64,000 nt of DNA from Bifidobacterium breve (GTDB taxonomy: Bacteria; Actinomycetota; Thermoleophilia; Solirubrobacterales; Solirubrobacteraceae), in assembly GCA_945889475.1 (NCBI GenBank), contig CAMDBT010000006.1, forward strand, positions 1-64,000, written 5' to 3'. Position numbers and translations under genes: made by a program. The notes beneath the pieces are model-generated. The model worked only from the letters and a program-made list of their open reading frames with translations, was not told the origin of the DNA and ran no database searches. Positions 1 to 64,000 of the stretch are shown piece after piece. Every line of letters begins with the position of its first letter. Positions within the stretch are counted from its first letter, which is position 1.

Positions 1-2
1 AA

Positions 3-1784
3 GCGTTCGAGCAGGCCTGCTCGAACGACCAGCAAAGCGAGCTTGCGAGCGCCATCAGTGACGACGAACGTGAGCTGCTGCGGCTCTATCGGAGCCGTTT
101 CAATCGTTGGCATGAGCTGGTCGGGCACAGCGCGGCCGGCGATCTAGTCGATCGGGTCGTTGCTGACGGCTGCTACGCAGAGATTCTCCTGTCACGACCA
201 GAGGGTGACCGTCAACTCGCCAATCTGCGCCAGCTGTCGGCAGTCGCGCACGCTTGGGATCGCCGCCACGGTGGGAGCCTGCGCCAGTTTCTCGAAATGG
301 CCGACAAGGCGGCTTCGGCCACGAAGGGCGAAACCGACGCACCGGTCGGTGGCGCGCTTGACGTTGACGGCAAGCCCGACCCGAACGGGCCGGTGCGGCT
401 GATGACGATTCATGGGGCGAAAGGGCTGGAGTTTCCGTTCGTTGTCGTACCAAGGCTCGGAGCGGGCGTCCGTTCAGACGAAGATCGGATCCGTGTCGAC
501 GGCGATCGCGTCGGCTGCTCGCTGGTGGCAGCCGGAACTGAGGGTGCGCAAGCAGTCGTCGGGCCGTTCGATCAGCTGCTAGCGGAGGCCAACAGAAAGG
601 CTCATTTCGAGCGCCGCCGCAAGATTCACGTTGCGATCACGCGGGCCGAAAAGCTGCTGATTCTCTCAGGCTCGGCGAAGCCGTCTGATACATGGGAGAT
701 CGACAAGGTTGACGGCTCGGCGGGCTGCCTTACATGGATGATCCCTGGACTGCTGGGCACCAATGCGACCGAGCTGCTGAACGATGACGGCGACCGCATA
801 GTCACCGTCGAGGGAGGTGGCTTCGAGGGTCGACTGAAACTCGTCGTCAGTCGCCCCGAACGGGCCGATGAGCTGTTCGAGAAGCCGCGCGCTGGGGCCC
901 TAGGTGGGCGCCGCCCGAAGAGCACTGTTGGTGCGGTCGCCGCTCCAGAGGGTGGCGGCGCCGCCGCCGGCGTTGCGCCGACGATCAGCTATTCGCAGCT
1001 GTCGCGATTCGACGAATGCGGCTATCGCTGGTACCTAGAACGGATCATCGGGTTGCCTCAGCGCGAAAATGACGGGCACAGCGATGACTCGCGCGGTGCG
1101 CGGGCGCGTGGAACACTGACCCATCGCCTGCTCGAGTTGCTGACGTTCAACGATCCTGAGCAGATTCCAGACCTCGACGCGATTGGCGCTGCGGCCCGCG
1201 CCGTTGAGGGCGCCAAAGGCGACCGAAGCTCGTTGATCGAGCAGCAGCAGATGATCGAGGCTTTCGTTGCCTGTGGCCTCTGGCGCGAACTGGCCGATGC
1301 CGCGGCTGTGGAGAAGGAGTCGAGCTTCGCGGTCGAGATCATCGCGGAAGATGCGAGCCTGCCGGTGCTGATCGGGACGATCGATGTGCTTGCCGACCTT
1401 GACGCTGAACGATCGCTCGTCGTTGACTACAAGACCGATGGCGTCGGCGTGGCGGAGGATTTGGCGGTCAAGGTTGAGGATCGCTATTCGCTGCAGCGCG
1501 ACGCATATGCGCTGGCCGCTCTGCGTCGCGGCGCCAAGCAGGTTGAGGTCGTCTACTGCTTTCTTCAGCGCCCCGAGGGACGGGTTTCAGTTCTCTTCAA
1601 CTCGGCTCAGGAAGCGCAGCTTGTCGCGAGGCTGGAGGCCGCCGCACGGAAGCTAACCGGCTCCGAGTTTTCGATTAGTGAAAATCCAAATAGCGGCCTC
1701 TGCACAGGTTGCCCGGGGCGCCCACTGAAGAACGCTCCGGGGCTCTGCTCGCACAGCGAGGCAGAGACCAGTCGAGCGCGCTAA
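3..1784 (+). CDS. UvrD/AddA-type ATP-dependent helicase C-terminal part with PD-(D/E)XK (RecB-family) nuclease domain; 5' truncated by window edge
   Basis: ORF track starts at 297 but frame 3 stays open to the window start. Helicase motifs RLMTIHGAKGLEFPFVVVP and KIHVAITRAEKLLIL; nuclease motif GTIDVLADLDAERSLVVDYKT; Cys residues FDECGYRWYL and CTGCPGRPLKNAPGLC suggest an Fe-S RecB-type nuclease. Confidence 0.88.
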   Translation, partial: AFEQACSNDQQSELASAISDDERELLRLYRSRFNRWHELVGHSAAGDLVDRVVADGCYAEILLSRPEGDRQLANLRQLSAVAHAWDRRHGGSLRQFLEMADKAASATKGETDAPVGGALDVDGKPDPNGPVRLMTIHGAKGLEFPFVVVPRLGAGVRSDEDRIRVDGDRVGCSLVAAGTEGAQAVVGPFDQLLAEANRKAHFERRRKIHVAITRAEKLLILSGSAKPSDTWEIDKVDGSAGCLTWMIPGLLGTNATELLNDDGDRIVTVEGGGFEGRLKLVVSRPERADELFEKPRAGALGGRRPKSTVGAVAAPEGGGAAAGVAPTISYSQLSRFDECGYRWYLERIIGLPQRENDGHSDDSRGARARGTLTHRLLELLTFNDPEQIPDLDAIGAAARAVEGAKGDRSSLIEQQQMIEAFVACGLWRELADAAAVEKESSFAVEIIAEDASLPVLIGTIDVLADLDAERSLVVDYKTDGVGVAEDLAVKVEDRYSLQRDAYALAALRRGAKQVEVVYCFLQRPEGRVSVLFNSAQEAQLVARLEAAARKLTGSEFSISENPNSGLCTGCPGRPLKNAPGLCSHSEAETSRAR

Positions 1785-1900
1785 CGACAGGCCCGCTCAG
1801 ACGGCGCAGCGACGACCCTAAGAACCGTTTTCTGCCACTAGAATGATCCCTTCGCTGACGGGGCTGGCGTACGGCACGCTGCCCGCAGCGCAAGAGAGCA

Positions 1901-6453
<4,553 letters not shown>

Positions 6454-6454
<1 letters not shown>

Positions 6455-7914
6455 TGGGGCAGCTCGGCGGTTTTCTAAAGATCGAGCGGCACGGGATTCC
6501 CTACAAGGACCCGATCGAGCGGGTGGAGCTAGAGCCGTTCAAGGAGTTCCTTCAGACGCGCCCCGACGAGGAGCTCGCCGCGCAGGGCGCACGCTGCATG
6601 GAGTGCGGCGTTCCTTTCTGCCACAGCGGCTGCCCGCTCGGCAACCTGATCCCCGATTTCAACGACCTCGTCTACCACCAGGATTGGCAGGCGGCGATCG
6701 TCCGTTTGCACGCCACAAACAACTTCCCAGAGTTCACCGGACGGCTCTGCCCGGCCCCCTGCGAAGCGGCTTGCGTGCTTGAGATCCGCGAAGGTGAGTC
6801 GGTAACGATAAAGCAGATCGAACTATCGATCATCGACCGCGCCTGGCAGGAGGGTTGGGTTCGGCCCGAGCCGCCGCAGGTCGAGAGCGGCCGCTCTGTC
6901 GCTGTCGTCGGCTCAGGCCCCGCCGGGCTGGCGGCTGCGCAGCAGCTACGGCGCGCCGGCCACAGCGTCGTTGTCTTCGAGCGCGATGAGGCGCCGGGCG
7001 GGCTAATCCGCTTCGGCGTTCCAGACTTCAAGATCGAAAAGCACGTGATCGACCGCCGCGTTCAGCAGTTGATCGACGAAGGGGTTGAGCTGCGCTACGG
7101 CATTGACGTCGGCGTTGACATCAGCGCCGAGCAGCTGAAGGACGACTTTGATGCTGTCGTGCTGGCGATCGGCTCACGCGTGCCGCGCGACCTCGACGTC
7201 CCGGGCCGCCAGCTCGACGGCGTGCACTTCGCGATGGAGTATCTCTACGGCCGCAACCGCTGGGTCGCCGAGCAGCTCGGGCCGCAGCCACCCGTGGCTG
7301 CGCCGACCGACCTGCCGACGATCACGGCCGAGGGCAAGCACGTCGTCGTCGTCGGCGGCGGCGACACCGGCGCCGACTGCGTTGGCAACGCAATCCGCGA
7401 GGGCGCGCTCGGCGTAACTCAGCTCGAACTGTTGCCCGAGCCGCCCGAGCATCGCCCCGACGAGTCCACTCCCTGGCCGCTGTGGCCGCAGAAGTTCCGG
7501 CTTTCGTATTCGATCGAAGAGGCGCGCGAGATCGGGCGCGGTGAGCAGGATTTCTCGGTTGTCACAACGCACTTCTCGGGCATCGACGGCAAGGTCACCA
7601 CGCAGCACATCTCCGAGGCGCAGTCCGAGCCGCCGTTCGCGCCGCTGCCGGGCAGCGAACGCGAGCTCCAAGCCGACTTGGTGCTGCTGGCAACCGGTTT
7701 CATCTACCCCGAAACAGAAGGGCTGGTAGCCGAGCTTGGCTGCGAGCTCGACGACCGTGGCAACATTGCTGCGCCGACCTACCAAAGCTCGCAGGCCGGT
7801 GTCTTCGTGGCCGGTGATGCGCGCCGCGGGCAGTCGCTGATCGTCTGGGCAATAACCGAAGGACGGCGCTGTGCGCGTATGGTTGAAAAGTATTTCGCAG
7901 AGGTCCCCGTCTGA
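6454..7914 (+). CDS. gltD: Glutamate synthase small subunit (NADPH)
   Basis: TGATG overlap with gltB; N-terminal Cys clusters CMECGVPFCHSGCPLGN; FAD and NADPH Rossmann motifs. Confidence 0.96.
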
Positions 7915-7927
7915 TTATGAGACCGAA

Positions 7928-9304
7928 ATGATTAGCCAGCAGCTGCCACGGACCGCAATCATTGGCGCCGGGTCGTCGGGCATCACTGCGCTCAAGACCT
8001 TCGCCGCGCGTGGCTTTGACGTGGTCTGCTTTGAGGCCTCGAACCGCGTAGGCGGTAACTGGGTTTACGAGAACATCAACGGCACGTCGGCCTGCTACCG
8101 CGACCTGCACATCAACACCTCGCGCCTGCGGATGGCCTACTCCGATTACCCGATGCCCGTGGACTACCCGGATTATCCGAGCCACGCCCAGATCGCCGCC
8201 TATTTCGATGATTACGTCGATCACTTTGGTGTCCGTGATCGGATCCGCTTTGAAACGTCGGTCAAGCACGCTGAGCGGCTCAGCGACGGGACCTGGGAGC
8301 TGACGCTTGGCGATGGCAGCAGCGAGCGCTTCGACGCCTTGGTGGTCGCGAATGGCCACCACTGGGATCCCCGCTGGCCGGAGCCCGCCTTCACCGGCTC
8401 CGACAGCTTTGAAGGCCAGCAGATGCACGCTCACTCCTACATGCGGCCCGATGACCTCGTCGGCAAGGAGGTAGTTGTTTTGGGGATCGGCAACAGCGCG
8501 ATGGACATCTCGGTAGAGGCCTCGTACACCGCTGAAAAGGTCTATCTCTCCGCCCGTCGCGGTGCCCACATCGTGCCGAAGTACATGTTCGGCAAGCCGA
8601 CCGATCAGCTCGGCGGCTGGGTCAACCCGCGGATCCCGTTCAAGCTTCGTCAGCTGGCGGTCGCGAAGCTGATCAACACCTACGTCGGCAAGGTGACCGA
8701 CTTTGGGCTGCCGGAGCCGGATCACCAATTTGGCCAAGCACACCCGACCGTCTCGGGCCGGATTCTCGACCGCATCACGCACGGGGCGATCACGGTGAAG
8801 CCAAATATTCGCCGCCTCGACGGCGACGAGGTTGAGTTTGAGGATGGCAGCCGCGTCCACGCCGACGTCGTGATCTATTGCACCGGCTACAAGATCACTT
8901 TCCCCTTCTTCGACCGGGATTTGATCTCCGCGCCAGAGAATCGGATCGATCTTTACCGCCGCGTCTTCCGCCCCGATATTCCGAACCTTTTCTTTATCGG
9001 CTTGCTGCAGCCGCTCGGCGCCGTGATGCCGCTTTCGGAAGCGCAGGGCTGCTGGGTGGCGGATTACCTCAGCGGCCGCTACAAGCTGCCGCCCGTCGGC
9101 GAGATGCGCAGCTTCATGGCCGCAGACATGGCGAAGATGCAGAAGCGTTACGTGGCATCGAAGCGGCACACAATTCAAGTCGACTTCGACGACTACCTCT
9201 ACGAGTTAGGGAAAGAGCTCGCTGCTGGCGAAGGGCGCGCCCGAGCGAGCGGCAATCAGCACCCGGTCGCTTCATTGGCAGTGCGCGACGGCGCCGCAGC
9301 CTAA
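7928..9304 (+). CDS. Flavin-containing monooxygenase family protein
   Basis: GAGSSG FAD motif, FMO signature FEGQQMHAHSY, second Rossmann GIGNSAMD. Start set to the internal ATG at 7928. Confidence 0.88.
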   Translation: MISQQLPRTAIIGAGSSGITALKTFAARGFDVVCFEASNRVGGNWVYENINGTSACYRDLHINTSRLRMAYSDYPMPVDYPDYPSHAQIAAYFDDYVDHFGVRDRIRFETSVKHAERLSDGTWELTLGDGSSERFDALVVANGHHWDPRWPEPAFTGSDSFEGQQMHAHSYMRPDDLVGKEVVVLGIGNSAMDISVEASYTAEKVYLSARRGAHIVPKYMFGKPTDQLGGWVNPRIPFKLRQLAVAKLINTYVGKVTDFGLPEPDHQFGQAHPTVSGRILDRITHGAITVKPNIRRLDGDEVEFEDGSRVHADVVIYCTGYKITFPFFDRDLISAPENRIDLYRRVFRPDIPNLFFIGLLQPLGAVMPLSEAQGCWVADYLSGRYKLPPVGEMRSFMAADMAKMQKRYVASKRHTIQVDFDDYLYELGKELAAGEGRARASGNQHPVASLAVRDGAAA

Positions 9305-9317
9305 GCGGATCCAGCGC

Positions 9318-9827
9318 TTAGCGTGAGCCGGCTGCGGCGGTTGGCTCGCCGAGTGTGATCTTGTTGCAGCTCTCGCAGACCTCGGCCGGAACCAAGCCGG
9401 CGCGCATCATCAGCGCGAAGACCTTGCAGCCGACACAGATCCCAAATACCGACTCCAAGATCGCGAAGGCGGCGAGCACCGCGACGACTACCGAGGCCGC
9501 GGCGATCTGATCAAAGCCGATCGCTAGCACCGCCGCCGTCAGCGAGAATGCTGCGCCGATCGCCTGCGCGAAGCGCTTCGGCGGGCCGGCGACGAGCTTC
9601 TCCTCGAACGGCAGCGCGGGGGTCAGGACGCGGGTCACGAACTGCCCGAGCGGGCTTAGCGTCGGGCCGGTCAGAACGCGAGCCACGAAACCGAACGCCA
9701 GCAGGCCGAAGATCCAAGGTTGGGCGAAGATGATCGCCGCCAGCGCGATCAGCACAACGCCGCCAGCGACGAGCCGTGCCGATACCTCGTTGACGGGGTT
9801 GGGGAACGAGAAGAGCGAATCGGTCAT
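9318..9827 (-). CDS. DUF4395-like membrane protein
   Basis: MTDSLFSFPNPVNEVSARLVAGG..., several TM segments, CVGC and CESC pairs. Start set to the internal Met at 9827. Confidence 0.75.
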   Translation of the reverse strand: MTDSLFSFPNPVNEVSARLVAGGVVLIALAAIIFAQPWIFGLLAFGFVARVLTGPTLSPLGQFVTRVLTPALPFEEKLVAGPPKRFAQAIGAAFSLTAAVLAIGFDQIAAASVVVAVLAAFAILESVFGICVGCKVFALMMRAGLVPAEVCESCNKITLGEPTAAAGSR

Positions 9828-9968
9828 CGTCGCTTCAGAAAATAGCAAATGGCTGATCGGCTTAACCGTGATTAGTCTTCGAAGCAGCGAATTGGCGCAA
9901 TTTGAGAACTTTTCCGGCGCTCGGGAGGGGAAGAACGCCGCGCCCGCGTGCTTTAGAGGGCAGCCGCG

Positions 9969-11201
9969 ATGGAACAGAAAACGCCCGACAGATCGCCAAT
10001 TGGCCGCGAGGCCACACAGGCAGAGCTTGACGCACTCGTAATCGGTGTTGTGCAGCGCCACGCCTCCAGCCTGCTGCGGATCAGCCGGCTCCATAGCCTT
10101 TGCGCCGCCGACGCTGAGGATGCCTACCAGCGGGGCCTTGAGATCTTGATCAAACACGCGCCGCGATTAGATCCGCAGCGCGCTCCTGCTTGGCTACGCA
10201 CGGTCGTCAAACACGAAGCGATGGCGCTGCGCCGAACCCGCCAGCGCGACCTCGTCTCAAACGAGATTGACTTCGACCAGATCGAAGCCGATCGCTCGGC
10301 CTCGCCGGAGGAGCGCGCGCTGGGCTTTGAGCAGCTATCGCAATCGGCTGAAGCGCTTCAGCGGCTGAAGCCCCAGGAGGTGCGTGCACTATGGCTGCGC
10401 GCGCAAGGCAACTCTTATGACGAGATCCAGGCCGAGACCGGCTGGAGCAGGACGAAGGTCAACCGCTGCCTCTATGAGGGGCGCCGCGCCTTCATCTCAC
10501 GCTTCGCCGGGATCGAGTCGGGGGAGGAGTGCAAACGCTGGGAGCCGCTGTTGTCAGCGCTCGTTGACGGTGAAGCGACCAACGAGCAGCTCGTCGAGCT
10601 GCGTCCCCATCTGCGCCAATGCGGCTCCTGTCGCGGCGTAGTTCGCGAGATGCACCGCTCCGCAGCGCCGCTGGCGGCCGTCTTTCCGCTTGCACTGCTG
10701 GCTAGCGCCGACAGAGCGGTGGACGAAGTCGGCAACGTCTTCATTCGCGCCTACGAGTCGCTCACTACATGGGCGACGGAACGCTCAGCTTCGTCGCTCG
10801 TTCGCGCTCAGATCGTGACCGAGTCGGCCTTCGGCGCGGCCGGCAAGGCGACCGCAGTGGTTGCTGCCACGGCGGCCGCGGCCAGCGGCGGCGCCGTCGC
10901 GCTCGATCAACTCCCGACCGCTTCGTCGCCAGCGAGTCTGGCGCTCGTCTCGGGCCGGTCGCTCAGCCAGTCGGCCGGCGGCCGCGCACAGGCTGAGCGG
11001 GCCGCTCGTCGCTCACGAGAGCGTGAAACCCGGCACGAACGAGCAGTATCGGTCGTCAGCGCCAGCTCTCCGGTGGCATCGGTTACGGCCGATCCCGTCG
11101 GCGAGCAGCACGCGCCGCCGACGGTGAGCCCGGTGCCAGCTGCGGCTGCACCGGCGCCCTCCTCATCGGCGCCGGCCAGCGCTGAGATGGGGCTTGAGTA
11201 G
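9969..11201 (+). CDS. Sigma-70 family (ECF-like) sigma factor with C-terminal zf-HC2-like extension
   Basis: Region 2 (CAADAEDAYQRGLEILIKHAP) and region 4 (LKPQEVRALWLRAQGNSYDEIQAETGWSRTKVNRCLYEGR), followed by LRPHLRQCGSCRGVVREM and an Ala-rich hydrophobic stretch. Confidence 0.85.
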   Translation: MEQKTPDRSPIGREATQAELDALVIGVVQRHASSLLRISRLHSLCAADAEDAYQRGLEILIKHAPRLDPQRAPAWLRTVVKHEAMALRRTRQRDLVSNEIDFDQIEADRSASPEERALGFEQLSQSAEALQRLKPQEVRALWLRAQGNSYDEIQAETGWSRTKVNRCLYEGRRAFISRFAGIESGEECKRWEPLLSALVDGEATNEQLVELRPHLRQCGSCRGVVREMHRSAAPLAAVFPLALLASADRAVDEVGNVFIRAYESLTTWATERSASSLVRAQIVTESAFGAAGKATAVVAATAAAASGGAVALDQLPTASSPASLALVSGRSLSQSAGGRAQAERAARRSRERETRHERAVSVVSASSPVASVTADPVGEQHAPPTVSPVPAAAAPAPSSSAPASAEMGLE

Positions 11202-11222
11202 CGCGCTACTGGCCGGTCGCCG

Positions 11223-11738
11223 GTGCTGTCCGCCGCGGCGCGTAGTTTCCATGCCGCTGACCCCCTGCCTCCGGAGCTGCCGTTGCCACTCTGTTTCATT
11301 GAGCCCCACGACGCAATTCGAGTAATCGCCGAATCTGTCGGTCGCGACGCAAGGCGTCAATTGCTTGGCGAGCTGGTCCGCGCCTGGGTCGACGCGATTC
11401 CTGAAACCGATCTTGAGACGCACTACGTCAAGGCCGTCGCCGACCTCGACGAGCACGACCTCTCGATGCTCGCTGCTTGGCACGCCTCGATGGAGGTTGG
11501 CCAACCGGTCGCCAACCGAGACTTTCTGCTTGGCGTCTTTGGCTCGCTCGGCGAGCACCGCCGCGAGGCGCTGAAGATCGCCGCCGGCTTCCGCGGCGAG
11601 GAGGCCTTCGAAGCTGGCATCTCGGAGGAGCAGGCGCTTGAAACAGTGCTCCCAGCCCTCAGTCGCGAGCGCTGCGCCGAACTGGCAGAGGAGTGCATTG
11701 AGCTCTATCTCTGGGACAGGATGGGCTCCGACAACTAG
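11223..11738 (+). CDS. Hypothetical protein (start uncertain)
   Basis: ORF with acidic/Leu-rich helical composition; no recognised domain; the true start is probably downstream of 11223. Confidence 0.55.
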   Translation: MLSAAARSFHAADPLPPELPLPLCFIEPHDAIRVIAESVGRDARRQLLGELVRAWVDAIPETDLETHYVKAVADLDEHDLSMLAAWHASMEVGQPVANRDFLLGVFGSLGEHRREALKIAAGFRGEEAFEAGISEEQALETVLPALSRERCAELAEECIELYLWDRMGSDN

Positions 11739-11768
11739 TAGTGCGGTGCGGCCGTTGCTGACCAGCGT

Positions 11769-12281
11769 CTACGGCAGCGCCGGCGGTGACGGCTTGACTT
11801 CGCTCGCCGTGCCCTCAACGTCGTAGTCGCGACGCGGACTCTTGGCGCGGGCGTACTTGGCGGCCCGCGAACCGAAGAATGCACCGCGCAAGGTCCAGCC
11901 GGCCGGCCCGCCGACGCTCGTAGCGGCGTAGCCGATCGCCTTCGTCAGGGCGATCTTGCGGATCACCTTGCGCGTTGGCTCAAAGAGCAAGAGCAGGCCG
12001 ACGATGTCGGTTAGAAATCCGGGCGTCAGCAGCAGCGCGCCGCCAGCGATCACGAGGCCGCCGTCAGCGGTCTCTTTCGCCGGCACCTGACCATTGCCCA
12101 ACGCGGCTCTGAAGCGCAGCCACGAGCGTGAACCTTCGCGCATTAGCAGCCAGGCGCCGAAGAGTGAGTCGGCGACCAACAGCGCGATCGTCCACCAGAT
12201 GCCAATGATCGAACCGATCTCGATGATGATCGCCAGCTCGATGATCGGAACGATGATCAGAAGTAGAACAAGGAGAACCAT
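11769..12281 (-). CDS. fxsA: FxsA family membrane protein
   Basis: Multi-TM; GGALLLTPGFLTDIVGLLLL FxsA-type motif. Confidence 0.85.
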   Translation of the reverse strand: MVLLVLLLIIVPIIELAIIIEIGSIIGIWWTIALLVADSLFGAWLLMREGSRSWLRFRAALGNGQVPAKETADGGLVIAGGALLLTPGFLTDIVGLLLLFEPTRKVIRKIALTKAIGYAATSVGGPAGWTLRGAFFGSRAAKYARAKSPRRDYDVEGTASEVKPSPPALP

Positions 12282-12291
12282 TACCTCGCCT

Positions 12292-12322
12292 CGATTGTAA
12301 GGCGTAGGGCGGGCTACAATCG
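12292..12322. promoter_or_regulatory. Divergent face-to-face -10 elements forming an inverted repeat
   Basis: CGATTGTA (12292-12299) and TACAATCG (12315-12322). TACAAT reads as a -10 on each strand towards the divergent genes 11769-12281(-) and 12328-12624(+). Confidence 0.55.
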
Positions 12323-12327
12323 CCGTT

Positions 12328-12624
12328 ATGGCAAACGTCGATGAAGTCGAGGCAGCGCTGACGAACGTAATTGACCCCGAGCTGGGACTGGACTTCGTGG
12401 AGCTAGGGCTGATCTACGAGATCGCTGTGGACGGCCCGAAGGTTCATGTCACCTACACGTTGACTACGCCAGCCTGCCCAATCGGCCCGATGGTCGCTGA
12501 ACAGATCGAAGAGTTCGTCATCGAGCTGGAGGGCGTCGAAACTGTTGAGTCGGCGATGATCTTCACGCCGCCGTGGACGCCGGAGATGATGAGCGACGAC
12601 GCGAAGTTCGCGCTCGGCTACTGA
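12328..12624 (+). CDS. MIP18/DUF59 family Fe-S (metal-sulfur) cluster assembly factor
   Basis: 98 aa; VIDPELGLDFVELGLIYEI and TTPACPIGPMV motifs; PaaD/SufT-like. Confidence 0.88.
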   Translation: MANVDEVEAALTNVIDPELGLDFVELGLIYEIAVDGPKVHVTYTLTTPACPIGPMVAEQIEEFVIELEGVETVESAMIFTPPWTPEMMSDDAKFALGY

Positions 12625-14030
12625 GAGGCAGCAGCTTCCGACGAAAGCGCGAGCAGCTCGTTGATCGAGTCCTGCAGCGCGTCGGCGAGAACGTCGATGT
12701 CGGCCAGCTGATCGTAATCGCCCAGCAGGCCGAAGCTGAGGCCACCGTTGTAGCTCATGATCGCGACCGCCAGCGCATGGTTGCGCGGCAGGAAGGCGAC
12801 CGGAGCGATCGAGAGCATTAGCGAACCGCCGACGTAGAGCGGAAACTGCGGCCCAGGAACGTTGGTGACGATCAGGTTGAAGAGCCGCGTTGAGAAGTTC
12901 AGTCGCGATGCCTGCGCCAGCAGCGTTGGCGGAGCGAAGTTCTGCGCCTCAGTGATCACCTCGGCGCCGAGCGCCTGCTTCGACTCCTTCAGCCCGTCCA
13001 TTGCCTCGCGAACCACTCCAAGCCGCTCGATCGGATCGTCGATGTAGACCGGAAGAGGCCCGCGCATTGCCGCGATCTGGTTGCCTAACTCGTGGTGGGC
13101 CTCCTGCGGCCGGATCGAGACCGGCACCAGCGCGCGCAGCTCTAGGCCCTCGGTCTGAACTGCTCGCGATTGGAGCCAGATGCGGAGCGCGCCGCTGACG
13201 ACCGTCAGCACGGCATCGTTGACGGTGCCCCCGAGCGCATTCTTGATCTGTTTGAAGTCCTCGAGCTGCGCCTCGACCACACGGAAGCGCCGGTGCGGGC
13301 CGATTTCAACGTTGAGCGGCGTCTCCGGCGCGGCGTTGATTGCGTCCCGCGCCACTTCGCCCACTGCCTCAATCCGGTCACGGATTCCATCGAAGACTGC
13401 GGCCGGGCTGGAGATCATCTTCTTCACGCTTTTGGCGCTGTCGATCGCGGTACGGGCGAGTCCTAGCGCCCCAGAGGCCAACAGGTCGACGTCGCCGGGC
13501 TCAGGCGCTGGCGTCCACGACTCAGGCGGATGATCAACGACCGTCGCTTCCGGCGAAAGGTCGAAGATCACGGTTGCTAGATCGACGCCGGAGACGCCGT
13601 CGATCATCGCGTGATGGGTCTTGTTGATCAGCGCCCAGCGGTCGCCTGCGAGGCCTTCGATGATCCACATCTCCCACAACGGTTTTGAGCGATCGAGCTG
13701 CTGCGAGAAGATCCTTGAGGCCAGCAGCAGCAGCTGCTCCTCGCTGCCGGGCGGTGGCAGCGCGGTGCGACGGACGTGGTATTCGATGTTGAAACTGGGG
13801 TCGTCAACCCAGATCGGTCGGCCGCTTCGCATTGGCGGCAGCGCGAGCTTCTGTCGATACCGCGGAACTAGATGAAGGCGGCCGCGGATCGTGTCGAGGA
13901 ACTGATCGAAGTCGGGAGCCGGATCCTCGAGCACCACGACGCCGCCGACGTGCATGTGTGAAGTTGGACCCTCCTGCTCGAGAAATGACGCATCGAGAGC
14001 GGTCAATCGGTCAAAGTGTTCCTGAGCCAT
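12618..14030 (-). CDS. Wax ester synthase/diacylglycerol acyltransferase (WS/DGAT) family
   Basis: Active-site motif NKTHHAMIDGVSGVDL; N-terminal LTALDASFLEQEGPTSHMHVG. Confidence 0.93.
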   Translation of the reverse strand: MAQEHFDRLTALDASFLEQEGPTSHMHVGGVVVLEDPAPDFDQFLDTIRGRLHLVPRYRQKLALPPMRSGRPIWVDDPSFNIEYHVRRTALPPPGSEEQLLLLASRIFSQQLDRSKPLWEMWIIEGLAGDRWALINKTHHAMIDGVSGVDLATVIFDLSPEATVVDHPPESWTPAPEPGDVDLLASGALGLARTAIDSAKSVKKMISSPAAVFDGIRDRIEAVGEVARDAINAAPETPLNVEIGPHRRFRVVEAQLEDFKQIKNALGGTVNDAVLTVVSGALRIWLQSRAVQTEGLELRALVPVSIRPQEAHHELGNQIAAMRGPLPVYIDDPIERLGVVREAMDGLKESKQALGAEVITEAQNFAPPTLLAQASRLNFSTRLFNLIVTNVPGPQFPLYVGGSLMLSIAPVAFLPRNHALAVAIMSYNGGLSFGLLGDYDQLADIDVLADALQDSINELLALSSEAAASQ

Positions 14031-14106
14031 ACCCTGAATCTATACCGCTGGCAGCCCGTGCGGCTGCGATCGTCGGTACAGATTCGCGCTGCGAGCAAGC
14101 CAACCG

Positions 14107-15114
14107 ATGGAGCCCGAACCAACACCAGAGCAAGAGCCTAAGCCGCCGTCGCGGGGGATTCGCGTGCTCGTGATCGTGCTGCTAGTCCAGTTGCTACTAG
14201 CTGGCGTGCTGATCTACTTCGCGCTAGCCGGCTGGCCCTGGGTTCCAAACGCGCCTGCCAACACCGCAGCGCCGGCTGTGGCGAAGCGCTTCCTCGCCGG
14301 TCAGCCGGGGGACGGCGTGCCGACGCCGCGCGTCAACAACTTCGATCGCGCGGCCGCCTTTGCGTTATTGCGTCGCCAGGTCGAGCTCTACCGTTGGCGG
14401 CCGGCTGGCTCTGCTAGTTCTCGGCGGCTCGCGAAGGACTTAGCGAGGCGCCTGCCAGCCGGCAAGCTCGAGCCATTTACGGATGGCAAGCTGAAGCTGA
14501 ACAACGTCGTCGGCGTGATCCCAGGCCGCCTACCAGCGATCGTCGTCGGCGCTCACTATGACGTCGAAGCGAGGCCGAAGGGGTTTCTCGGCGCCAACGA
14601 CGGGGCGGCAGGGACAGCGGTGGTGGTTGAGCTTGCCCGCGCCCTCGCGGCGCGTCCGCTTGCGGACAGCCGTGAGCTTCGCTTTGTGCTCTTCGATGGC
14701 GAGGAGCAGCCCGCCGGTTCATCCGATTTCTACCGCGATGGAATGCGTGGTTCGCGAGCCTATGCGCGTCGCCACTCCAACCAGATCGCCAGCGTCGTGC
14801 TGCTCGATTACGTCGCCAACCGTGGTTTGAGGATTCCGCGAGAGCAATCCTCCGACGTCGGCCTCTGGGCGCAATTGCGGGCGGCTGCGCAAAGCTCCGG
14901 CACTGGGGCCAGCTTTCCCAGCGGCGTAGGACGAGCGGTCTACGACGACCACACGCCGTTTCTCGAGCGCGGAATCCCCGCGATTGATCTGATTGACTTC
15001 GGGTATCCGTGGCGCGACACGTTGGCCGACAATCTCACCAAAGTCGCGCCGCGGGCGCTCGACGTGACCGGCGAAACGCTCTACACGTTGCTCGATCGGC
15101 TGCGCCGCGGCTAG
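14107..15114 (+). CDS. M28-family peptidase / glutaminyl cyclase-like protein, membrane anchored
   Basis: N-terminal [10 protein letters not shown]...[19 protein letters not shown] and VLFDGEEQ metal-site motifs. Confidence 0.85.
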
Positions 15115-15136
15115 CTCTTCGTACACTGGCGCGTTA

Positions 15137-16072
15137 GTGAACGCTCCCGAGAAGATTCTGCTTGCCGCTCCGCGCGGCTACTGCGCCGGTGTTGATCGCG
15201 CCGTTCAGTCGGTCGAGCGCGCACTCGAGGCTCACGGTGCGCCGGTCTACGTGCGCAAAGAGATCGTCCACAACAAGCATGTCGTCGAGCAGCTACGCGA
15301 CGCTGGCGCGATCTTCGTCAATGAGCTGGACGACTCGATTCCTGAAGGCGCGGTTACCGTTTTCTCTGCGCACGGCGTCGCCCCGTGGGTTCACGCCGAG
15401 GCAGCCGAACGTAAGTTGCGGACGATCGATGCCACCTGCCCGCTGGTCACCAAGGTTCATCGCGAGGCGGTCAAATTCGCTGATGACGGCTACACGATCA
15501 TTCTGATCGGCCACGATGGCCACGAAGAGGTCGAAGGAACGATGGGCGAGGCGCCCGACTCAATCGTCCTCGTTGAGACCGTCGCCGACGTTGACGCGCT
15601 CGAGGTCGAAGACCCGGAGAGGCTCGCTTTCATTTCGCAGACCACGCTCTCGGTCGATGAGACGAGCATCATCATCGACCGGCTGCGCGAGCGCTTCCCG
15701 TCAATTATCAGCCCTCGCACCGATGACATCTGTTACGCCACGACCAACCGCCAAGCGGCCGTCAAGCAGTTGGCACCGCTCTGCGAGCTGGTCTTGGTGA
15801 TCGGTTCAATGAACTCATCGAACTCCAACCGGCTCGTTGAGGTGGCTCGCGAACACGGCGCCGATTCGTACTTGATCGACAACGAAACACAGGTCCAAGA
15901 GGAGTGGCTCGATGGCGTGAGGACGCTCGGGATCACCTCCGGAGCGAGCGCTCCTGAGGAGTTGGTTCAGCGCCTCGTTGAGCTTTTCCGCGAAGCGGGC
16001 ACGACCGACGTTGAAGAGTTCACGGTCGTCGAGGAAGACGTCCGTTTCATGCTTCCGAAGGCGATCCGCTAG
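15137..16072 (+). CDS. ispH: 4-hydroxy-3-methylbut-2-enyl diphosphate reductase
   Basis: [48 protein letters not shown] start. Confidence 0.97.
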
Positions 16073-16092
16073 GCGACAGCAGCAAGCGACAG

Positions 16093-17229
16093 TTAGCCTT
16101 CGCCAAGCCACGCTCGCAGCTCGTCGTTGTGTTCACCGAGCTGCGGTGGCCGAAGTACCGGGTTGGCAGGGGTGCGACTGAGATGGAGCGGCGAGCGCGT
16201 TGACCGAACGCCGTCGAGCTCGACGATCGGCTCGAGACCGAGCTCCTCGGCGAACGTGTAGGCCTGCGCAATGTCGTTGACCGGGCCGGCAGGCACGCCG
16301 GCGGCGATCAGCCGCCGCGACCACCCCTGAGCGCTGTCCTGCGCGAGGAGCTCGGTCAGCAGGCGGGTCAGCTCTTCGACCTGCTCGACGCGGGCAGCGT
16401 TGGTCAGGAAGCGCTCGTCCTGCGCCAGTTCGGGCCGTCCGAGCTCTTCACAGCAGCGAGCGAAGATTGCGTCGTTGCCGACAGCCAAGGCCAGATCACC
16501 ATCGGCCGTCGGGAAGGTCTGGTAGGGCGCAATTGCGGAGTGAGCATTGCCGGTTCGCGTCGGCAGCTCCCCGGCGTTGAGGTACGCCGAGCCGAGGTGG
16601 AGCAGCATCACGAAGGCGCTTTCGATCAAATTCACTTCAACCTTCTGGCCTTCGCCGCTGCGCTCGCGCTCCTGCAGGGCTGCGAGCGTGCCGATCGCCG
16701 CGTAAAGCCCGGTCGTCATGTCGGCGATTGCCGTGCCCGGGCGCATCGCATCGCCGTCCGGCTCTCCGGTTACCGACATATACCCGGACATCGCCTCGAC
16801 GAGCAGGTCGTAGCCGGGTAGCTCGCGCGCCGCCTGGCCATGGCCGAAGGCGCTGATCGAGGTGTAGATCGCGCGCCGGTTGATCTGGTGAACCTGCTCC
16901 CAACCGAGCTCGTGGCGTTCCATCGTTCCGGGGCGGAAAGATTCGATCACGACGTCGGCGCGGCGACAGAGCTCGGTCGCAAGCTTGTTGTCCTGCTCGT
17001 CGCGTAGATCGAGCGTGAGCGATCGTTTGCCGCGGTTGAGGCCGAGGTAGTAGGTCGATCCTTGCTCGGTGAATGGCGGCCCCCACTGGCGCGTATCGTC
17101 ACCACTGCCGGGTCTTTCAACCTTGATCACTTCGGCACCGAGATCGGCGAGCGTCTGCGCGCATAACGGTCCAGCCAGAACGCGGCTGAAATCGGCGACG
17201 AGAATGCCCTCTAGTGCGCGACCGCTCAT
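16093..17229 (-). CDS. CaiB/BaiF family CoA-transferase
   Basis: LEGILVADFSRVLAGPLCAQTLADLGAEVIKVERPGSGDDTR. Confidence 0.95.
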   Translation of the reverse strand: MSGRALEGILVADFSRVLAGPLCAQTLADLGAEVIKVERPGSGDDTRQWGPPFTEQGSTYYLGLNRGKRSLTLDLRDEQDNKLATELCRRADVVIESFRPGTMERHELGWEQVHQINRRAIYTSISAFGHGQAARELPGYDLLVEAMSGYMSVTGEPDGDAMRPGTAIADMTTGLYAAIGTLAALQERERSGEGQKVEVNLIESAFVMLLHLGSAYLNAGELPTRTGNAHSAIAPYQTFPTADGDLALAVGNDAIFARCCEELGRPELAQDERFLTNAARVEQVEELTRLLTELLAQDSAQGWSRRLIAAGVPAGPVNDIAQAYTFAEELGLEPIVELDGVRSTRSPLHLSRTPANPVLRPPQLGEHNDELRAWLGEG

Positions 17230-17254
17230 CGCCGGTCAGGATACCCTGCGCGGC

Positions 17255-18361
17255 GTGCAAACGCTCGTAATCTCCGACACCCACATCGGCTCGCGGCGCC
17301 CGGTCGACATCCTCCGTCGCCCCGAGCCGCTCGGCGCGCTCTGCGAAGCGTTGGCCGACATCGACAGGCTCGTCCTGCTCGGTGACGTGGTCGAGTTACG
17401 CCACGGCCGGCTCTATCACGCGCTCGGCGCGGCGCGGCCGATCATCGAAGCGATCGGCGCCGCGTTGCCTAAAGGCTCTGAGGTTGTGATCGTCGCCGGA
17501 AACCACGATTCGGCGCTCGTCGCGCCGTGGCTCTCGCGTCGCGCTGCACTCGAGGAGCCGCCGCCGCTAGGGCTTGAGACATTGACTACCGCCGACGCAT
17601 CGCCGGCCACCGAGGCAATCGCAGGCTGGCTTGGAAAGCGGGTCGACTGTTCGGTCGCTTACCCCGGGCTTTGGCTACGCGACGATCTCTGGGCGACGCA
17701 CGGCCACTACCTCGACCGGCTGATCACAATTCCAACCTTCGAGCGGATCGCGGCTGGGGCGATGGCGCGGATCGTCGGCAAGCTGCCAGACGCGCCGGGA
17801 AGCGCAATGGCGGAGGATTTTGAAGCCGCGCTGTCGCCCGTCTACGCTTGGCTTGAGCAGGTCGCCAATGGGCGCGCCGGCGGTGGCCGCTGGGCCACCA
17901 GCGCGGCAACGGCGAAGGTCTGGGCGCAGCTCTCGGGCGACGGCCGCGCGCCGCTGCGCGGCAAGGCGATGGCCGCGCTGCTGCCAGTTGGGATTGCCGC
18001 CATCAACCTTGCCGGCCTTGGGCCGGTCAGCTCAAAACTTTCGAGCGACGATCTACGGAGCGCCGGTCTCGACGCGATGGCGGGGGTCGTAGCGCTGCTT
18101 GGTGTCGAAGCGCAGTACGTGATCTTCGGCCACACCCACTGCGCCGGGCCTCTCCCGTGGATGGATCCAGCACAGTGGCGGCTGCCGAATGGAGGCCAGA
18201 TGATCAACAGCGGCTGCTGGACCGACGAGCCGCGGATCAACAGCACCGACCGGCGCAGCCCCTACCGACCTGGCCGGGGCGTGCTGGTGACCGACTCAGG
18301 GCCACCGCAGCAGCTGCTGATCGCCGACGAACTCGGCCAGCGACCGGCGAGCGGCTTCTAG
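17255..18361 (+). CDS. Metallophosphoesterase
   Basis: ISDTHIGSRRP, LLGDVVEL, VAGNHDSALV, FGHTHCAGPLPW. GTG start at 17255 preferred over the track start. Confidence 0.87.
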   Translation: MQTLVISDTHIGSRRPVDILRRPEPLGALCEALADIDRLVLLGDVVELRHGRLYHALGAARPIIEAIGAALPKGSEVVIVAGNHDSALVAPWLSRRAALEEPPPLGLETLTTADASPATEAIAGWLGKRVDCSVAYPGLWLRDDLWATHGHYLDRLITIPTFERIAAGAMARIVGKLPDAPGSAMAEDFEAALSPVYAWLEQVANGRAGGGRWATSAATAKVWAQLSGDGRAPLRGKAMAALLPVGIAAINLAGLGPVSSKLSSDDLRSAGLDAMAGVVALLGVEAQYVIFGHTHCAGPLPWMDPAQWRLPNGGQMINSGCWTDEPRINSTDRRSPYRPGRGVLVTDSGPPQQLLIADELGQRPASGF

Positions 18362-19134
18362 GCCGATCGCGCCGCGAGCCCGGCGCTAAAGCAGGTCGCG
18401 TGGACCGTCAGCGTTGGCTCGGCGCTCAGCTCAAGTACCCCGTCGCGGTGGCGGTTGTGGTCGATCAGTAGGTGCGCTCCGGCTGCGTCGATCTCACGCC
18501 GTTCACCGTTCACGGTCAAGTATCCGCGGCCCTCGGTGACGACCCAGACTTGGCCGGCGCCGTAGCTACCGCAGTAGGCACCGGGCTGATCGGCGGTCGG
18601 GACTACGAGTTCAGCGTCCATTCCGTCGCTTGGATCGAGCAGCTCGCCCAGCGGCTCGTTGATTCCAAGCAGCTCCTGAATTACCGCTTCGGTCTCCTGG
18701 TAGCCGCCTTCGCCGTAGTGAACGTCGGTCAGCATCAGGTCGGGGCCGAAGAGGTAGCGCGCAGGCCAGCCAGGGTTCTCGAAGGCGCGCCAGTATTCGA
18801 ACTGAGGGTCGAGCAAGACGGCCTGTTCAATCTTCAGCCGTTCAACGGCGGCTTCGACCAGCTCGCGCGCGTGGGAAGGCGGGAAGCCTGGGGCGTGGAC
18901 GGAGACGATTCTTAGCCCGGCCGGCTCGTAGCGCCTCTGCCATTGCCGCGTATAGCGCATCGCACGCAGCGAGCTGGGGCGGCAGAAGTCCCAGAACTCG
19001 ATCAGAACCGGCCGCGGCGCCTGCTGCTCGATCTTCAGCGTCGCAACGTTGATCCAGTCTCCATCCTTGGGGAACGACGGAGCGACGATGGTGTCGGTCT
19101 GCGGGCGCATGAGCTCGCTCGCTGACGCTAGCAT
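18358..19134 (-). CDS. Thioredoxin-fold (TlpA/DipZ C-terminal-like) protein with degenerate active site
   Basis: VLIEFWDFCRPSSLRAMRYTRQWQRRYEPAGLRIVSVHAP resembles a TlpA-like fold; only one Cys in the CxxC position. Confidence 0.7.
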   Translation of the reverse strand: MLASASELMRPQTDTIVAPSFPKDGDWINVATLKIEQQAPRPVLIEFWDFCRPSSLRAMRYTRQWQRRYEPAGLRIVSVHAPGFPPSHARELVEAAVERLKIEQAVLLDPQFEYWRAFENPGWPARYLFGPDLMLTDVHYGEGGYQETEAVIQELLGINEPLGELLDPSDGMDAELVVPTADQPGAYCGSYGAGQVWVVTEGRGYLTVNGERREIDAAGAHLLIDHNRHRDGVLELSAEPTLTVHATCFSAGLAARSA

Positions 19135-19168
19135 CGCCGAACAGAGTGCGTCGGCGAAACCAAAGTCA

Positions 19169-19714
19169 ATGCTGATCGGTAACCCACCCGTCGAGCTACC
19201 AGAGCCGCCGCTGACGAGTGGTTCGCTGGCGCTGCGCGAGTGGGCAGAGGGCGACGTTCGGACCCTCGTCGAGGGCTGCGGCGATCCGCTAACGGCGCGC
19301 TACACCTCGGTCCCGATTCCCTACACGCCGGAGGACGCGCGCCGCTTCATCAGCTTCGGCCGCTCACCGACGGCCTTGCCTCTGGCGGTCGTCAGCGGAG
19401 ATGATCTAGCGCAGGTGCTTGGAGGAGTCGGCCTGCACGCCGTTTCGTTGACCCGCCGGCGCGCTGAGATCGGTTACTGGACGGCGCCGTGGGCGCGCGG
19501 CGGGGGAGTAGCGCAGGAGGCTCTCGAGCTGCTCTCAACCTGGGCGCTCGGACCGCTCGGCCTGCAGCGGCTCGATCTCTACGCCGAACCGGAGAACGAC
19601 GGTTCACAGCGCGTCGCGGAGCGGGCCGGATACAAGCGCGGGGCGCTCGTCCGCTCTGGAATAGCGCTGCGCGGGCGCCGTTACGACGTGATCCGTTTCA
19701 CACTGCTGCGCTAG
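19169..19714 (+). CDS. GNAT family N-acetyltransferase (RimJ/RimL-like)
   Basis: LALREWAEGDVRTL... EIGYWTAPWARGGGVAQEAL... RLDLYAEPENDGSQRVAERAGYKRGALV. Confidence 0.88.
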   Translation: MLIGNPPVELPEPPLTSGSLALREWAEGDVRTLVEGCGDPLTARYTSVPIPYTPEDARRFISFGRSPTALPLAVVSGDDLAQVLGGVGLHAVSLTRRRAEIGYWTAPWARGGGVAQEALELLSTWALGPLGLQRLDLYAEPENDGSQRVAERAGYKRGALVRSGIALRGRRYDVIRFTLLR

Positions 19715-19804
19715 CGCCGCGCGAGCTGGCAATCGAACCGGCGCAACTTATTGCCGAGAACTGGTATCTATAGATAGACCAACCAGCAGAAAGCAGGAGG
19801 AGAG

Positions 19805-20638
19805 ATGAAAAAGTCACTACTGATCGCCGCAGTTACCGCGCTTGCGGTAACCGTGCCAGCCGCCTCGGCCTTTGCCACGCCGGCTGAGTTCCAGCGCTTC
19901 GACGCGTCTGTGGTCGGCAAGGCCGGCACCGATAAGAAGCCGAAGGCTGTGCGACTGAACATTCACCCGTTCCATGAGTACGGGGTCAAAGGTGGGCCAA
20001 CGAATACCGGCGGTCAGAACACTGGCGCCACGATGGAGGTTCCATTCTCAACCGTCTTCGCCAACGTCTTCACCGACAAGGCGATCAGTTACAACCTTGG
20101 ATCCTTCCCTTCCTGCAAGTTGCAGACGGCGCTTGATAATCCGGACGCATGTCCGGCAGGATCGCGCGTTGACGTCCCTTCGACCGCTAGCGGCCTGGTG
20201 CGAACCAAGGGTGCGCTGCCGGGGATCTACACGCTCGCCGTCGTGCTTGACATCAAGACCTTCATCTTGAGCAAGGATTCGCTTGCGCTGCGCATCGTGA
20301 CCCCGCTGACGACGGCGGTGATCATCGGCAAGATCGGCAAGGCGACCGGATCGGCAAAGACGAAGTACGGCCATCGGATCCGTTTCACAATCCCGGACGG
20401 GCTGATCGCGCCGACCGACGGCCTGGTCTCCCAGCTGGTTGATTTCAACTCCGGCATCAAGGCCGCCACGTCGAAGGGTAAGCCGCTGGTCGGTCTTGGC
20501 AAGTGCCCGAAGAGCAAGAAGCTCAACTTCGGCTACAACGGCGAGTACACGATCAACACGACCAAGAACCCAGATCAGAAGAGCTGGAAGATCGGTCAGA
20601 TTGGACCGCGGATCGACAAGTCGGTTCGTTGCAAGTAG
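19805..20638 (+). CDS. Secreted protein of unknown function, tandem paralog A
   Basis: Signal peptide MKKSLLIAAVTALAVTVPAASAFA; preceded by AGGAGGAGAG; strongly similar to the next ORF (HPFHEYG.KGGPTN.G.QN.GATMEVPFSTVF). Confidence 0.85.
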   Translation: MKKSLLIAAVTALAVTVPAASAFATPAEFQRFDASVVGKAGTDKKPKAVRLNIHPFHEYGVKGGPTNTGGQNTGATMEVPFSTVFANVFTDKAISYNLGSFPSCKLQTALDNPDACPAGSRVDVPSTASGLVRTKGALPGIYTLAVVLDIKTFILSKDSLALRIVTPLTTAVIIGKIGKATGSAKTKYGHRIRFTIPDGLIAPTDGLVSQLVDFNSGIKAATSKGKPLVGLGKCPKSKKLNFGYNGEYTINTTKNPDQKSWKIGQIGPRIDKSVRCK

Positions 20639-20681
20639 TCAGCTAGCGCCCTGAGGGCGCACGCGCACACTTGCTGCTGTT

Positions 20682-20709
20682 ACGGGGCGGGCCTGATGGC
20701 CCGCCCCGT
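20682..20709 (+). terminator. Hairpin downstream of paralog A
   Basis: ACGGGGCGGGCC-TGAT-GGCCCGCCCCGT, perfect 12-bp stem; no following T tract. Confidence 0.65.
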
Positions 20710-20811
20710 CTCGTTGCGGGCCGCACCCTCGCCGGCTGTAACCGGCGCGTCGGAGGGTCATAACGTGGTATTGATTCGGTCAGGTTTTCGATCAAACGGA
20801 GTAGGAGAGAG

Positions 20812-21672
20812 ATGAAGAAGCTAATTGTGCTCACTGTGGTTACGGCGCTGGCGGTAGTTCTGCCCGCCGGCTCGGCCTTGGCATCGCCGCAGCAGTTCCA
20901 GCGCTTCGCGGCCGGAGTAGTTGGCAAGGCTGGCACCAACAAGAAGCCAAGGGCTATTGCGCTCCATATTCACCCCTTCCACGAGTACGGGATCAAGGGC
21001 GGCCCAACCAATATCGGCAATCAGAACAGCGGCGCCACGATGGAGGTTCCATTCTCAACTGTCTTCTCCAACGTCTACCTCGACAAGGCGCTGGTTTTCA
21101 ACACCAACAGCTTCCCGGGCTGCGACCTGCAGACGATCCTTGATGATCCTGCGAGCTGCAACCCGGATTCACGGGTCGACATCCCTTCGACCGCCAGCGG
21201 CTTGGTGCGAACCAAGGGCGCCCTTCCGGGGATCTACACCCTGTTCACCACGCTTGACGTTAAGACGTTCGTGATGAACGCCCGCAGCAAGGGCGGAGCG
21301 AGGGTCAAGGACACGCTCGCGCTACGCGTCGTGACCCCGCTTACGACGGCAGTGATCGAAGGCAAGCTGATCAACGCGACCGGCTCGGCCAAGAAGTTCT
21401 ATGGCAAGGTGATGCGTTTCACGATTCCCGAAGGGCTGATCATGCCGACGCCGGGGCTCGTGTCGCAGCTGGTCGATTTCAACTCCGGGATCAAGTCCGC
21501 CTACCACAAGGGCAAGCCGGGGATCGGCCTGAAGGCCTGCCCGAAGAGCAAGAGGCTCCACTTCGGCTACAACGGCGAGTACACGATCAACACGACCAAG
21601 AAGGCAGATCAGAAGAGCTGGAAGATCGATCAGATTGGAAAGCGGATCGACAAGACGGTTCCCTGCAAGTAG
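20812..21672 (+). CDS. Secreted protein of unknown function, tandem paralog B
   Basis: Signal peptide MKKLIVLTVVTALAVVLPAGSALA; paralog of 19805-20638 along its length; ends YNGEYTINTTK..DQKSWKI.QIG.RIDK.V.CK. Confidence 0.85.
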   Translation: MKKLIVLTVVTALAVVLPAGSALASPQQFQRFAAGVVGKAGTNKKPRAIALHIHPFHEYGIKGGPTNIGNQNSGATMEVPFSTVFSNVYLDKALVFNTNSFPGCDLQTILDDPASCNPDSRVDIPSTASGLVRTKGALPGIYTLFTTLDVKTFVMNARSKGGARVKDTLALRVVTPLTTAVIEGKLINATGSAKKFYGKVMRFTIPEGLIMPTPGLVSQLVDFNSGIKSAYHKGKPGIGLKACPKSKRLHFGYNGEYTINTTKKADQKSWKIDQIGKRIDKTVPCK

Positions 21673-21708
21673 CTTCGGGGTCCCGCGCCTAGGCGCGGCA
21701 TTCGGCTG

Positions 21709-21736
21709 ACGGGGCGGGCCTTGGCGCTCGCCCCGT
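21709..21736 (+). terminator. Hairpin downstream of paralog B, similar to that after A
   Basis: ACGGGGCGGGC / GCTCGCCCCGT, 11-bp stem with one G-U pair. Confidence 0.55.
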
Positions 21737-21749
21737 ATCGTTGGGGGCG

Positions 21750-23168
21750 ATGGCGCACCTTCTCAAAGCGGGCCTGCCGGCCGCAGTCGCTTTGCTCGCA
21801 TTACCGGCAACCGCTTCGGCTCACGGTGTCGGCGAACGAGCCGATCTGCCGATCCCGCTCTGGCTGTTCGCCTGGGCAGCGGTGTTCGTGCTCGTCGCCT
21901 CGTTTGTGGCCTTCGCGGTACTTTGGCCCAAGCCGTCCTTGGCCAATCGAAGCTCGCGGCTGCTGGGGAGGGCGCCGCTGGCGCTGGAGGTCTTGGCTGG
22001 CGCGTTCGGCGTCTTCGGCTTCGCGTTGATCGTCTATGTCGGGCTGGAGGGCAGTCAGACGGCGACGGCGAACCTTGCGCCAACGGCGATCTTCGTCCTC
22101 GTCTGGGTTGGGATTCCGTTCGCTTCGGTCTTGTTCGGCGACCTCTTCGCAGTGATCAGCCCTTGGCGCGCAATCGGCCGCGCCGTCGGTTGGGCGGCGG
22201 CGCGCGTCGGCGGCGGACTGCCGGCCCCGATCGCATATCCCGATCGGCTTGGGCGCTGGCCGGCGGCGCTGATGATTCTCTGCTTTGCTTGGATTGAGCT
22301 GGCCTGGAGCGGCCGCGAGGAGCCAAACTCTTTGGCGATCGTCGCGCTGATCTACACCGCCGTGATGCTGATCGGGATGAGCTGCTTCGGCGCCGATAAG
22401 TGGTGCCGCAACGCCGACGGTTTCGGCGTCGCGTTCAGCCTCTTCGCGTTGCTCGCCCCGCTCGACTGGAAGGAGCGCCGCTGCCGGCTGCGTGCCCCGC
22501 TCGTCGGGGCACTACAGATGCCGCAGGTCGCTGGCTCGGTTGCAGTGGTCTGCGTGCTGATCGGGAGCACCAGCTTCGATGGCTTCTCGCAGGGCACCGT
22601 CTGGAACGGCGCCAGCGGCGTCGCGCAGCAGCTCAGCGACCTGCTGGTCGCGCTTGGTCTCAGTGCTGGGGCGGCGGTTGAGATCGCACACACGCTCGGG
22701 TTGCTGCTGATCGTCGCTGTAGTGGCTGCTCTCTACCGCCTCGCCGTCGTCGCAATGAGCCGCACCGGCGGCGGCAGGCCGCCGACCGCGGAGCTGGCTC
22801 GCAGCTTTGCCCACACGCTGATCCCGATCGCGCTCGCCTACGTCGTCGCGCATTACTTATCGCTGTTCGTGTTCCAAGGCCAAGCGACACTCTTCCTTAT
22901 CTCCGATCCGCTCGGTGACGGCTCCGACATCTTCGGTACTTCGCAGTCGGCGGTTGATTACTCGGTCTTGAGCGCGAATGCGATCTGGTACGCGCAGGTC
23001 GCTGCGCTCCTGGTCGGCCACGTCGCGGCGCTGGCGCTGGCGCATGACAAGGCGATGGCGACCTGGGCCAGCCAGCGCGTGGCGATCCGTTCGCAGTATT
23101 GGATGCTGCTCGTGATGGTGGCCTTCACCTGCATCGGCCTCTGGTTCCTCTCAGCGGGCGCCGCGTGA
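21750..23168 (+). CDS. Polytopic membrane protein of unknown function
   Basis: Many TM helices; N-terminal SAHGVGERADLPIPLWLFAWAAV. Related proteins may be labelled 'fenitrothion hydrolase' in databases, from memory and unverified. Confidence 0.8.
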   Translation: MAHLLKAGLPAAVALLALPATASAHGVGERADLPIPLWLFAWAAVFVLVASFVAFAVLWPKPSLANRSSRLLGRAPLALEVLAGAFGVFGFALIVYVGLEGSQTATANLAPTAIFVLVWVGIPFASVLFGDLFAVISPWRAIGRAVGWAAARVGGGLPAPIAYPDRLGRWPAALMILCFAWIELAWSGREEPNSLAIVALIYTAVMLIGMSCFGADKWCRNADGFGVAFSLFALLAPLDWKERRCRLRAPLVGALQMPQVAGSVAVVCVLIGSTSFDGFSQGTVWNGASGVAQQLSDLLVALGLSAGAAVEIAHTLGLLLIVAVVAALYRLAVVAMSRTGGGRPPTAELARSFAHTLIPIALAYVVAHYLSLFVFQGQATLFLISDPLGDGSDIFGTSQSAVDYSVLSANAIWYAQVAALLVGHVAALALAHDKAMATWASQRVAIRSQYWMLLVMVAFTCIGLWFLSAGAA

Positions 23169-23338
23169 GCTTCCCGCTCGCCCACGTAGCGCACTGGTAC
23201 CACGCGCTCTTGTACCTCGCGCCGATTCTGTTGATCGGCCTAGGGCTCTGGTGGAGCAGTCGGCGTGAGCGAGCGGCCGAGCGCGCGGCCGAGCGCGAGC
23301 GAGCGGCCGAGCAGCCGCCCCGAGAGTCTCGGCGCTAA
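23165..23338 (+). CDS. Small single-TM protein (57 aa)
   Basis: GTG start overlapping the previous stop (GTGA); VSFPLAHVAHWYHALLYLAPILLIGLGLWWSSRRERAAERAAERERAAEQ. Confidence 0.65.
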   Translation: MSFPLAHVAHWYHALLYLAPILLIGLGLWWSSRRERAAERAAERERAAEQPPRESRR

Positions 23339-23341
23339 GCC

Positions 23342-23968
23342 CTACTGAGCTGCGCTCTGGGAGGCCGCTTCGCGCTGCAGCGCCAGCACGTCGTGGGCGA
23401 TCGCCTCGGGCGTCAGTTCGCTTAGCGGGAACCCAATTCGCTGGCGACCGGCAGCGTCGAGCAGCACTACCGCGGCCGAGTGTTCGCGGTCCTTCTGCTG
23501 CGGTTGGACGCCAAATTCACGCCAGACGGGCTGCAGTTTCTGTTCGCTGCCGAGCAGAAACTGAAGACGGCCACCAAGCCTCTGCGCCGAGAGGAACCGT
23601 TGGGCGCTAGCAGCGGTGTCACCGGCGGGGTCGACGCTGATCGCGACAGCCGGGATCTCGCTGCCGATGCGGTCAAGCGCACCACGGATCTGCTGAGCAA
23701 TCGTCGGGCAGTCGTTCTGACAGGTCGAATAGATGAATGCCACGATCGCCGGTTGCCCGCGCAGTGCGGAGGCTCTAATCAGCTCGCCGTCTTGATTTTG
23801 CAGAGCGAACCGAACCGGCGGCGACTCAGGGCGGACCGCGCCGGCAAAGCGCGTCGCTGGCGCGCGCGAGCTGTTGGCGTTCGGGTCGCTCAGTAGCAGG
23901 AAGACGAGGATCCCGAGCAGCACGATCGTGGCACCGGCCATCAATGTCAGCCGCAGGCGAGGGTTCAT
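23342..23968 (-). CDS. SCO1/SenC family protein
   Basis: N-terminal TM; FIYSTCQNDCPTIAQQI (CxxxC copper site), VAISVDPAGDT. Confidence 0.9.
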   Translation of the reverse strand: MNPRLRLTLMAGATIVLLGILVFLLLSDPNANSSRAPATRFAGAVRPESPPVRFALQNQDGELIRASALRGQPAIVAFIYSTCQNDCPTIAQQIRGALDRIGSEIPAVAISVDPAGDTAASAQRFLSAQRLGGRLQFLLGSEQKLQPVWREFGVQPQQKDREHSAAVVLLDAAGRQRIGFPLSELTPEAIAHDVLALQREAASQSAAQ

Positions 23969-24078
23969 CGGCCACCAAGGGTACGTGGCAGCTCCCGTTG
24001 CAGGCCCCGTACCCTCACGAGCGGCGGCGCTATCCTTTCTGAAGTGCAGTCAATTCCAACAGTCCGGGCGGTGACGCT

Positions 24079-25260
24079 GTGAGCCAGTCAGGCGGTGAAC
24101 TGCTGCGCCAGGTCAAGGAGCAGATCACAGAGGTTGACCCGTCCGAAGTAGCGCAGCTGCTCGGTGAGGGTGTCGTCATCGTTGATTGCCGCGAAACTGA
24201 GGAGCTGACGGCAGGCATGCTGCCGGGCGCAGTCCACATTCCCCGCAGCTACCTCGAAACGCGCATCGAGGGCCTCGTCCCCGACCGCTCACAACGGATC
24301 ATTCTTTACTGCGCATCCGGCGTTCGCTCGGCCTTTGGTGCCCACACCTTGATGGCGCAGATGGGCTACGACGACGCCGAGTCGATGGCCGGCGGTTTCA
24401 CTCTCTGGAAGGACCGCGGCTACGAGGTCGAGCTCCCGCGCAGCTTCAGCGCCGAGCAGCGCGAGCGCTACAGCCGCCACCTGCTGGTTCCCGAGGTAGG
24501 TGTTGAAGGGCAGCAGCGGCTGCTCGACGCACGCGTGCTGCTGCTTGGCGCCGGTGGTCTCGGCTCACCAACCGCGCTTTACCTCGCCGCTGCAGGTGTC
24601 GGCACACTCGGAATAGTCGACGACGACGTCGTTGACCTGTCCAACCTTCAGCGCCAGGTGATCCACACGACCGATCGAATTGGAACCGGGAAGGTTGACT
24701 CGGCGACGGAGACGATCAAGGCCCTGAACCCCGACGTCAACGTCGTCGGCTACCCAACGCGGCTAGATGCCTCGAACATCATCGAGATCATTGAAGGCTG
24801 GGACATCATCGTTGATGGCGTCGATAATTTCCCGACCCGTTACCTGCTCAACGACGCCAGCGTGCGGCTCGGCATACCGGTCGTATCGGCGGCGATCCTC
24901 GGCTTTGAGGGCCAGCTGAGCGTCTTTGCGCCCGGCCACGGCCCCTGCTACCGCTGCCTCTTCCGCCAGCCGCCACCGGCCGACATGGCGCCGTCCTGCG
25001 GTGCCAACGGAGTGATCGGCGTACTGCCTGGAACGATGGGGCTGCTGCAGGCGACCGAGGTAATCAAGCTGATCGTCGGCGCCGGTGAGCCGCTAATCGG
25101 CAGGCTCTTGATGTACGACGCGCTAGCGGCGACCTTCACCGAGCTGAAGGTGCGTCAGGATCCGCAGTGCCCAATCTGCTCGCGTGATCCAGCAGAGATC
25201 GCCGACGGCGAGCTCGGCGTCTTCCCTGACTACGAAGCGTTCTGCGCCGCCTCTGGGTAG
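24079..25260 (+). CDS. ThiF/MoeB-type sulfur-carrier adenylyltransferase with N-terminal rhodanese domain (MoeZ-like)
   Basis: Rhodanese loop YCASGVRS; E1-like GAGGLGSPTALYLAAAGVGTLGIVDDDVVDLSNLQRQ; zinc Cys pairs CYRC and CPIC. Confidence 0.93.
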   Translation: MSQSGGELLRQVKEQITEVDPSEVAQLLGEGVVIVDCRETEELTAGMLPGAVHIPRSYLETRIEGLVPDRSQRIILYCASGVRSAFGAHTLMAQMGYDDAESMAGGFTLWKDRGYEVELPRSFSAEQRERYSRHLLVPEVGVEGQQRLLDARVLLLGAGGLGSPTALYLAAAGVGTLGIVDDDVVDLSNLQRQVIHTTDRIGTGKVDSATETIKALNPDVNVVGYPTRLDASNIIEIIEGWDIIVDGVDNFPTRYLLNDASVRLGIPVVSAAILGFEGQLSVFAPGHGPCYRCLFRQPPPADMAPSCGANGVIGVLPGTMGLLQATEVIKLIVGAGEPLIGRLLMYDALAATFTELKVRQDPQCPICSRDPAEIADGELGVFPDYEAFCAASG

Positions 25261-25271
25261 GCTGCCAGCCA

Positions 25272-25565
25272 ATGGCGACAATTCGAATTCCTCCAGTACT
25301 GCGGCCTTCTGTTGGAGGCGAGCGTGAAGTCGAAGCCGACGGCGCAACCGTCGGTGAGGTTCTCGCCAGCCTCGTCGAAGCGCACCCCGCGACGCGGGAG
25401 CAGCTCTTCGGCGACGACGGTGACCTAAACCGCTACGTCAACATTTACCTCAACGATGAGGACGTTCGCGTCCTCAGCGGGCTCGCGACGGCCGTGACTG
25501 AGGCCGATTCGCTAGTGATTCTGCCGGCGATGGCAGGTGGCGCCCGTCCTTCGCTCGGCAGCTGA
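25272..25565 (+). CDS. cysO: MoaD/ThiS-family sulfur carrier protein, CysO-like
   Basis: Ubiquitin-fold carrier ending VILPAMAGGARPSLGS, between the MoeZ-like gene and cysM. Confidence 0.88.
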   Translation: MATIRIPPVLRPSVGGEREVEADGATVGEVLASLVEAHPATREQLFGDDGDLNRYVNIYLNDEDVRVLSGLATAVTEADSLVILPAMAGGARPSLGS

Positions 25566-25588
25566 CTACCAGCTATTCTTTGTCGCGT

Positions 25589-26563
25589 ATGGCCGTTCCG
25601 CCAATTGAACGCCGGCCCTGCGCGGGCCGCTACACCGACCTAGTCGACTCGATTGGGAATACGCCGCTGATCGAGCTGGCGCGCCTTTCGCCGAAGCCAG
25701 GCGTGCGGATCTGGGCCAAGCTGGAGTCGATGAACCCGACCGGCTCGATCAAGGATCGCGTGGCCAAGTCGCTGATCGAGAACGCCGAGGAAAAAGGGCT
25801 GATCTCGCCCGGTCAGACGATCCTCGAACCGACCTCCGGCAACACCGGGATCTCGCTGGCGATGATCTGCGCTCGGAAGGGCTACCCGCTGAAGGTCGTG
25901 ATGCCAGACAACGTCACGCCCGAGCGCACCGAGCTGTTGAAGATGTACGGCGCTGAGATCGTCTACTCGCCTGGCAATCAGGGATCAAACGGCGCCGTCG
26001 CGATGGCGCTCGAGATGGCTGCCGATGACGCTTCGTATTACATGCCTTACCAGTACGGAAACGAGGCCAACCCGCGCGCTCACTACGAGGGAACAGCGGT
26101 CGAGATTCTCGACGAGCTCGACGGCAACGTTGACGCCTTCGTAGCCGGGCTCGGCACCGGCGGAACGCTGATGGGGGTTGCGCGGCGCTTCAAGGAGGAG
26201 CTCGGAGATCGCGTCACGATCGTCGCCGCCGAGCCGATGCAGGGTGAGCCGGTTCAAGGCCTTCGCTCGCTCGACGATGGCTTCATCCCGCCGATCATCG
26301 ACCTCTCGCTGCTCGACCGCAAGATCTTCGTGACCAACCGCGACGCCGTCGTCTGGACTCGTCGGCTGCTCGACGAGGAGGGGCTCTTCGCCGGAGTCTC
26401 ATCGGGAGCGATCGCCCGTGTGGCGGTCAGGATTGCGAACGAGATGGACGAAGGCAACGTCGTCTTTATCGTCTGCGACGACGGCTGGAAGTACCTTTCA
26501 AGCGGGCTCTACACGCTGCCGGTCGACGAGGTAGAAAACCTCGAGTCGACCGTCTGGTGGTAG
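25589..26563 (+). CDS. cysM: Cysteine synthase, CysM type (O-phosphoserine/CysO-dependent candidate)
   Basis: DSIGNTPLIEL, NPTGSIKDR, EPTSGNTGISLA; neighbours cysO and mec. Track start 25580 (TTG) is possible; ATG 25589 preferred. Confidence 0.93.
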   Translation: MAVPPIERRPCAGRYTDLVDSIGNTPLIELARLSPKPGVRIWAKLESMNPTGSIKDRVAKSLIENAEEKGLISPGQTILEPTSGNTGISLAMICARKGYPLKVVMPDNVTPERTELLKMYGAEIVYSPGNQGSNGAVAMALEMAADDASYYMPYQYGNEANPRAHYEGTAVEILDELDGNVDAFVAGLGTGGTLMGVARRFKEELGDRVTIVAAEPMQGEPVQGLRSLDDGFIPPIIDLSLLDRKIFVTNRDAVVWTRRLLDEEGLFAGVSSGAIARVAVRIANEMDEGNVVFIVCDDGWKYLSSGLYTLPVDEVENLESTVWW

Positions 26564-26604
26564 CAGGCTTCCCTTTTCACTGATCGAAGTCGTAGACTAG
26601 GAAT

Positions 26605-26802
26605 ATGCCAAGTATTGGACCTATGGAACTGATCATCGTCTTGGTGATCGCGCTGATCGTTCTCGGACCGAAGAAGCTGCCCGAGGTTGGCCGCTCCGTC
26701 GGTAAGGGAATGCGCGAATTCAAGGACTCGATCTCCGGTGAAAGTAAGGCTGACGCTGCTGCCGCTGAGATCGATGAGAAGCCGGTCATCAAGAGCGACT
26801 GA
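26605..26802 (+). CDS. tatA: Twin-arginine translocase subunit TatA/E
   Basis: MPSIGPMELIIVLVIALIVLGPKKLPEVGRSVGKGMREFK. Confidence 0.94.
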   Translation: MPSIGPMELIIVLVIALIVLGPKKLPEVGRSVGKGMREFKDSISGESKADAAAAEIDEKPVIKSD

Positions 26803-26839
26803 TCAGCGCCGATCTATGGCTCGCTAGGCTCGGGCGACG

Positions 26840-27238
26840 ATGATCATCGCGCCCGCGCTGCTTGAGCAGCTTGTCGCTCACTGCCGCCGCGAAGCGCCGA
26901 ACGAGTGCTGTGGTCTTGTTGCGCTGGAGCAAGGCCGCGCCGTCGCCGTTCACGAGCTTGAGAACCTCGCCGCCAGTCCGCTGCGCTTCGAGGTCGATGG
27001 GGTCAAGCTGGCGCCGCTGCTGTTTGAGATTGAAGCGGCCGGCCAACAGGCTGCGATCTACCACTCGCACACCCATTCGGAGCCTTACCCGTCGCAGACC
27101 GACGTCAACTTTGCGCGCTGGTGGCCTGGCTACGAATGGTTGATTATCGGCCTCGAGGACGAAGCTGAGCCGATCACGCGTTGCTTCGTGATCGGCGACG
27201 ACGGCCTGATCGAAGAGCGGGACGTTGAGGTTGGTTGA
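26840..27238 (+). CDS. mec: JAMM/Mov34 metallopeptidase (Mec family)
   Basis: EAPNECCGLVALEQG and IYHSHTHSEPYPSQTD JAMM metal site; next to cysO/cysM. Confidence 0.9.
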   Translation: MIIAPALLEQLVAHCRREAPNECCGLVALEQGRAVAVHELENLAASPLRFEVDGVKLAPLLFEIEAAGQQAAIYHSHTHSEPYPSQTDVNFARWWPGYEWLIIGLEDEAEPITRCFVIGDDGLIEERDVEVG

Positions 27239-27626
27239 GCGCCGCGCTTCGGCTCGCGAGCAGCTGCGCGAGCGGGCGCGCAAGATCGATCCGCGTTACA
27301 CCGAGGGGCAGCTATGTGTTGTCGCCAGCGGCCGAAATCAGAGTGAGGCCGAGCTGATCGCCAACCTGTTGTTGGAGCAGGGGGTGCCGAGCGTCACGCG
27401 CCGTTCGCCCGGCGCTGATGTGCCCGACATGTTGGCAGCAGGGCGTCGCGACCTGCTCGTTGCGGAGTCAGCGCTGCCGCTTGCGCGCGAGATCCTGCTG
27501 CAGTCCGAGATCGTTGATGATCGCGAGCCGTACCGGCCTTCGCCGCTGAAGCTTCTTGTGGGCCTTCTGGCCGCTGTTTTCGTCGTCGGAGTGGTGATAG
27601 CGGTCGCTGTGATGATCGGCGCCTAG
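27225..27626 (+). CDS. DUF2007-like protein with C-terminal TM
   Basis: GRNQSEAELIANLLLEQGVPSVTRRSPGADVPDMLAAGRRDLLVAESALPLAREIL; C-terminal hydrophobic helix; overlaps mec. Confidence 0.7.
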   Translation: MRLVERRASAREQLRERARKIDPRYTEGQLCVVASGRNQSEAELIANLLLEQGVPSVTRRSPGADVPDMLAAGRRDLLVAESALPLAREILLQSEIVDDREPYRPSPLKLLVGLLAAVFVVGVVIAVAVMIGA

Positions 27627-27633
27627 ACAGGCT

Positions 27634-28383
27634 CTAAACGCCGCCGAGTCGGGCGAGGTGTGCTCGCCAGACTCCTTCGCTATCGGCAAACGAGCGGCCG
27701 GGGAAGTTGCGCGCAATCAGCGCGCGCTGATCGCCCGGCGCCTCGGTTGCTAGGCGAATCGCGGCCTGCTCGCCCGATTCGCTGGCAATCAGATCGAAGA
27801 CCGTGCCGCCCAGCAGCTGAGCGTCGCGCAGCGTCGGCGGGAAGCTCGGTCGGTTCTGCTCGCGCAGACGACTGGCGATCGCCGGGCGCGCGTGTGCAGT
27901 CTGGCCAGAGAACCACTGCCCGGCGCCGGCGGCGAGCCAAGCCCAGTTCGCTGCCTGCAGCCATGAGCGCGGAGTGAAGGGAGGCGGCAGGCCCGGATTG
28001 CTGAGGCCAGCAACGAGCTGGGCATAAAGTGCGGCCGGCGCCAGCATCAGCATCTCCAGCGAGCCGGGGACGCTTGATGCTCGCGCGCTCAGTAGCCGCG
28101 GCGCAAGAACGTGGATCTCGTCGCGGGAGTACCAGCCAGCGACGTAGCGGCGGCTTGCCGGCGCCGTCAGCGCGCGCAGCGCGGCTGCGACCGGCTGGGC
28201 GATCAAGAGCTGCGCGGTATTGGAGTGGACGACGACGGTTACGCCTTGCGGGACGAGCGGGAATACCTCGCTCAGCTGCTCGCGGATTCCCTCCAACAGC
28301 TCCAGCACGCCAGCGGCATCATCGCGATCATCATCGGCGTGGCGCGCGGCGAAGTTGGGTGATTGGGTCTCAGTCCAAGCCAT
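27634..28383 (-). CDS. Hypothetical protein
   Basis: 249-aa ORF ending just after a convergent gene; peptidase-MA-like general layout but no HExxH seen. Confidence 0.65.
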   Translation of the reverse strand: MAWTETQSPNFAARHADDDRDDAAGVLELLEGIREQLSEVFPLVPQGVTVVVHSNTAQLLIAQPVAAALRALTAPASRRYVAGWYSRDEIHVLAPRLLSARASSVPGSLEMLMLAPAALYAQLVAGLSNPGLPPPFTPRSWLQAANWAWLAAGAGQWFSGQTAHARPAIASRLREQNRPSFPPTLRDAQLLGGTVFDLIASESGEQAAIRLATEAPGDQRALIARNFPGRSFADSEGVWRAHLARLGGV

Positions 28384-28442
28384 CTTTAGGCGGCGCGCCG
28401 CATGCGGGCACTCCGGCAGCCGACTCTATGGCGTCGGTCGGT

Positions 28443-29066
28443 CTAAGCGAGCGAGACGAGGCGGCGACCGGAGACGATTGATTCGATCTCGTCCTTCACG
28501 CGGCCGAACTCGAGCTCCGAGAGGACCGGCGTTCCTTCGAACGGAAGCTCCCGCGTGATCTCAAGCCACTGGCGGCTGAAGTCGTGCTCAGGACGGACGC
28601 GGATCGTTACCGGCCGAGGGATTCGATGCGTACGCAGCAGAGTTACCTGGAGTGGCGTGCCACGACGCCAGCCGAACCGCTTCTGGGCGTAGTCCGTGGT
28701 CCAGATGTAGAACGGTGAGAGCTCGCTGATCACGCGCTGGTTGGTGACCGTGTACTCGCCGGCGACCTCGGCCCAGGCACGTACGCGAACGCGGTCCGGC
28801 TGTGCAATCCCGCCGGGCTGGGTCAGCGAGCTGATCGCCGGGTCGCCATCGGGCCAGACGCCTTCCTCAAGCGCGCGGCGCAGTTCAGGGACGTGGGCGC
28901 CACGAACGACATCGTTGCTGGCGTACTCAAAGGTTGGGAAAAGGAAGAAACGATCGTGCTCGAGCGGGCCTTCTTCGGCTTCGTCACCGCTGCGGAAGAT
29001 CAGCAGCTGCTCGCCCTCCGACAGTGCGCGAACTGTAACGGCCCACTCTTTGATTGCGATTGGCAT
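28443..29066 (-). CDS. DUF1802-like protein
   Basis: MPIAIKEWAVTVRALSEGEQLLIFRSGDEAEEGPLEHDRFFLFPTFEYA; internal Met start at 29066. Confidence 0.75.
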   Translation of the reverse strand: MPIAIKEWAVTVRALSEGEQLLIFRSGDEAEEGPLEHDRFFLFPTFEYASNDVVRGAHVPELRRALEEGVWPDGDPAISSLTQPGGIAQPDRVRVRAWAEVAGEYTVTNQRVISELSPFYIWTTDYAQKRFGWRRGTPLQVTLLRTHRIPRPVTIRVRPEHDFSRQWLEITRELPFEGTPVLSELEFGRVKDEIESIVSGRRLVSLA

Positions 29067-29382
29067 CTTCAGATATCGAGCGAAAACGCTGGTTTTCAGG
29101 CACAATTGCCTTGAAATCGCGTAATTCGTTGCCTGAAGTGTCGCAAATTCCAGCGCGAATCGCAAATTTCCCTGCTAATTACAGGGTTTTCGGCACTTTC
29201 GCGGAGTCACCCCGAGGCGAAAACCCCGTATTTACAAGCTTTTTCCGGTCAGGCACGGGCGACTGCGCGCCCGCACATAGTCGTTGTGTGCGCGATCACA
29301 CACAGCCGCCGCCGGTCGGCGGGCGCTGCGGCGAAGCTGGTTCTGATCGATCGCGCCGCTGGTACGAAGCTGGAGCAGGCGC

Positions 29383-29799
29383 TCAAGCGGCTGGAGCGAG
29401 CTTCGCCTCTTCAGTCACCGCGAGGTGCTGGTGTGAGGGGCAGTAGCCGTTGGGGTTGTTCGGGAGGCGACGGCAGCAGCTGCCACGGCGAGTCGTTGCG
29501 CGGCACTGGAGGCGATTACCGAAGATGTCGCGGCCATTGGTTGTCAGTTGAGCGATTGCCCCGTCTGCGGCGGCCACGTAGTCGCGCACGACGGCCCAGA
29601 CGTGAGCCTGAGCCTGGATTGGAAAATGAACGCGAATCTCGCGGAACAGGCTGCGGGCCGGCGCGGCGAAGTAGTGACGGTCGGTGGCGAGCCGCTCGAT
29701 TGCCTGTTCGCTTGCGCGCACCACTGCCTCGTGACCTTCACGTCCTGTGACGATCTCGGCGGCTAGTTCGCGGTAGATACCTCTGCTCACTTGATACAT
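29383..29799 (-). CDS. Hypothetical protein with C-terminal Cys/His cluster
   Basis: MYQVSRGIYRELAAEIVTG... CRATTRRGSCCRRLPNNPNGYCPSHQHL. Confidence 0.65.
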   Translation of the reverse strand: MYQVSRGIYRELAAEIVTGREGHEAVVRASEQAIERLATDRHYFAAPARSLFREIRVHFPIQAQAHVWAVVRDYVAAADGAIAQLTTNGRDIFGNRLQCRATTRRGSCCRRLPNNPNGYCPSHQHLAVTEEAKLAPAA

Positions 29800-29960
29800 G
29801 TGGAGTTCCAGCTCCTAGTTCGGGTTAGGTTGCGGTCCTTCGCATTGACCCCCGGCTCCGCGTGATTAGCTACACGCAGGAGACGAGTATTCGACCTCCA
29901 TGTGAAGGTTGAAACACCCGCTCTATGTAGTTCGTGTTAAGGCGACGAACGCGGCACTCA

Positions 29961-31409
29961 TTACTGCCAGTGCTCAAAAGCCGACTCTGAGCCTTGAAGC
30001 ACCGCGTGCATTGAGTCAAGAGCGGGATCGAGCGCCGGGAAGTCGCTGCGCCAGTGTGAGCCGCGGCTCTCTTCGCGCGTCAGTGCGCAGCGAGCGACGA
30101 GCGCTGCCAGAGGGTACGGATCGTCGAGCAACCGCTCAAGTCCGGCCCGGTCACGAACTAGACCTGCGCTTCGCCACATCGCTTCACGTGTCGCCTGCGA
30201 CGGAAGCTCGAGCGGCAGGCTGGCTGGCGGCTCGCCGCCGGCTGTGGCCGGTTCGTCGAGTGCCGCTCGCGCCGCCCGGGCGCCGAAGACGATGCATTCA
30301 GAGAGCGAGTTGGAGGCCAGACGATTGGCGCCGTGTAGCCCGCTGCAGGCGCTCTCGCCGACCACGTACAGCCCGCCGACCGTGGTCGCGCCATCGAGGT
30401 CGCAGACGACGCCGCCCATCATGTAGTGGGCGGCTGGCGCGACCGGGATCAGATCGCTGCGCGGATCGAGCCCCGACTGGCGCAGCGTCTCGTCGATACT
30501 CGGAAAGCGGCCAGCATCAACGGAGCGCATGTCGAGGCTGACGGAATCCACCGAGTCTGTTTCGATCTGCGTCCAGATTGCGCGTGCGACCTCGTCGCGC
30601 GGTGCCAGCTCATCGACGAACCGCTCGCCATCAGGCCCGAGCAGCGTTGCTCCTTCGCCGCGGATCGCCTCGCTGATCAGGAAGCCCTCGCGGCCAGGCA
30701 CGCCGACGACTGCCGTCGGGTGGAACTGAACGAATTCGAGATCGGCGACCGCAGCCCCGGCGCCGCGGGCCAGCATGATGCCGATCCCTACCGAGCCTGG
30801 AGGGTTGGTTGTGCGCTGCCAGAGCGCGGCTGCGCCGCCGGTCGCGATCACCGTTGCGCGCGCCCGTACCGCGAGCCCGTCCTCACAGATCACGCCGACG
30901 ACCCGGCCATCCTCGGTCCAGAGGTTGCTGGCGCGCCTTCCTTCGAGGATCGTCACGCGCCGTTCGCGCACCAACGCCGCCGAGAGCTGGCGCGCCAGGC
31001 GCCGCCCGGTGGAGCTGCCGCCAGCATGGACGATCCGCCGGCGCGAGTGGCCTCCCTCAAGGCCGAGCGCGAGGTCGCCGCCGCTGTCGGCGTCGAAGCG
31101 GATTCGGATCCGCTGAAGGTCGGCGATCATCTGTGGCGCTTCATTGACGAGGATCTCGGCCGCGGCGTGGCGAACGAGACCGCGGCCAGCACGCTCGGTG
31201 TCGGCCAGGTGCAGCTGCGGGGAATCATCTTCACCGAGCGCTGCCGCAAGTCCGCCTTGTGCCCAGTAGCTGGCGGTTTGGGCCAACGGTGTGGCGCTGA
31301 TCACTGTCACGCTGGCGCCAAGGCCAGCTGCGGTCAGCGCCGAGTAGAGCCCCGCGGCGCCGGCGCCAACGACAACCAGCTCTGTTTCGATCCGCTCGCG
31401 CCCCGACAT
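29961..31409 (-). CDS. nadB: L-aspartate oxidase
   Basis: ELVVVGAGAAGLYSALTAA, YWAQGGLAAALGEDDS, MMGGVVCDLDGATTVGGLYVVGESACSGLHGANRLASNSLSECIVFG. Upstream Met at 31454 also possible. Confidence 0.95.
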   Translation of the reverse strand: MSGRERIETELVVVGAGAAGLYSALTAAGLGASVTVISATPLAQTASYWAQGGLAAALGEDDSPQLHLADTERAGRGLVRHAAAEILVNEAPQMIADLQRIRIRFDADSGGDLALGLEGGHSRRRIVHAGGSSTGRRLARQLSAALVRERRVTILEGRRASNLWTEDGRVVGVICEDGLAVRARATVIATGGAAALWQRTTNPPGSVGIGIMLARGAGAAVADLEFVQFHPTAVVGVPGREGFLISEAIRGEGATLLGPDGERFVDELAPRDEVARAIWTQIETDSVDSVSLDMRSVDAGRFPSIDETLRQSGLDPRSDLIPVAPAAHYMMGGVVCDLDGATTVGGLYVVGESACSGLHGANRLASNSLSECIVFGARAARAALDEPATAGGEPPASLPLELPSQATREAMWRSAGLVRDRAGLERLLDDPYPLAALVARCALTREESRGSHWRSDFPALDPALDSMHAVLQGSESAFEHWQ

Positions 31410-31598
31410 CTCTGAGGTACCGTACCCGCCGCTGAAAGGATCGATCTTCCGCAACGACGCTTCGCTCGCCCACGAGGCTGGGGCGCAGCCGGAATCGGTC
31501 AGCCGGATCGTCGCGATCGAGCGTCAGCCGAGCTCCGCGCTGGCGGATGAGATAGCGGCGCCGCTGTTGGCCCGTCCGGCATTGGCCGCTGCGGCGCC

Positions 31599-31970
31599 TT
31601 AGGGGGCTGGAGTCGTCGTTACGACGGTGGGAGGCGCCGGAGTTGTCTCTGTGGCGGTGGTTGGGGCCGGGGTTACGCCCGGAGCGAGCGCTTCACCAGG
31701 CTGGACGGTGATCGTCCGCGTCGATGTCCGCGTTGGCGGTGGGTCATCGTCGGTGACGGCGACAAAGGCGCCGACGAGTACGCCGAGCGTGACGGCGAGG
31801 ACGGCGGCCACCGCGTAGATCGGGCGGCGCCATCGCGGAGCTGGCGCGATAACGGTGCGCGCCGGGTCGCCGCAATTGAGGCACCAATCCTGCTGCGCGT
31901 GGAGCCACTCGCCGCAGTGCGGGCAGGGCAGCGAGCCATAGGCCCACTGGGGGTTGGCGGCCGCAGCCAT
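31599..31970 (-). CDS. Zinc-ribbon, single-TM, Thr/Pro-rich protein
   Basis: CPHCGEWLHAQQDWCLNCGDPAR, TM helix, Thr/Pro tail. Confidence 0.7.
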   Translation of the reverse strand: MAAAANPQWAYGSLPCPHCGEWLHAQQDWCLNCGDPARTVIAPAPRWRRPIYAVAAVLAVTLGVLVGAFVAVTDDDPPPTRTSTRTITVQPGEALAPGVTPAPTTATETTPAPPTVVTTTPAP

Positions 31971-31976
31971 TTTAGG

Positions 31977-32744
31977 TCAGGCCGGAGGGCCCGAGCCCGG
32001 CTGTGTGTTGTACGGGTCGTTGACCAGCGCGGGCGACTGCTGGCCGACGTCGTAGACGCTGTTGGCACCAACCGCGCCCATCCCTGCGACCGATCGCGGG
32101 CCGCCGAAGGCAAGTCCGCAGCGGGGGCAGAAGTGGGCATCGCTGCCGTGCAGGGTGCCGCAGCGCGCGCAGGCGCTTACGCCGGGGATAAAAAGCTCGA
32201 CGTAAGGCGTTTGCAGTTGCAGCACCTCTTCGAGTACTCGAATTTCGCGATCCAGCGTCTCAATCGCGAGCACCTTTCCTTCCACTAACGCAGCGTCGCC
32301 ACGCTCGAAGCGATGCTGGTCGAACACGAGTCCGCCGAGGTCGCGGTAGCCGAGCTCACGGACCTGCTTCAAGTAGCGAAGGCGGCGGCGGAGGCGCCCA
32401 CGCTCGCGGAAGCCTGGGCGCTCGGGCGCGGCCTGTACCGGTGGCGTGGCGGCGGCGGTCTCAGCGATGACAACCGCATCTCCCTCGGCCGCGGTGATCG
32501 GCTCGCTGGGCTGGGCCGGCGGCGGCTGTTCGAGCGGCGGCGGCGGCGGCGGGAACTGCTCACCCGCGGTCGCCGAGCCGGGGGAAAGAATTATTGTCGG
32601 CGGGTCGCTCTGTGGCGGCGAGGGCGGCAGAATCACGGTCGCGTCGGGCATCGTCGCCGATCCCTCAGCAGCGCCCTGTTGAGCCTCTGGCGGAGAGCCC
32701 TCCTGGCTCGACTTTCGGCGGAAGATGCGGTCGCTCAGTCCCAT
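31977..32744 (-). CDS. Hypothetical protein with C-terminal zinc ribbon
   Basis: Pro-rich N-terminal half; CARCGTLHGSDAHFCPRCGLAFG. Confidence 0.7.
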   Translation of the reverse strand: MGLSDRIFRRKSSQEGSPPEAQQGAAEGSATMPDATVILPPSPPQSDPPTIILSPGSATAGEQFPPPPPPLEQPPPAQPSEPITAAEGDAVVIAETAAATPPVQAAPERPGFRERGRLRRRLRYLKQVRELGYRDLGGLVFDQHRFERGDAALVEGKVLAIETLDREIRVLEEVLQLQTPYVELFIPGVSACARCGTLHGSDAHFCPRCGLAFGGPRSVAGMGAVGANSVYDVGQQSPALVNDPYNTQPGSGPPA

Positions 32745-33721
32745 GGGGTTTTCTTCAAGGTCTCCTCGTTGCGCGCAGCGGCCGAGTCTAGCGCGCTATC
32801 TAGCTTCGCTCGCCACGCCTCCAGCAGTCGCCGCGCCATCCGTTCGGCGCTGAACTCCTCGGCGCGGGCGCGCGAGACGATTCGGCGCTCTGGTTGGTCG
32901 AGGCTAACGGCCAAAGCTTCGCTCCAGCTTTTTTCGTCGTAGGCGAGGCAGTCGGCCCCCTCGATCGACCTTGTCGCGACTTGATGGATTCCCGTTCGGC
33001 TGCAGCAGACCGGCACCTCGCAGGCCAGCGCTTCGAGCACGGCAAGGCCGAACCCCTCGCGCTCGGAGGGAACGATTACCGCATTGGCTGCGTTGATCCA
33101 GAGCGGCACCGCTTCAGGGCTGATCGCTCCAAGCGCGAGCAGCTCGGCGCCGCAGCGCGAGGCAACCGCCTGTGCGCGGTCGAAGCGCTTCTCGGCCCGC
33201 GCCGGATCGGCTGGAAAGAGTAGGTAGCGGCCCGCTTGCTTGAGGCCAAGGGTGGAGCGTGCCTGCTGGCGGTCGAGCGGTCGGAAGCGGCCGGTTGCGA
33301 CGCCGCAGGGCAGAATCTCAACCTTGCGCCGAGGGTAGCCTGGCACGTCCGCTGCGAGCTCCGGACTAGCGGCGCCGATCAGGTCGATAAAAGGCAGCGC
33401 CGCGTGGGTGATCAGCCGAGAACGACGGTGGCGAAGGTCGGTGCCGTGGAGCGTGAGGCCATGAACGGTTGCGCTTACGGCAAGCGAGGGCCAAGCGGTC
33501 AGCCCGAAGTGGGCGTGGACGACGTCGAATCGGTCCTTGCCGTACCGACTGCGCAGCTGGCGGGCGGCGCTGGCATAGCCGCCCGGGGGAAAGGCGAAGC
33601 ACTCCAGCTCCAGCAGGGGATCGTCGAGCTCGCGCAGCGCCTCGAGCTGGTCGCGGACGAAGCTACCGAGCTCCGGCCGCTCCGGCGAGGGCCACATGTT
33701 GGTGACGATCAGAACACGCAT
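32735..33721 (-). CDS. Glycosyltransferase family 4 protein
   Basis: MRVLIVTNMWPSPERPELGSFVRDQLEAL, FDVVHAHFGLTAWP, PSEREGFGLAVLEALACEVPVCCSRTG. Confidence 0.9.
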   Translation of the reverse strand: MRVLIVTNMWPSPERPELGSFVRDQLEALRELDDPLLELECFAFPPGGYASAARQLRSRYGKDRFDVVHAHFGLTAWPSLAVSATVHGLTLHGTDLRHRRSRLITHAALPFIDLIGAASPELAADVPGYPRRKVEILPCGVATGRFRPLDRQQARSTLGLKQAGRYLLFPADPARAEKRFDRAQAVASRCGAELLALGAISPEAVPLWINAANAVIVPSEREGFGLAVLEALACEVPVCCSRTGIHQVATRSIEGADCLAYDEKSWSEALAVSLDQPERRIVSRARAEEFSAERMARRLLEAWRAKLDSALDSAAARNEETLKKTPWD

Positions 33722-33814
33722 CTGATGCTGATTGTCCACGTAGTGGCGGTGGATCCGCGCCACGCCGCTCTGCAGGCTGCGATCAGTGCCGTCCCCAAAC
33801 AGTTAGGAGCACCG

Positions 33815-34048
33815 ATGGCTTATCGCCTGCAGGGCCGCATTCACGCCACTTTTCACCACGCGCGCGTCCGTTTGAACTGCTCCTCAGGACAGGGGACGGT
33901 GGAGTACGTTGCGTTGATTCTGCTCGTCGCCGGCGTATTGGCCGGAGTGATCGTCGCCGGCAAGTCGCTGAAGGGCGGCGGCATCGCGCAGACCGTCGTG
34001 GGGAAGCTGAAAGAGTCGATCGATAGCGTTGGTAGCGCGAAGCCGTAG
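33815..34048 (+). CDS. Flp/TadE-type pilin-like small protein
   Basis: CSSGQGTVEYVALILLVAGVLAGVIVAGKSL (G-x-G-xVEY class III prepilin-like motif); ATG at 33815 after an AGGAG. Confidence 0.7.
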   Translation: MAYRLQGRIHATFHHARVRLNCSSGQGTVEYVALILLVAGVLAGVIVAGKSLKGGGIAQTVVGKLKESIDSVGSAKP

Positions 34049-34078
34049 TCCGCTCCGGCCGCGCCCTATGCTCAGGCG

Positions 34079-34923
34079 ATGGCCACGGTAAGTGATCCGC
34101 GCGAGCGGCCGATCGCCGTCTTCGACTCTGGGGTCGGCGGCCTCACTGTGCTGCACGAGCTGCTCGTCCATCTACCGGCAGAGGACTACATCTACCTTGG
34201 CGATACGGCCCGTTTCCCCTACGGGGAGCGCTCGCCAGACGAGCTCGCTGGCTTCAGCCTTGAGATCGCCGAAGAGCTGCTTGCCCGCAACGCCAAGCTG
34301 CTCGTCGTCGCTTGCAATTCGGCGACCTCGGCGGCGCTGCCGGCGCTGCAGCGGCGGATGAGTCAAACGACGCTCGGCGTCGAGGTGCTCGGAGTCGTCC
34401 GGCCGGAGGCAATCCAAGCAGTCGCGACGACAAACAATGGCCGGATCGGCCTGCTCGCGACGACGACGACGGTCGCTAGCGGCGCCTATGAGGAAGCTGT
34501 CCACGCCGCCGACCCCCATGTGACGTTGGTCTCGGTCGCGGCGCAGGAGCTGGCACCGCTGATCCAATCCGGCTCGACCTTCGATCAACGCGTCGTCGAG
34601 CTTGTTCGCGGCTACATCGAACCGCTGCGCGAGGCGCGCGTTGACACCGTGATTCTCGGCTGCACGCACTACCCGCTGTTGAGCCCGATCCTGCAGCGAA
34701 TGCTTGGCCGCGATGTTCGGATTATCACCTCCGGAGCGGCGCTGGCGCGGCAGGTTGAGCACGTTCTCGGCGCGCGCGACCTTGCTAACCCCGACCAGTC
34801 AGAAGGCAGCTACCGCTTCCTCTCGACCGGCGACCCTGAGGCCTTCGCAGCGATCGGTACGCGCTTCCTGCAGCTTCCGCTCGGCCCTGTTGAGCAGGTA
34901 ACCCTTCACGAAGGAGTGGTCGC

Positions 34924-34927
<4 letters not shown>
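34079..34927 (+). CDS. murI: Glutamate racemase
   Basis: IAVFDSGVGGLTVLHEL, ACNSATSAALP, LGCTHYPLL. Confidence 0.97.
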
Positions 34928-35661
<734 letters not shown>

Positions 35662-35666
35662 GGCCG

Positions 35667-36236
35667 ATGCGGATCACGCTCGCCACCCACAACGAGCACA
35701 AGCTGAGCGAGTTTGCGCGTCTGATGCCTGACTACGAGTTGGTAGCGCTGCCTGACCGCTGCGATGCGCCGGCCGAAGATGGCGACAGCTTCGCCGCCAA
35801 CGCGCTAATCAAGGCTCGCGCCGGCGCTTCAATCAGCGCCGGGCCGACGATCGCCGATGACTCCGGCATCTGCGTCGAGTCGCTCGCCGGTGCGCCGGGG
35901 ATTATGTCCGCTCGCTGGGCCGGTGAGCAGTGCGACGACGCAGCAAATCTGCGGATGTTGATCGACCGGACCCAGCCCGGCGATCGCCTCGAGTACGTAT
36001 GTGCGATCGCCTACTGCGACCCGCAAAGTGGAGCCGAGAAGGTCGTTGAAGCGAGTTGCGTCGGTAGGCGCGCCGCCGCGCCGCGCGGCAGCGGCGGGTT
36101 TGGTTACGACCCGGCTTTTGAGCCGCTCGAGCTGCCGGGCCGCACAATCGCAGAGCTCAGTTCCGCCGAGAAGGACCGGATTAGCCACCGCGGCAACGCC
36201 GTCCGCGCGTTAGATGATTGGCTGCGTGGTCGGTGA
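35667..36236 (+). CDS. rdgB: RdgB/HAM1 family non-canonical purine NTP pyrophosphatase
   Basis: LATHNEHKLSEFARL, ADDSGICVESLAGAPGIMSARWAG, GFGYDPAFEP, SHRGNAVRAL. Confidence 0.95.
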   Translation: MRITLATHNEHKLSEFARLMPDYELVALPDRCDAPAEDGDSFAANALIKARAGASISAGPTIADDSGICVESLAGAPGIMSARWAGEQCDDAANLRMLIDRTQPGDRLEYVCAIAYCDPQSGAEKVVEASCVGRRAAAPRGSGGFGYDPAFEPLELPGRTIAELSSAEKDRISHRGNAVRALDDWLRGR

Positions 36237-37633
36237 GCCTTACGAGCGGACGTCCACCGTCACCGCAGCAGCGCACCGCGCTGGCGTCGGCCGCTGCCGC
36301 TGGCTTCCTTGTTCTGGTCAAGCTGGTCGCCGGGCTGGTCAGCGGTTCGCTCGGGCTGATCGCCGAGGCGGCCCATTCGGCGACCGACTTCGGCGCCGCG
36401 CTTCTGACCTTCTTCGCAATCCGCGTTGCCGACCGACCGGCCGACAGAGGCCACCCTTACGGCCATCGCAAGGCCGAACATCTCGCCGCGCTCGGCGAAG
36501 GCGGCTTCCTGATTGTCGTCAGCGGCGTGATCATCGTCGAGTCGATCGGTCGGATCACCGGCTCGCAGTCGCACCACGTCGAAACAAACTGGTGGGTCTT
36601 CGCGGTGATCGGCGTGGTCTTGGTGGTTGACAGCACCAGAACGCTGATCTCTTGGCGCGCGGCGCGCGCTTACTCAAGCGCCGCGCTGGGAGCAAATGCG
36701 CTCCACTTTGCTTCCGACTTCGCCGGCACGCTGGCCGTTCTAGTCGGCCTACTGATGGTTCGCGCAGGCGTCGCCGACGCCGACTCGATCGCCGCGCTCG
36801 TCGTCGCCGTCTTGGTTATCGGCGCAGCGATCACGCTGATCCGAAGTAACGTCGGCTCGCTGATGGATCAGGCGCCGGCAGCGCTCGTAGAGCGCGCGAA
36901 GGAGGCGATCAACGAAGTAATCCCGTCGGTCGAAATTCAGCGGCTGCGCGTCCGCCAAGCTGGCGGCGTTACCTTCATCGACGGTGTGCTCGAGGTCGAG
37001 GCCGACGCGCCCGTCCAGCAAGGACACGAGCTGGCCGATCGTGTCGAAGCTGCGCTGCAGAGTCGAATCCCCGGCAGCGACGTGACGATCCACATCGAAC
37101 CACGTGAAGGATCTGAGTTGCGCGAGCGGGTCAGCGGAGCGGCGCTCTCGGCGAGTCATGTGCGTGAGGTCCACAACGTCAGGATCGTGAGCGTCGACGG
37201 GCGCTCGGAGCTGAGTCTTCACGTCAAGCTGCCGGCCGGCCAGTCGCTCGAAGAGGCCCACGCGGCAATCGACGAGGTCGAGGCCGCGATCCGTGCCGCG
37301 GCGCCGGAGCTTGACGGAGTTCACGTTCACATCGAACCGCTCCAGCCGTCGCTTCAGTCGCCGGTAATGGCCCGCGAAGAGTCGGCCGAACTGCACGGCG
37401 CGGTCGCGAAGATTGTTGTCGACCTGACCGGCCGTCAGCCGGTTGCCCTGCGCGTCCACCGCGAGCCGCGCGGCATCGTTGCGCTGGTCACTGTCGCGCT
37501 CGACGGTGGGCAGACACTCGCCCAAGCCCACTCCACTGCGACGACGATCGAGGCCGCGATCCGCGACTACGACGACGAGATCGTCGATGTCGTCGTGCAC
37601 ACCGAACCGTCGGCGCCGGTCAAGTCAGGTTGA
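36218..37633 (+). CDS. Cation diffusion facilitator transporter with repeated C-terminal modules
   Basis: LVAGLVSGSLGLIAEAAHSATDFGAALLTFFA, HPYGHRKAEHLAAL, three ZT-dimer-like segments at the C terminus. Confidence 0.93.
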   Translation: MAAWSVSLTSGRPPSPQQRTALASAAAAGFLVLVKLVAGLVSGSLGLIAEAAHSATDFGAALLTFFAIRVADRPADRGHPYGHRKAEHLAALGEGGFLIVVSGVIIVESIGRITGSQSHHVETNWWVFAVIGVVLVVDSTRTLISWRAARAYSSAALGANALHFASDFAGTLAVLVGLLMVRAGVADADSIAALVVAVLVIGAAITLIRSNVGSLMDQAPAALVERAKEAINEVIPSVEIQRLRVRQAGGVTFIDGVLEVEADAPVQQGHELADRVEAALQSRIPGSDVTIHIEPREGSELRERVSGAALSASHVREVHNVRIVSVDGRSELSLHVKLPAGQSLEEAHAAIDEVEAAIRAAAPELDGVHVHIEPLQPSLQSPVMAREESAELHGAVAKIVVDLTGRQPVALRVHREPRGIVALVTVALDGGQTLAQAHSTATTIEAAIRDYDDEIVDVVVHTEPSAPVKSG

Positions 37634-37760
37634 TCGCGGCGGCAACGCCAACCGCCAGCGAGAGCGCCGCGTAGCCCTGGTATCCGGCGAGCATCAGCAG
37701 GACGACGCCGACGAAGCAGATTAGGACGACGATTCCCCAGCTGATTCGGGCGAGCGGCAT
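37620..37760 (-). CDS. Small two-TM membrane protein (46 aa)
   Basis: MPLARISWGIVVLICFVGVVLLMLAGYQGYAALSLAVGVAAAINLT. Confidence 0.5.
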   Translation of the reverse strand: MPLARISWGIVVLICFVGVVLLMLAGYQGYAALSLAVGVAAAINLT

Positions 37761-37835
37761 CGGACAATCCTGCCAGTTCGATCCGACAGTTGCGGGGCGC
37801 GTCGCGCCGTCCAATTGCGTTGGTAGTTTCAGGCT

Positions 37836-38759
37836 GTGTCAACGACCGGCAGCAGCGGCGGTTTTGCATCGCGGCTGCAGAGCGCAGTCGAGCAGCGCCG
37901 ATCGCAGATCGTGCTCGGGCTCGATCCCGACCCGGCGCGGCTGTGGCCGCAGGCATTGGAGGCGGCTACAGGATCGAGCGCAGCCGAGCTGGCTGCCAGC
38001 GCGGTCGAGGCGCACTGTCGCGCGCTGATCGACGCCGCTGGCCCGGTTTGCGTCGTCGTCAAACCGCAGCTGGCCTGTTTCGAGCAACTCGGCGCGCCGG
38101 GGCGTGAGGCGCTGGGGGCGGTAGCTGCCCACGCCAAAGCGGCGGGGCTACTGGTGCTGGCCGATGGCAAGCGCGGTGACATCGACATCAGCGCCGCCGC
38201 CTACGGCCGATCGCTGGTCGCGCATACTGAAACCCCGTTCGGCCTCGTCGACGGGTTGGGAGCCGACGCGTTCACGGCGAATCCGTACATCGGCAAGGAC
38301 GCGCTTGAGGTGTTGGTCAACGGCGCCCGAGAGGTCGGCGCTGGAGTTTTCGTGTTGGTCAGAACCTCGAACCCCGGCGCGGCGGACTTTGAGGATCTCG
38401 AGCTGGCGGCTGGCGGCACGCTCTGGGAGCGCGTCGCGACGACCGTAGATCAGCTAGGCGACTCGGCCGCGCTCTCCGACGTCGGCGCGGTCGTCGGAGC
38501 AACAGCGCCGCAGCATGTCGCAAGGATGCGCGAGTTGATGCCGCGGGCGATCTTCTTGCTGCCGGGCGTCGGCGCTCAGGGCGGCAAGGTCGAGGACCTG
38601 GCAGCGGCCTTCGCTCCCGGCCCTGCGGGTGGCCTCGTCAGCGCTTCGCGTTCAATCGTGTTCGCCTTTGAAGAGCACGGCGGCAGTCCGGCCGAGGCCG
38701 CGAGGGCTAAGGCTGAGACGCTGCGCGACGCTGCCTGGGCGCTCGGCGCCGCAGACTGA
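37836..38759 (+). CDS. pyrF: Orotidine 5'-phosphate decarboxylase (type 2)
   Basis: IVLGLDPDPARLWP, VVKPQLACFEQLG, LADGKRGDIDISAAAYG, LLPGVGAQGG; GTG start. Confidence 0.95.
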   Translation: MSTTGSSGGFASRLQSAVEQRRSQIVLGLDPDPARLWPQALEAATGSSAAELAASAVEAHCRALIDAAGPVCVVVKPQLACFEQLGAPGREALGAVAAHAKAAGLLVLADGKRGDIDISAAAYGRSLVAHTETPFGLVDGLGADAFTANPYIGKDALEVLVNGAREVGAGVFVLVRTSNPGAADFEDLELAAGGTLWERVATTVDQLGDSAALSDVGAVVGATAPQHVARMRELMPRAIFLLPGVGAQGGKVEDLAAAFAPGPAGGLVSASRSIVFAFEEHGGSPAEAARAKAETLRDAAWALGAAD

Positions 38760-38831
38760 GCGCTGCAAGTTTGCGCCCGTCTGAGCCAACCGTTGGAGTC
38801 GCTCGCGCGCGTCCGTATCCTTCAGGGTCAG

Positions 38832-39146
38832 ATGGCGCCGACATCACAATCTGCGCGCTGGTTGGCGCCGCTGGCGCTGGCGCTCGCCGCGCTAGCAACC
38901 TTCGCGATCGTCAGCAGCGGGGGCGGCGCGTCGAGCAGCAGCGAGAGCTCCGCTCCGGTTGCAGGCGCGACAACGACGGAGCAGGTGAGGACGAGCGGGC
39001 CGCGTTACTACACAGTCCGCACGGGCGACACGCTGACCTCAATTTCGATCGAAACTGAGGTTTCCGTCGCAATGCTTGAGCAGCTCAACCCGGGGCTCGA
39101 CACGCAGGCGCTTCAGCCCGGCCAGCGGCTCCGTCTTCGATCGTGA
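38832..39146 (+). CDS. LysM-domain protein
   Basis: TM followed by YYTVRTGDTLTSISIETEVSVAMLEQLNPGLDTQALQPGQRLRL. Confidence 0.87.
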   Translation: MAPTSQSARWLAPLALALAALATFAIVSSGGGASSSSESSAPVAGATTTEQVRTSGPRYYTVRTGDTLTSISIETEVSVAMLEQLNPGLDTQALQPGQRLRLRS

Positions 39147-40360
39147 CAGCGCTGCGCCGCGTAGCTGTGCTGGCGTTGCTGTTGGCGCTGGCACTCCCGG
39201 CCGAAGCGCCTGCCAAGCGCCGTCCTTCGCTCTCCGCCGCGTCGGCGATTCTCATTGAGCCGTCGAGCGGTGAGATCATCTACGCGCGCAATCCTTACTC
39301 ACGCCGCGAGATCGCCTCGACGACGAAGATGATGACGGCGCTGCTGCTGCTTGAGCGGCGCTCGCTGAAGCACCGCATCAGGGTCGTGGGCTACAACGTC
39401 GGCGCCGCCGAGTCCACCGCCGGCTTAATTCCAGGAGAGCGGCTGACGAGCGCCGACATGTTGCGCGCGCTGCTGCTGGCGAGCGCCAACGAAGCGGCCG
39501 CGTCTATCGCTGTAGATGTCGGCGGCTCGCGGAAAGGTTTCGTGCGGATGATGAACGCGCGCGCGAAGCGCGCAGGCCTGCGGCGCACGCACTTCTCCAA
39601 CCCCGACGGGCTAGACGGTCGCCGCAACTACTCGACCGCCCGCGATCTGGCGACGCTCGGCATCCTCTTGCGCCGAGACGGATTTGCCCGCCGTCTCGTC
39701 GACCGGTCTAAGGCGACGCTGCGTAGCGGCTATCGCAAGCGCACCGTCTACAACCGCAACACGCTGATCGGCTCAGTTTCGTGGATGAACGGGATCAAGA
39801 CCGGCCACACCTCGAGCGCGGGTTATCTGCTCGTCGGCGGTGCCAGCCAGAACGGAGCTGAGCTGATTAGCGTCGTGATGGGCGAGCCCAGCGAAGCGGC
39901 ACGTAACGCCGACACGTTGAAGTTGATGCGCTACGGCTTTGGTCGCTACCAGAGCGTGTCCGCGGTCCGCAAAGGCCAGCGGTTCGCGACGATCGATGTC
40001 AATGGCCGCGACGAGAGAGTCCGACTGGTTGCCTCCCGCAGCGCCGACGTCGTGATGCGCAAAGGGGAGCGACCAGCGACGATCGTCAGCGGTCTGCCAA
40101 GCGAGCTGACGGGGCCGCTCGCGAAGGGCGCCCCCGTTGGCGTCGTCACTGTGGTGCGGCGCGGCAAGAGCGTTGCGCGAATTGAGCTGATCACCGCCTC
40201 CGCGGTTGCGCCGCCCTCACTGCTGGCTGGCCTCGGTGGTTGGCTCGGCCCGGCTGCGGGACTTTTCGTCGCCACTTCGCTGGTTGCTCTTTCGGCTATT
40301 CTGGTGCGCAAGCGGCGCCGAGGTCGGCGCCTTACGAGGGTCCAGAGGAAACCAGCATGA
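39143..40360 (+). CDS. D-alanyl-D-alanine carboxypeptidase (PBP5/6 family)
   Basis: SxxK (ASTTKMMTALL), SAN (LLASANEAA), KTG (GIKTGHTSSAGY); C-terminal TM. Confidence 0.93.
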   Translation: MTALRRVAVLALLLALALPAEAPAKRRPSLSAASAILIEPSSGEIIYARNPYSRREIASTTKMMTALLLLERRSLKHRIRVVGYNVGAAESTAGLIPGERLTSADMLRALLLASANEAAASIAVDVGGSRKGFVRMMNARAKRAGLRRTHFSNPDGLDGRRNYSTARDLATLGILLRRDGFARRLVDRSKATLRSGYRKRTVYNRNTLIGSVSWMNGIKTGHTSSAGYLLVGGASQNGAELISVVMGEPSEAARNADTLKLMRYGFGRYQSVSAVRKGQRFATIDVNGRDERVRLVASRSADVVMRKGERPATIVSGLPSELTGPLAKGAPVGVVTVVRRGKSVARIELITASAVAPPSLLAGLGGWLGPAAGLFVATSLVALSAILVRKRRRGRRLTRVQRKPA

Positions 40361-41316
40361 TTCTTACCGTCACCCTCAACGCTGCAATCGATAAGTCGCT
40401 GTCGGTGCCTAACTTCCGGCTTGGGCGGCGCCACCGAACTGTCGAGCAGCGCTCGACCGCCGGCGGCAAAGGAGTCAACGTCGCGCGACTGCTGGCCTCG
40501 CTTGGCCAGCCGGTCATCGCGACCGGCTTTGTCGGTGGCGCAACAGGGACGAGGATCGTCCAGCAGCTGACCACCGAATCGGTTCTCAACGGCTTCGTCC
40601 ACATCGCCGAGGAGTCGCGCACCAACATTTCGGTGCTCGACCCAACTACCGGCGAGCAGACCGAAATCAACGAGCGCGGCCCGGAGGTCAACGCGGCTGA
40701 GGCCGAGCTCTTCATTGAGAAGCTTTCTTACTTGGCTCGCGGCGCGGCGATCTGCGTGCTTGCTGGCTCGCTGCCGCGTGGCGTTGACGCTTCGTTCTAC
40801 GCCACATTGATTGCTGAGTTGAGGAGTGCCGACGTGACCACGATCGTTGACTCCGACGGTGAAGCGATGAAGCTCGCTGTCCGCGCTCAGCCGACCGTGA
40901 TCTCACCCAACATGGTCGAGGCCGAGGAGCTCGTCGGTCATGAGTTCAGCGACCGCGAAGAGCAGGTTGGCGCGCTCGCTCAGCTGCGCGGACTTGGCTC
41001 GCAGGAGGCGATCATCACACTGCCGGACGGCTGCGTTGCGAGTGTTCTGGTCGACGGTCAGGCGCGCGAGTACCGTGTTTGGATTGAGCCGCGCGAGGCG
41101 GTTGCCAGCGTCGGCGCCGGCGACGCCTTCCTCGCCGGTTACGTCGCTGCCCGCTACACCGGCTCGACGCCAGAGGAGTGCCTGCGCTACGCCGTCGCCT
41201 GCGGCGCCGAGTCGACGCAGCGCCTTGGCGCCGGGCTGATCGACCCCAACGGCGTCGATCAGCTGCTTGCCGAGGTCGAGGTGGAACGGATCGAAGCACC
41301 CGCCAGCGCTCTCTGA
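40357..41316 (+). CDS. 1-phosphofructokinase / PfkB-family hexose kinase
   Basis: MILTVTLNAAIDKSLSV, GGKGVNVARLLASLG, SVGAGDAFLAGYVA; ATGA overlap with previous gene. Confidence 0.92.
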   Translation: MILTVTLNAAIDKSLSVPNFRLGRRHRTVEQRSTAGGKGVNVARLLASLGQPVIATGFVGGATGTRIVQQLTTESVLNGFVHIAEESRTNISVLDPTTGEQTEINERGPEVNAAEAELFIEKLSYLARGAAICVLAGSLPRGVDASFYATLIAELRSADVTTIVDSDGEAMKLAVRAQPTVISPNMVEAEELVGHEFSDREEQVGALAQLRGLGSQEAIITLPDGCVASVLVDGQAREYRVWIEPREAVASVGAGDAFLAGYVAARYTGSTPEECLRYAVACGAESTQRLGAGLIDPNGVDQLLAEVEVERIEAPASAL

Positions 41317-41426
41317 GCGCTATCTTCAGTAAGTGGTCAAGAACGCCTTCAATCAGCCTTCCGAGCACCCCAGCGGCCGGCTTTGTGCGAGGCGATTGCG
41401 TCCGGTGCCGTACCTAGGATCTGCAG

Positions 41427-42647
41427 ATGGAAATTGAGATCGGTAGAGGCAAGAAGGCGCGACGCGCTTATGGCTTCGACGACATCGCGATCGTGCCATC
41501 TCGTCGTACCCGCGATCCCGATGACGTAGACATCTCCTGGAAGCTCGGCCCATACCGCTTTGAGTTGCCGCTGATGGCCTCGGCGATGGACGGCGTTGTC
41601 TCGCCGCGGACGGCGATCGAAGTTGGCCGTCTCGGCGGTCTTGCGGTACTGAACCTCGAAGGTATTTTTACCCGCTACGAGGACGCCGAAGAGCAGCTTG
41701 AGCGGATCTCGCAGCTGCCGAAGGACGAGGCTACGCGCGAGATGCAGTTGATCTACCAAGAGCCGGTCAAGCCCGAACTGATGCGCGCTCGGATCGAAGA
41801 GATCAAGGCCAGTGGCGTCGTGACTGCCGCCTCACTGACGCCGCAGCGCGTCTCGGCGCACTACGAGATGGTGCTCGACGCCGGGCTTGACGTCCTCGTC
41901 ATCCAAGGAACGGTCGTCTCGGCCGAGCATGTTTCGAAGACCACGGAGCCGCTCAACTTGAAGCAGTTCATCGCCGAGCTGCCGCTGCCGGTGATCGTCG
42001 GTGGCTGCGCCAGCTACCACACCGGTCTGCATCTGATGCGCACCGGCGCGGCCGGCGTGCTGGTCGGCGTCGGCCCCGGCGCTGCCTGTACCACGCGCGG
42101 CGTTCTAGGCCTTGGAGTGCCACAAGCGACGGCGATCGCAGACGTCGCCGGGGCTCGTTCAACGCACATGCTCGAGGCCGGTGAGTACGTGCAGGTAATC
42201 GCTGACGGCGGGATGAGCACCGGTGGCGACGTCGCGAAAGCGATCGCTTGCGGCGCCGACGCGGTGATGATCGGCTCACCGCTGGCGCGCGCCTACGAGG
42301 CCCCAGGCCGCGGCTTCCACTGGGGCATGGCGACCTTCCACCCGACGCTTCCGCGCGGCGCTCGCGTCGAGACGATTCAGAACGGCTCGATCGAAGAGAT
42401 TCTGATCGGTCCGGCACACGAGAACGACGGCAGCTTCAACCTGATGGGCGCGCTGCGGACCTCGATGGCAACCTGCGGATACCAGGACGTCGCCGAGTTC
42501 AACCGCGCCGAGCTGATGGTCGCTCCGGCGCTGCAGACGGAGGGCAAGAAGCTGCAGTCGTCGCAGGGAGTCGGGATGGGCAGTCGCGGAGCCAGTGCCT
42601 CACCTTCGGCTAGCGCGGACAGCACGCTCAGCTCGACGTCGGCGTGA
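41427..42647 (+). CDS. GuaB3-type IMP dehydrogenase-related protein
   Basis: [37 protein letters not shown] loop, [30 protein letters not shown]; next to guaA. Confidence 0.93.
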
Positions 42648-44182
42648 CTCACGACGAAGTCGTCGTTCTCGATTATGGGGGGCAGTACTCGCAGCTGATC
42701 GCGCGCCGTGTGCGCGAGTGCGGAGTCTTCTCCGAGCTGCTGCCACACCACGTTGGCCCGCAGGAGGTCGCGGCGCGCGGCGCGAAGGGGCTGATCCTCT
42801 CTGGCGGCCCGGCTTCGGTCCACGTCGATGGTGCGCCGCGGCTGGACCCAGGGCTGCTTGAGCTCGGCATTCCGGTGCTGGGCATCTGTTACGGCATGCA
42901 GCTGCTCGCCCAGCATCTGGGCGGGCGCGTCGAGAGCGCCGAGGTAGGCGAGTACGGCCGCTCGCAGCTAACGATTGGCGAGCCAGGGCTGCTCTTTGCC
43001 GGACTGCCCGACGTGCAGCCCTGTTGGATGTCGCACCGCGACACCGTTTACGAGCCGCCGCCGGGGTTCGCAGCGCTTGCCGCATCAACGCAGTCTCCTG
43101 TTGCGGCCTTCGAATCGGCCGAACGGAAGATCTACGGGATCCAGTTTCACCCGGAGGTGGTCCACACGCCGTTCGGCCAGCAGATTCTCACTCACTTCCT
43201 ACGCGACGCCTGCGGCTGCACTCTCGACTGGTCACCGGCCTCGATCGCTGAGGAGCAGATCGCTGCGATCCGCGAGCAGGTCGGGGATGGCAAGGTCATC
43301 TGCGGGCTCTCAGGCGGCGTGGACTCCTCAGTCGCTGCGCTGCTGGTCCATCGCGCAATCGGCGATCAGTTGACCTGTGTCTTCGTCGACCACGGGATGA
43401 TGCGCAAGGACGAGGGCGCGCAGGTCGTCGAAACCTTCCGTGATCGCTTCGCGGTGCCGCTGGTCGCAGTTGACGCCGAGGATCGCTTCCTAACCAAGTT
43501 GGCCGGCGTGAGCGACCCAGAGACGAAGCGCAAGATCATCGGCGGCGAGTTCATTCGCGTCTTTGAGGAAGAGGCGGCGAAGCTTGAGGGCGCGAAGTTC
43601 CTCGTACAGGGGACGCTCTACTCCGATGTGATCGAATCGGGAGGCGGGACCGGCACGTCGACGATCAAGTCGCACCACAACGTCGGCGGTCTTCCCGACG
43701 ATATGGAGTTCGAGCTGGTTGAACCACTGCGCACGCTTTTCAAGGATGAGGTGCGCGCGGTCGGCGCTGAGCTCGGGTTGCCGGAGCGGCTCGTCTGGCG
43801 CCAGCCGTTTCCAGGCCCCGGGCTGGCGATTCGGATCGTCGGCGGCGAAGCGACGAAGGAGCGGCTCGACCTCTTGCGCGACGCCGACGCCGTGCTGCAG
43901 GACGAGATTCGCAACGCCGGGCTCTACCGCGAGCTTTGGCAATCGTTCTGCGTCTTGCCGGACGTGCGAACCGTTGGCGTGCAGGGTGACGAGCGCACCT
44001 ACGGCTACGTCGTCGTGATCCGCGCCGTCACCTCAGACGACGCGATGACAGCCGATTGGGCCCGCCTCCCATACGATCTTCTAGAGCAGATTGCCTCGCG
44101 GATGATCAATGAACTGAGCGAAGTAAACCGCGTCGTGCTCGACATTACGTCGAAGCCGCCGGGCACGATCGAGTGGGAGTGA
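42644..44182 (+). CDS. guaA: GMP synthase (glutamine-hydrolysing)
   Basis: [48 protein letters not shown] terminus. Confidence 0.97.
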
Positions 44183-44262
44183 GAAGCCGCGCGGCTTGGA
44201 TCGCACAAAGGCCGCTATTCTCTGAGACTGCGCCGCGCTCAACTGCGTGGCTTTTTATTGCT

Positions 44263-44715
44263 ATGCGAGCCTCAGTTGCATCAAAAACCTTCGTCGCCAA
44301 CGCCGCCGACCGCGAACGTCGTTGGCTGCTGATCGACGCCAACGGGCTTACGCTCGGGCGGCTGGCTACCCAAATCGCAGACCTTTTGCGCGGCAAGCGC
44401 AAGCCTGAATACACGCCACACGTTGATACCGGGGACTTCGTTGTCGTAATCAACGCTGAGAAGATCTCGGTCAGTGGCAACAAGCTGCAAGAGAAGATGT
44501 ACCGCCGTCATACCGGCTACCCGGGCGGGCTGCGCGAGCGAACGCTCGAAGAGATGCTCGAGCGGCGTCCGGAAGAGGTGATCCGCCAGGCAGTGCGCGG
44601 AATGCTTCCCCGCAACCGCCTTGCCCGTCAGCAGATCACGAAACTCAAGGTTTACGCTGGCACCGAACACCCACACGTCGCGCAGAAGCCGACCAAACTG
44701 GAGATCACGACCTAA
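44263..44715 (+). CDS. rplM: 50S ribosomal protein L13
   Basis: [71 protein letters not shown]. Confidence 0.96.
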
Positions 44716-45494
44716 TGGCCGACGACGAAGCGCCAATCGAAGAGCAGCCCGAGGTAGAGGCCGAAGAGGTAGCGGAGATCGTCGAGGAGGCAGCGGAGGT
44801 TGAGGCTGCAGAGGAGATCGTCGAAGAGGCAGCGGAGGTTGAGGCTGCAGAGGAGATCGTCGAAGAGGAGGCTCCGGAGGCTGAGGCCAAGGCCGACGAG
44901 AAAGCCGCCAAGAAGGCTGACAAGAAAGCCGCCAAAGAGGCGCCAATTCCTGGCGCTGACCTTGAGGTTGACATCGTCGTCGAAGGAGACGGGAGCAGCC
45001 GCGATGGCTCGCTCGACCCGTTCGCCGATGAGCCCGACGCCGCCGTCGTAGAGGCCGAAGAGCCTGTCGCCGACGAGCCGATCGCTGCGACAATCGAGCT
45101 TGCGCCGGACGCCCGTTACACCGCAACCGGCAAGCGCAAGCGCGCAGTTGCTCGCGTGATCCTCAAGCCTGGCAAGGGCGAGTACCTGATCAACGGTCGT
45201 TCGATTGATGACTTCTTCCCGCGACCGGCGCTGCAGCGGAACATCCGTCAGCCGCTCGAGGCCGTTGGCTATGAAGAGAAGATGGACGTAATCGCCAGAA
45301 TGCACGGCGGCGGCGTATCAGCTCAGGCTGGAGCGCTGCGCCACGGCATCTCGCGGGCGCTGCTGGAGGCCGACCCGAATCTTCGTGGCGCGCTCAAGAG
45401 CCGCGGCTTCCTGACGCGCGACGCGCGCGCCAAGGAGCGCAAGAAGGCCGGGCTCAAGAAGGCCCGCAAGCGGCCTCAGTTCAGCAAGCGCTAG
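44715..45494 (+). CDS. rpsI: 30S ribosomal protein S9 with long acidic N-terminal extension
   Basis: Core ATGKRKRAVARVILKPGKGEYLINGRSIDDFFPRPALQ...RDARAKERKKAGLKKARKRPQFSKR, preceded by about 130 aa Glu/Ala-rich sequence. Confidence 0.94.
   Translation: MADDEAPIEEQPEVEAEEVAEIVEEAAEVEAAEEIVEEAAEVEAAEEIVEEEAPEAEAKADEKAAKKADKKAAKEAPIPGADLEVDIVVEGDGSSRDGSLDPFADEPDAAVVEAEEPVADEPIAATIELAPDARYTATGKRKRAVARVILKPGKGEYLINGRSIDDFFPRPALQRNIRQPLEAVGYEEKMDVIARMHGGGVSAQAGALRHGISRALLEADPNLRGALKSRGFLTRDARAKERKKAGLKKARKRPQFSKR
44790..44867 (+). repeat. 39-bp tandem duplication inside rpsI
   Basis: Two adjacent copies of GCAGCGGAGGTTGAGGCTGCAGAGGAGATCGTCGAAGAG (13 codons), with partial copies flanking. Confidence 0.85.
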
Positions 45495-45504
45495 CGCTGT
45501 TGGC

Positions 45505-45521
45505 CCGCGCAAGAGGCGCGG
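45505..45521 (+). terminator. Weak hairpin after rpsI
   Basis: CCGCGC-AAGAG-GCGCGG. Confidence 0.35.
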
Positions 45522-45540
45522 ATTCTCTAGGTTCCTCGTT

Positions 45541-46848
45541 ATGGCTCGTCATCTCTTTGGCACCGACGGCGTTCGTGGGCTTGCTGGCGAAAAGCTGACC
45601 GCCGAGCTGGCGATGGCGCTCGGGCGCGCGGCGACGCAGCAAGCCGGCGCGACCGGCACGCGGGTTCTCGTGATTCGTGACACGCGCGAGTCGGGTGAGA
45701 TGCTCGAAGCAGCGCTAGCTGCCGGTATCACCGCTGCCGGAGGGGAGGCGCTGCTCGGCGGCGTACTGCCAACGCCGGCGGCGCCGCTGCTGATCGCCCA
45801 GTACGGCTTCGACCTCGGCGTCGTCGTCTCGGCCTCGCACAACCCATTTCAAGACAACGGGATCAAGTTCTTCGGCGCCGACGGGCTGAAGCTGACCGAC
45901 GCAACTGAGGAGGCGATCGAGGCGCGGCTCGAAGCCGCCCCCAGCGTGGAGCTCGAGATTGGACGCCTGCGCGAGCTCCACGGTACGCAGGAGGATTACC
46001 TACGCGCGCTTGAGACGCGCTTTGAGGGGCTCGACCTCGGCGGCCTGAAGCTGCTGCTCGACTGCGCGAACGGCGCCACCTACCGCGTTGGTCCGGAGAT
46101 CTTCCGACGGCTCGGAGCGACGGTGACGGTGATCGGCGATCAGCCCGATGGCCGCAACATCAACGATCGCGTCGGCTCAACCCACATCGAGGCGCTCGCT
46201 GCTGCGGTGCTGGCTGGCGGCCACGACCTCGGCTTCGCGTTCGACGGCGACGGAGACCGCGTGCTGGCCGCCGATCGCAACGGGGTGGTCGTAGATGGTG
46301 ACGAGCTGATCGCGTTGGCGGCGCTGCACCTGCGAGCCAGCGGCCGACTGAGCGGCGACGGGGTGGTCGTCACGGTAATGACCAACTACGGCTTCCATAC
46401 GGCAATGGAGGCGGCTGAGATTGAAGTCGCCACCGCCGATGTCGGTGATCGTTATGTGCTCGCCGAGCTGCGCGAGCGCGGCTGGACGCTCGGCGGCGAA
46501 CAGTCCGGACACATCATCGACATGGGCTTTGTCGCTTCGGGCGACGGAATCGCCAGTGCCCTGCTGACGCTCGAAGCGCTCGCCGGAGCAGATCTCGCCG
46601 AGCGCTCAGCGATGGTGAAGCTGCCCCAGAGGCTCGTCAACGTCAAGGTCAGCGACAAGCTTCGCGCGCTCGAAGCTGTCGCCGCTGCGGCTGCCGAGGA
46701 GAACGGCGCGCTGACTGGGCAAGGCCGAGTCTTGGTTCGCGCTAGCGGCACCGAGGAGCTGGTTCGCGTGATGGTCGAGGCGCCCGATGCGGCGCAGTGC
46801 GATGAGATCTGCGCGCGCTTAGTGGCTGTCGTCGAGGCCGCAGGCTGA
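45541..46848 (+). CDS. glmM: Phosphoglucosamine mutase
   Basis: LFGTDGVRGLAGEKLTAELAMALGRA, VVSASHNPFQDNGIKFF, AFDGDGDRV. Confidence 0.97.
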   Translation: MARHLFGTDGVRGLAGEKLTAELAMALGRAATQQAGATGTRVLVIRDTRESGEMLEAALAAGITAAGGEALLGGVLPTPAAPLLIAQYGFDLGVVVSASHNPFQDNGIKFFGADGLKLTDATEEAIEARLEAAPSVELEIGRLRELHGTQEDYLRALETRFEGLDLGGLKLLLDCANGATYRVGPEIFRRLGATVTVIGDQPDGRNINDRVGSTHIEALAAAVLAGGHDLGFAFDGDGDRVLAADRNGVVVDGDELIALAALHLRASGRLSGDGVVVTVMTNYGFHTAMEAAEIEVATADVGDRYVLAELRERGWTLGGEQSGHIIDMGFVASGDGIASALLTLEALAGADLAERSAMVKLPQRLVNVKVSDKLRALEAVAAAAAEENGALTGQGRVLVRASGTEELVRVMVEAPDAAQCDEICARLVAVVEAAG

Positions 46849-46872
46849 CGCCACTTACGGCCCGTTTGACGC

Positions 46873-46898
46873 AGGTTATCTAGCGCACTAGATAACCT
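46873..46898. promoter_or_regulatory. Perfect 11-bp-arm palindrome upstream of glmS
   Basis: AGGTTATCTAG-CGCA-CTAGATAACCT, ending 7 nt before the glmS ATG at 46906. Confidence 0.7.
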
Positions 46899-46905
46899 TC
46901 CGAGG

Positions 46906-48768
46906 ATGTGTGGAATCGTCGGTTACGTCGGCTCGCGGGCCGCTGAAGAACTGCTGCTCGCAGGGCTCACAAAGCTCGAGTACCGCGGTTACGACTCGGC
47001 CGGGATTTCAGTGATGTCGGATGGTTTGATCGAGTCGGTTCGCGCGGTCGGCAATCTCGCCCAGTTGCAGTCCGCGGTCGAGCAGCGCCAAGCGGCAGGC
47101 GGCGCGACGGCAACTCTGGTCGAAGCGGCGACGATCGGCATCGGGCACACACGCTGGGCAACGCACGGCCGCGTCAACGAGCAGAACGCGCATCCGCACT
47201 TCGATACCGCAGACCAAGTTCACGTAGTCGTCAACGGAATTGTCGAGAACTACATGGAGCTGCGCGAGCGGCTGGTCATCGATGGCGCCAGCTTCAGCTC
47301 CGAGACCGACGCTGAGGTGATCGCCCACTTGGTCGCAACACATCTGACCGGCGGCCTTGAGCAGGCCGTGCGCGACGCCTACGCTGAGCTCGAGGGTCAC
47401 TTCGCCTTCGTCGCGATGACGGTCGAATCGCCGGAGCTGCTCGTTGGCGCGCGCAAGGAGTGCCCGCTGATCGTCGGCGTCGGCGATGGCGAAATGTTCC
47501 TCGCATCCGCAGTTCCCGCCTTCCTTGCTCAGACGCGCCGGGTGCAGTACGTCGAGAACGAGGAGATCGTCGCTGTTCGTCCCAGCGGCGCCAGCTTCTC
47601 GACCCCCAGCGGCGAGCCGATTGAGCGCGAGGTTGTGACCGTCGACTGGGATCAGGAGACGGCCGAGAAGGGCGGCTACGAAACCTTCATGCTGAAGGAA
47701 ATTCACGAACAGGCCGATGCGATCGCCGAGACGATCGCCGATCGCACGGTTCGCGAAGATGGCGTCGATCTCGATGACGTTGGCGCGCTTAGCGACGAGC
47801 AGCTGCGCAGCGCGAAGCGGATCGTCGTCGTCGCCTGCGGCACCTCGTACCACGCCGGGCTGATCGGCCGCTACGCAATCGAAGAGCTTGCGCGCGTGCC
47901 GGTGGAGGTCGAGATCGCCTCCGAATACCGCTACCGCAACCCGATCGTCGGGCCTGACGATCTGGTGATCGGGATCACGCAGTCGGGGGAGACAGCCGAC
48001 ACCTTGGCTGCAATGCGGCTCGCCAAGGAGCGCGGCGCGACCGTCATGGCGATCACCAACATCATGGGCTCACAGGCCACGCGCGACGCCGACGGCGTGC
48101 TCTACACCCGCGCCGGGCTCGAGGTCTCGGTCGCAGCAACGAAGACCTTCGTCTGCCAGGTTGCTGTGATGTACCTGCTGGCGCTTCGGCTCGCCGAGCT
48201 CCACGAGGCGCTGGCGCCGGCGCGGAGGATTGAACTGGTCGCTGGCCTCAAGCAGCTGCCCAGCCTGATCAGCGAGCTACTGGCCACCGTCGATCCTGTC
48301 GTGGAGGCAGTAGCAGAGGGCGTCTGGGAAGCCAACTTCTTCCTCTTTCTCGGCCGCCATGCGGGCGTCGCCGTCGCCGACGAAGGGGCGCTCAAGCTGA
48401 AGGAGGTTTCCTACATCTCGACCGACGCCTACGCAGCAGGTGAGATGAAGCACGGCCCGATCGCGCTGCTCAGTGAGCAGACGCCGGTCGTTACTGTCGC
48501 CACCGACTCGCCGGTGTTGGAGAAGGTGATCTCCAACATGCAGGAGGTGCGTGCGCGTGGCGCTTACCTGATCGCCGTCGCCAGCGAAGGAAATCTTGCA
48601 ATCGCCCAGCAGGCCGACGCGGTGATCTCAATACCGCGCACCGACTGGATCCTGCAGCCGCTGCTAGCTGTAATTCCATTGCAGCTGCTGGCCTACCGAA
48701 TCGCGCGGCTGCGCGGGCTCAACGTCGATCAGCCCCGTAACCTCGCCAAGACGGTCACAGTCGAATAG
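46906..48768 (+). CDS. glmS: Glutamine-fructose-6-phosphate aminotransferase
   Basis: MCGIVGYVG, TRWATHGRVNEQNAHPH, CGTSYHAGL, LAKTVTVE C terminus. Confidence 0.98.
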   Translation: MCGIVGYVGSRAAEELLLAGLTKLEYRGYDSAGISVMSDGLIESVRAVGNLAQLQSAVEQRQAAGGATATLVEAATIGIGHTRWATHGRVNEQNAHPHFDTADQVHVVVNGIVENYMELRERLVIDGASFSSETDAEVIAHLVATHLTGGLEQAVRDAYAELEGHFAFVAMTVESPELLVGARKECPLIVGVGDGEMFLASAVPAFLAQTRRVQYVENEEIVAVRPSGASFSTPSGEPIEREVVTVDWDQETAEKGGYETFMLKEIHEQADAIAETIADRTVREDGVDLDDVGALSDEQLRSAKRIVVVACGTSYHAGLIGRYAIEELARVPVEVEIASEYRYRNPIVGPDDLVIGITQSGETADTLAAMRLAKERGATVMAITNIMGSQATRDADGVLYTRAGLEVSVAATKTFVCQVAVMYLLALRLAELHEALAPARRIELVAGLKQLPSLISELLATVDPVVEAVAEGVWEANFFLFLGRHAGVAVADEGALKLKEVSYISTDAYAAGEMKHGPIALLSEQTPVVTVATDSPVLEKVISNMQEVRARGAYLIAVASEGNLAIAQQADAVISIPRTDWILQPLLAVIPLQLLAYRIARLRGLNVDQPRNLAKTVTVE

Positions 48769-48777
48769 ATTTAGCGA

Positions 48778-49149
48778 ATGAGTTCAGCACCCCCGGTTGG
48801 CATCGATCTGCTTGAGATCGGCCGCTTGGAACGGGCACTGGAGCGGCGACCACGCCTTGCTCAGCGCCTGTTCAGCGACTGCGAACGCGCCTACGCCGAC
48901 CGGCAGGCTCGCCCAGCGCAACATCTTGCGGCGCGCTTTTGCGCCAAAGAGGCTGCCACCAAGGCGCTCCGGCTTGCAGTCTTTCGGCCGCTTGAGATTG
49001 AGGTCTGTTCTCGCGATGACGGCTCGCCTCAGATCCTCCTCAGCGGCGTGGCGGCGGCGCGCGCCGATCAGCTGGGCGTGGTGCTCGCCTGTTCGCTAAC
49101 GCATTCCAAATCAACCGCTGGGGCAGTCGTTATCGGCGGCTCGGCATGA
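48778..49149 (+). CDS. acpS: Holo-[acyl-carrier-protein] synthase
   Basis: GIDLLEIGRLERALERRP, LAARFCAKEAATKAL. Confidence 0.92.
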   Translation: MSSAPPVGIDLLEIGRLERALERRPRLAQRLFSDCERAYADRQARPAQHLAARFCAKEAATKALRLAVFRPLEIEVCSRDDGSPQILLSGVAAARADQLGVVLACSLTHSKSTAGAVVIGGSA

Positions 49150-50657
49150 GCGACTGGTTGATCGCGCTCTCCGACGCCGAGCGCTCGCGCGCCGCCGACC
49201 AGTGGGCAATAGAAAGCTCAGGGATCAGCGGTCTGACGCTGATGGAGGCCGCCGCGGCAGGCCTCGCCGATTACGTTGATCGCTACATCCCGGAAGGGCT
49301 GATTGTGATCGTTTGCGGTTGCGGCAACAACGGCGGCGATGGTTACGCCGCCGCGCGGTTACTACGAGCGGCCGGCCGTCAGGTGCGCGTGCTGCAGGTC
49401 GGCGACCCCCAGAAACTCAGCGATGACGCTAGTGCGCAGCGCAAGCTGCTCCAGGGTGAACCTGCTGTCGCCTTCGCCGACGCGCTTCTCGGCGGTGGCT
49501 CCGTGGTCGTCGACGCGCTGCTCGGGACGGGCTTCAAAGGCAAGGCCCGCGGCGAGGTCGGCAAGGCGATTGAGGCGATCAGCGAGTGTGGTCTCCCGGT
49601 CGTTGCCGTTGACGTGCCAAGTGGCGTCGATGTATCGACCGGCGAGGTGCTCGGCGCCGCCGTTGATGCCCAGATGACGGTCACCTTCAACTCCGACAAG
49701 CCTGGGCTGCACATCAATCCGGGCCGCGACCACGCCGGCGCCGTCCGCGTTGTCGACATCGGTATACCGGCTGGTGCGCCGCTTGCGGAAGCATCGGTTG
49801 GCCTGATCATCGACGAGCCGCTGATCGAGCTGTTACCCCGGCGCGGCGCCCGCTCGAACAAGTTCACCAGTGGCCACCTCTACGTCGCAGCGGGCTCGCG
49901 TGGGCTGACCGGGGCGGCCGTGCTGTCCTCAACAGCGGCGATGCGCGCTGGCGCTGGCTACGTCACGGCCTGCGTTCCCGCAAGCGAACAGCCGGTCGTA
50001 GCGAGCCAGCTCGTCGAAGTGATGCAGATGGCGCTCGTCGGTGACGACGGCCATCACAGCCGCAAAGGAGCTAGCCAGCTGCTCGCAGCGATTGCCGGTC
50101 GCTCAGGCACAGTTCTGCTGGGCCCCGGACTAGGGGCGAGCAAAGCAGCAGCGGCATTCGCCCGCGAGCTTGCCGCCAGCGTAAAGCAGCCGCTCGTGAT
50201 CGACGCCGATGGTCTCAATGCGTTCGCGGGAGATCTCGAAGCGCTGCGGCGCAGGAAGCAGCCAACAATTCTGACGCCGCATGAAGGCGAGTTGGCGCGG
50301 CTCTTGGATTGCGGCATCGAGAAGGTTCGTGAGCGACGACTGAGGCAAGTCCGGGTGGCCGCGAAAGCCGCAAACGCGGTCGTGGTTCTGAAAGGTGTCG
50401 ACACGCTGATCTGCAGCCCCGATGGCCTAGTCGCAATCAGCCCTGGCGCTTCTCCCGGGCTGGCAACGGCCGGCACGGGCGACGTCCTCGGCGGTGTCGT
50501 TGGCGCGCTGCTGGCGCGCGGGGCGGAGCCGTTCGTCGCGGCGGCGGCCGCGGTCCGGCTCCACGCGCGCGCCGCCGAGCTGGCCGCCGAGAGTCTGGGA
50601 ACCGAAGGGTTGATTGCGAGCGACGTCGTGGGCGCCCTGCCGCTGGCGTGGGGCTGA
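49146..50657 (+). CDS. Bifunctional NAD(P)H-hydrate epimerase / ADP-dependent dehydratase
   Basis: GCGNNGGDGYAAARLL (epimerase) and LTPHEGELARLL, GTGDVLGGVVGALLARG (dehydratase). Confidence 0.95.
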   Translation: MSDWLIALSDAERSRAADQWAIESSGISGLTLMEAAAAGLADYVDRYIPEGLIVIVCGCGNNGGDGYAAARLLRAAGRQVRVLQVGDPQKLSDDASAQRKLLQGEPAVAFADALLGGGSVVVDALLGTGFKGKARGEVGKAIEAISECGLPVVAVDVPSGVDVSTGEVLGAAVDAQMTVTFNSDKPGLHINPGRDHAGAVRVVDIGIPAGAPLAEASVGLIIDEPLIELLPRRGARSNKFTSGHLYVAAGSRGLTGAAVLSSTAAMRAGAGYVTACVPASEQPVVASQLVEVMQMALVGDDGHHSRKGASQLLAAIAGRSGTVLLGPGLGASKAAAAFARELAASVKQPLVIDADGLNAFAGDLEALRRRKQPTILTPHEGELARLLDCGIEKVRERRLRQVRVAAKAANAVVVLKGVDTLICSPDGLVAISPGASPGLATAGTGDVLGGVVGALLARGAEPFVAAAAAVRLHARAAELAAESLGTEGLIASDVVGALPLAWG

Positions 50658-50673
50658 CTGTAGGATTCCTGCC

Positions 50674-51141
50674 ATGAGCGCGACAGTCAGTCAGATCATG
50701 GACGCCGACCCGCAGAGCGTGGGCCCGGACGACAGCGTCGAAGCGGTCGTCCAGCGGATGCATGAGCACGAGCTTCCCGGCCTGCCGGTGGTTGATGCGA
50801 ACGACGTCCTGATCGGAATCGTCACCGAAAGCGACCTGCTGATGTTCGATGAGCGTGAGGATCTTGATCCGCCTGCTCACGTTCAGATCATGGGCGGCGT
50901 TATCTATCTTGGCTCGGTCAAGCATTGGGAAGAGCGGATCCGCAAGTCGATCGCAAGTACGGTCGAAGAGATCATGAGCACCGAGCTGATCACCGTGAGC
51001 CCTGACGCCGACGCGCACGATGCTGGTCATTTGATCGCTGAGCACGGGCACAACCGCTTGCCGGTCGTAGATGATGAAGGCCGCCTTGTCGGCGTCGTGA
51101 CGCGCGTCGATGTGCTCGAGGCGCTGCTAGAAGATCGATAG
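50674..51141 (+). CDS. CBS-domain protein
   Basis: Two CBS repeats: LPGLPVVDANDVLIGIVTESDLL and HNRLPVVDDEGRLVGVVTRVDVLEAL. Confidence 0.9.
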   Translation: MSATVSQIMDADPQSVGPDDSVEAVVQRMHEHELPGLPVVDANDVLIGIVTESDLLMFDEREDLDPPAHVQIMGGVIYLGSVKHWEERIRKSIASTVEEIMSTELITVSPDADAHDAGHLIAEHGHNRLPVVDDEGRLVGVVTRVDVLEALLEDR

Positions 51142-51149
51142 CGGGTGGG

Positions 51150-52268
51150 TTGACCGTGGTGCGTGCGCTGGCCTCGGTTGACCTCGCTGCGATCGAACGC
51201 AATGTCGCGCTGCTCGCTGCGCGGGCGCCCTCCGCGCAGCTCTGCGCGGTCGTCAAGGCCAACGGCTACGGCCATGGTGCCGCTGAAGCAGCAACAGCTG
51301 CGCTGCGCGGCGGCGCCACTTGGCTTGCGGTCTCGACGGCGGTTGAGGCGCAGAGCTTGCGCTCCGAGGGCATTGCGGGGCCGATCTTGGTGATGGGCGC
51401 ACTAAGCGACGATGAATTGGAAATCGCGCTTGCAGCAAACGCCGACGTGGTCGCTTGGAGCGAGTACTTCATTACGAAGCTCGCGGCGCTCGGTGGCGGC
51501 CGCGTCCACATCAAGCTCGACAGCGGCATGGGTCGGCTCGGCACCAGAGACCACGAGCTGGCCTCACGCCTAGCAGCTGCGGCCAACGAAGCGCCGCAGC
51601 TGGAGTTGGTTGGGCTGATGACCCACTTTGCGACCGCCGATGAAGTCGGCGATCAGTTCTTCGACCACCAGCTCGAAGCCTTCAGCGAGTGGAGCGACGG
51701 GATCGTCGCGACGATCCCGGGGCTGATCCGACACGCGGCCAACAGCGCCGCCTTGCTGCGCGAGAGCGCGTCGCATTTCGACCTCGTCCGACCCGGCCTG
51801 GCCTGTTACGGACTCGACCCATTCGGCGTTGATCCAGCAGCGCGAGGGCTTGAACCTGCGCTGCGCGTTGAGTCCTACGTCGCGCTCGTCAAGCGCTGCG
51901 AAGCTGGCGAGAGTACGGGCTACGGGCGCAGCTTCATCGCTAAGCAGCCGACGATGATCGCCGCAGTGCCGGTCGGCTACGCCGACGGTTGGAAGCGGGT
52001 TTTCTCGAACAACGCCGAGGTCCTGATCGGTGGCCGCCGCTACCCCGTTGTCGGAAACGTCAGTATGGACAGCATGGCGGTCGATCTCGGCGCCGACGGC
52101 GGTGGGGTAGCGGTTGGAGATCGCGTGACCCTGCTTGGCGCTGACGGCGCTGACCGGATTCTCGGCGAGCAGCTCGCAAGGCAGGCGGAGACGATCAGCT
52201 ATGAAATTGTGACTTCGGTCAGCGTGCGCGTACCGCGTCAGTATTGGCGCAGTCAGGACGGCGGTTGA
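51150..52268 (+). CDS. alr: Alanine racemase
   Basis: AVVKANGYGHGA, HIKLDSGMGRLG, GNVSMDSMAVDLG. Start TTG 51150 or GTG 51156. Confidence 0.96.
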   Translation: MTVVRALASVDLAAIERNVALLAARAPSAQLCAVVKANGYGHGAAEAATAALRGGATWLAVSTAVEAQSLRSEGIAGPILVMGALSDDELEIALAANADVVAWSEYFITKLAALGGGRVHIKLDSGMGRLGTRDHELASRLAAAANEAPQLELVGLMTHFATADEVGDQFFDHQLEAFSEWSDGIVATIPGLIRHAANSAALLRESASHFDLVRPGLACYGLDPFGVDPAARGLEPALRVESYVALVKRCEAGESTGYGRSFIAKQPTMIAAVPVGYADGWKRVFSNNAEVLIGGRRYPVVGNVSMDSMAVDLGADGGGVAVGDRVTLLGADGADRILGEQLARQAETISYEIVTSVSVRVPRQYWRSQDGG

Positions 52269-53698
52269 TGAGCGTCGCCGAGTCGCAGGCGGTTGAGCTG
52301 GCAAGGAGCGCTCTGGCTGACCGGTCGGCGTGGCTTGTTGGCGGCGCGATTCGTGACCGACTCGCCGGTGGCGACGATCGCAGCGGGACGCTAGACCTTG
52401 ATCTGATCATCGCAGGCGATGCGGAGCGTGCTGCGCGCGACATTCGCGCCGCCGCGCCGGCCGGAGCGGCCGTCTTTGCGCTCTCCGAGCAATTCGGCGC
52501 ATGGCGCGTCTGCAGCGCCGGGGGCGATTGGCAGATCGACTGTACGCCGCTTCAGGGCGCGACGCTCGATGACGATCTCCGCGCACGCGACCTTACCGTC
52601 AACGCGATCGCGCAGCCGCTCGCCGGCGGTGAGCTGATCGACCCGACCGGAGGCGCTGACGATCTCCAGCGCGGCCTGCTGCGGATGGCAGCGCCGCAGG
52701 CGTTCGCGGACGATCCGCTCCGTTGCGTCAGGTTGGCACGTTTTGCGATTCAGCTTGGCTTCGAGATCGAAGCGGCAACGCTCGCCGCTGCGCAGGCAGA
52801 GCCCGGCGGACTCAGCGAAGTTGCTGGAGAACGGATCTTTGCCGAGCTGAACTTGATCCTCACTTCGCCACAGGCGGTCAGCGGGATCCGCCTGCTTGAC
52901 GAGATCGGTGCCAGCGCCGTGATTCTGCCGGAGCTGTTGGAACTTCAAGGCGTCGAGCAGACCGCCTACCACCACCTTGACGCCTACGAGCACACGCTCG
53001 AGGTGTTGCAGTTTTCGATCGATCTAGAAGCTGATCCCGGCGCGCTCTTTGGCGAGCCGGGCGGCGCTGCGGTCGCGGCGCTGCTCGCCGAGCCGCTCGC
53101 CGACGGGCTCAGCCGCGGAGTCGGGCTCCGCTGGGGTGCGCTGCTCCACGACATCGCCAAGCCGCAGACGCGGGCCCAGTTCGACGATGGCCGGGTCGGT
53201 TTCCCCGGCCACGCAGTCGAAGGCGCCGAGCAGGCGCGAGTCGTCCTGCGGCGACTGAAGGCCAGTGAACGGCTGAAAGCCCACGTTTCGAAGCTAACAC
53301 TTGAGCATCTTCGCCTTGGCTTCTTGGTTCACGAGCAGCCGCTAACGCCGGAAGCTTTCTACCTCTACCTGTCGAGCTGTGAGCCGGTTGAGGTGGATGT
53401 CACATTGCTGTCGCTCGCCGATCGGCTCGCGACGCGCGGCCGCAAGGCCGAGCAGGCGATCGTGGCGCATCAGCAGTTGGCGCTTGAGCTGTTGGCCGAG
53501 GCGTTGCGTTGGCGCGAGCAGGGGCCGCCCGAACCGTTGATCCGAGGCGACAGGCTCGCCAGCGAGCTCGGAATCGAGCCCGGCCCGTTGCTGGGCGAGC
53601 TGCTCGCGGCGATCGCTGAGGCGCAGTATTGCGGCGCCGTGGCGGACGAAGCGGCGGCGGTCGAGCTGGCGCGCTCGCTGCTCGCCAGCCGCAGCTGA
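52268..53698 (+). CDS. CCA tRNA nucleotidyltransferase / poly(A) polymerase family with HD-type domain
   Basis: SAWLVGGAIRDRLAGGDDRSGTLDLDLIIAGDA, RDLTVNAIAQPL, LLHDIAKP. Confidence 0.92.
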   Translation: MSVAESQAVELARSALADRSAWLVGGAIRDRLAGGDDRSGTLDLDLIIAGDAERAARDIRAAAPAGAAVFALSEQFGAWRVCSAGGDWQIDCTPLQGATLDDDLRARDLTVNAIAQPLAGGELIDPTGGADDLQRGLLRMAAPQAFADDPLRCVRLARFAIQLGFEIEAATLAAAQAEPGGLSEVAGERIFAELNLILTSPQAVSGIRLLDEIGASAVILPELLELQGVEQTAYHHLDAYEHTLEVLQFSIDLEADPGALFGEPGGAAVAALLAEPLADGLSRGVGLRWGALLHDIAKPQTRAQFDDGRVGFPGHAVEGAEQARVVLRRLKASERLKAHVSKLTLEHLRLGFLVHEQPLTPEAFYLYLSSCEPVEVDVTLLSLADRLATRGRKAEQAIVAHQQLALELLAEALRWREQGPPEPLIRGDRLASELGIEPGPLLGELLAAIAEAQYCGAVADEAAAVELARSLLASRS

Positions 53699-53784
53699 AC
53701 TGCAGCTTCGCCGCTTAGATCGCGCCAGCATCGCTGGTTCAGCTCGATCGCCCTTGGGCACCAGCAGCGGTTACGCTCTCAATC

Positions 53785-54192
53785 ATGGACGACTGTCTTT
53801 TCTGCTCAATCGTCGGCGGCGAGATTCCGGCTGAGATAGTCGCTGAGGACGAGCGGACGATCACCCTGATGGACATCAGTCCCGCCACACCTGGCCACGC
53901 GCTGGTGATCCCACGCGAACACGCAACCGATCTCTACGAGATCTCCGAATCCGACCTAAGCGCCTGCGTCATCGCCGCTAAGCGGGCAGCGCTTCTCGCC
54001 CGCGAGCGGCTTGGAGCTGACGGCGTCAACCTGCTCAACTCCTGCCAGGCGCATGCTTGGCAGAGCGTCTTCCACTTTCACATCCATGTGATTCCGCGCT
54101 ACATCGGCGATCCGCTGCAGCTCCCTTGGCTGCCGCAAGCTGGCGATGCGGCTTCAGTTGCTCACAGCGCCGCGCTGCTGCGCGGTGACTGA
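53785..54192 (+). CDS. HIT family protein
   Basis: CLFCSIVGGEIPAEIVAEDERTITLMDISPATPGHALVIPREH; HFHIHVIPR. Confidence 0.95.
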   Translation: MDDCLFCSIVGGEIPAEIVAEDERTITLMDISPATPGHALVIPREHATDLYEISESDLSACVIAAKRAALLARERLGADGVNLLNSCQAHAWQSVFHFHIHVIPRYIGDPLQLPWLPQAGDAASVAHSAALLRGD

Positions 54193-54314
54193 GCGCGGCA
54201 AAACGTCAGAATTCGTGCAGGCGACGGTCTGGATAAGCCGATAAACACGGCAAATCGTCGCGAGCTCGAGATTGAACCGGCTCGTTAGCGTTCTCAGTGC
54301 GCTTAGATAGTGAA

Positions 54315-54992
54315 ATGGAAAAACGACTACTTCCCCTCGTTGGCCTTCTCGGCGCCCTCGCCTTGACCGTACCGGGAGCCGCATCGGCAGCGATGATCGA
54401 TCTCGGCGCGCTCGATGCCGCTGTCAAGCCTGGCTGCCCCGGCTCGCCCTGCTACGCAATCAGCCGCACGACCGGCTACCAGACGCGCAGCGGATCGAAG
54501 CGATCACCGATGGTTGTCACGCGGAACGGGCGGCTCGTCGCATGGACGATCTCGCTCGGTAAGCCGACGAAGAAACAGATTGCCTTTTTCGACTCCAAGC
54601 TCGGCGGCGAGGCAACCGCGCAGCTGACGGTCCTTTCGGTCACGAAGAAGTCGAGGAAAACACCGAAAGCAAAGAATGGCGCCGTCGTCGCTCGCCTAGG
54701 CGAGCTGGTCAAGCTGAAGCCTTACTTCGGCCGGACGGTCCAGATCGCGCTGCAGCGCTCGATCTGGGTCAGGAAGGGCCAGATCATCGCGCTGACCGTC
54801 CCGACTTGGGCGCCCGCGTTGGCAACGGGGCTCGACAGCTCCACCGTTTGGCACGCCTCGCGCGGCAAGGGTCAGTGCGAGGACACCCAAGGCCAGACCT
54901 CACAGCTCGCGGTCAAGCAGTTCTCTGATTACTACTGCAAGTACACGACGGCGCGGATCACCTACAGCGCCCAGGTCGTTCCAGACCCGTAG
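54315..54992 (+). CDS. Secreted protein of unknown function
   Basis: Signal peptide MEKRLLPLVGLLGALALTVPGAASA; Cys pairs CPGSPC, CEDTQG...YYCKY. Confidence 0.78.
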   Translation: MEKRLLPLVGLLGALALTVPGAASAAMIDLGALDAAVKPGCPGSPCYAISRTTGYQTRSGSKRSPMVVTRNGRLVAWTISLGKPTKKQIAFFDSKLGGEATAQLTVLSVTKKSRKTPKAKNGAVVARLGELVKLKPYFGRTVQIALQRSIWVRKGQIIALTVPTWAPALATGLDSSTVWHASRGKGQCEDTQGQTSQLAVKQFSDYYCKYTTARITYSAQVVPDP

Positions 54993-55076
54993 TAGCTGCG
55001 AGGCTCGCGCCGAAGCGATCGCTCGGCCGGGTTAGGGCCTGCGCGCGGGAGCGCAGCCGCGCGGGAGCGCAGCCGA

Positions 55077-55433
55077 TTACTCAGGCGTGATGCCGCCGGT
55101 ATCGGCAGGTGTTCCGCCGCCGCCGGTATCTCCGCCGGTATCAACGCCTGTGCCGCCGCCGGTATCAGCGCCTGTGCCGCCGCCGGTATCAGCGCCGGTA
55201 TCAGCGCCGGTGCCACCGGTATCGGTTGAACCGCTGGTGTCGGTCGTCGTTGTCGGCGCCGTGGTGCTCACGCCGGTGCCGTTGGCAACGCTGTCGGCGT
55301 CGGCCGGCGGAACCAGAGCCGGTGTCGAGGTCGGGATTTGATCGTACGGACGACTATCTCCACCGCAGGCGGAGATAGCTAGCGCGGAGGTCAGAGCCAG
55401 CGCGCAGCTGGAAACAATCAGGATTGAACGCAT
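55077..55433 (-). CDS. Putative lipoprotein with Thr/Gly/Asp low-complexity repeat
   Basis: Lipobox-like LAISACGG; GGGTGADTGGGTGVDTGGDTGGG tail. Confidence 0.7.
   Translation of the reverse strand: MRSILIVSSCALALTSALAISACGGDSRPYDQIPTSTPALVPPADADSVANGTGVSTTAPTTTTDTSGSTDTGGTGADTGADTGGGTGADTGGGTGVDTGGDTGGGGTPADTGGITPE
55139..55212. repeat. 12/24-bp minisatellite in the lipoprotein gene
   Basis: Repeated GCGCCTGTGCCGCCGCCGGTATCA (24 bp) and AGCGCCGGTATC (12 bp) units. Confidence 0.7.
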
Positions 55434-55454
55434 GCCCCTAACGGTAGCGACTGA

Positions 55455-55721
55455 TCAAGCCGGAGGCGCCATACGACGGCCGCAGGTCGGGCATTCGTTC
55501 AGATCGCGCTGCGCCATTGCGCCGCACCAGTTGCAGAAACGGAGGTTCTCCACCGCCCACGGCAGCATTGACTTGGATGGGGCAAGCGGCAGAACCTCGC
55601 CGACGACCTCCAGCTCCTCGCCGCTCTGCTGATCGCGGTAAATGACGTCAGGCTTCGCTTCAAGGATCACCTCACGGCCCGAAGAAGGCTCGCGGAGTCG
55701 GTAGCGCTGGGCTTGGTCCAT
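55455..55721 (-). CDS. Small zinc-ribbon protein
   Basis: MDQAQRYRLREPSSGREVILEAKPDVIY... CNWCGAMAQRDLNECPTCGRRM; internal start at 55721. Confidence 0.7.
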   Translation of the reverse strand: MDQAQRYRLREPSSGREVILEAKPDVIYRDQQSGEELEVVGEVLPLAPSKSMLPWAVENLRFCNWCGAMAQRDLNECPTCGRRMAPPA

Positions 55722-55830
55722 CGGCTCATCGTATCGGGCTGCGCGGGCGCTTGCTGCGCCGAGTCTGCGGCCGCCATTCTGGCTCCGAGCAGCACTCTGC
55801 GATCCCCGGTTCGCGATAACATTGGGCCTA

Positions 55831-56565
55831 ATGATTGGACGACGACTCATCGCTCGCAGGCGCGGCGCGCTCGGCATTGGATTGGCCGCCGGGGCGATCT
55901 TCGCGTTCGCTGGCTGCACGAACGATTTGCCTTCGGTCGAGAACTCAAATCTTGTCAACGGCAAGCAGCTCTTCGTCCAGAAATGCGGCTCGTGCCACGT
56001 CCTTGCCCGAGCCGATAGCAAAGGGGTTTCAGGACCTAATCTAGACGACGCCTTCGCCGCAGCTCGGCTCGAGAACTGGGGCGACGACGGGATCCGCGGA
56101 GTTGTGTACGGCCAGATTCTGTTCCCCAACCAGAACGCCCCGATGCCAGCCAATCTTGTTACCGGCAAGGATGCTGCCGACGTTGCTGCCTACGTAGGGG
56201 CGGTCGCTGCGAAGCCCGGCAAAGACGTTGGCCTGCTCGCCTCCGCGGTAGCGAAGGCAGACGGCGGTAGTTCCCCTGGTGGCAAGCTGTTCGTCAGCGG
56301 CGACCCAGCGACCGGCGCGCTGGCGTGCGGCTCTTGCCATCTGCTGAAGGCGGCAGGAACAACAGGTGGCTCAGGGCCGAACCTTGACACAGCGCTGAAG
56401 GGGCAGGACGCAGCGATGATCACGAGCTCAATCCTTGACCCCGACGCGCTCATCGCCGCGGGCTTCGCGAAGGGCGTAATGCCTTCCAACTACGCGACCG
56501 CACTGACGAAGGAGCAGATCGCTCAGATCGTCGCCTATCTCGAGAAGTCAATCAACGGCCAGTAG
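55831..56565 (+). CDS. Diheme cytochrome c, membrane anchored or lipoprotein
   Basis: Two CxxCH motifs: KCGSCHVLA and ACGSCHLLK; N-terminal hydrophobic segment with AFAGC. Confidence 0.88.
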   Translation: MIGRRLIARRRGALGIGLAAGAIFAFAGCTNDLPSVENSNLVNGKQLFVQKCGSCHVLARADSKGVSGPNLDDAFAAARLENWGDDGIRGVVYGQILFPNQNAPMPANLVTGKDAADVAAYVGAVAAKPGKDVGLLASAVAKADGGSSPGGKLFVSGDPATGALACGSCHLLKAAGTTGGSGPNLDTALKGQDAAMITSSILDPDALIAAGFAKGVMPSNYATALTKEQIAQIVAYLEKSINGQ

Positions 56566-56617
56566 CGCCGCGCCGGGAAGGACAACGCGGCCTGAACAGC
56601 GCGACGGGCGCTGGGCG

Positions 56618-56797
56618 CTACAGCGCGCGAGCGAGAACGGCCGCAGCGATCACTACGAGGCAGCCGCCGACGACCCAGGCCAGCGCTTTGAAGGCGCCTG
56701 ATTCGGTCCGAAACGGATCGAGTATCCGTGGCGCGGGCTTTTCCGCCGGCGAGGCCTCGCCTGATCGCGGTTCTGGCGCCTCTGGTTCGTGATCCAC
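56618..56797 (-). CDS. Small single-TM protein downstream of ctaE
   Basis: VDHEPEAPEPRSGEASPAEKPAPRILDPFRTESGAFKALAWVVGGCLVVIAAAVLARAL; GTG start proposed. Confidence 0.5.
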   Translation of the reverse strand: MDHEPEAPEPRSGEASPAEKPAPRILDPFRTESGAFKALAWVVGGCLVVIAAAVLARAL

Positions 56798-56807
56798 CGG
56801 CGCCTGC

Positions 56808-57425
56808 CTAGAGCACGTAGATCGTCGTGAAGACGACGATCCACATCGCATCCACGAAGTGCCAGTAGATCCCCGGGACTTCGAGGCCGCGGTGGTTCTT
56901 CGGCCCGACCCTGCCTTTGAAGATCCTCACCGCCGACATCCAAAGCAACAGCAGGCCGATCACTACGTGAGCGCCGTGAAGGCCGGTCAGGCCGTAGAAG
57001 ACCGAGGCCGAGGCGCTCGTCTTCGGCGTGAAGCCGAGATGCAAGTACTCGTTGATCTGGATGAAGAGGAAGGTGGAGCCGAGCAGGAAGGTTGTGACAA
57101 TCCCAGCCCGCATCGCGAGCTGGTTGTCGCGCTTGGCGGAGACGTCGGTCCAGTGCATCGTGACCGACGACGAGAGCAAGATCGCGGCGTTGATCGCGGC
57201 GACCGCGACCGGAAGCCCTTCCCCCGGAGGCCAATCATCGGCGGAGACAACACGGATGAAGAAATAGGCCGCGAAGAATGCTCCGAAGAGCATCATCTCG
57301 GAGATGATGAAGAGCAGGATTCCGAGCACCTCGGAGTTGACGCGCGAGCTCTGGTTGGCGATCGGCGGCCCGTGGTGACTGTCGCCGTCGTGGCTGGCAG
57401 GGCTTGGGATTGAGGCGGCTTCCAT
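56808..57425 (-). CDS. ctaE: Cytochrome c oxidase subunit III
   Basis: LLFIISEMMLFGAFFAAYFFIR, GLTGLHGAHVVIGLLLL, YWHFVDAMWIVVF. Confidence 0.95.
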   Translation of the reverse strand: MEAASIPSPASHDGDSHHGPPIANQSSRVNSEVLGILLFIISEMMLFGAFFAAYFFIRVVSADDWPPGEGLPVAVAAINAAILLSSSVTMHWTDVSAKRDNQLAMRAGIVTTFLLGSTFLFIQINEYLHLGFTPKTSASASVFYGLTGLHGAHVVIGLLLLWMSAVRIFKGRVGPKNHRGLEVPGIYWHFVDAMWIVVFTTIYVL

Positions 57426-57435
57426 CGGTATCTCC

Positions 57436-58275
57436 TTAGGCCCCGCTGCGCGAGGCTGCCACCTCGGCGACGATGTGATCAACGGGCAGGCCCGAGGACT
57501 TCCTGATCCGCTCGATCAGGTCGGCACGGAGCCAGCCGGAGCGTGTTTCAGGGTAGGTCGAGACGACGATGTCGTCGACGTCAAAGAAGGCAAGCGCGTT
57601 CATCGTCGCCGTGTATGGGTCGGGGTCGCCGAGCAGTCCGGCCGCCAGCATCTCTTGCGCCTTCGCGCGATCAACAACCTGTGTCAGGCGGGCGCGGGCG
57701 CGCTTGACTGCCAAGTCATCGCCGCCCTCGGTCGGCACTACAAAGATGAACAGTCGCTCGCGCCCAGCTGGCTCGTCGCTGGCGAGCCTGTGCAGCTCGG
57801 CTATCAGCGCATCGCTGCTCGTCGTCCTGTTGGCGACGACCAGCGTGATGTCGAATGGCGACCCGGCGCTTTGCTCTGTGACGATGTGTTCGACTGTGAT
57901 CTCGGTGGCGTTGCGAACTCTCTCAACGACGCCGCTGGCGAGCCATCCTGATTCGCCTTCGGGAAGCGTTGAGATCAGGATTAGATCGGGGCTGTATTCA
58001 GCTACCGCGTCGAGCGTCGCTGAGTAGGGGTCGGGATCACCAACCTCGCCAATGCAGTCAATCCCGATTTCGCGCAGCACCCCGCGCGCAAGGTCCACGC
58101 GAACCTGCGCCGCCTCGTAGACGTTGTCGCTGTAGGTGAAGTTTCCGTGTGTCGGCGTCCGGCGCGGAACACAGAGGACGACGCGCACCGTTCCCGCTGC
58201 CGCTTCGCTGCGTGCGCGCTCCAGCAGCGGGCCCGCGGTCAACGTTTCGTTGGCGATGACGAGGATCGTCCGCAT
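57436..58275 (-). CDS. Internally duplicated universal-stress-like protein
   Basis: Repeats GDPDPYSATLDAVAEYSPDLILISTLPEGESGWLASGVVERVRNATEITVEHIVTE and GDPDPYTATMNALAFFDVDDIVVSTYPETRSGWLRADLIERIRKSSGLPVDHIVAE. Confidence 0.8.
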   Translation of the reverse strand: MRTILVIANETLTAGPLLERARSEAAAGTVRVVLCVPRRTPTHGNFTYSDNVYEAAQVRVDLARGVLREIGIDCIGEVGDPDPYSATLDAVAEYSPDLILISTLPEGESGWLASGVVERVRNATEITVEHIVTEQSAGSPFDITLVVANRTTSSDALIAELHRLASDEPAGRERLFIFVVPTEGGDDLAVKRARARLTQVVDRAKAQEMLAAGLLGDPDPYTATMNALAFFDVDDIVVSTYPETRSGWLRADLIERIRKSSGLPVDHIVAEVAASRSGA

Positions 58276-58278
58276 CGG

Positions 58279-60162
58279 TCAGTCCGCCTCACTGGCGCCG
58301 ACCGCTACCGGTTCCGGTTTGGAGTCGGCGAAGACGGCGTGGACGGCACCCGGCACGCCGTACTCGTAGGGGCCGCCGACAACCGATGGGATCGCATCGA
58401 AGTTGAAGATCGGCGGCGGCGACGAGACCTGCCACTCGATTGTCAACGAGTTCCATGGATTCGGCCCGGCCTCCGGGCCCGTACGCCACGAGACGATCAT
58501 GTTGTAGAGGAAGATCAGTGATGAAAGGCCGACGACGAACGACGCGATCGAGATGATCATGTTCCAGGTTGCGAACTGCTCGGCGTAATCCGAAACTCGC
58601 CGCGGCATCCCTTGAACACCGATCAGGTGCATCGGCGCGAAGGTCACGTTGAAGAAGATGAAGGTCAGCCAGAAATGGATCTTGCCTAGCCGCTCGTTGA
58701 ACATTCGGCCCGTCATCTTCGGGAACCAGAAGTAGATTCCCGCGAAGATCGTGAACAGCGAGCCGCCGAAGAGGACGTAATGGATGTGGGCAACGATGAA
58801 GTAGGTGTCGCTGACGTGAATGTCGAGCGGAACCATCGCGAGCATCACGCCGGAGATGCCGCCGAGCGTGAACATCGCGATGAAACCGACAGCCCAAAGC
58901 ATCGGCGTGTCCATTTTCAGCACTCCACGCCAGAGCGTTGCGACCCAAGAGAAGATCTTGATTCCAGTTGGAATCGCAATGATCGCCGTCGTGATCATCA
59001 TCGGTATTCGAATCCAGTCCGACATTCCCGAGACGAACATGTGGTGGGCCCAGACGGTGAAGCCCAGCAGCACGATCGCGAGCAGCGAGAAGGCCATCAT
59101 TCGGTAGCCGAAGATCGGCTTTCGCGCCCGCGTTGCTAAGACCTCGCTGATGATTCCGAAGCCAGGCAGCATCATGATGTAGACCGCCGGGTGTGAGTAG
59201 AACCAAAAGACGTGCTGGTACATCAGCACGTCGCCACCGTTGGCAGGATTGAAGAAGTTGAAGCCGAGCGCTCGGTCGAGGATCACCATGAACTGCGAGG
59301 CGGCGATGAACGGCGTTGCGATCACTACCAGCAGCGAAGTTGAGAAGTTGGCCCAGACTAGGAGCGGCATGCGGAAGAAGGTCATCCCCGGGGCGCGCAT
59401 CGTGATGATCGTGACGAGGAAGTTGAGCGCAGTTGCGATTGAGGAGGCGCCTGCGAACTGAACGGCGATAGTGAAGAAAGCCTGCCCGATCGGTGCGTCG
59501 ACAGAGAGCGGCGCGTAGGCCGTCCAGCCAGCTGCGAACGATCCCCCCGGAGCTAGGAACGAGAGCAGCATCATCACGCCAGCCACCGGCAGCATCCAGA
59601 AGGAGAGCGCGTTCAGGCGCGGGAAGGCCATGTCCGGCGCGCCGATCATCAGCGGCAGCACGTAGTTGGCGATCCCAGCGAAGATTGGGATCACGAAGAG
59701 GAAGATCAGCAGCGTTGCGTGGATAGAGAAGATTCCGTTGAAGGTGTTTGGATCAACGAACTGCCGGCCGGGGGCAGCGAGCTCAGCGCGCACCAGCATC
59801 GCCATCAGTCCGCCGATGAACATGAAGACGAACGAGACGCAGATGTACTGAATCCCAATCACCTTGTGATCGGTATTGACCTTGAAGTAGTCGCGCCAAC
59901 TCTTTGCGCCGTGGTCGGCGTGGTCATCAACGACTGTGCGCCCGCTTGCCCATCGCAGCCAGTAGTCGAAACATCCGATCCCGCCAAGGAAGAAGAGCGG
60001 CACCATCAGCAGTGAGATCTGCAGCACCGAGGTGCTGTCATAGACCGGCTCTACCGCGAATGCTGCGCGCAGTCCGGTGCTGAGAGCGAGGCAGACGAGG
60101 ACGCCGAGGATTGAGAACGCGAGCGCCCTATACCAGCCTGGCTGTCGGATCTTCGCGGCCAT
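58279..60162 (-). CDS. ctaD: Cytochrome c oxidase subunit I, A2-type signature
   Basis: WFYSHPAVYIMMLPGFGIISEV, VWAHHMFVSG, DTYFIVAHIHYVLFGG; extra N-terminal TM region. Start ATG 60162. Confidence 0.96.
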   Translation of the reverse strand: MAAKIRQPGWYRALAFSILGVLVCLALSTGLRAAFAVEPVYDSTSVLQISLLMVPLFFLGGIGCFDYWLRWASGRTVVDDHADHGAKSWRDYFKVNTDHKVIGIQYICVSFVFMFIGGLMAMLVRAELAAPGRQFVDPNTFNGIFSIHATLLIFLFVIPIFAGIANYVLPLMIGAPDMAFPRLNALSFWMLPVAGVMMLLSFLAPGGSFAAGWTAYAPLSVDAPIGQAFFTIAVQFAGASSIATALNFLVTIITMRAPGMTFFRMPLLVWANFSTSLLVVIATPFIAASQFMVILDRALGFNFFNPANGGDVLMYQHVFWFYSHPAVYIMMLPGFGIISEVLATRARKPIFGYRMMAFSLLAIVLLGFTVWAHHMFVSGMSDWIRIPMMITTAIIAIPTGIKIFSWVATLWRGVLKMDTPMLWAVGFIAMFTLGGISGVMLAMVPLDIHVSDTYFIVAHIHYVLFGGSLFTIFAGIYFWFPKMTGRMFNERLGKIHFWLTFIFFNVTFAPMHLIGVQGMPRRVSDYAEQFATWNMIISIASFVVGLSSLIFLYNMIVSWRTGPEAGPNPWNSLTIEWQVSSPPPIFNFDAIPSVVGGPYEYGVPGAVHAVFADSKPEPVAVGASEAD

Positions 60163-60165
60163 CAA

Positions 60166-61245
60166 TTAACCCTCTCCGTGCACGCTTTGGTCAATGTATT
60201 TGACCAGAGCGTCGAGCTGTGGCTTCGTCATCGTCGTCGCGTAGTTGGCTGGCATTATGCCCTTGCTGTAGCCCGCCACGATCTCTTTGTTTGGATTGAC
60301 GATCATCTCCATGATCCCGGCGGCGTCGTCGGCTTGGAGTATCTCGTCGAGGTTTGGCCCCGTCGTAGCTGTCGTCCCGGCGGCCTTCATTGTGTGGCAG
60401 GCACCGCAGGCTGTCGCCCCCGTCGCCGGGTTGCCAGCGACGAACATTTGCTTGCCGACGGCGTCGGTGCTGGCGCCGGCGGCTGGGGCGGGCGCGCCCG
60501 CCTGCTTAGCAAGGCCGGCCATCACGGTCGCATAGCGTTCGGCTGTGAGAACCGTGACCGTTTGGCGCATGTAGGCGTGTCCGAGGCCACAGAGTTCGGC
60601 GCAGACGACCTCGAAGGTGCCAAGTTTTGTTGGTGTCAGGTTGTAGGTGGTTGTGATGCCTGGCACCGCATCGACCTTCAGCCTGAAGGCAGGTACCCAG
60701 AAGTCGTGGATCACGTCCGCTGAGCGAACGTTGAACTTGACCGGCTCGTTGATTGGGAGGTAAAGCTTGGCGCTCTTGACCGGCCCGGCAGCGGTCTTGG
60801 TTTCAAAGTCCCAAGCGAACTGGACGCCGTTGACGTTCACGACCCGCGTGCCCTTAGCCGGCGCGGACTGGATGTCAACTAGCAGTATCGCGGCGTAGGT
60901 CGTCAGTGCAGCGATGATTACGGTTGGGACGATCGTCCAGATCACTTCCAGTTTGGTGCTGCCGTGGATCGGCGGCCCATCGAGATCTTCCTCGCCTGGG
61001 CGCTGGCGCCAGCGCCAGATGCTGAAAAGCATCATCGCGGTTACGGCGACGAAGATCGGCACCGAGACGACCACGAGCACGTCCCAGAAGGTGTCGATTG
61101 GCGCTGCGATGCTTGAGCCCTGCTCCGGGAACCAGTCGAGCGCGAGCATGAAAATGATGCCGACCACGGAGGCGACGACGCTGATCGCGAGCAGCACGAT
61201 CCAGTTTTTCGCGGTAACGGCGCCGCGGTGAGATTGACCAGTCAC
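60166..61245 (-). CDS. ctaC: Cytochrome c oxidase subunit II with fused cytochrome c domain (caa3 type)
   Basis: CuA motif CAELCGLGHAYM and C-terminal ACGACHTMKAAGTT heme c site. Confidence 0.95.
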   Translation of the reverse strand: MTGQSHRGAVTAKNWIVLLAISVVASVVGIIFMLALDWFPEQGSSIAAPIDTFWDVLVVVSVPIFVAVTAMMLFSIWRWRQRPGEEDLDGPPIHGSTKLEVIWTIVPTVIIAALTTYAAILLVDIQSAPAKGTRVVNVNGVQFAWDFETKTAAGPVKSAKLYLPINEPVKFNVRSADVIHDFWVPAFRLKVDAVPGITTTYNLTPTKLGTFEVVCAELCGLGHAYMRQTVTVLTAERYATVMAGLAKQAGAPAPAAGASTDAVGKQMFVAGNPATGATACGACHTMKAAGTTATTGPNLDEILQADDAAGIMEMIVNPNKEIVAGYSKGIMPANYATTMTKPQLDALVKYIDQSVHGEG

Positions 61246-61683
61246 TGGCGCAGAAGTTTACCGGTCGCAGGCGACGCAGGCGTGCTGCTAGGCGAGCCTG
61301 GCTCGCAGCCGCTGGAAGCCGATCTAGCGGTCGTCAGCTCAGCGGCGCGACCGATTTGGATGGCGGTCAGTTACTGGCGCACGGCTGTGTGGCCAACCTC
61401 GGCGCACGTGCTCAACCGATGGCGCCGCGATGACGCGATGCTGCGCGCGAGCTGATCGAGAAGCCAACTCGTCGCCGGAATCGACTTCAACCATACAAGC
61501 GACCTCGTGGTCGAGCCCGGAGCGAGCAGAGATTGCCTGCTCTCAGCTGGTTATTGGCTCGATAGGCGCCGGTAATGCGATCGCGGCACCGCTGCTGTAG
61601 GTGGTCGGTAGAGCGCGGTCGCCCTAGACAACGCGCGCGACAGCGGTTAGTTTCGCCGCATCGTCGAATGCGGAGGTGGAGCC

Positions 61684-62118
61684 ATGACGATGCAGGTGGG
61701 TGAAGCGATGAGCGAGTCGGTTCTGACGGTCGGCCCAGGCCACACGCTGCGCGAGGTCGCGACGCTAATGGCGGCGAGGCAGATTGGTTCTGCTGTAGTT
61801 CACGATCCCGAACGCCCGGGGCCAGGCATCATCACGGAGCGCGACATCATGCTCTCGCTCGGGGCAGGCGAATCACCTGACGAGGAGCTTGTCGAAACGC
61901 ACATGGCCAGCGACGTGATCTTTGCCGCACCGGACTGGTCGCTCGACGAGGCCGCCGACGCGATGGTGCTCCACGGTTTTCGCCACCTAGTTGTTGTCAG
62001 CGGTGGCGCGGTGGCGGGAATGCTCTCAATGCGCGACCTTGTGCGCTGCTACGTCGAGTTGGCCGCGGAAAAGGCGAACGTCGGCGCCGCGGAAACGGCG
62101 AGCGAACGCGAGCGCTAG
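61684..62118 (+). CDS. CBS-domain protein
   Basis: MTMQVGEAMSESVLTVGPGHTLREVATLMAARQIGSAVV... GIITERDIMLSL... GMLSMRDLVRCYVE; GGAGGTGGAG upstream. Confidence 0.9.
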   Translation: MTMQVGEAMSESVLTVGPGHTLREVATLMAARQIGSAVVHDPERPGPGIITERDIMLSLGAGESPDEELVETHMASDVIFAAPDWSLDEAADAMVLHGFRHLVVVSGGAVAGMLSMRDLVRCYVELAAEKANVGAAETASERER

Positions 62119-62339
62119 TCGCCGCTGGGTAGGTCGCCGTGCTCGGCGGCAGCGGCGCGGATCCAGCCGTAGATCGCTGCGAGCATGATCAACAGGCCGA
62201 TCACGCTGAGGTACCAAAGCTCGAGCAGACCGACCAGCAGCAACGAGAGGCCGACCGCTACCAGCACCGGCTGCAGACTGCCCGCTGGGATACGGATCCT
62301 CTCCCCGGCCGGCTCGGCACCACGCTCCTGCTCGCTCAT
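62115..62339 (-). CDS. Small two-TM protein in cox region
   Basis: MSEQERGAEPAGERIRIPAGSLQPVLVAVGLSLLLVGLLELWYLSVIGLLIMLAAIYGWIR. Confidence 0.65.
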   Translation of the reverse strand: MSEQERGAEPAGERIRIPAGSLQPVLVAVGLSLLLVGLLELWYLSVIGLLIMLAAIYGWIRAAAAEHGDLPSGD

Positions 62340-62446
62340 GAGATGTAGAGCGCCGCGGCGATGAAGGAGAGCCCGAACATGACAAAGCCGATCGCGGTGA
62401 TCAGCAGTCCGGTTCGGTTGTTTTTTCTCGCGAGGTTCTTATCCAT
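62336..62446 (-). CDS. 36-aa single-TM microprotein (absent from ORF track)
   Basis: Hand translation: MDKNLARKNNRTGLLITAIGFVMFGLSFIAAALYIS*; its stop overlaps the start of 62115-62339 as ATGA. Confidence 0.65.
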   Translation of the reverse strand: MDKNLARKNNRTGLLITAIGFVMFGLSFIAAALYIS

Positions 62447-62462
62447 TGGTGGTTATCGAAGC

Positions 62463-63371
62463 TTACAGCCAGACATCGGCAACCATCGCTGCGAACAGGA
62501 CGGCAAGGTAGAGCAGCGAGAATAGGTAGAGGCGCAGTGCGGACGCGCGGTCGGCGCGGCGCCGCAGCTGCCAGGCCAGGACGATCAGTGTCAGTCCGAG
62601 CCCGAGCGAGACGATCAGGTAGGGAGTTCCGAGCCCGCCAGCGCAGAACGGAAGCTGCGAGACGGCGTAGAGCAGGACCGAATAGAGCAGAATCTGGCGT
62701 CGCGTTTCATCCTCGCCGCGGACCACGGGGAGCATCGGGATCTTGGCCGCTGCGTAGTCGTCCTTCATCAGCAGACTGAGCGCCCAGAAGTGGGGGGGAG
62801 TCCAGAAGAAGACGATGAAGAAGAGGAAGATCGCCAAACCGCTGAGCGAGCCGGTGACTGCAGCCCAGCCGACCAGCGGCGGCACGGCACCGGCAGCGCC
62901 GCCCCAGATGATGTTCTGCCAAGTGTGGCGTTTGAGCAGCATTGTGTAGCCGACGGCGTAGCCGAGAAATCCGGCCAACGAAAGCGCAGCGGCCAACGGG
63001 TTGACCAGCAACGCCAGCCAGAGCAGCGACGCTGCGCCGAGGATCAGGCCAAAGCTGAGCGCCGCGCGCGGTGAGACGCGCCCGGAAGCGACAGGCCGGT
63101 CGGCGGTCCTCTCCATCATCAGGTCGACGTCGCGGTCATACCAGTGGTTGATCGCGCCCGAGCCACCGGCCGACATCGCGCCGCCGATCAGGGTTGCGAC
63201 GATCAGCGCGATCGACGGGCGGCCTGCGATCAGCATCGCTGCGAGCGTCGTGAAGAGCAGCAGGCTCTGAACCTTCGGCTTCATCAGGGCGACGTAGTCG
63301 CTGACGCGCTGGCGCCCGGCGGACGGAGCGATCGCCGCCGCTCCGACTGTGCCTGTAACTAGCTGTGGCAT
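62463..63371 (-). CDS. ctaB: Protoheme IX farnesyltransferase (heme O synthase)
   Basis: YVALMKPKVQSLLLFTTLAAM, NHWYDRDVDLMMERTADRPVASGRVSP, FFWTPPHFWALSL. Start reset to Met at 63371. Confidence 0.96.
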   Translation of the reverse strand: MPQLVTGTVGAAAIAPSAGRQRVSDYVALMKPKVQSLLLFTTLAAMLIAGRPSIALIVATLIGGAMSAGGSGAINHWYDRDVDLMMERTADRPVASGRVSPRAALSFGLILGAASLLWLALLVNPLAAALSLAGFLGYAVGYTMLLKRHTWQNIIWGGAAGAVPPLVGWAAVTGSLSGLAIFLFFIVFFWTPPHFWALSLLMKDDYAAAKIPMLPVVRGEDETRRQILLYSVLLYAVSQLPFCAGGLGTPYLIVSLGLGLTLIVLAWQLRRRADRASALRLYLFSLLYLAVLFAAMVADVWL

Positions 63372-63381
63372 CGCCGCGTCG

Positions 63382-64000
63382 CTAACTCCCGGCCGCGACG
63401 TCGGCCTCGTCGCCAACGCGGCTCTGGCGCTCGATCTGGCGGCGGATGTCGCGCATCGGCTCGACCGAGCGCACACGCGGAACGACGTCGAAGTTGTTGA
63501 TCGGCGGGGGCGAGGGGGTGAACCACTCGAGTGTGTTACCGCGCCACGGGTCGGGGCCAGCCTTGGCGCCGCTGCGGAGGCTCTGGACAATGTTGACGAT
63601 CGTCAGCAGCACGCCGAGCGCGAGGATGAATGAGCCGATCGTCGAGATCATGTTGTAGGTACCGAGGTTGTTGACGTCGGCGTACTCGTAGACGCGTCGC
63701 GGCATCCCACTGAGGCCGGCCGAGTGCTGGATCAGGAAGGTGATCCAGAAACCGCCGAGCGTCAGCGCGAAGCTGACCCTGCCGAGCTTCTCGTCCATCA
63801 TCCGGCCGGTCATCTTCGGGAACCAGTAGTAGAGCGCCGCCATCATCGAGAAGACTGCGCCGCCGACAATCGTGTAGTGGAAGTGGGCAACGACGAAGTA
63901 GGTGTCGTGCAGCTGCCAGTCGACCGGGAAGGTGGCGAGGAAGATCCCGGTGATCCCGCCGAGCAGGAAGGTTGCGAGAAAACCGATCGAGTAGAGCATC
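63382..64000 (-). CDS. ctaD: Second cytochrome c oxidase subunit I, C-terminal part only (gene continues past window)
   Basis: HDTYFVVAHFHYTIVGGAVFSMMAALYYWFPKMTGRMMDEKLG..., SGMPRRVYEYAD, LEWFTPSPPPINNFD; frame open to the window end. Confidence 0.93.
   Translation of the reverse strand, partial: MLYSIGFLATFLLGGITGIFLATFPVDWQLHDTYFVVAHFHYTIVGGAVFSMMAALYYWFPKMTGRMMDEKLGRVSFALTLGGFWITFLIQHSAGLSGMPRRVYEYADVNNLGTYNMISTIGSFILALGVLLTIVNIVQSLRSGAKAGPDPWRGNTLEWFTPSPPPINNFDVVPRVRSVEPMRDIRRQIERQSRVGDEADVAAGS

What the first reader, a model, noticed from the sequence alone, without database searches (positions are those of the whole stretch)
19805..21736. Tandem pair of secreted paralogs with matching downstream hairpins
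Seen: two adjacent signal-peptide proteins align along their length (HPFHEYG.KGGPTN, ATMEVPFSTVF, VDxPSTASGLVRTKGALPGIYTL, SLVSQLVDFNSGIK-like, FGYNGEYTINTTK). Each is followed by an ACGGGGCGGGCC-type hairpin (20682-20709 and 21709-21736). Gene plus hairpin therefore look duplicated as one unit. I recognise no family. Paralog B has an extra insertion (NARSKGGARVK) and the two have different upstream regions, suggesting divergent regulation.
Basis: partly seen in the sequence, partly recalled or inferred. Interest (0 to 1): 0.6.

Follow-up and report, generated by a model that had tools for sequence, protein, structure and literature searches.

The report
Tandem secreted beta-sandwich proteins, hairpin terminators
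Two neighbouring genes in a Solirubrobacterales (actinobacterial) genome encode sister secreted proteins of an undescribed, order-specific family, each closed by the same kind of RNA hairpin that also ends pilin genes in related bacteria, so they are probably stand-alone genes for surface or extracellular proteins rather than a new kind of system.

Summary
A (19805-20638, 277 aa) and B (20812-21672, 286 aa) are 70% identical, and each is followed by a GC-rich hairpin (20682-20709; 21709-21736).

The proteins belong to a family with no Pfam, NCBIfam or PDB sequence match, found only inside the Solirubrobacterales (109/399 genomes of the class, 10/397 of the phylum). Members look exported, basic (pI about 9.8) and have four conserved cysteines. 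AlphaFold gives a confident all-beta model (pLDDT 87-89); fold matches are sub-threshold, many to adhesin, pilin and Ig-like domains. Members are often tandemly repeated at one conserved locus. The A/B pair is shared by four species and shows patchy gene conversion.

The hairpins are not dispersed repeats: these two are the only good copies in the genome. In relatives the hairpin follows most family genes, with compensatory stem changes, and most inspected copies elsewhere follow type IV pilin genes. I read it as a U-poor intrinsic terminator. Gene A has a bipartite promoter-like element found at most once per genome, always at this locus; B shares only its GGTAT box.

Best explanation: stand-alone, probably abundant exported structural or binding proteins. 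Expression and function are inferred, not shown.

The parts
19741..19767 (+). Bipartite promoter-like element GCGCAACTT-N13-GGTAT upstream of gene A
   Evidence: Conserved upstream of A orthologs and of lead genes in G001, G003, G008. Exact pattern in 8 of 25 genomes, once each, always at this locus and always with a 13-nt spacer although 9-18 was allowed. Promoter activity not tested.
19795..19804 (+). Shine-Dalgarno AGGAGGAGAG of gene A
   Evidence: Direct reading; conserved in orthologs
19805..20638 (+). Gene A: exported basic beta-sandwich protein, 277 aa
   Evidence: purifying selection against orthologs, dN/dS about 0.2
19805..19876 (+). Probable signal peptide of A (about 24 residues)
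   Evidence: n/h/c pattern by eye and near-invariant A22, A24; no confident fold for the same region in the model of B; no dedicated predictor available
20646..20660 (+). Small first hairpin GCGCCC-TGA-GGGCGC after the stop of A
   Evidence: Direct reading and folding
20682..20709 (+). Main hairpin of A, probable U-poor intrinsic terminator, followed by CTCGTT
   Evidence: covariation in 20 homologous hairpins; one of only two good copies in the genome
20767..20771 (+). GGTAT box upstream of gene B, without the GCGCAACTT box
   Evidence: Alignment of B upstream regions
20803..20811 (+). Shine-Dalgarno AGGAGAGAG of gene B
   Evidence: Direct reading
20812..21672 (+). Gene B: paralog of A with a 9-residue insert, 286 aa
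   Evidence: B orthologs form a 100/100 clade; AlphaFold pLDDT 86.9, pTM 0.83
21683..21698 (+). Small first hairpin CCGCGCC-TA-GGCGCGG after the stop of B
   Evidence: Direct reading and folding
21709..21736 (+). Main hairpin of B, probable terminator, followed by ATCGTT
21741..23168 (+). Conserved downstream neighbour: polytopic membrane protein without a known family (context, probably not part of the same transcript)
   Evidence: Same gene follows the family genes in many genomes; in 52 of 61 relatives; no Pfam or NCBIfam match

Best explanation
Genes A and B are two members of an undescribed Solirubrobacterales-specific family of exported, cysteine-containing, basic beta-sandwich proteins. 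Each is a single-gene transcription unit: its own promoter and strong Shine-Dalgarno site in front, a U-poor GC-rich intrinsic terminator behind. The terminator insulates each copy from the next one and from the conserved membrane-protein gene downstream. The most likely role is as non-enzymatic structural or binding proteins on or outside the cell wall (coat, matrix or adhesin-like), made in quantity as pilins are. Copy number changes by tandem duplication and gene conversion. Shown by sequence: the pair, the family, its range, conservation, hairpin covariation and synteny. Predicted: the fold, export, terminator activity. Inferred: abundance and the structural or binding role.
For: Family of order-wide range with signal-peptide-like starts and four near-invariant Cys. 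Confident all-beta models; best fold matches of the second model are Sgo0707 adhesin (E 3e-3, prob 0.99-1.0, TMq 0.30-0.34), a CLIPPER fibrillar-adhesin domain (prob 1.0, TMt 0.54), SpaP/SspB and Clostridium pilin domains. Hairpin follows most family genes, covaries with G-U wobbles that pair only in the sense RNA; elsewhere it mostly follows type IV pilin genes. Tandem expansions and gene conversion. All tested members basic, pI 9.6-9.9. No conserved set of candidate catalytic residues.
Against: No expression or proteome data. Codon usage of A and B is ordinary (Nc 43-44, mid to high for the window), so high expression is not supported from that side. All fold matches are above E 1e-3 with TM below 0.4 to the query. 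The hairpin lacks a U-tract. There is no wall anchor, repeat or known wall-binding domain. Conserved synteny with SCO1 and a ResA-like protein could mean another role.
Confidence: 0.5

Rival explanations
1. The proteins are part of an extracytoplasmic copper or thiol-redox module: secreted partners of the adjacent membrane protein, the ResA/thioredoxin-like protein and SCO1, for example binding or delivering metal or serving as a disulfide substrate.
For: Locus order ResA-like, GNAT, family genes, membrane protein, SCO1 is kept across genera; SCO1-SenC and weak ResA matches. A and B have a histidine-rich stretch (IHPFHEYG) and conserved cysteines.
Against: The histidines are not kept in distant members. 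Each family gene ends in its own terminator-like hairpin before the membrane-protein gene, so they are probably not co-transcribed. The membrane protein is more widespread than the detected family (52/61 against 16/61 relatives in single-sequence searches), and in L110 and L112 the gene order differs.
Confidence: 0.2
2. The proteins are secreted enzymes or inhibitors with a new active site.
Against: Near-invariant positions are Cys, Gly, Pro and a few hydrophobic or Lys residues; no conserved set of candidate catalytic residues is seen across the 29 members.
Confidence: 0.1
3. The hairpins act not as terminators but as mRNA 3'-end stabilisers or as binding sites for an RNA-binding protein that co-regulates surface-protein mRNAs.
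For: The central stem sequence and the TCGTT tail are conserved beyond what pairing alone needs; the tail has few U; the hairpin is shared between two unrelated kinds of surface-protein gene. A second small hairpin precedes the main one.
Against: Position about 20-48 nt after the stop of single genes and U-poor hairpins of this type are known as terminators in mycobacteria (PMC12288462); a terminator can also stabilise the 3' end, so the two are not exclusive.
Confidence: 0.2

Closest known systems
I-shaped, U-poor intrinsic terminators of mycobacteria (PMC12288462)
   Same: GC-rich stem-loop within about 50 nt of the stop codon, few or no U after it
   Different: Here the stem core and the TCGTT tail are also conserved in sequence over an order; termination itself not measured
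Type IV major pilin genes of Solirubrobacterales
   Same: Same hairpin type directly after the gene, sometimes in tandem gene-plus-hairpin copies
   Different: The proteins are unrelated: A and B have a signal peptide and no N-methylation motif
Ig-like and adhesin beta-sandwich domains (Sgo0707, SpaP/SspB, CLIPPER domain, BslA)
   Same: All-beta sandwich of exported surface proteins; Foldseek probability up to 1.0
   Different: E above 1e-3, TM to the query 0.25-0.38, no sequence similarity, no wall anchor or repeats; kinship not established

Membership tests
Any Pfam-A or NCBIfam family | Score above the curated cut-off | tested here: not met
   A and B and all members of two family alignments: only isolated weak matches of single members
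Any protein with a solved structure | Significant sequence match in the PDB | tested here: not met
   phmmer and two profile searches, nothing significant
Surface adhesin / Ig-like beta-sandwich | Same fold at significant score | tested here: inconclusive
   Confident models, but best E 3e-3 and TM below 0.4 to the query
Surface adhesin / Ig-like beta-sandwich | Cell-surface location and binding activity | not testable with these tools
   Needs proteomics and binding assays
Exported protein | N-terminal signal peptide | tested here: inconclusive
   Clear pattern by eye, conserved AxA site, disordered in models; no dedicated predictor on hand
Intrinsic terminator | Stable GC-rich RNA hairpin shortly after the gene on the coding strand | tested here: met
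   covariation and sense-strand G-U pairs
Intrinsic terminator | U-tract directly after the stem | tested here: not met
   Tail is mostly NTCGTT; the standard terminator scan does not report these sites. U-poor terminators are known in mycobacteria
Intrinsic terminator | Transcript ends at the site | not testable with these tools
   Needs 3'-end mapping or in vitro transcription
Known Rfam RNA family | Match to a covariance model | tested here: not met
   No match up to E 1 in 18500-24000
Dispersed genomic repeat | Many copies unlinked to one gene family | tested here: not met
   Two good copies in the genome, plus one partial pattern match on another contig

The most novel reading that the evidence does not exclude
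An order-specific set of surface-protein genes marked at the 3' end: one conserved hairpin (GGCGGGCC-N4-GGYCCGCC, tail TCGTT), kept in sequence by an unknown RNA-binding or termination factor, ends the mRNAs of major pilins and of this new coat-like family, whose lead gene has its own once-per-genome promoter type.
Probability: 0.15. Interest if true: 0.6.

Novelty: new member of a known kind. Interest (0 to 1): 0.38.

Why it matters
It defines a protein family absent from the public family libraries searched, with a confident model, conserved cysteines and a fixed genomic address, in an actinobacterial order for which the matching named records found here are all metagenome-assembled. The hairpin shared with pilin genes is a sequence tag for finding other probably abundant surface proteins there, and a good substrate for testing how U-poor terminators work in GC-rich bacteria.

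Tried and rejected
Dispersed-repeat origin of the hairpin: rejected. My first hairpin pattern had a wrong loop length and missed the real sites; redone. Phage or plasmid origin: no tblastn match in either collection and no significant viral fold match. High-expression codon bias: not seen; a ribosomal-protein reference set was not obtained because no L2 gene was found in this incomplete assembly. The long ORFs holding the domain in L104 and L101 are probably upstream over-extensions, not fusions (no Pfam domain, and the match begins inside the signal-peptide part of the profile). A viral-contig scan with the wide alignment could not run. Literature searches listed nothing on this family.

Full report
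1. The observation. Two ORFs, A (19805-20638) and B (20812-21672), lie in tandem and encode proteins 70% identical over their length. The DNA repeat runs through both genes, in four blocks of 76-93% identity, and includes the hairpin (83%, 40 nt). Each gene also has a second, smaller hairpin between its stop codon and the main one (20646-20660; 21683-21698).

2. Protein family. A and B match nothing above cut-off in Pfam or NCBIfam and nothing significant in the PDB by sequence. Whole-genome searches found homologs in most species of the genus. With a 25-row profile, 109 of 399 genomes of the class matched, and every one is in the same order; in a phylum sample it was 10 of 397, again all in that order. 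Two of the named records carrying close relatives read Actinomycetota and Solirubrobacteraceae; a third bears a label that cannot be right. Members share a signal-peptide-like start, four near-invariant cysteines (C104, C116, C243, C285 in B) and, in most, a CPxGSxVGxGxA-type motif; the mature chain is basic, pI 9.6-9.9 in the seven tested. AlphaFold models of B and of a divergent short member are confident and all-beta. Foldseek finds no match below E 1e-3. Many of the best matches of the second model are adhesin, pilin and integrin-type domains of surface proteins, though p53-family domains and others appear too. I therefore call it a beta-sandwich of uncertain kinship.

3. Evolution of the pair. 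Orthologs of both A and B lie side by side in G006, G009 and G012. All B proteins carry the 9-residue insert and form a clade with 100/100 support. The duplication is thus older than these species. Within species, stretches are homogenised: in G006, A and B are 100% identical in DNA over codons 31-60 and 241-270 of the alignment, while A of G006 is only 77-78% identical to A of other species over codons 31-60, and A and B of G006 differ by 37% over codons 91-120. That is the signature of patchy gene conversion. In the window itself the last 135 nt of A and B are 93% identical, but orthologs are also well conserved there, so conversion is less certain. Separate tandem expansions exist in G007, G002, G026, G278 and G342. 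dN/dS of 0.08-0.23 between orthologs shows purifying selection.

4. The hairpin. Downstream of family genes across the order there is usually a strong hairpin about 20-48 nt after the stop codon. With a crude gene call, 20 of 26 family genes have one against 6 of 328 other ORFs; some of those six are family hairpins reached from another ORF, or a pilin hairpin. The gene call is rough, so this is an indication rather than a statistic. In 20 aligned hairpins 96% of cells pair, four pairs change on both sides, and the covariation score is 0.229 against 0.106 in shuffles and at most 0.075 when slid. Wobble cells are mainly of the type that pairs as G-U in the sense RNA and would be A-C in the antisense RNA, which points to a structure in the coding-strand RNA. 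The central stem and the TCGTT that follows are almost invariant. These 20 sequences were picked because they form the hairpin, so the percentage paired leans upward; the compensatory changes do not depend on that.

5. Where else it occurs. In this genome the searches give only these two good sites, plus one partial pattern match on another contig. A covariance model run on 41 genomes puts family loci at the top. Of 22 other sites inspected, at least 12 lie directly after type IV pilin genes (FTLIELLVVILIIGILAAIA and similar; N_methyl confirmed for two), others after exported proteins or lipoproteins and one after a probable inositol-phosphate synthase. Three exact pattern matches outside the family also follow pilin genes. 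This argues for a strong terminator used at single-gene units of abundant, mostly surface, proteins. U-poor terminators close to the stop codon are described for mycobacteria (PMC12288462).

6. Upstream. Gene A has GCGCAACTT-N13-GGTAT about 40 nt before the start, and a strong Shine-Dalgarno. The exact two-box pattern occurs in eight of 25 genomes, once each, always at this locus and always with a 13-nt spacer although 9-18 was allowed. B keeps only ACGTGGTA(T/C). I could not assign a sigma factor. Divergent regulation of A and B is plausible but unproven.

7. Neighbourhood. The locus order is kept across genera: CaiB-like, calcineurin-like, ResA/thioredoxin-like, GNAT, one to several family genes, a membrane protein without a family, SCO1, rhodanese/ThiF, cysteine-synthase-like. 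The membrane protein is found in 52 of 61 relatives. This synteny is the main support for the rival copper/redox reading.

8. Verdict. Real, conserved and correctly described. The protein family is new to the libraries searched but of a familiar sort (exported, lineage-specific beta-sandwich proteins), and the hairpin is best read as a terminator. Function and abundance remain inferred: codon usage is ordinary and there are no expression data.

Noticed in passing
21741-23168: Polytopic membrane protein with no Pfam or NCBIfam match, present in 52 of 61 relatives and fixed next to SCO1 and the family genes; its real start may be ATG at 21750.
   Followed up: partly
L028:4545-5000 (G006): In G006 only a 44-residue piece of that membrane protein remains between gene B and SCO1, which suggests an internal deletion.
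   Followed up: no
L025 (CAMCVN010000003.1): Record titled Bifidobacterium breve carries the same locus with 83% identity and the same gene order as this Solirubrobacterales genome; the species label is almost certainly wrong.
   Followed up: no
18358-19134 and 19049-19714: The ResA-like gene (minus strand) and the GNAT gene (plus strand) overlap at their 5' ends as called; the GNAT start is probably internal.
   Followed up: no
L164:2005-3346 (G052:C47): Three near-identical type IV pilin genes in tandem, each followed by its own copy of the same hairpin: the gene-plus-terminator arrangement of the finding in an unrelated protein family.
   Followed up: partly
19741-19767 and counterparts in L172-L179: GCGCAACTT-N13-GGTAT with a fixed spacer, at most once per genome, no sigma factor assigned.
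   Followed up: partly
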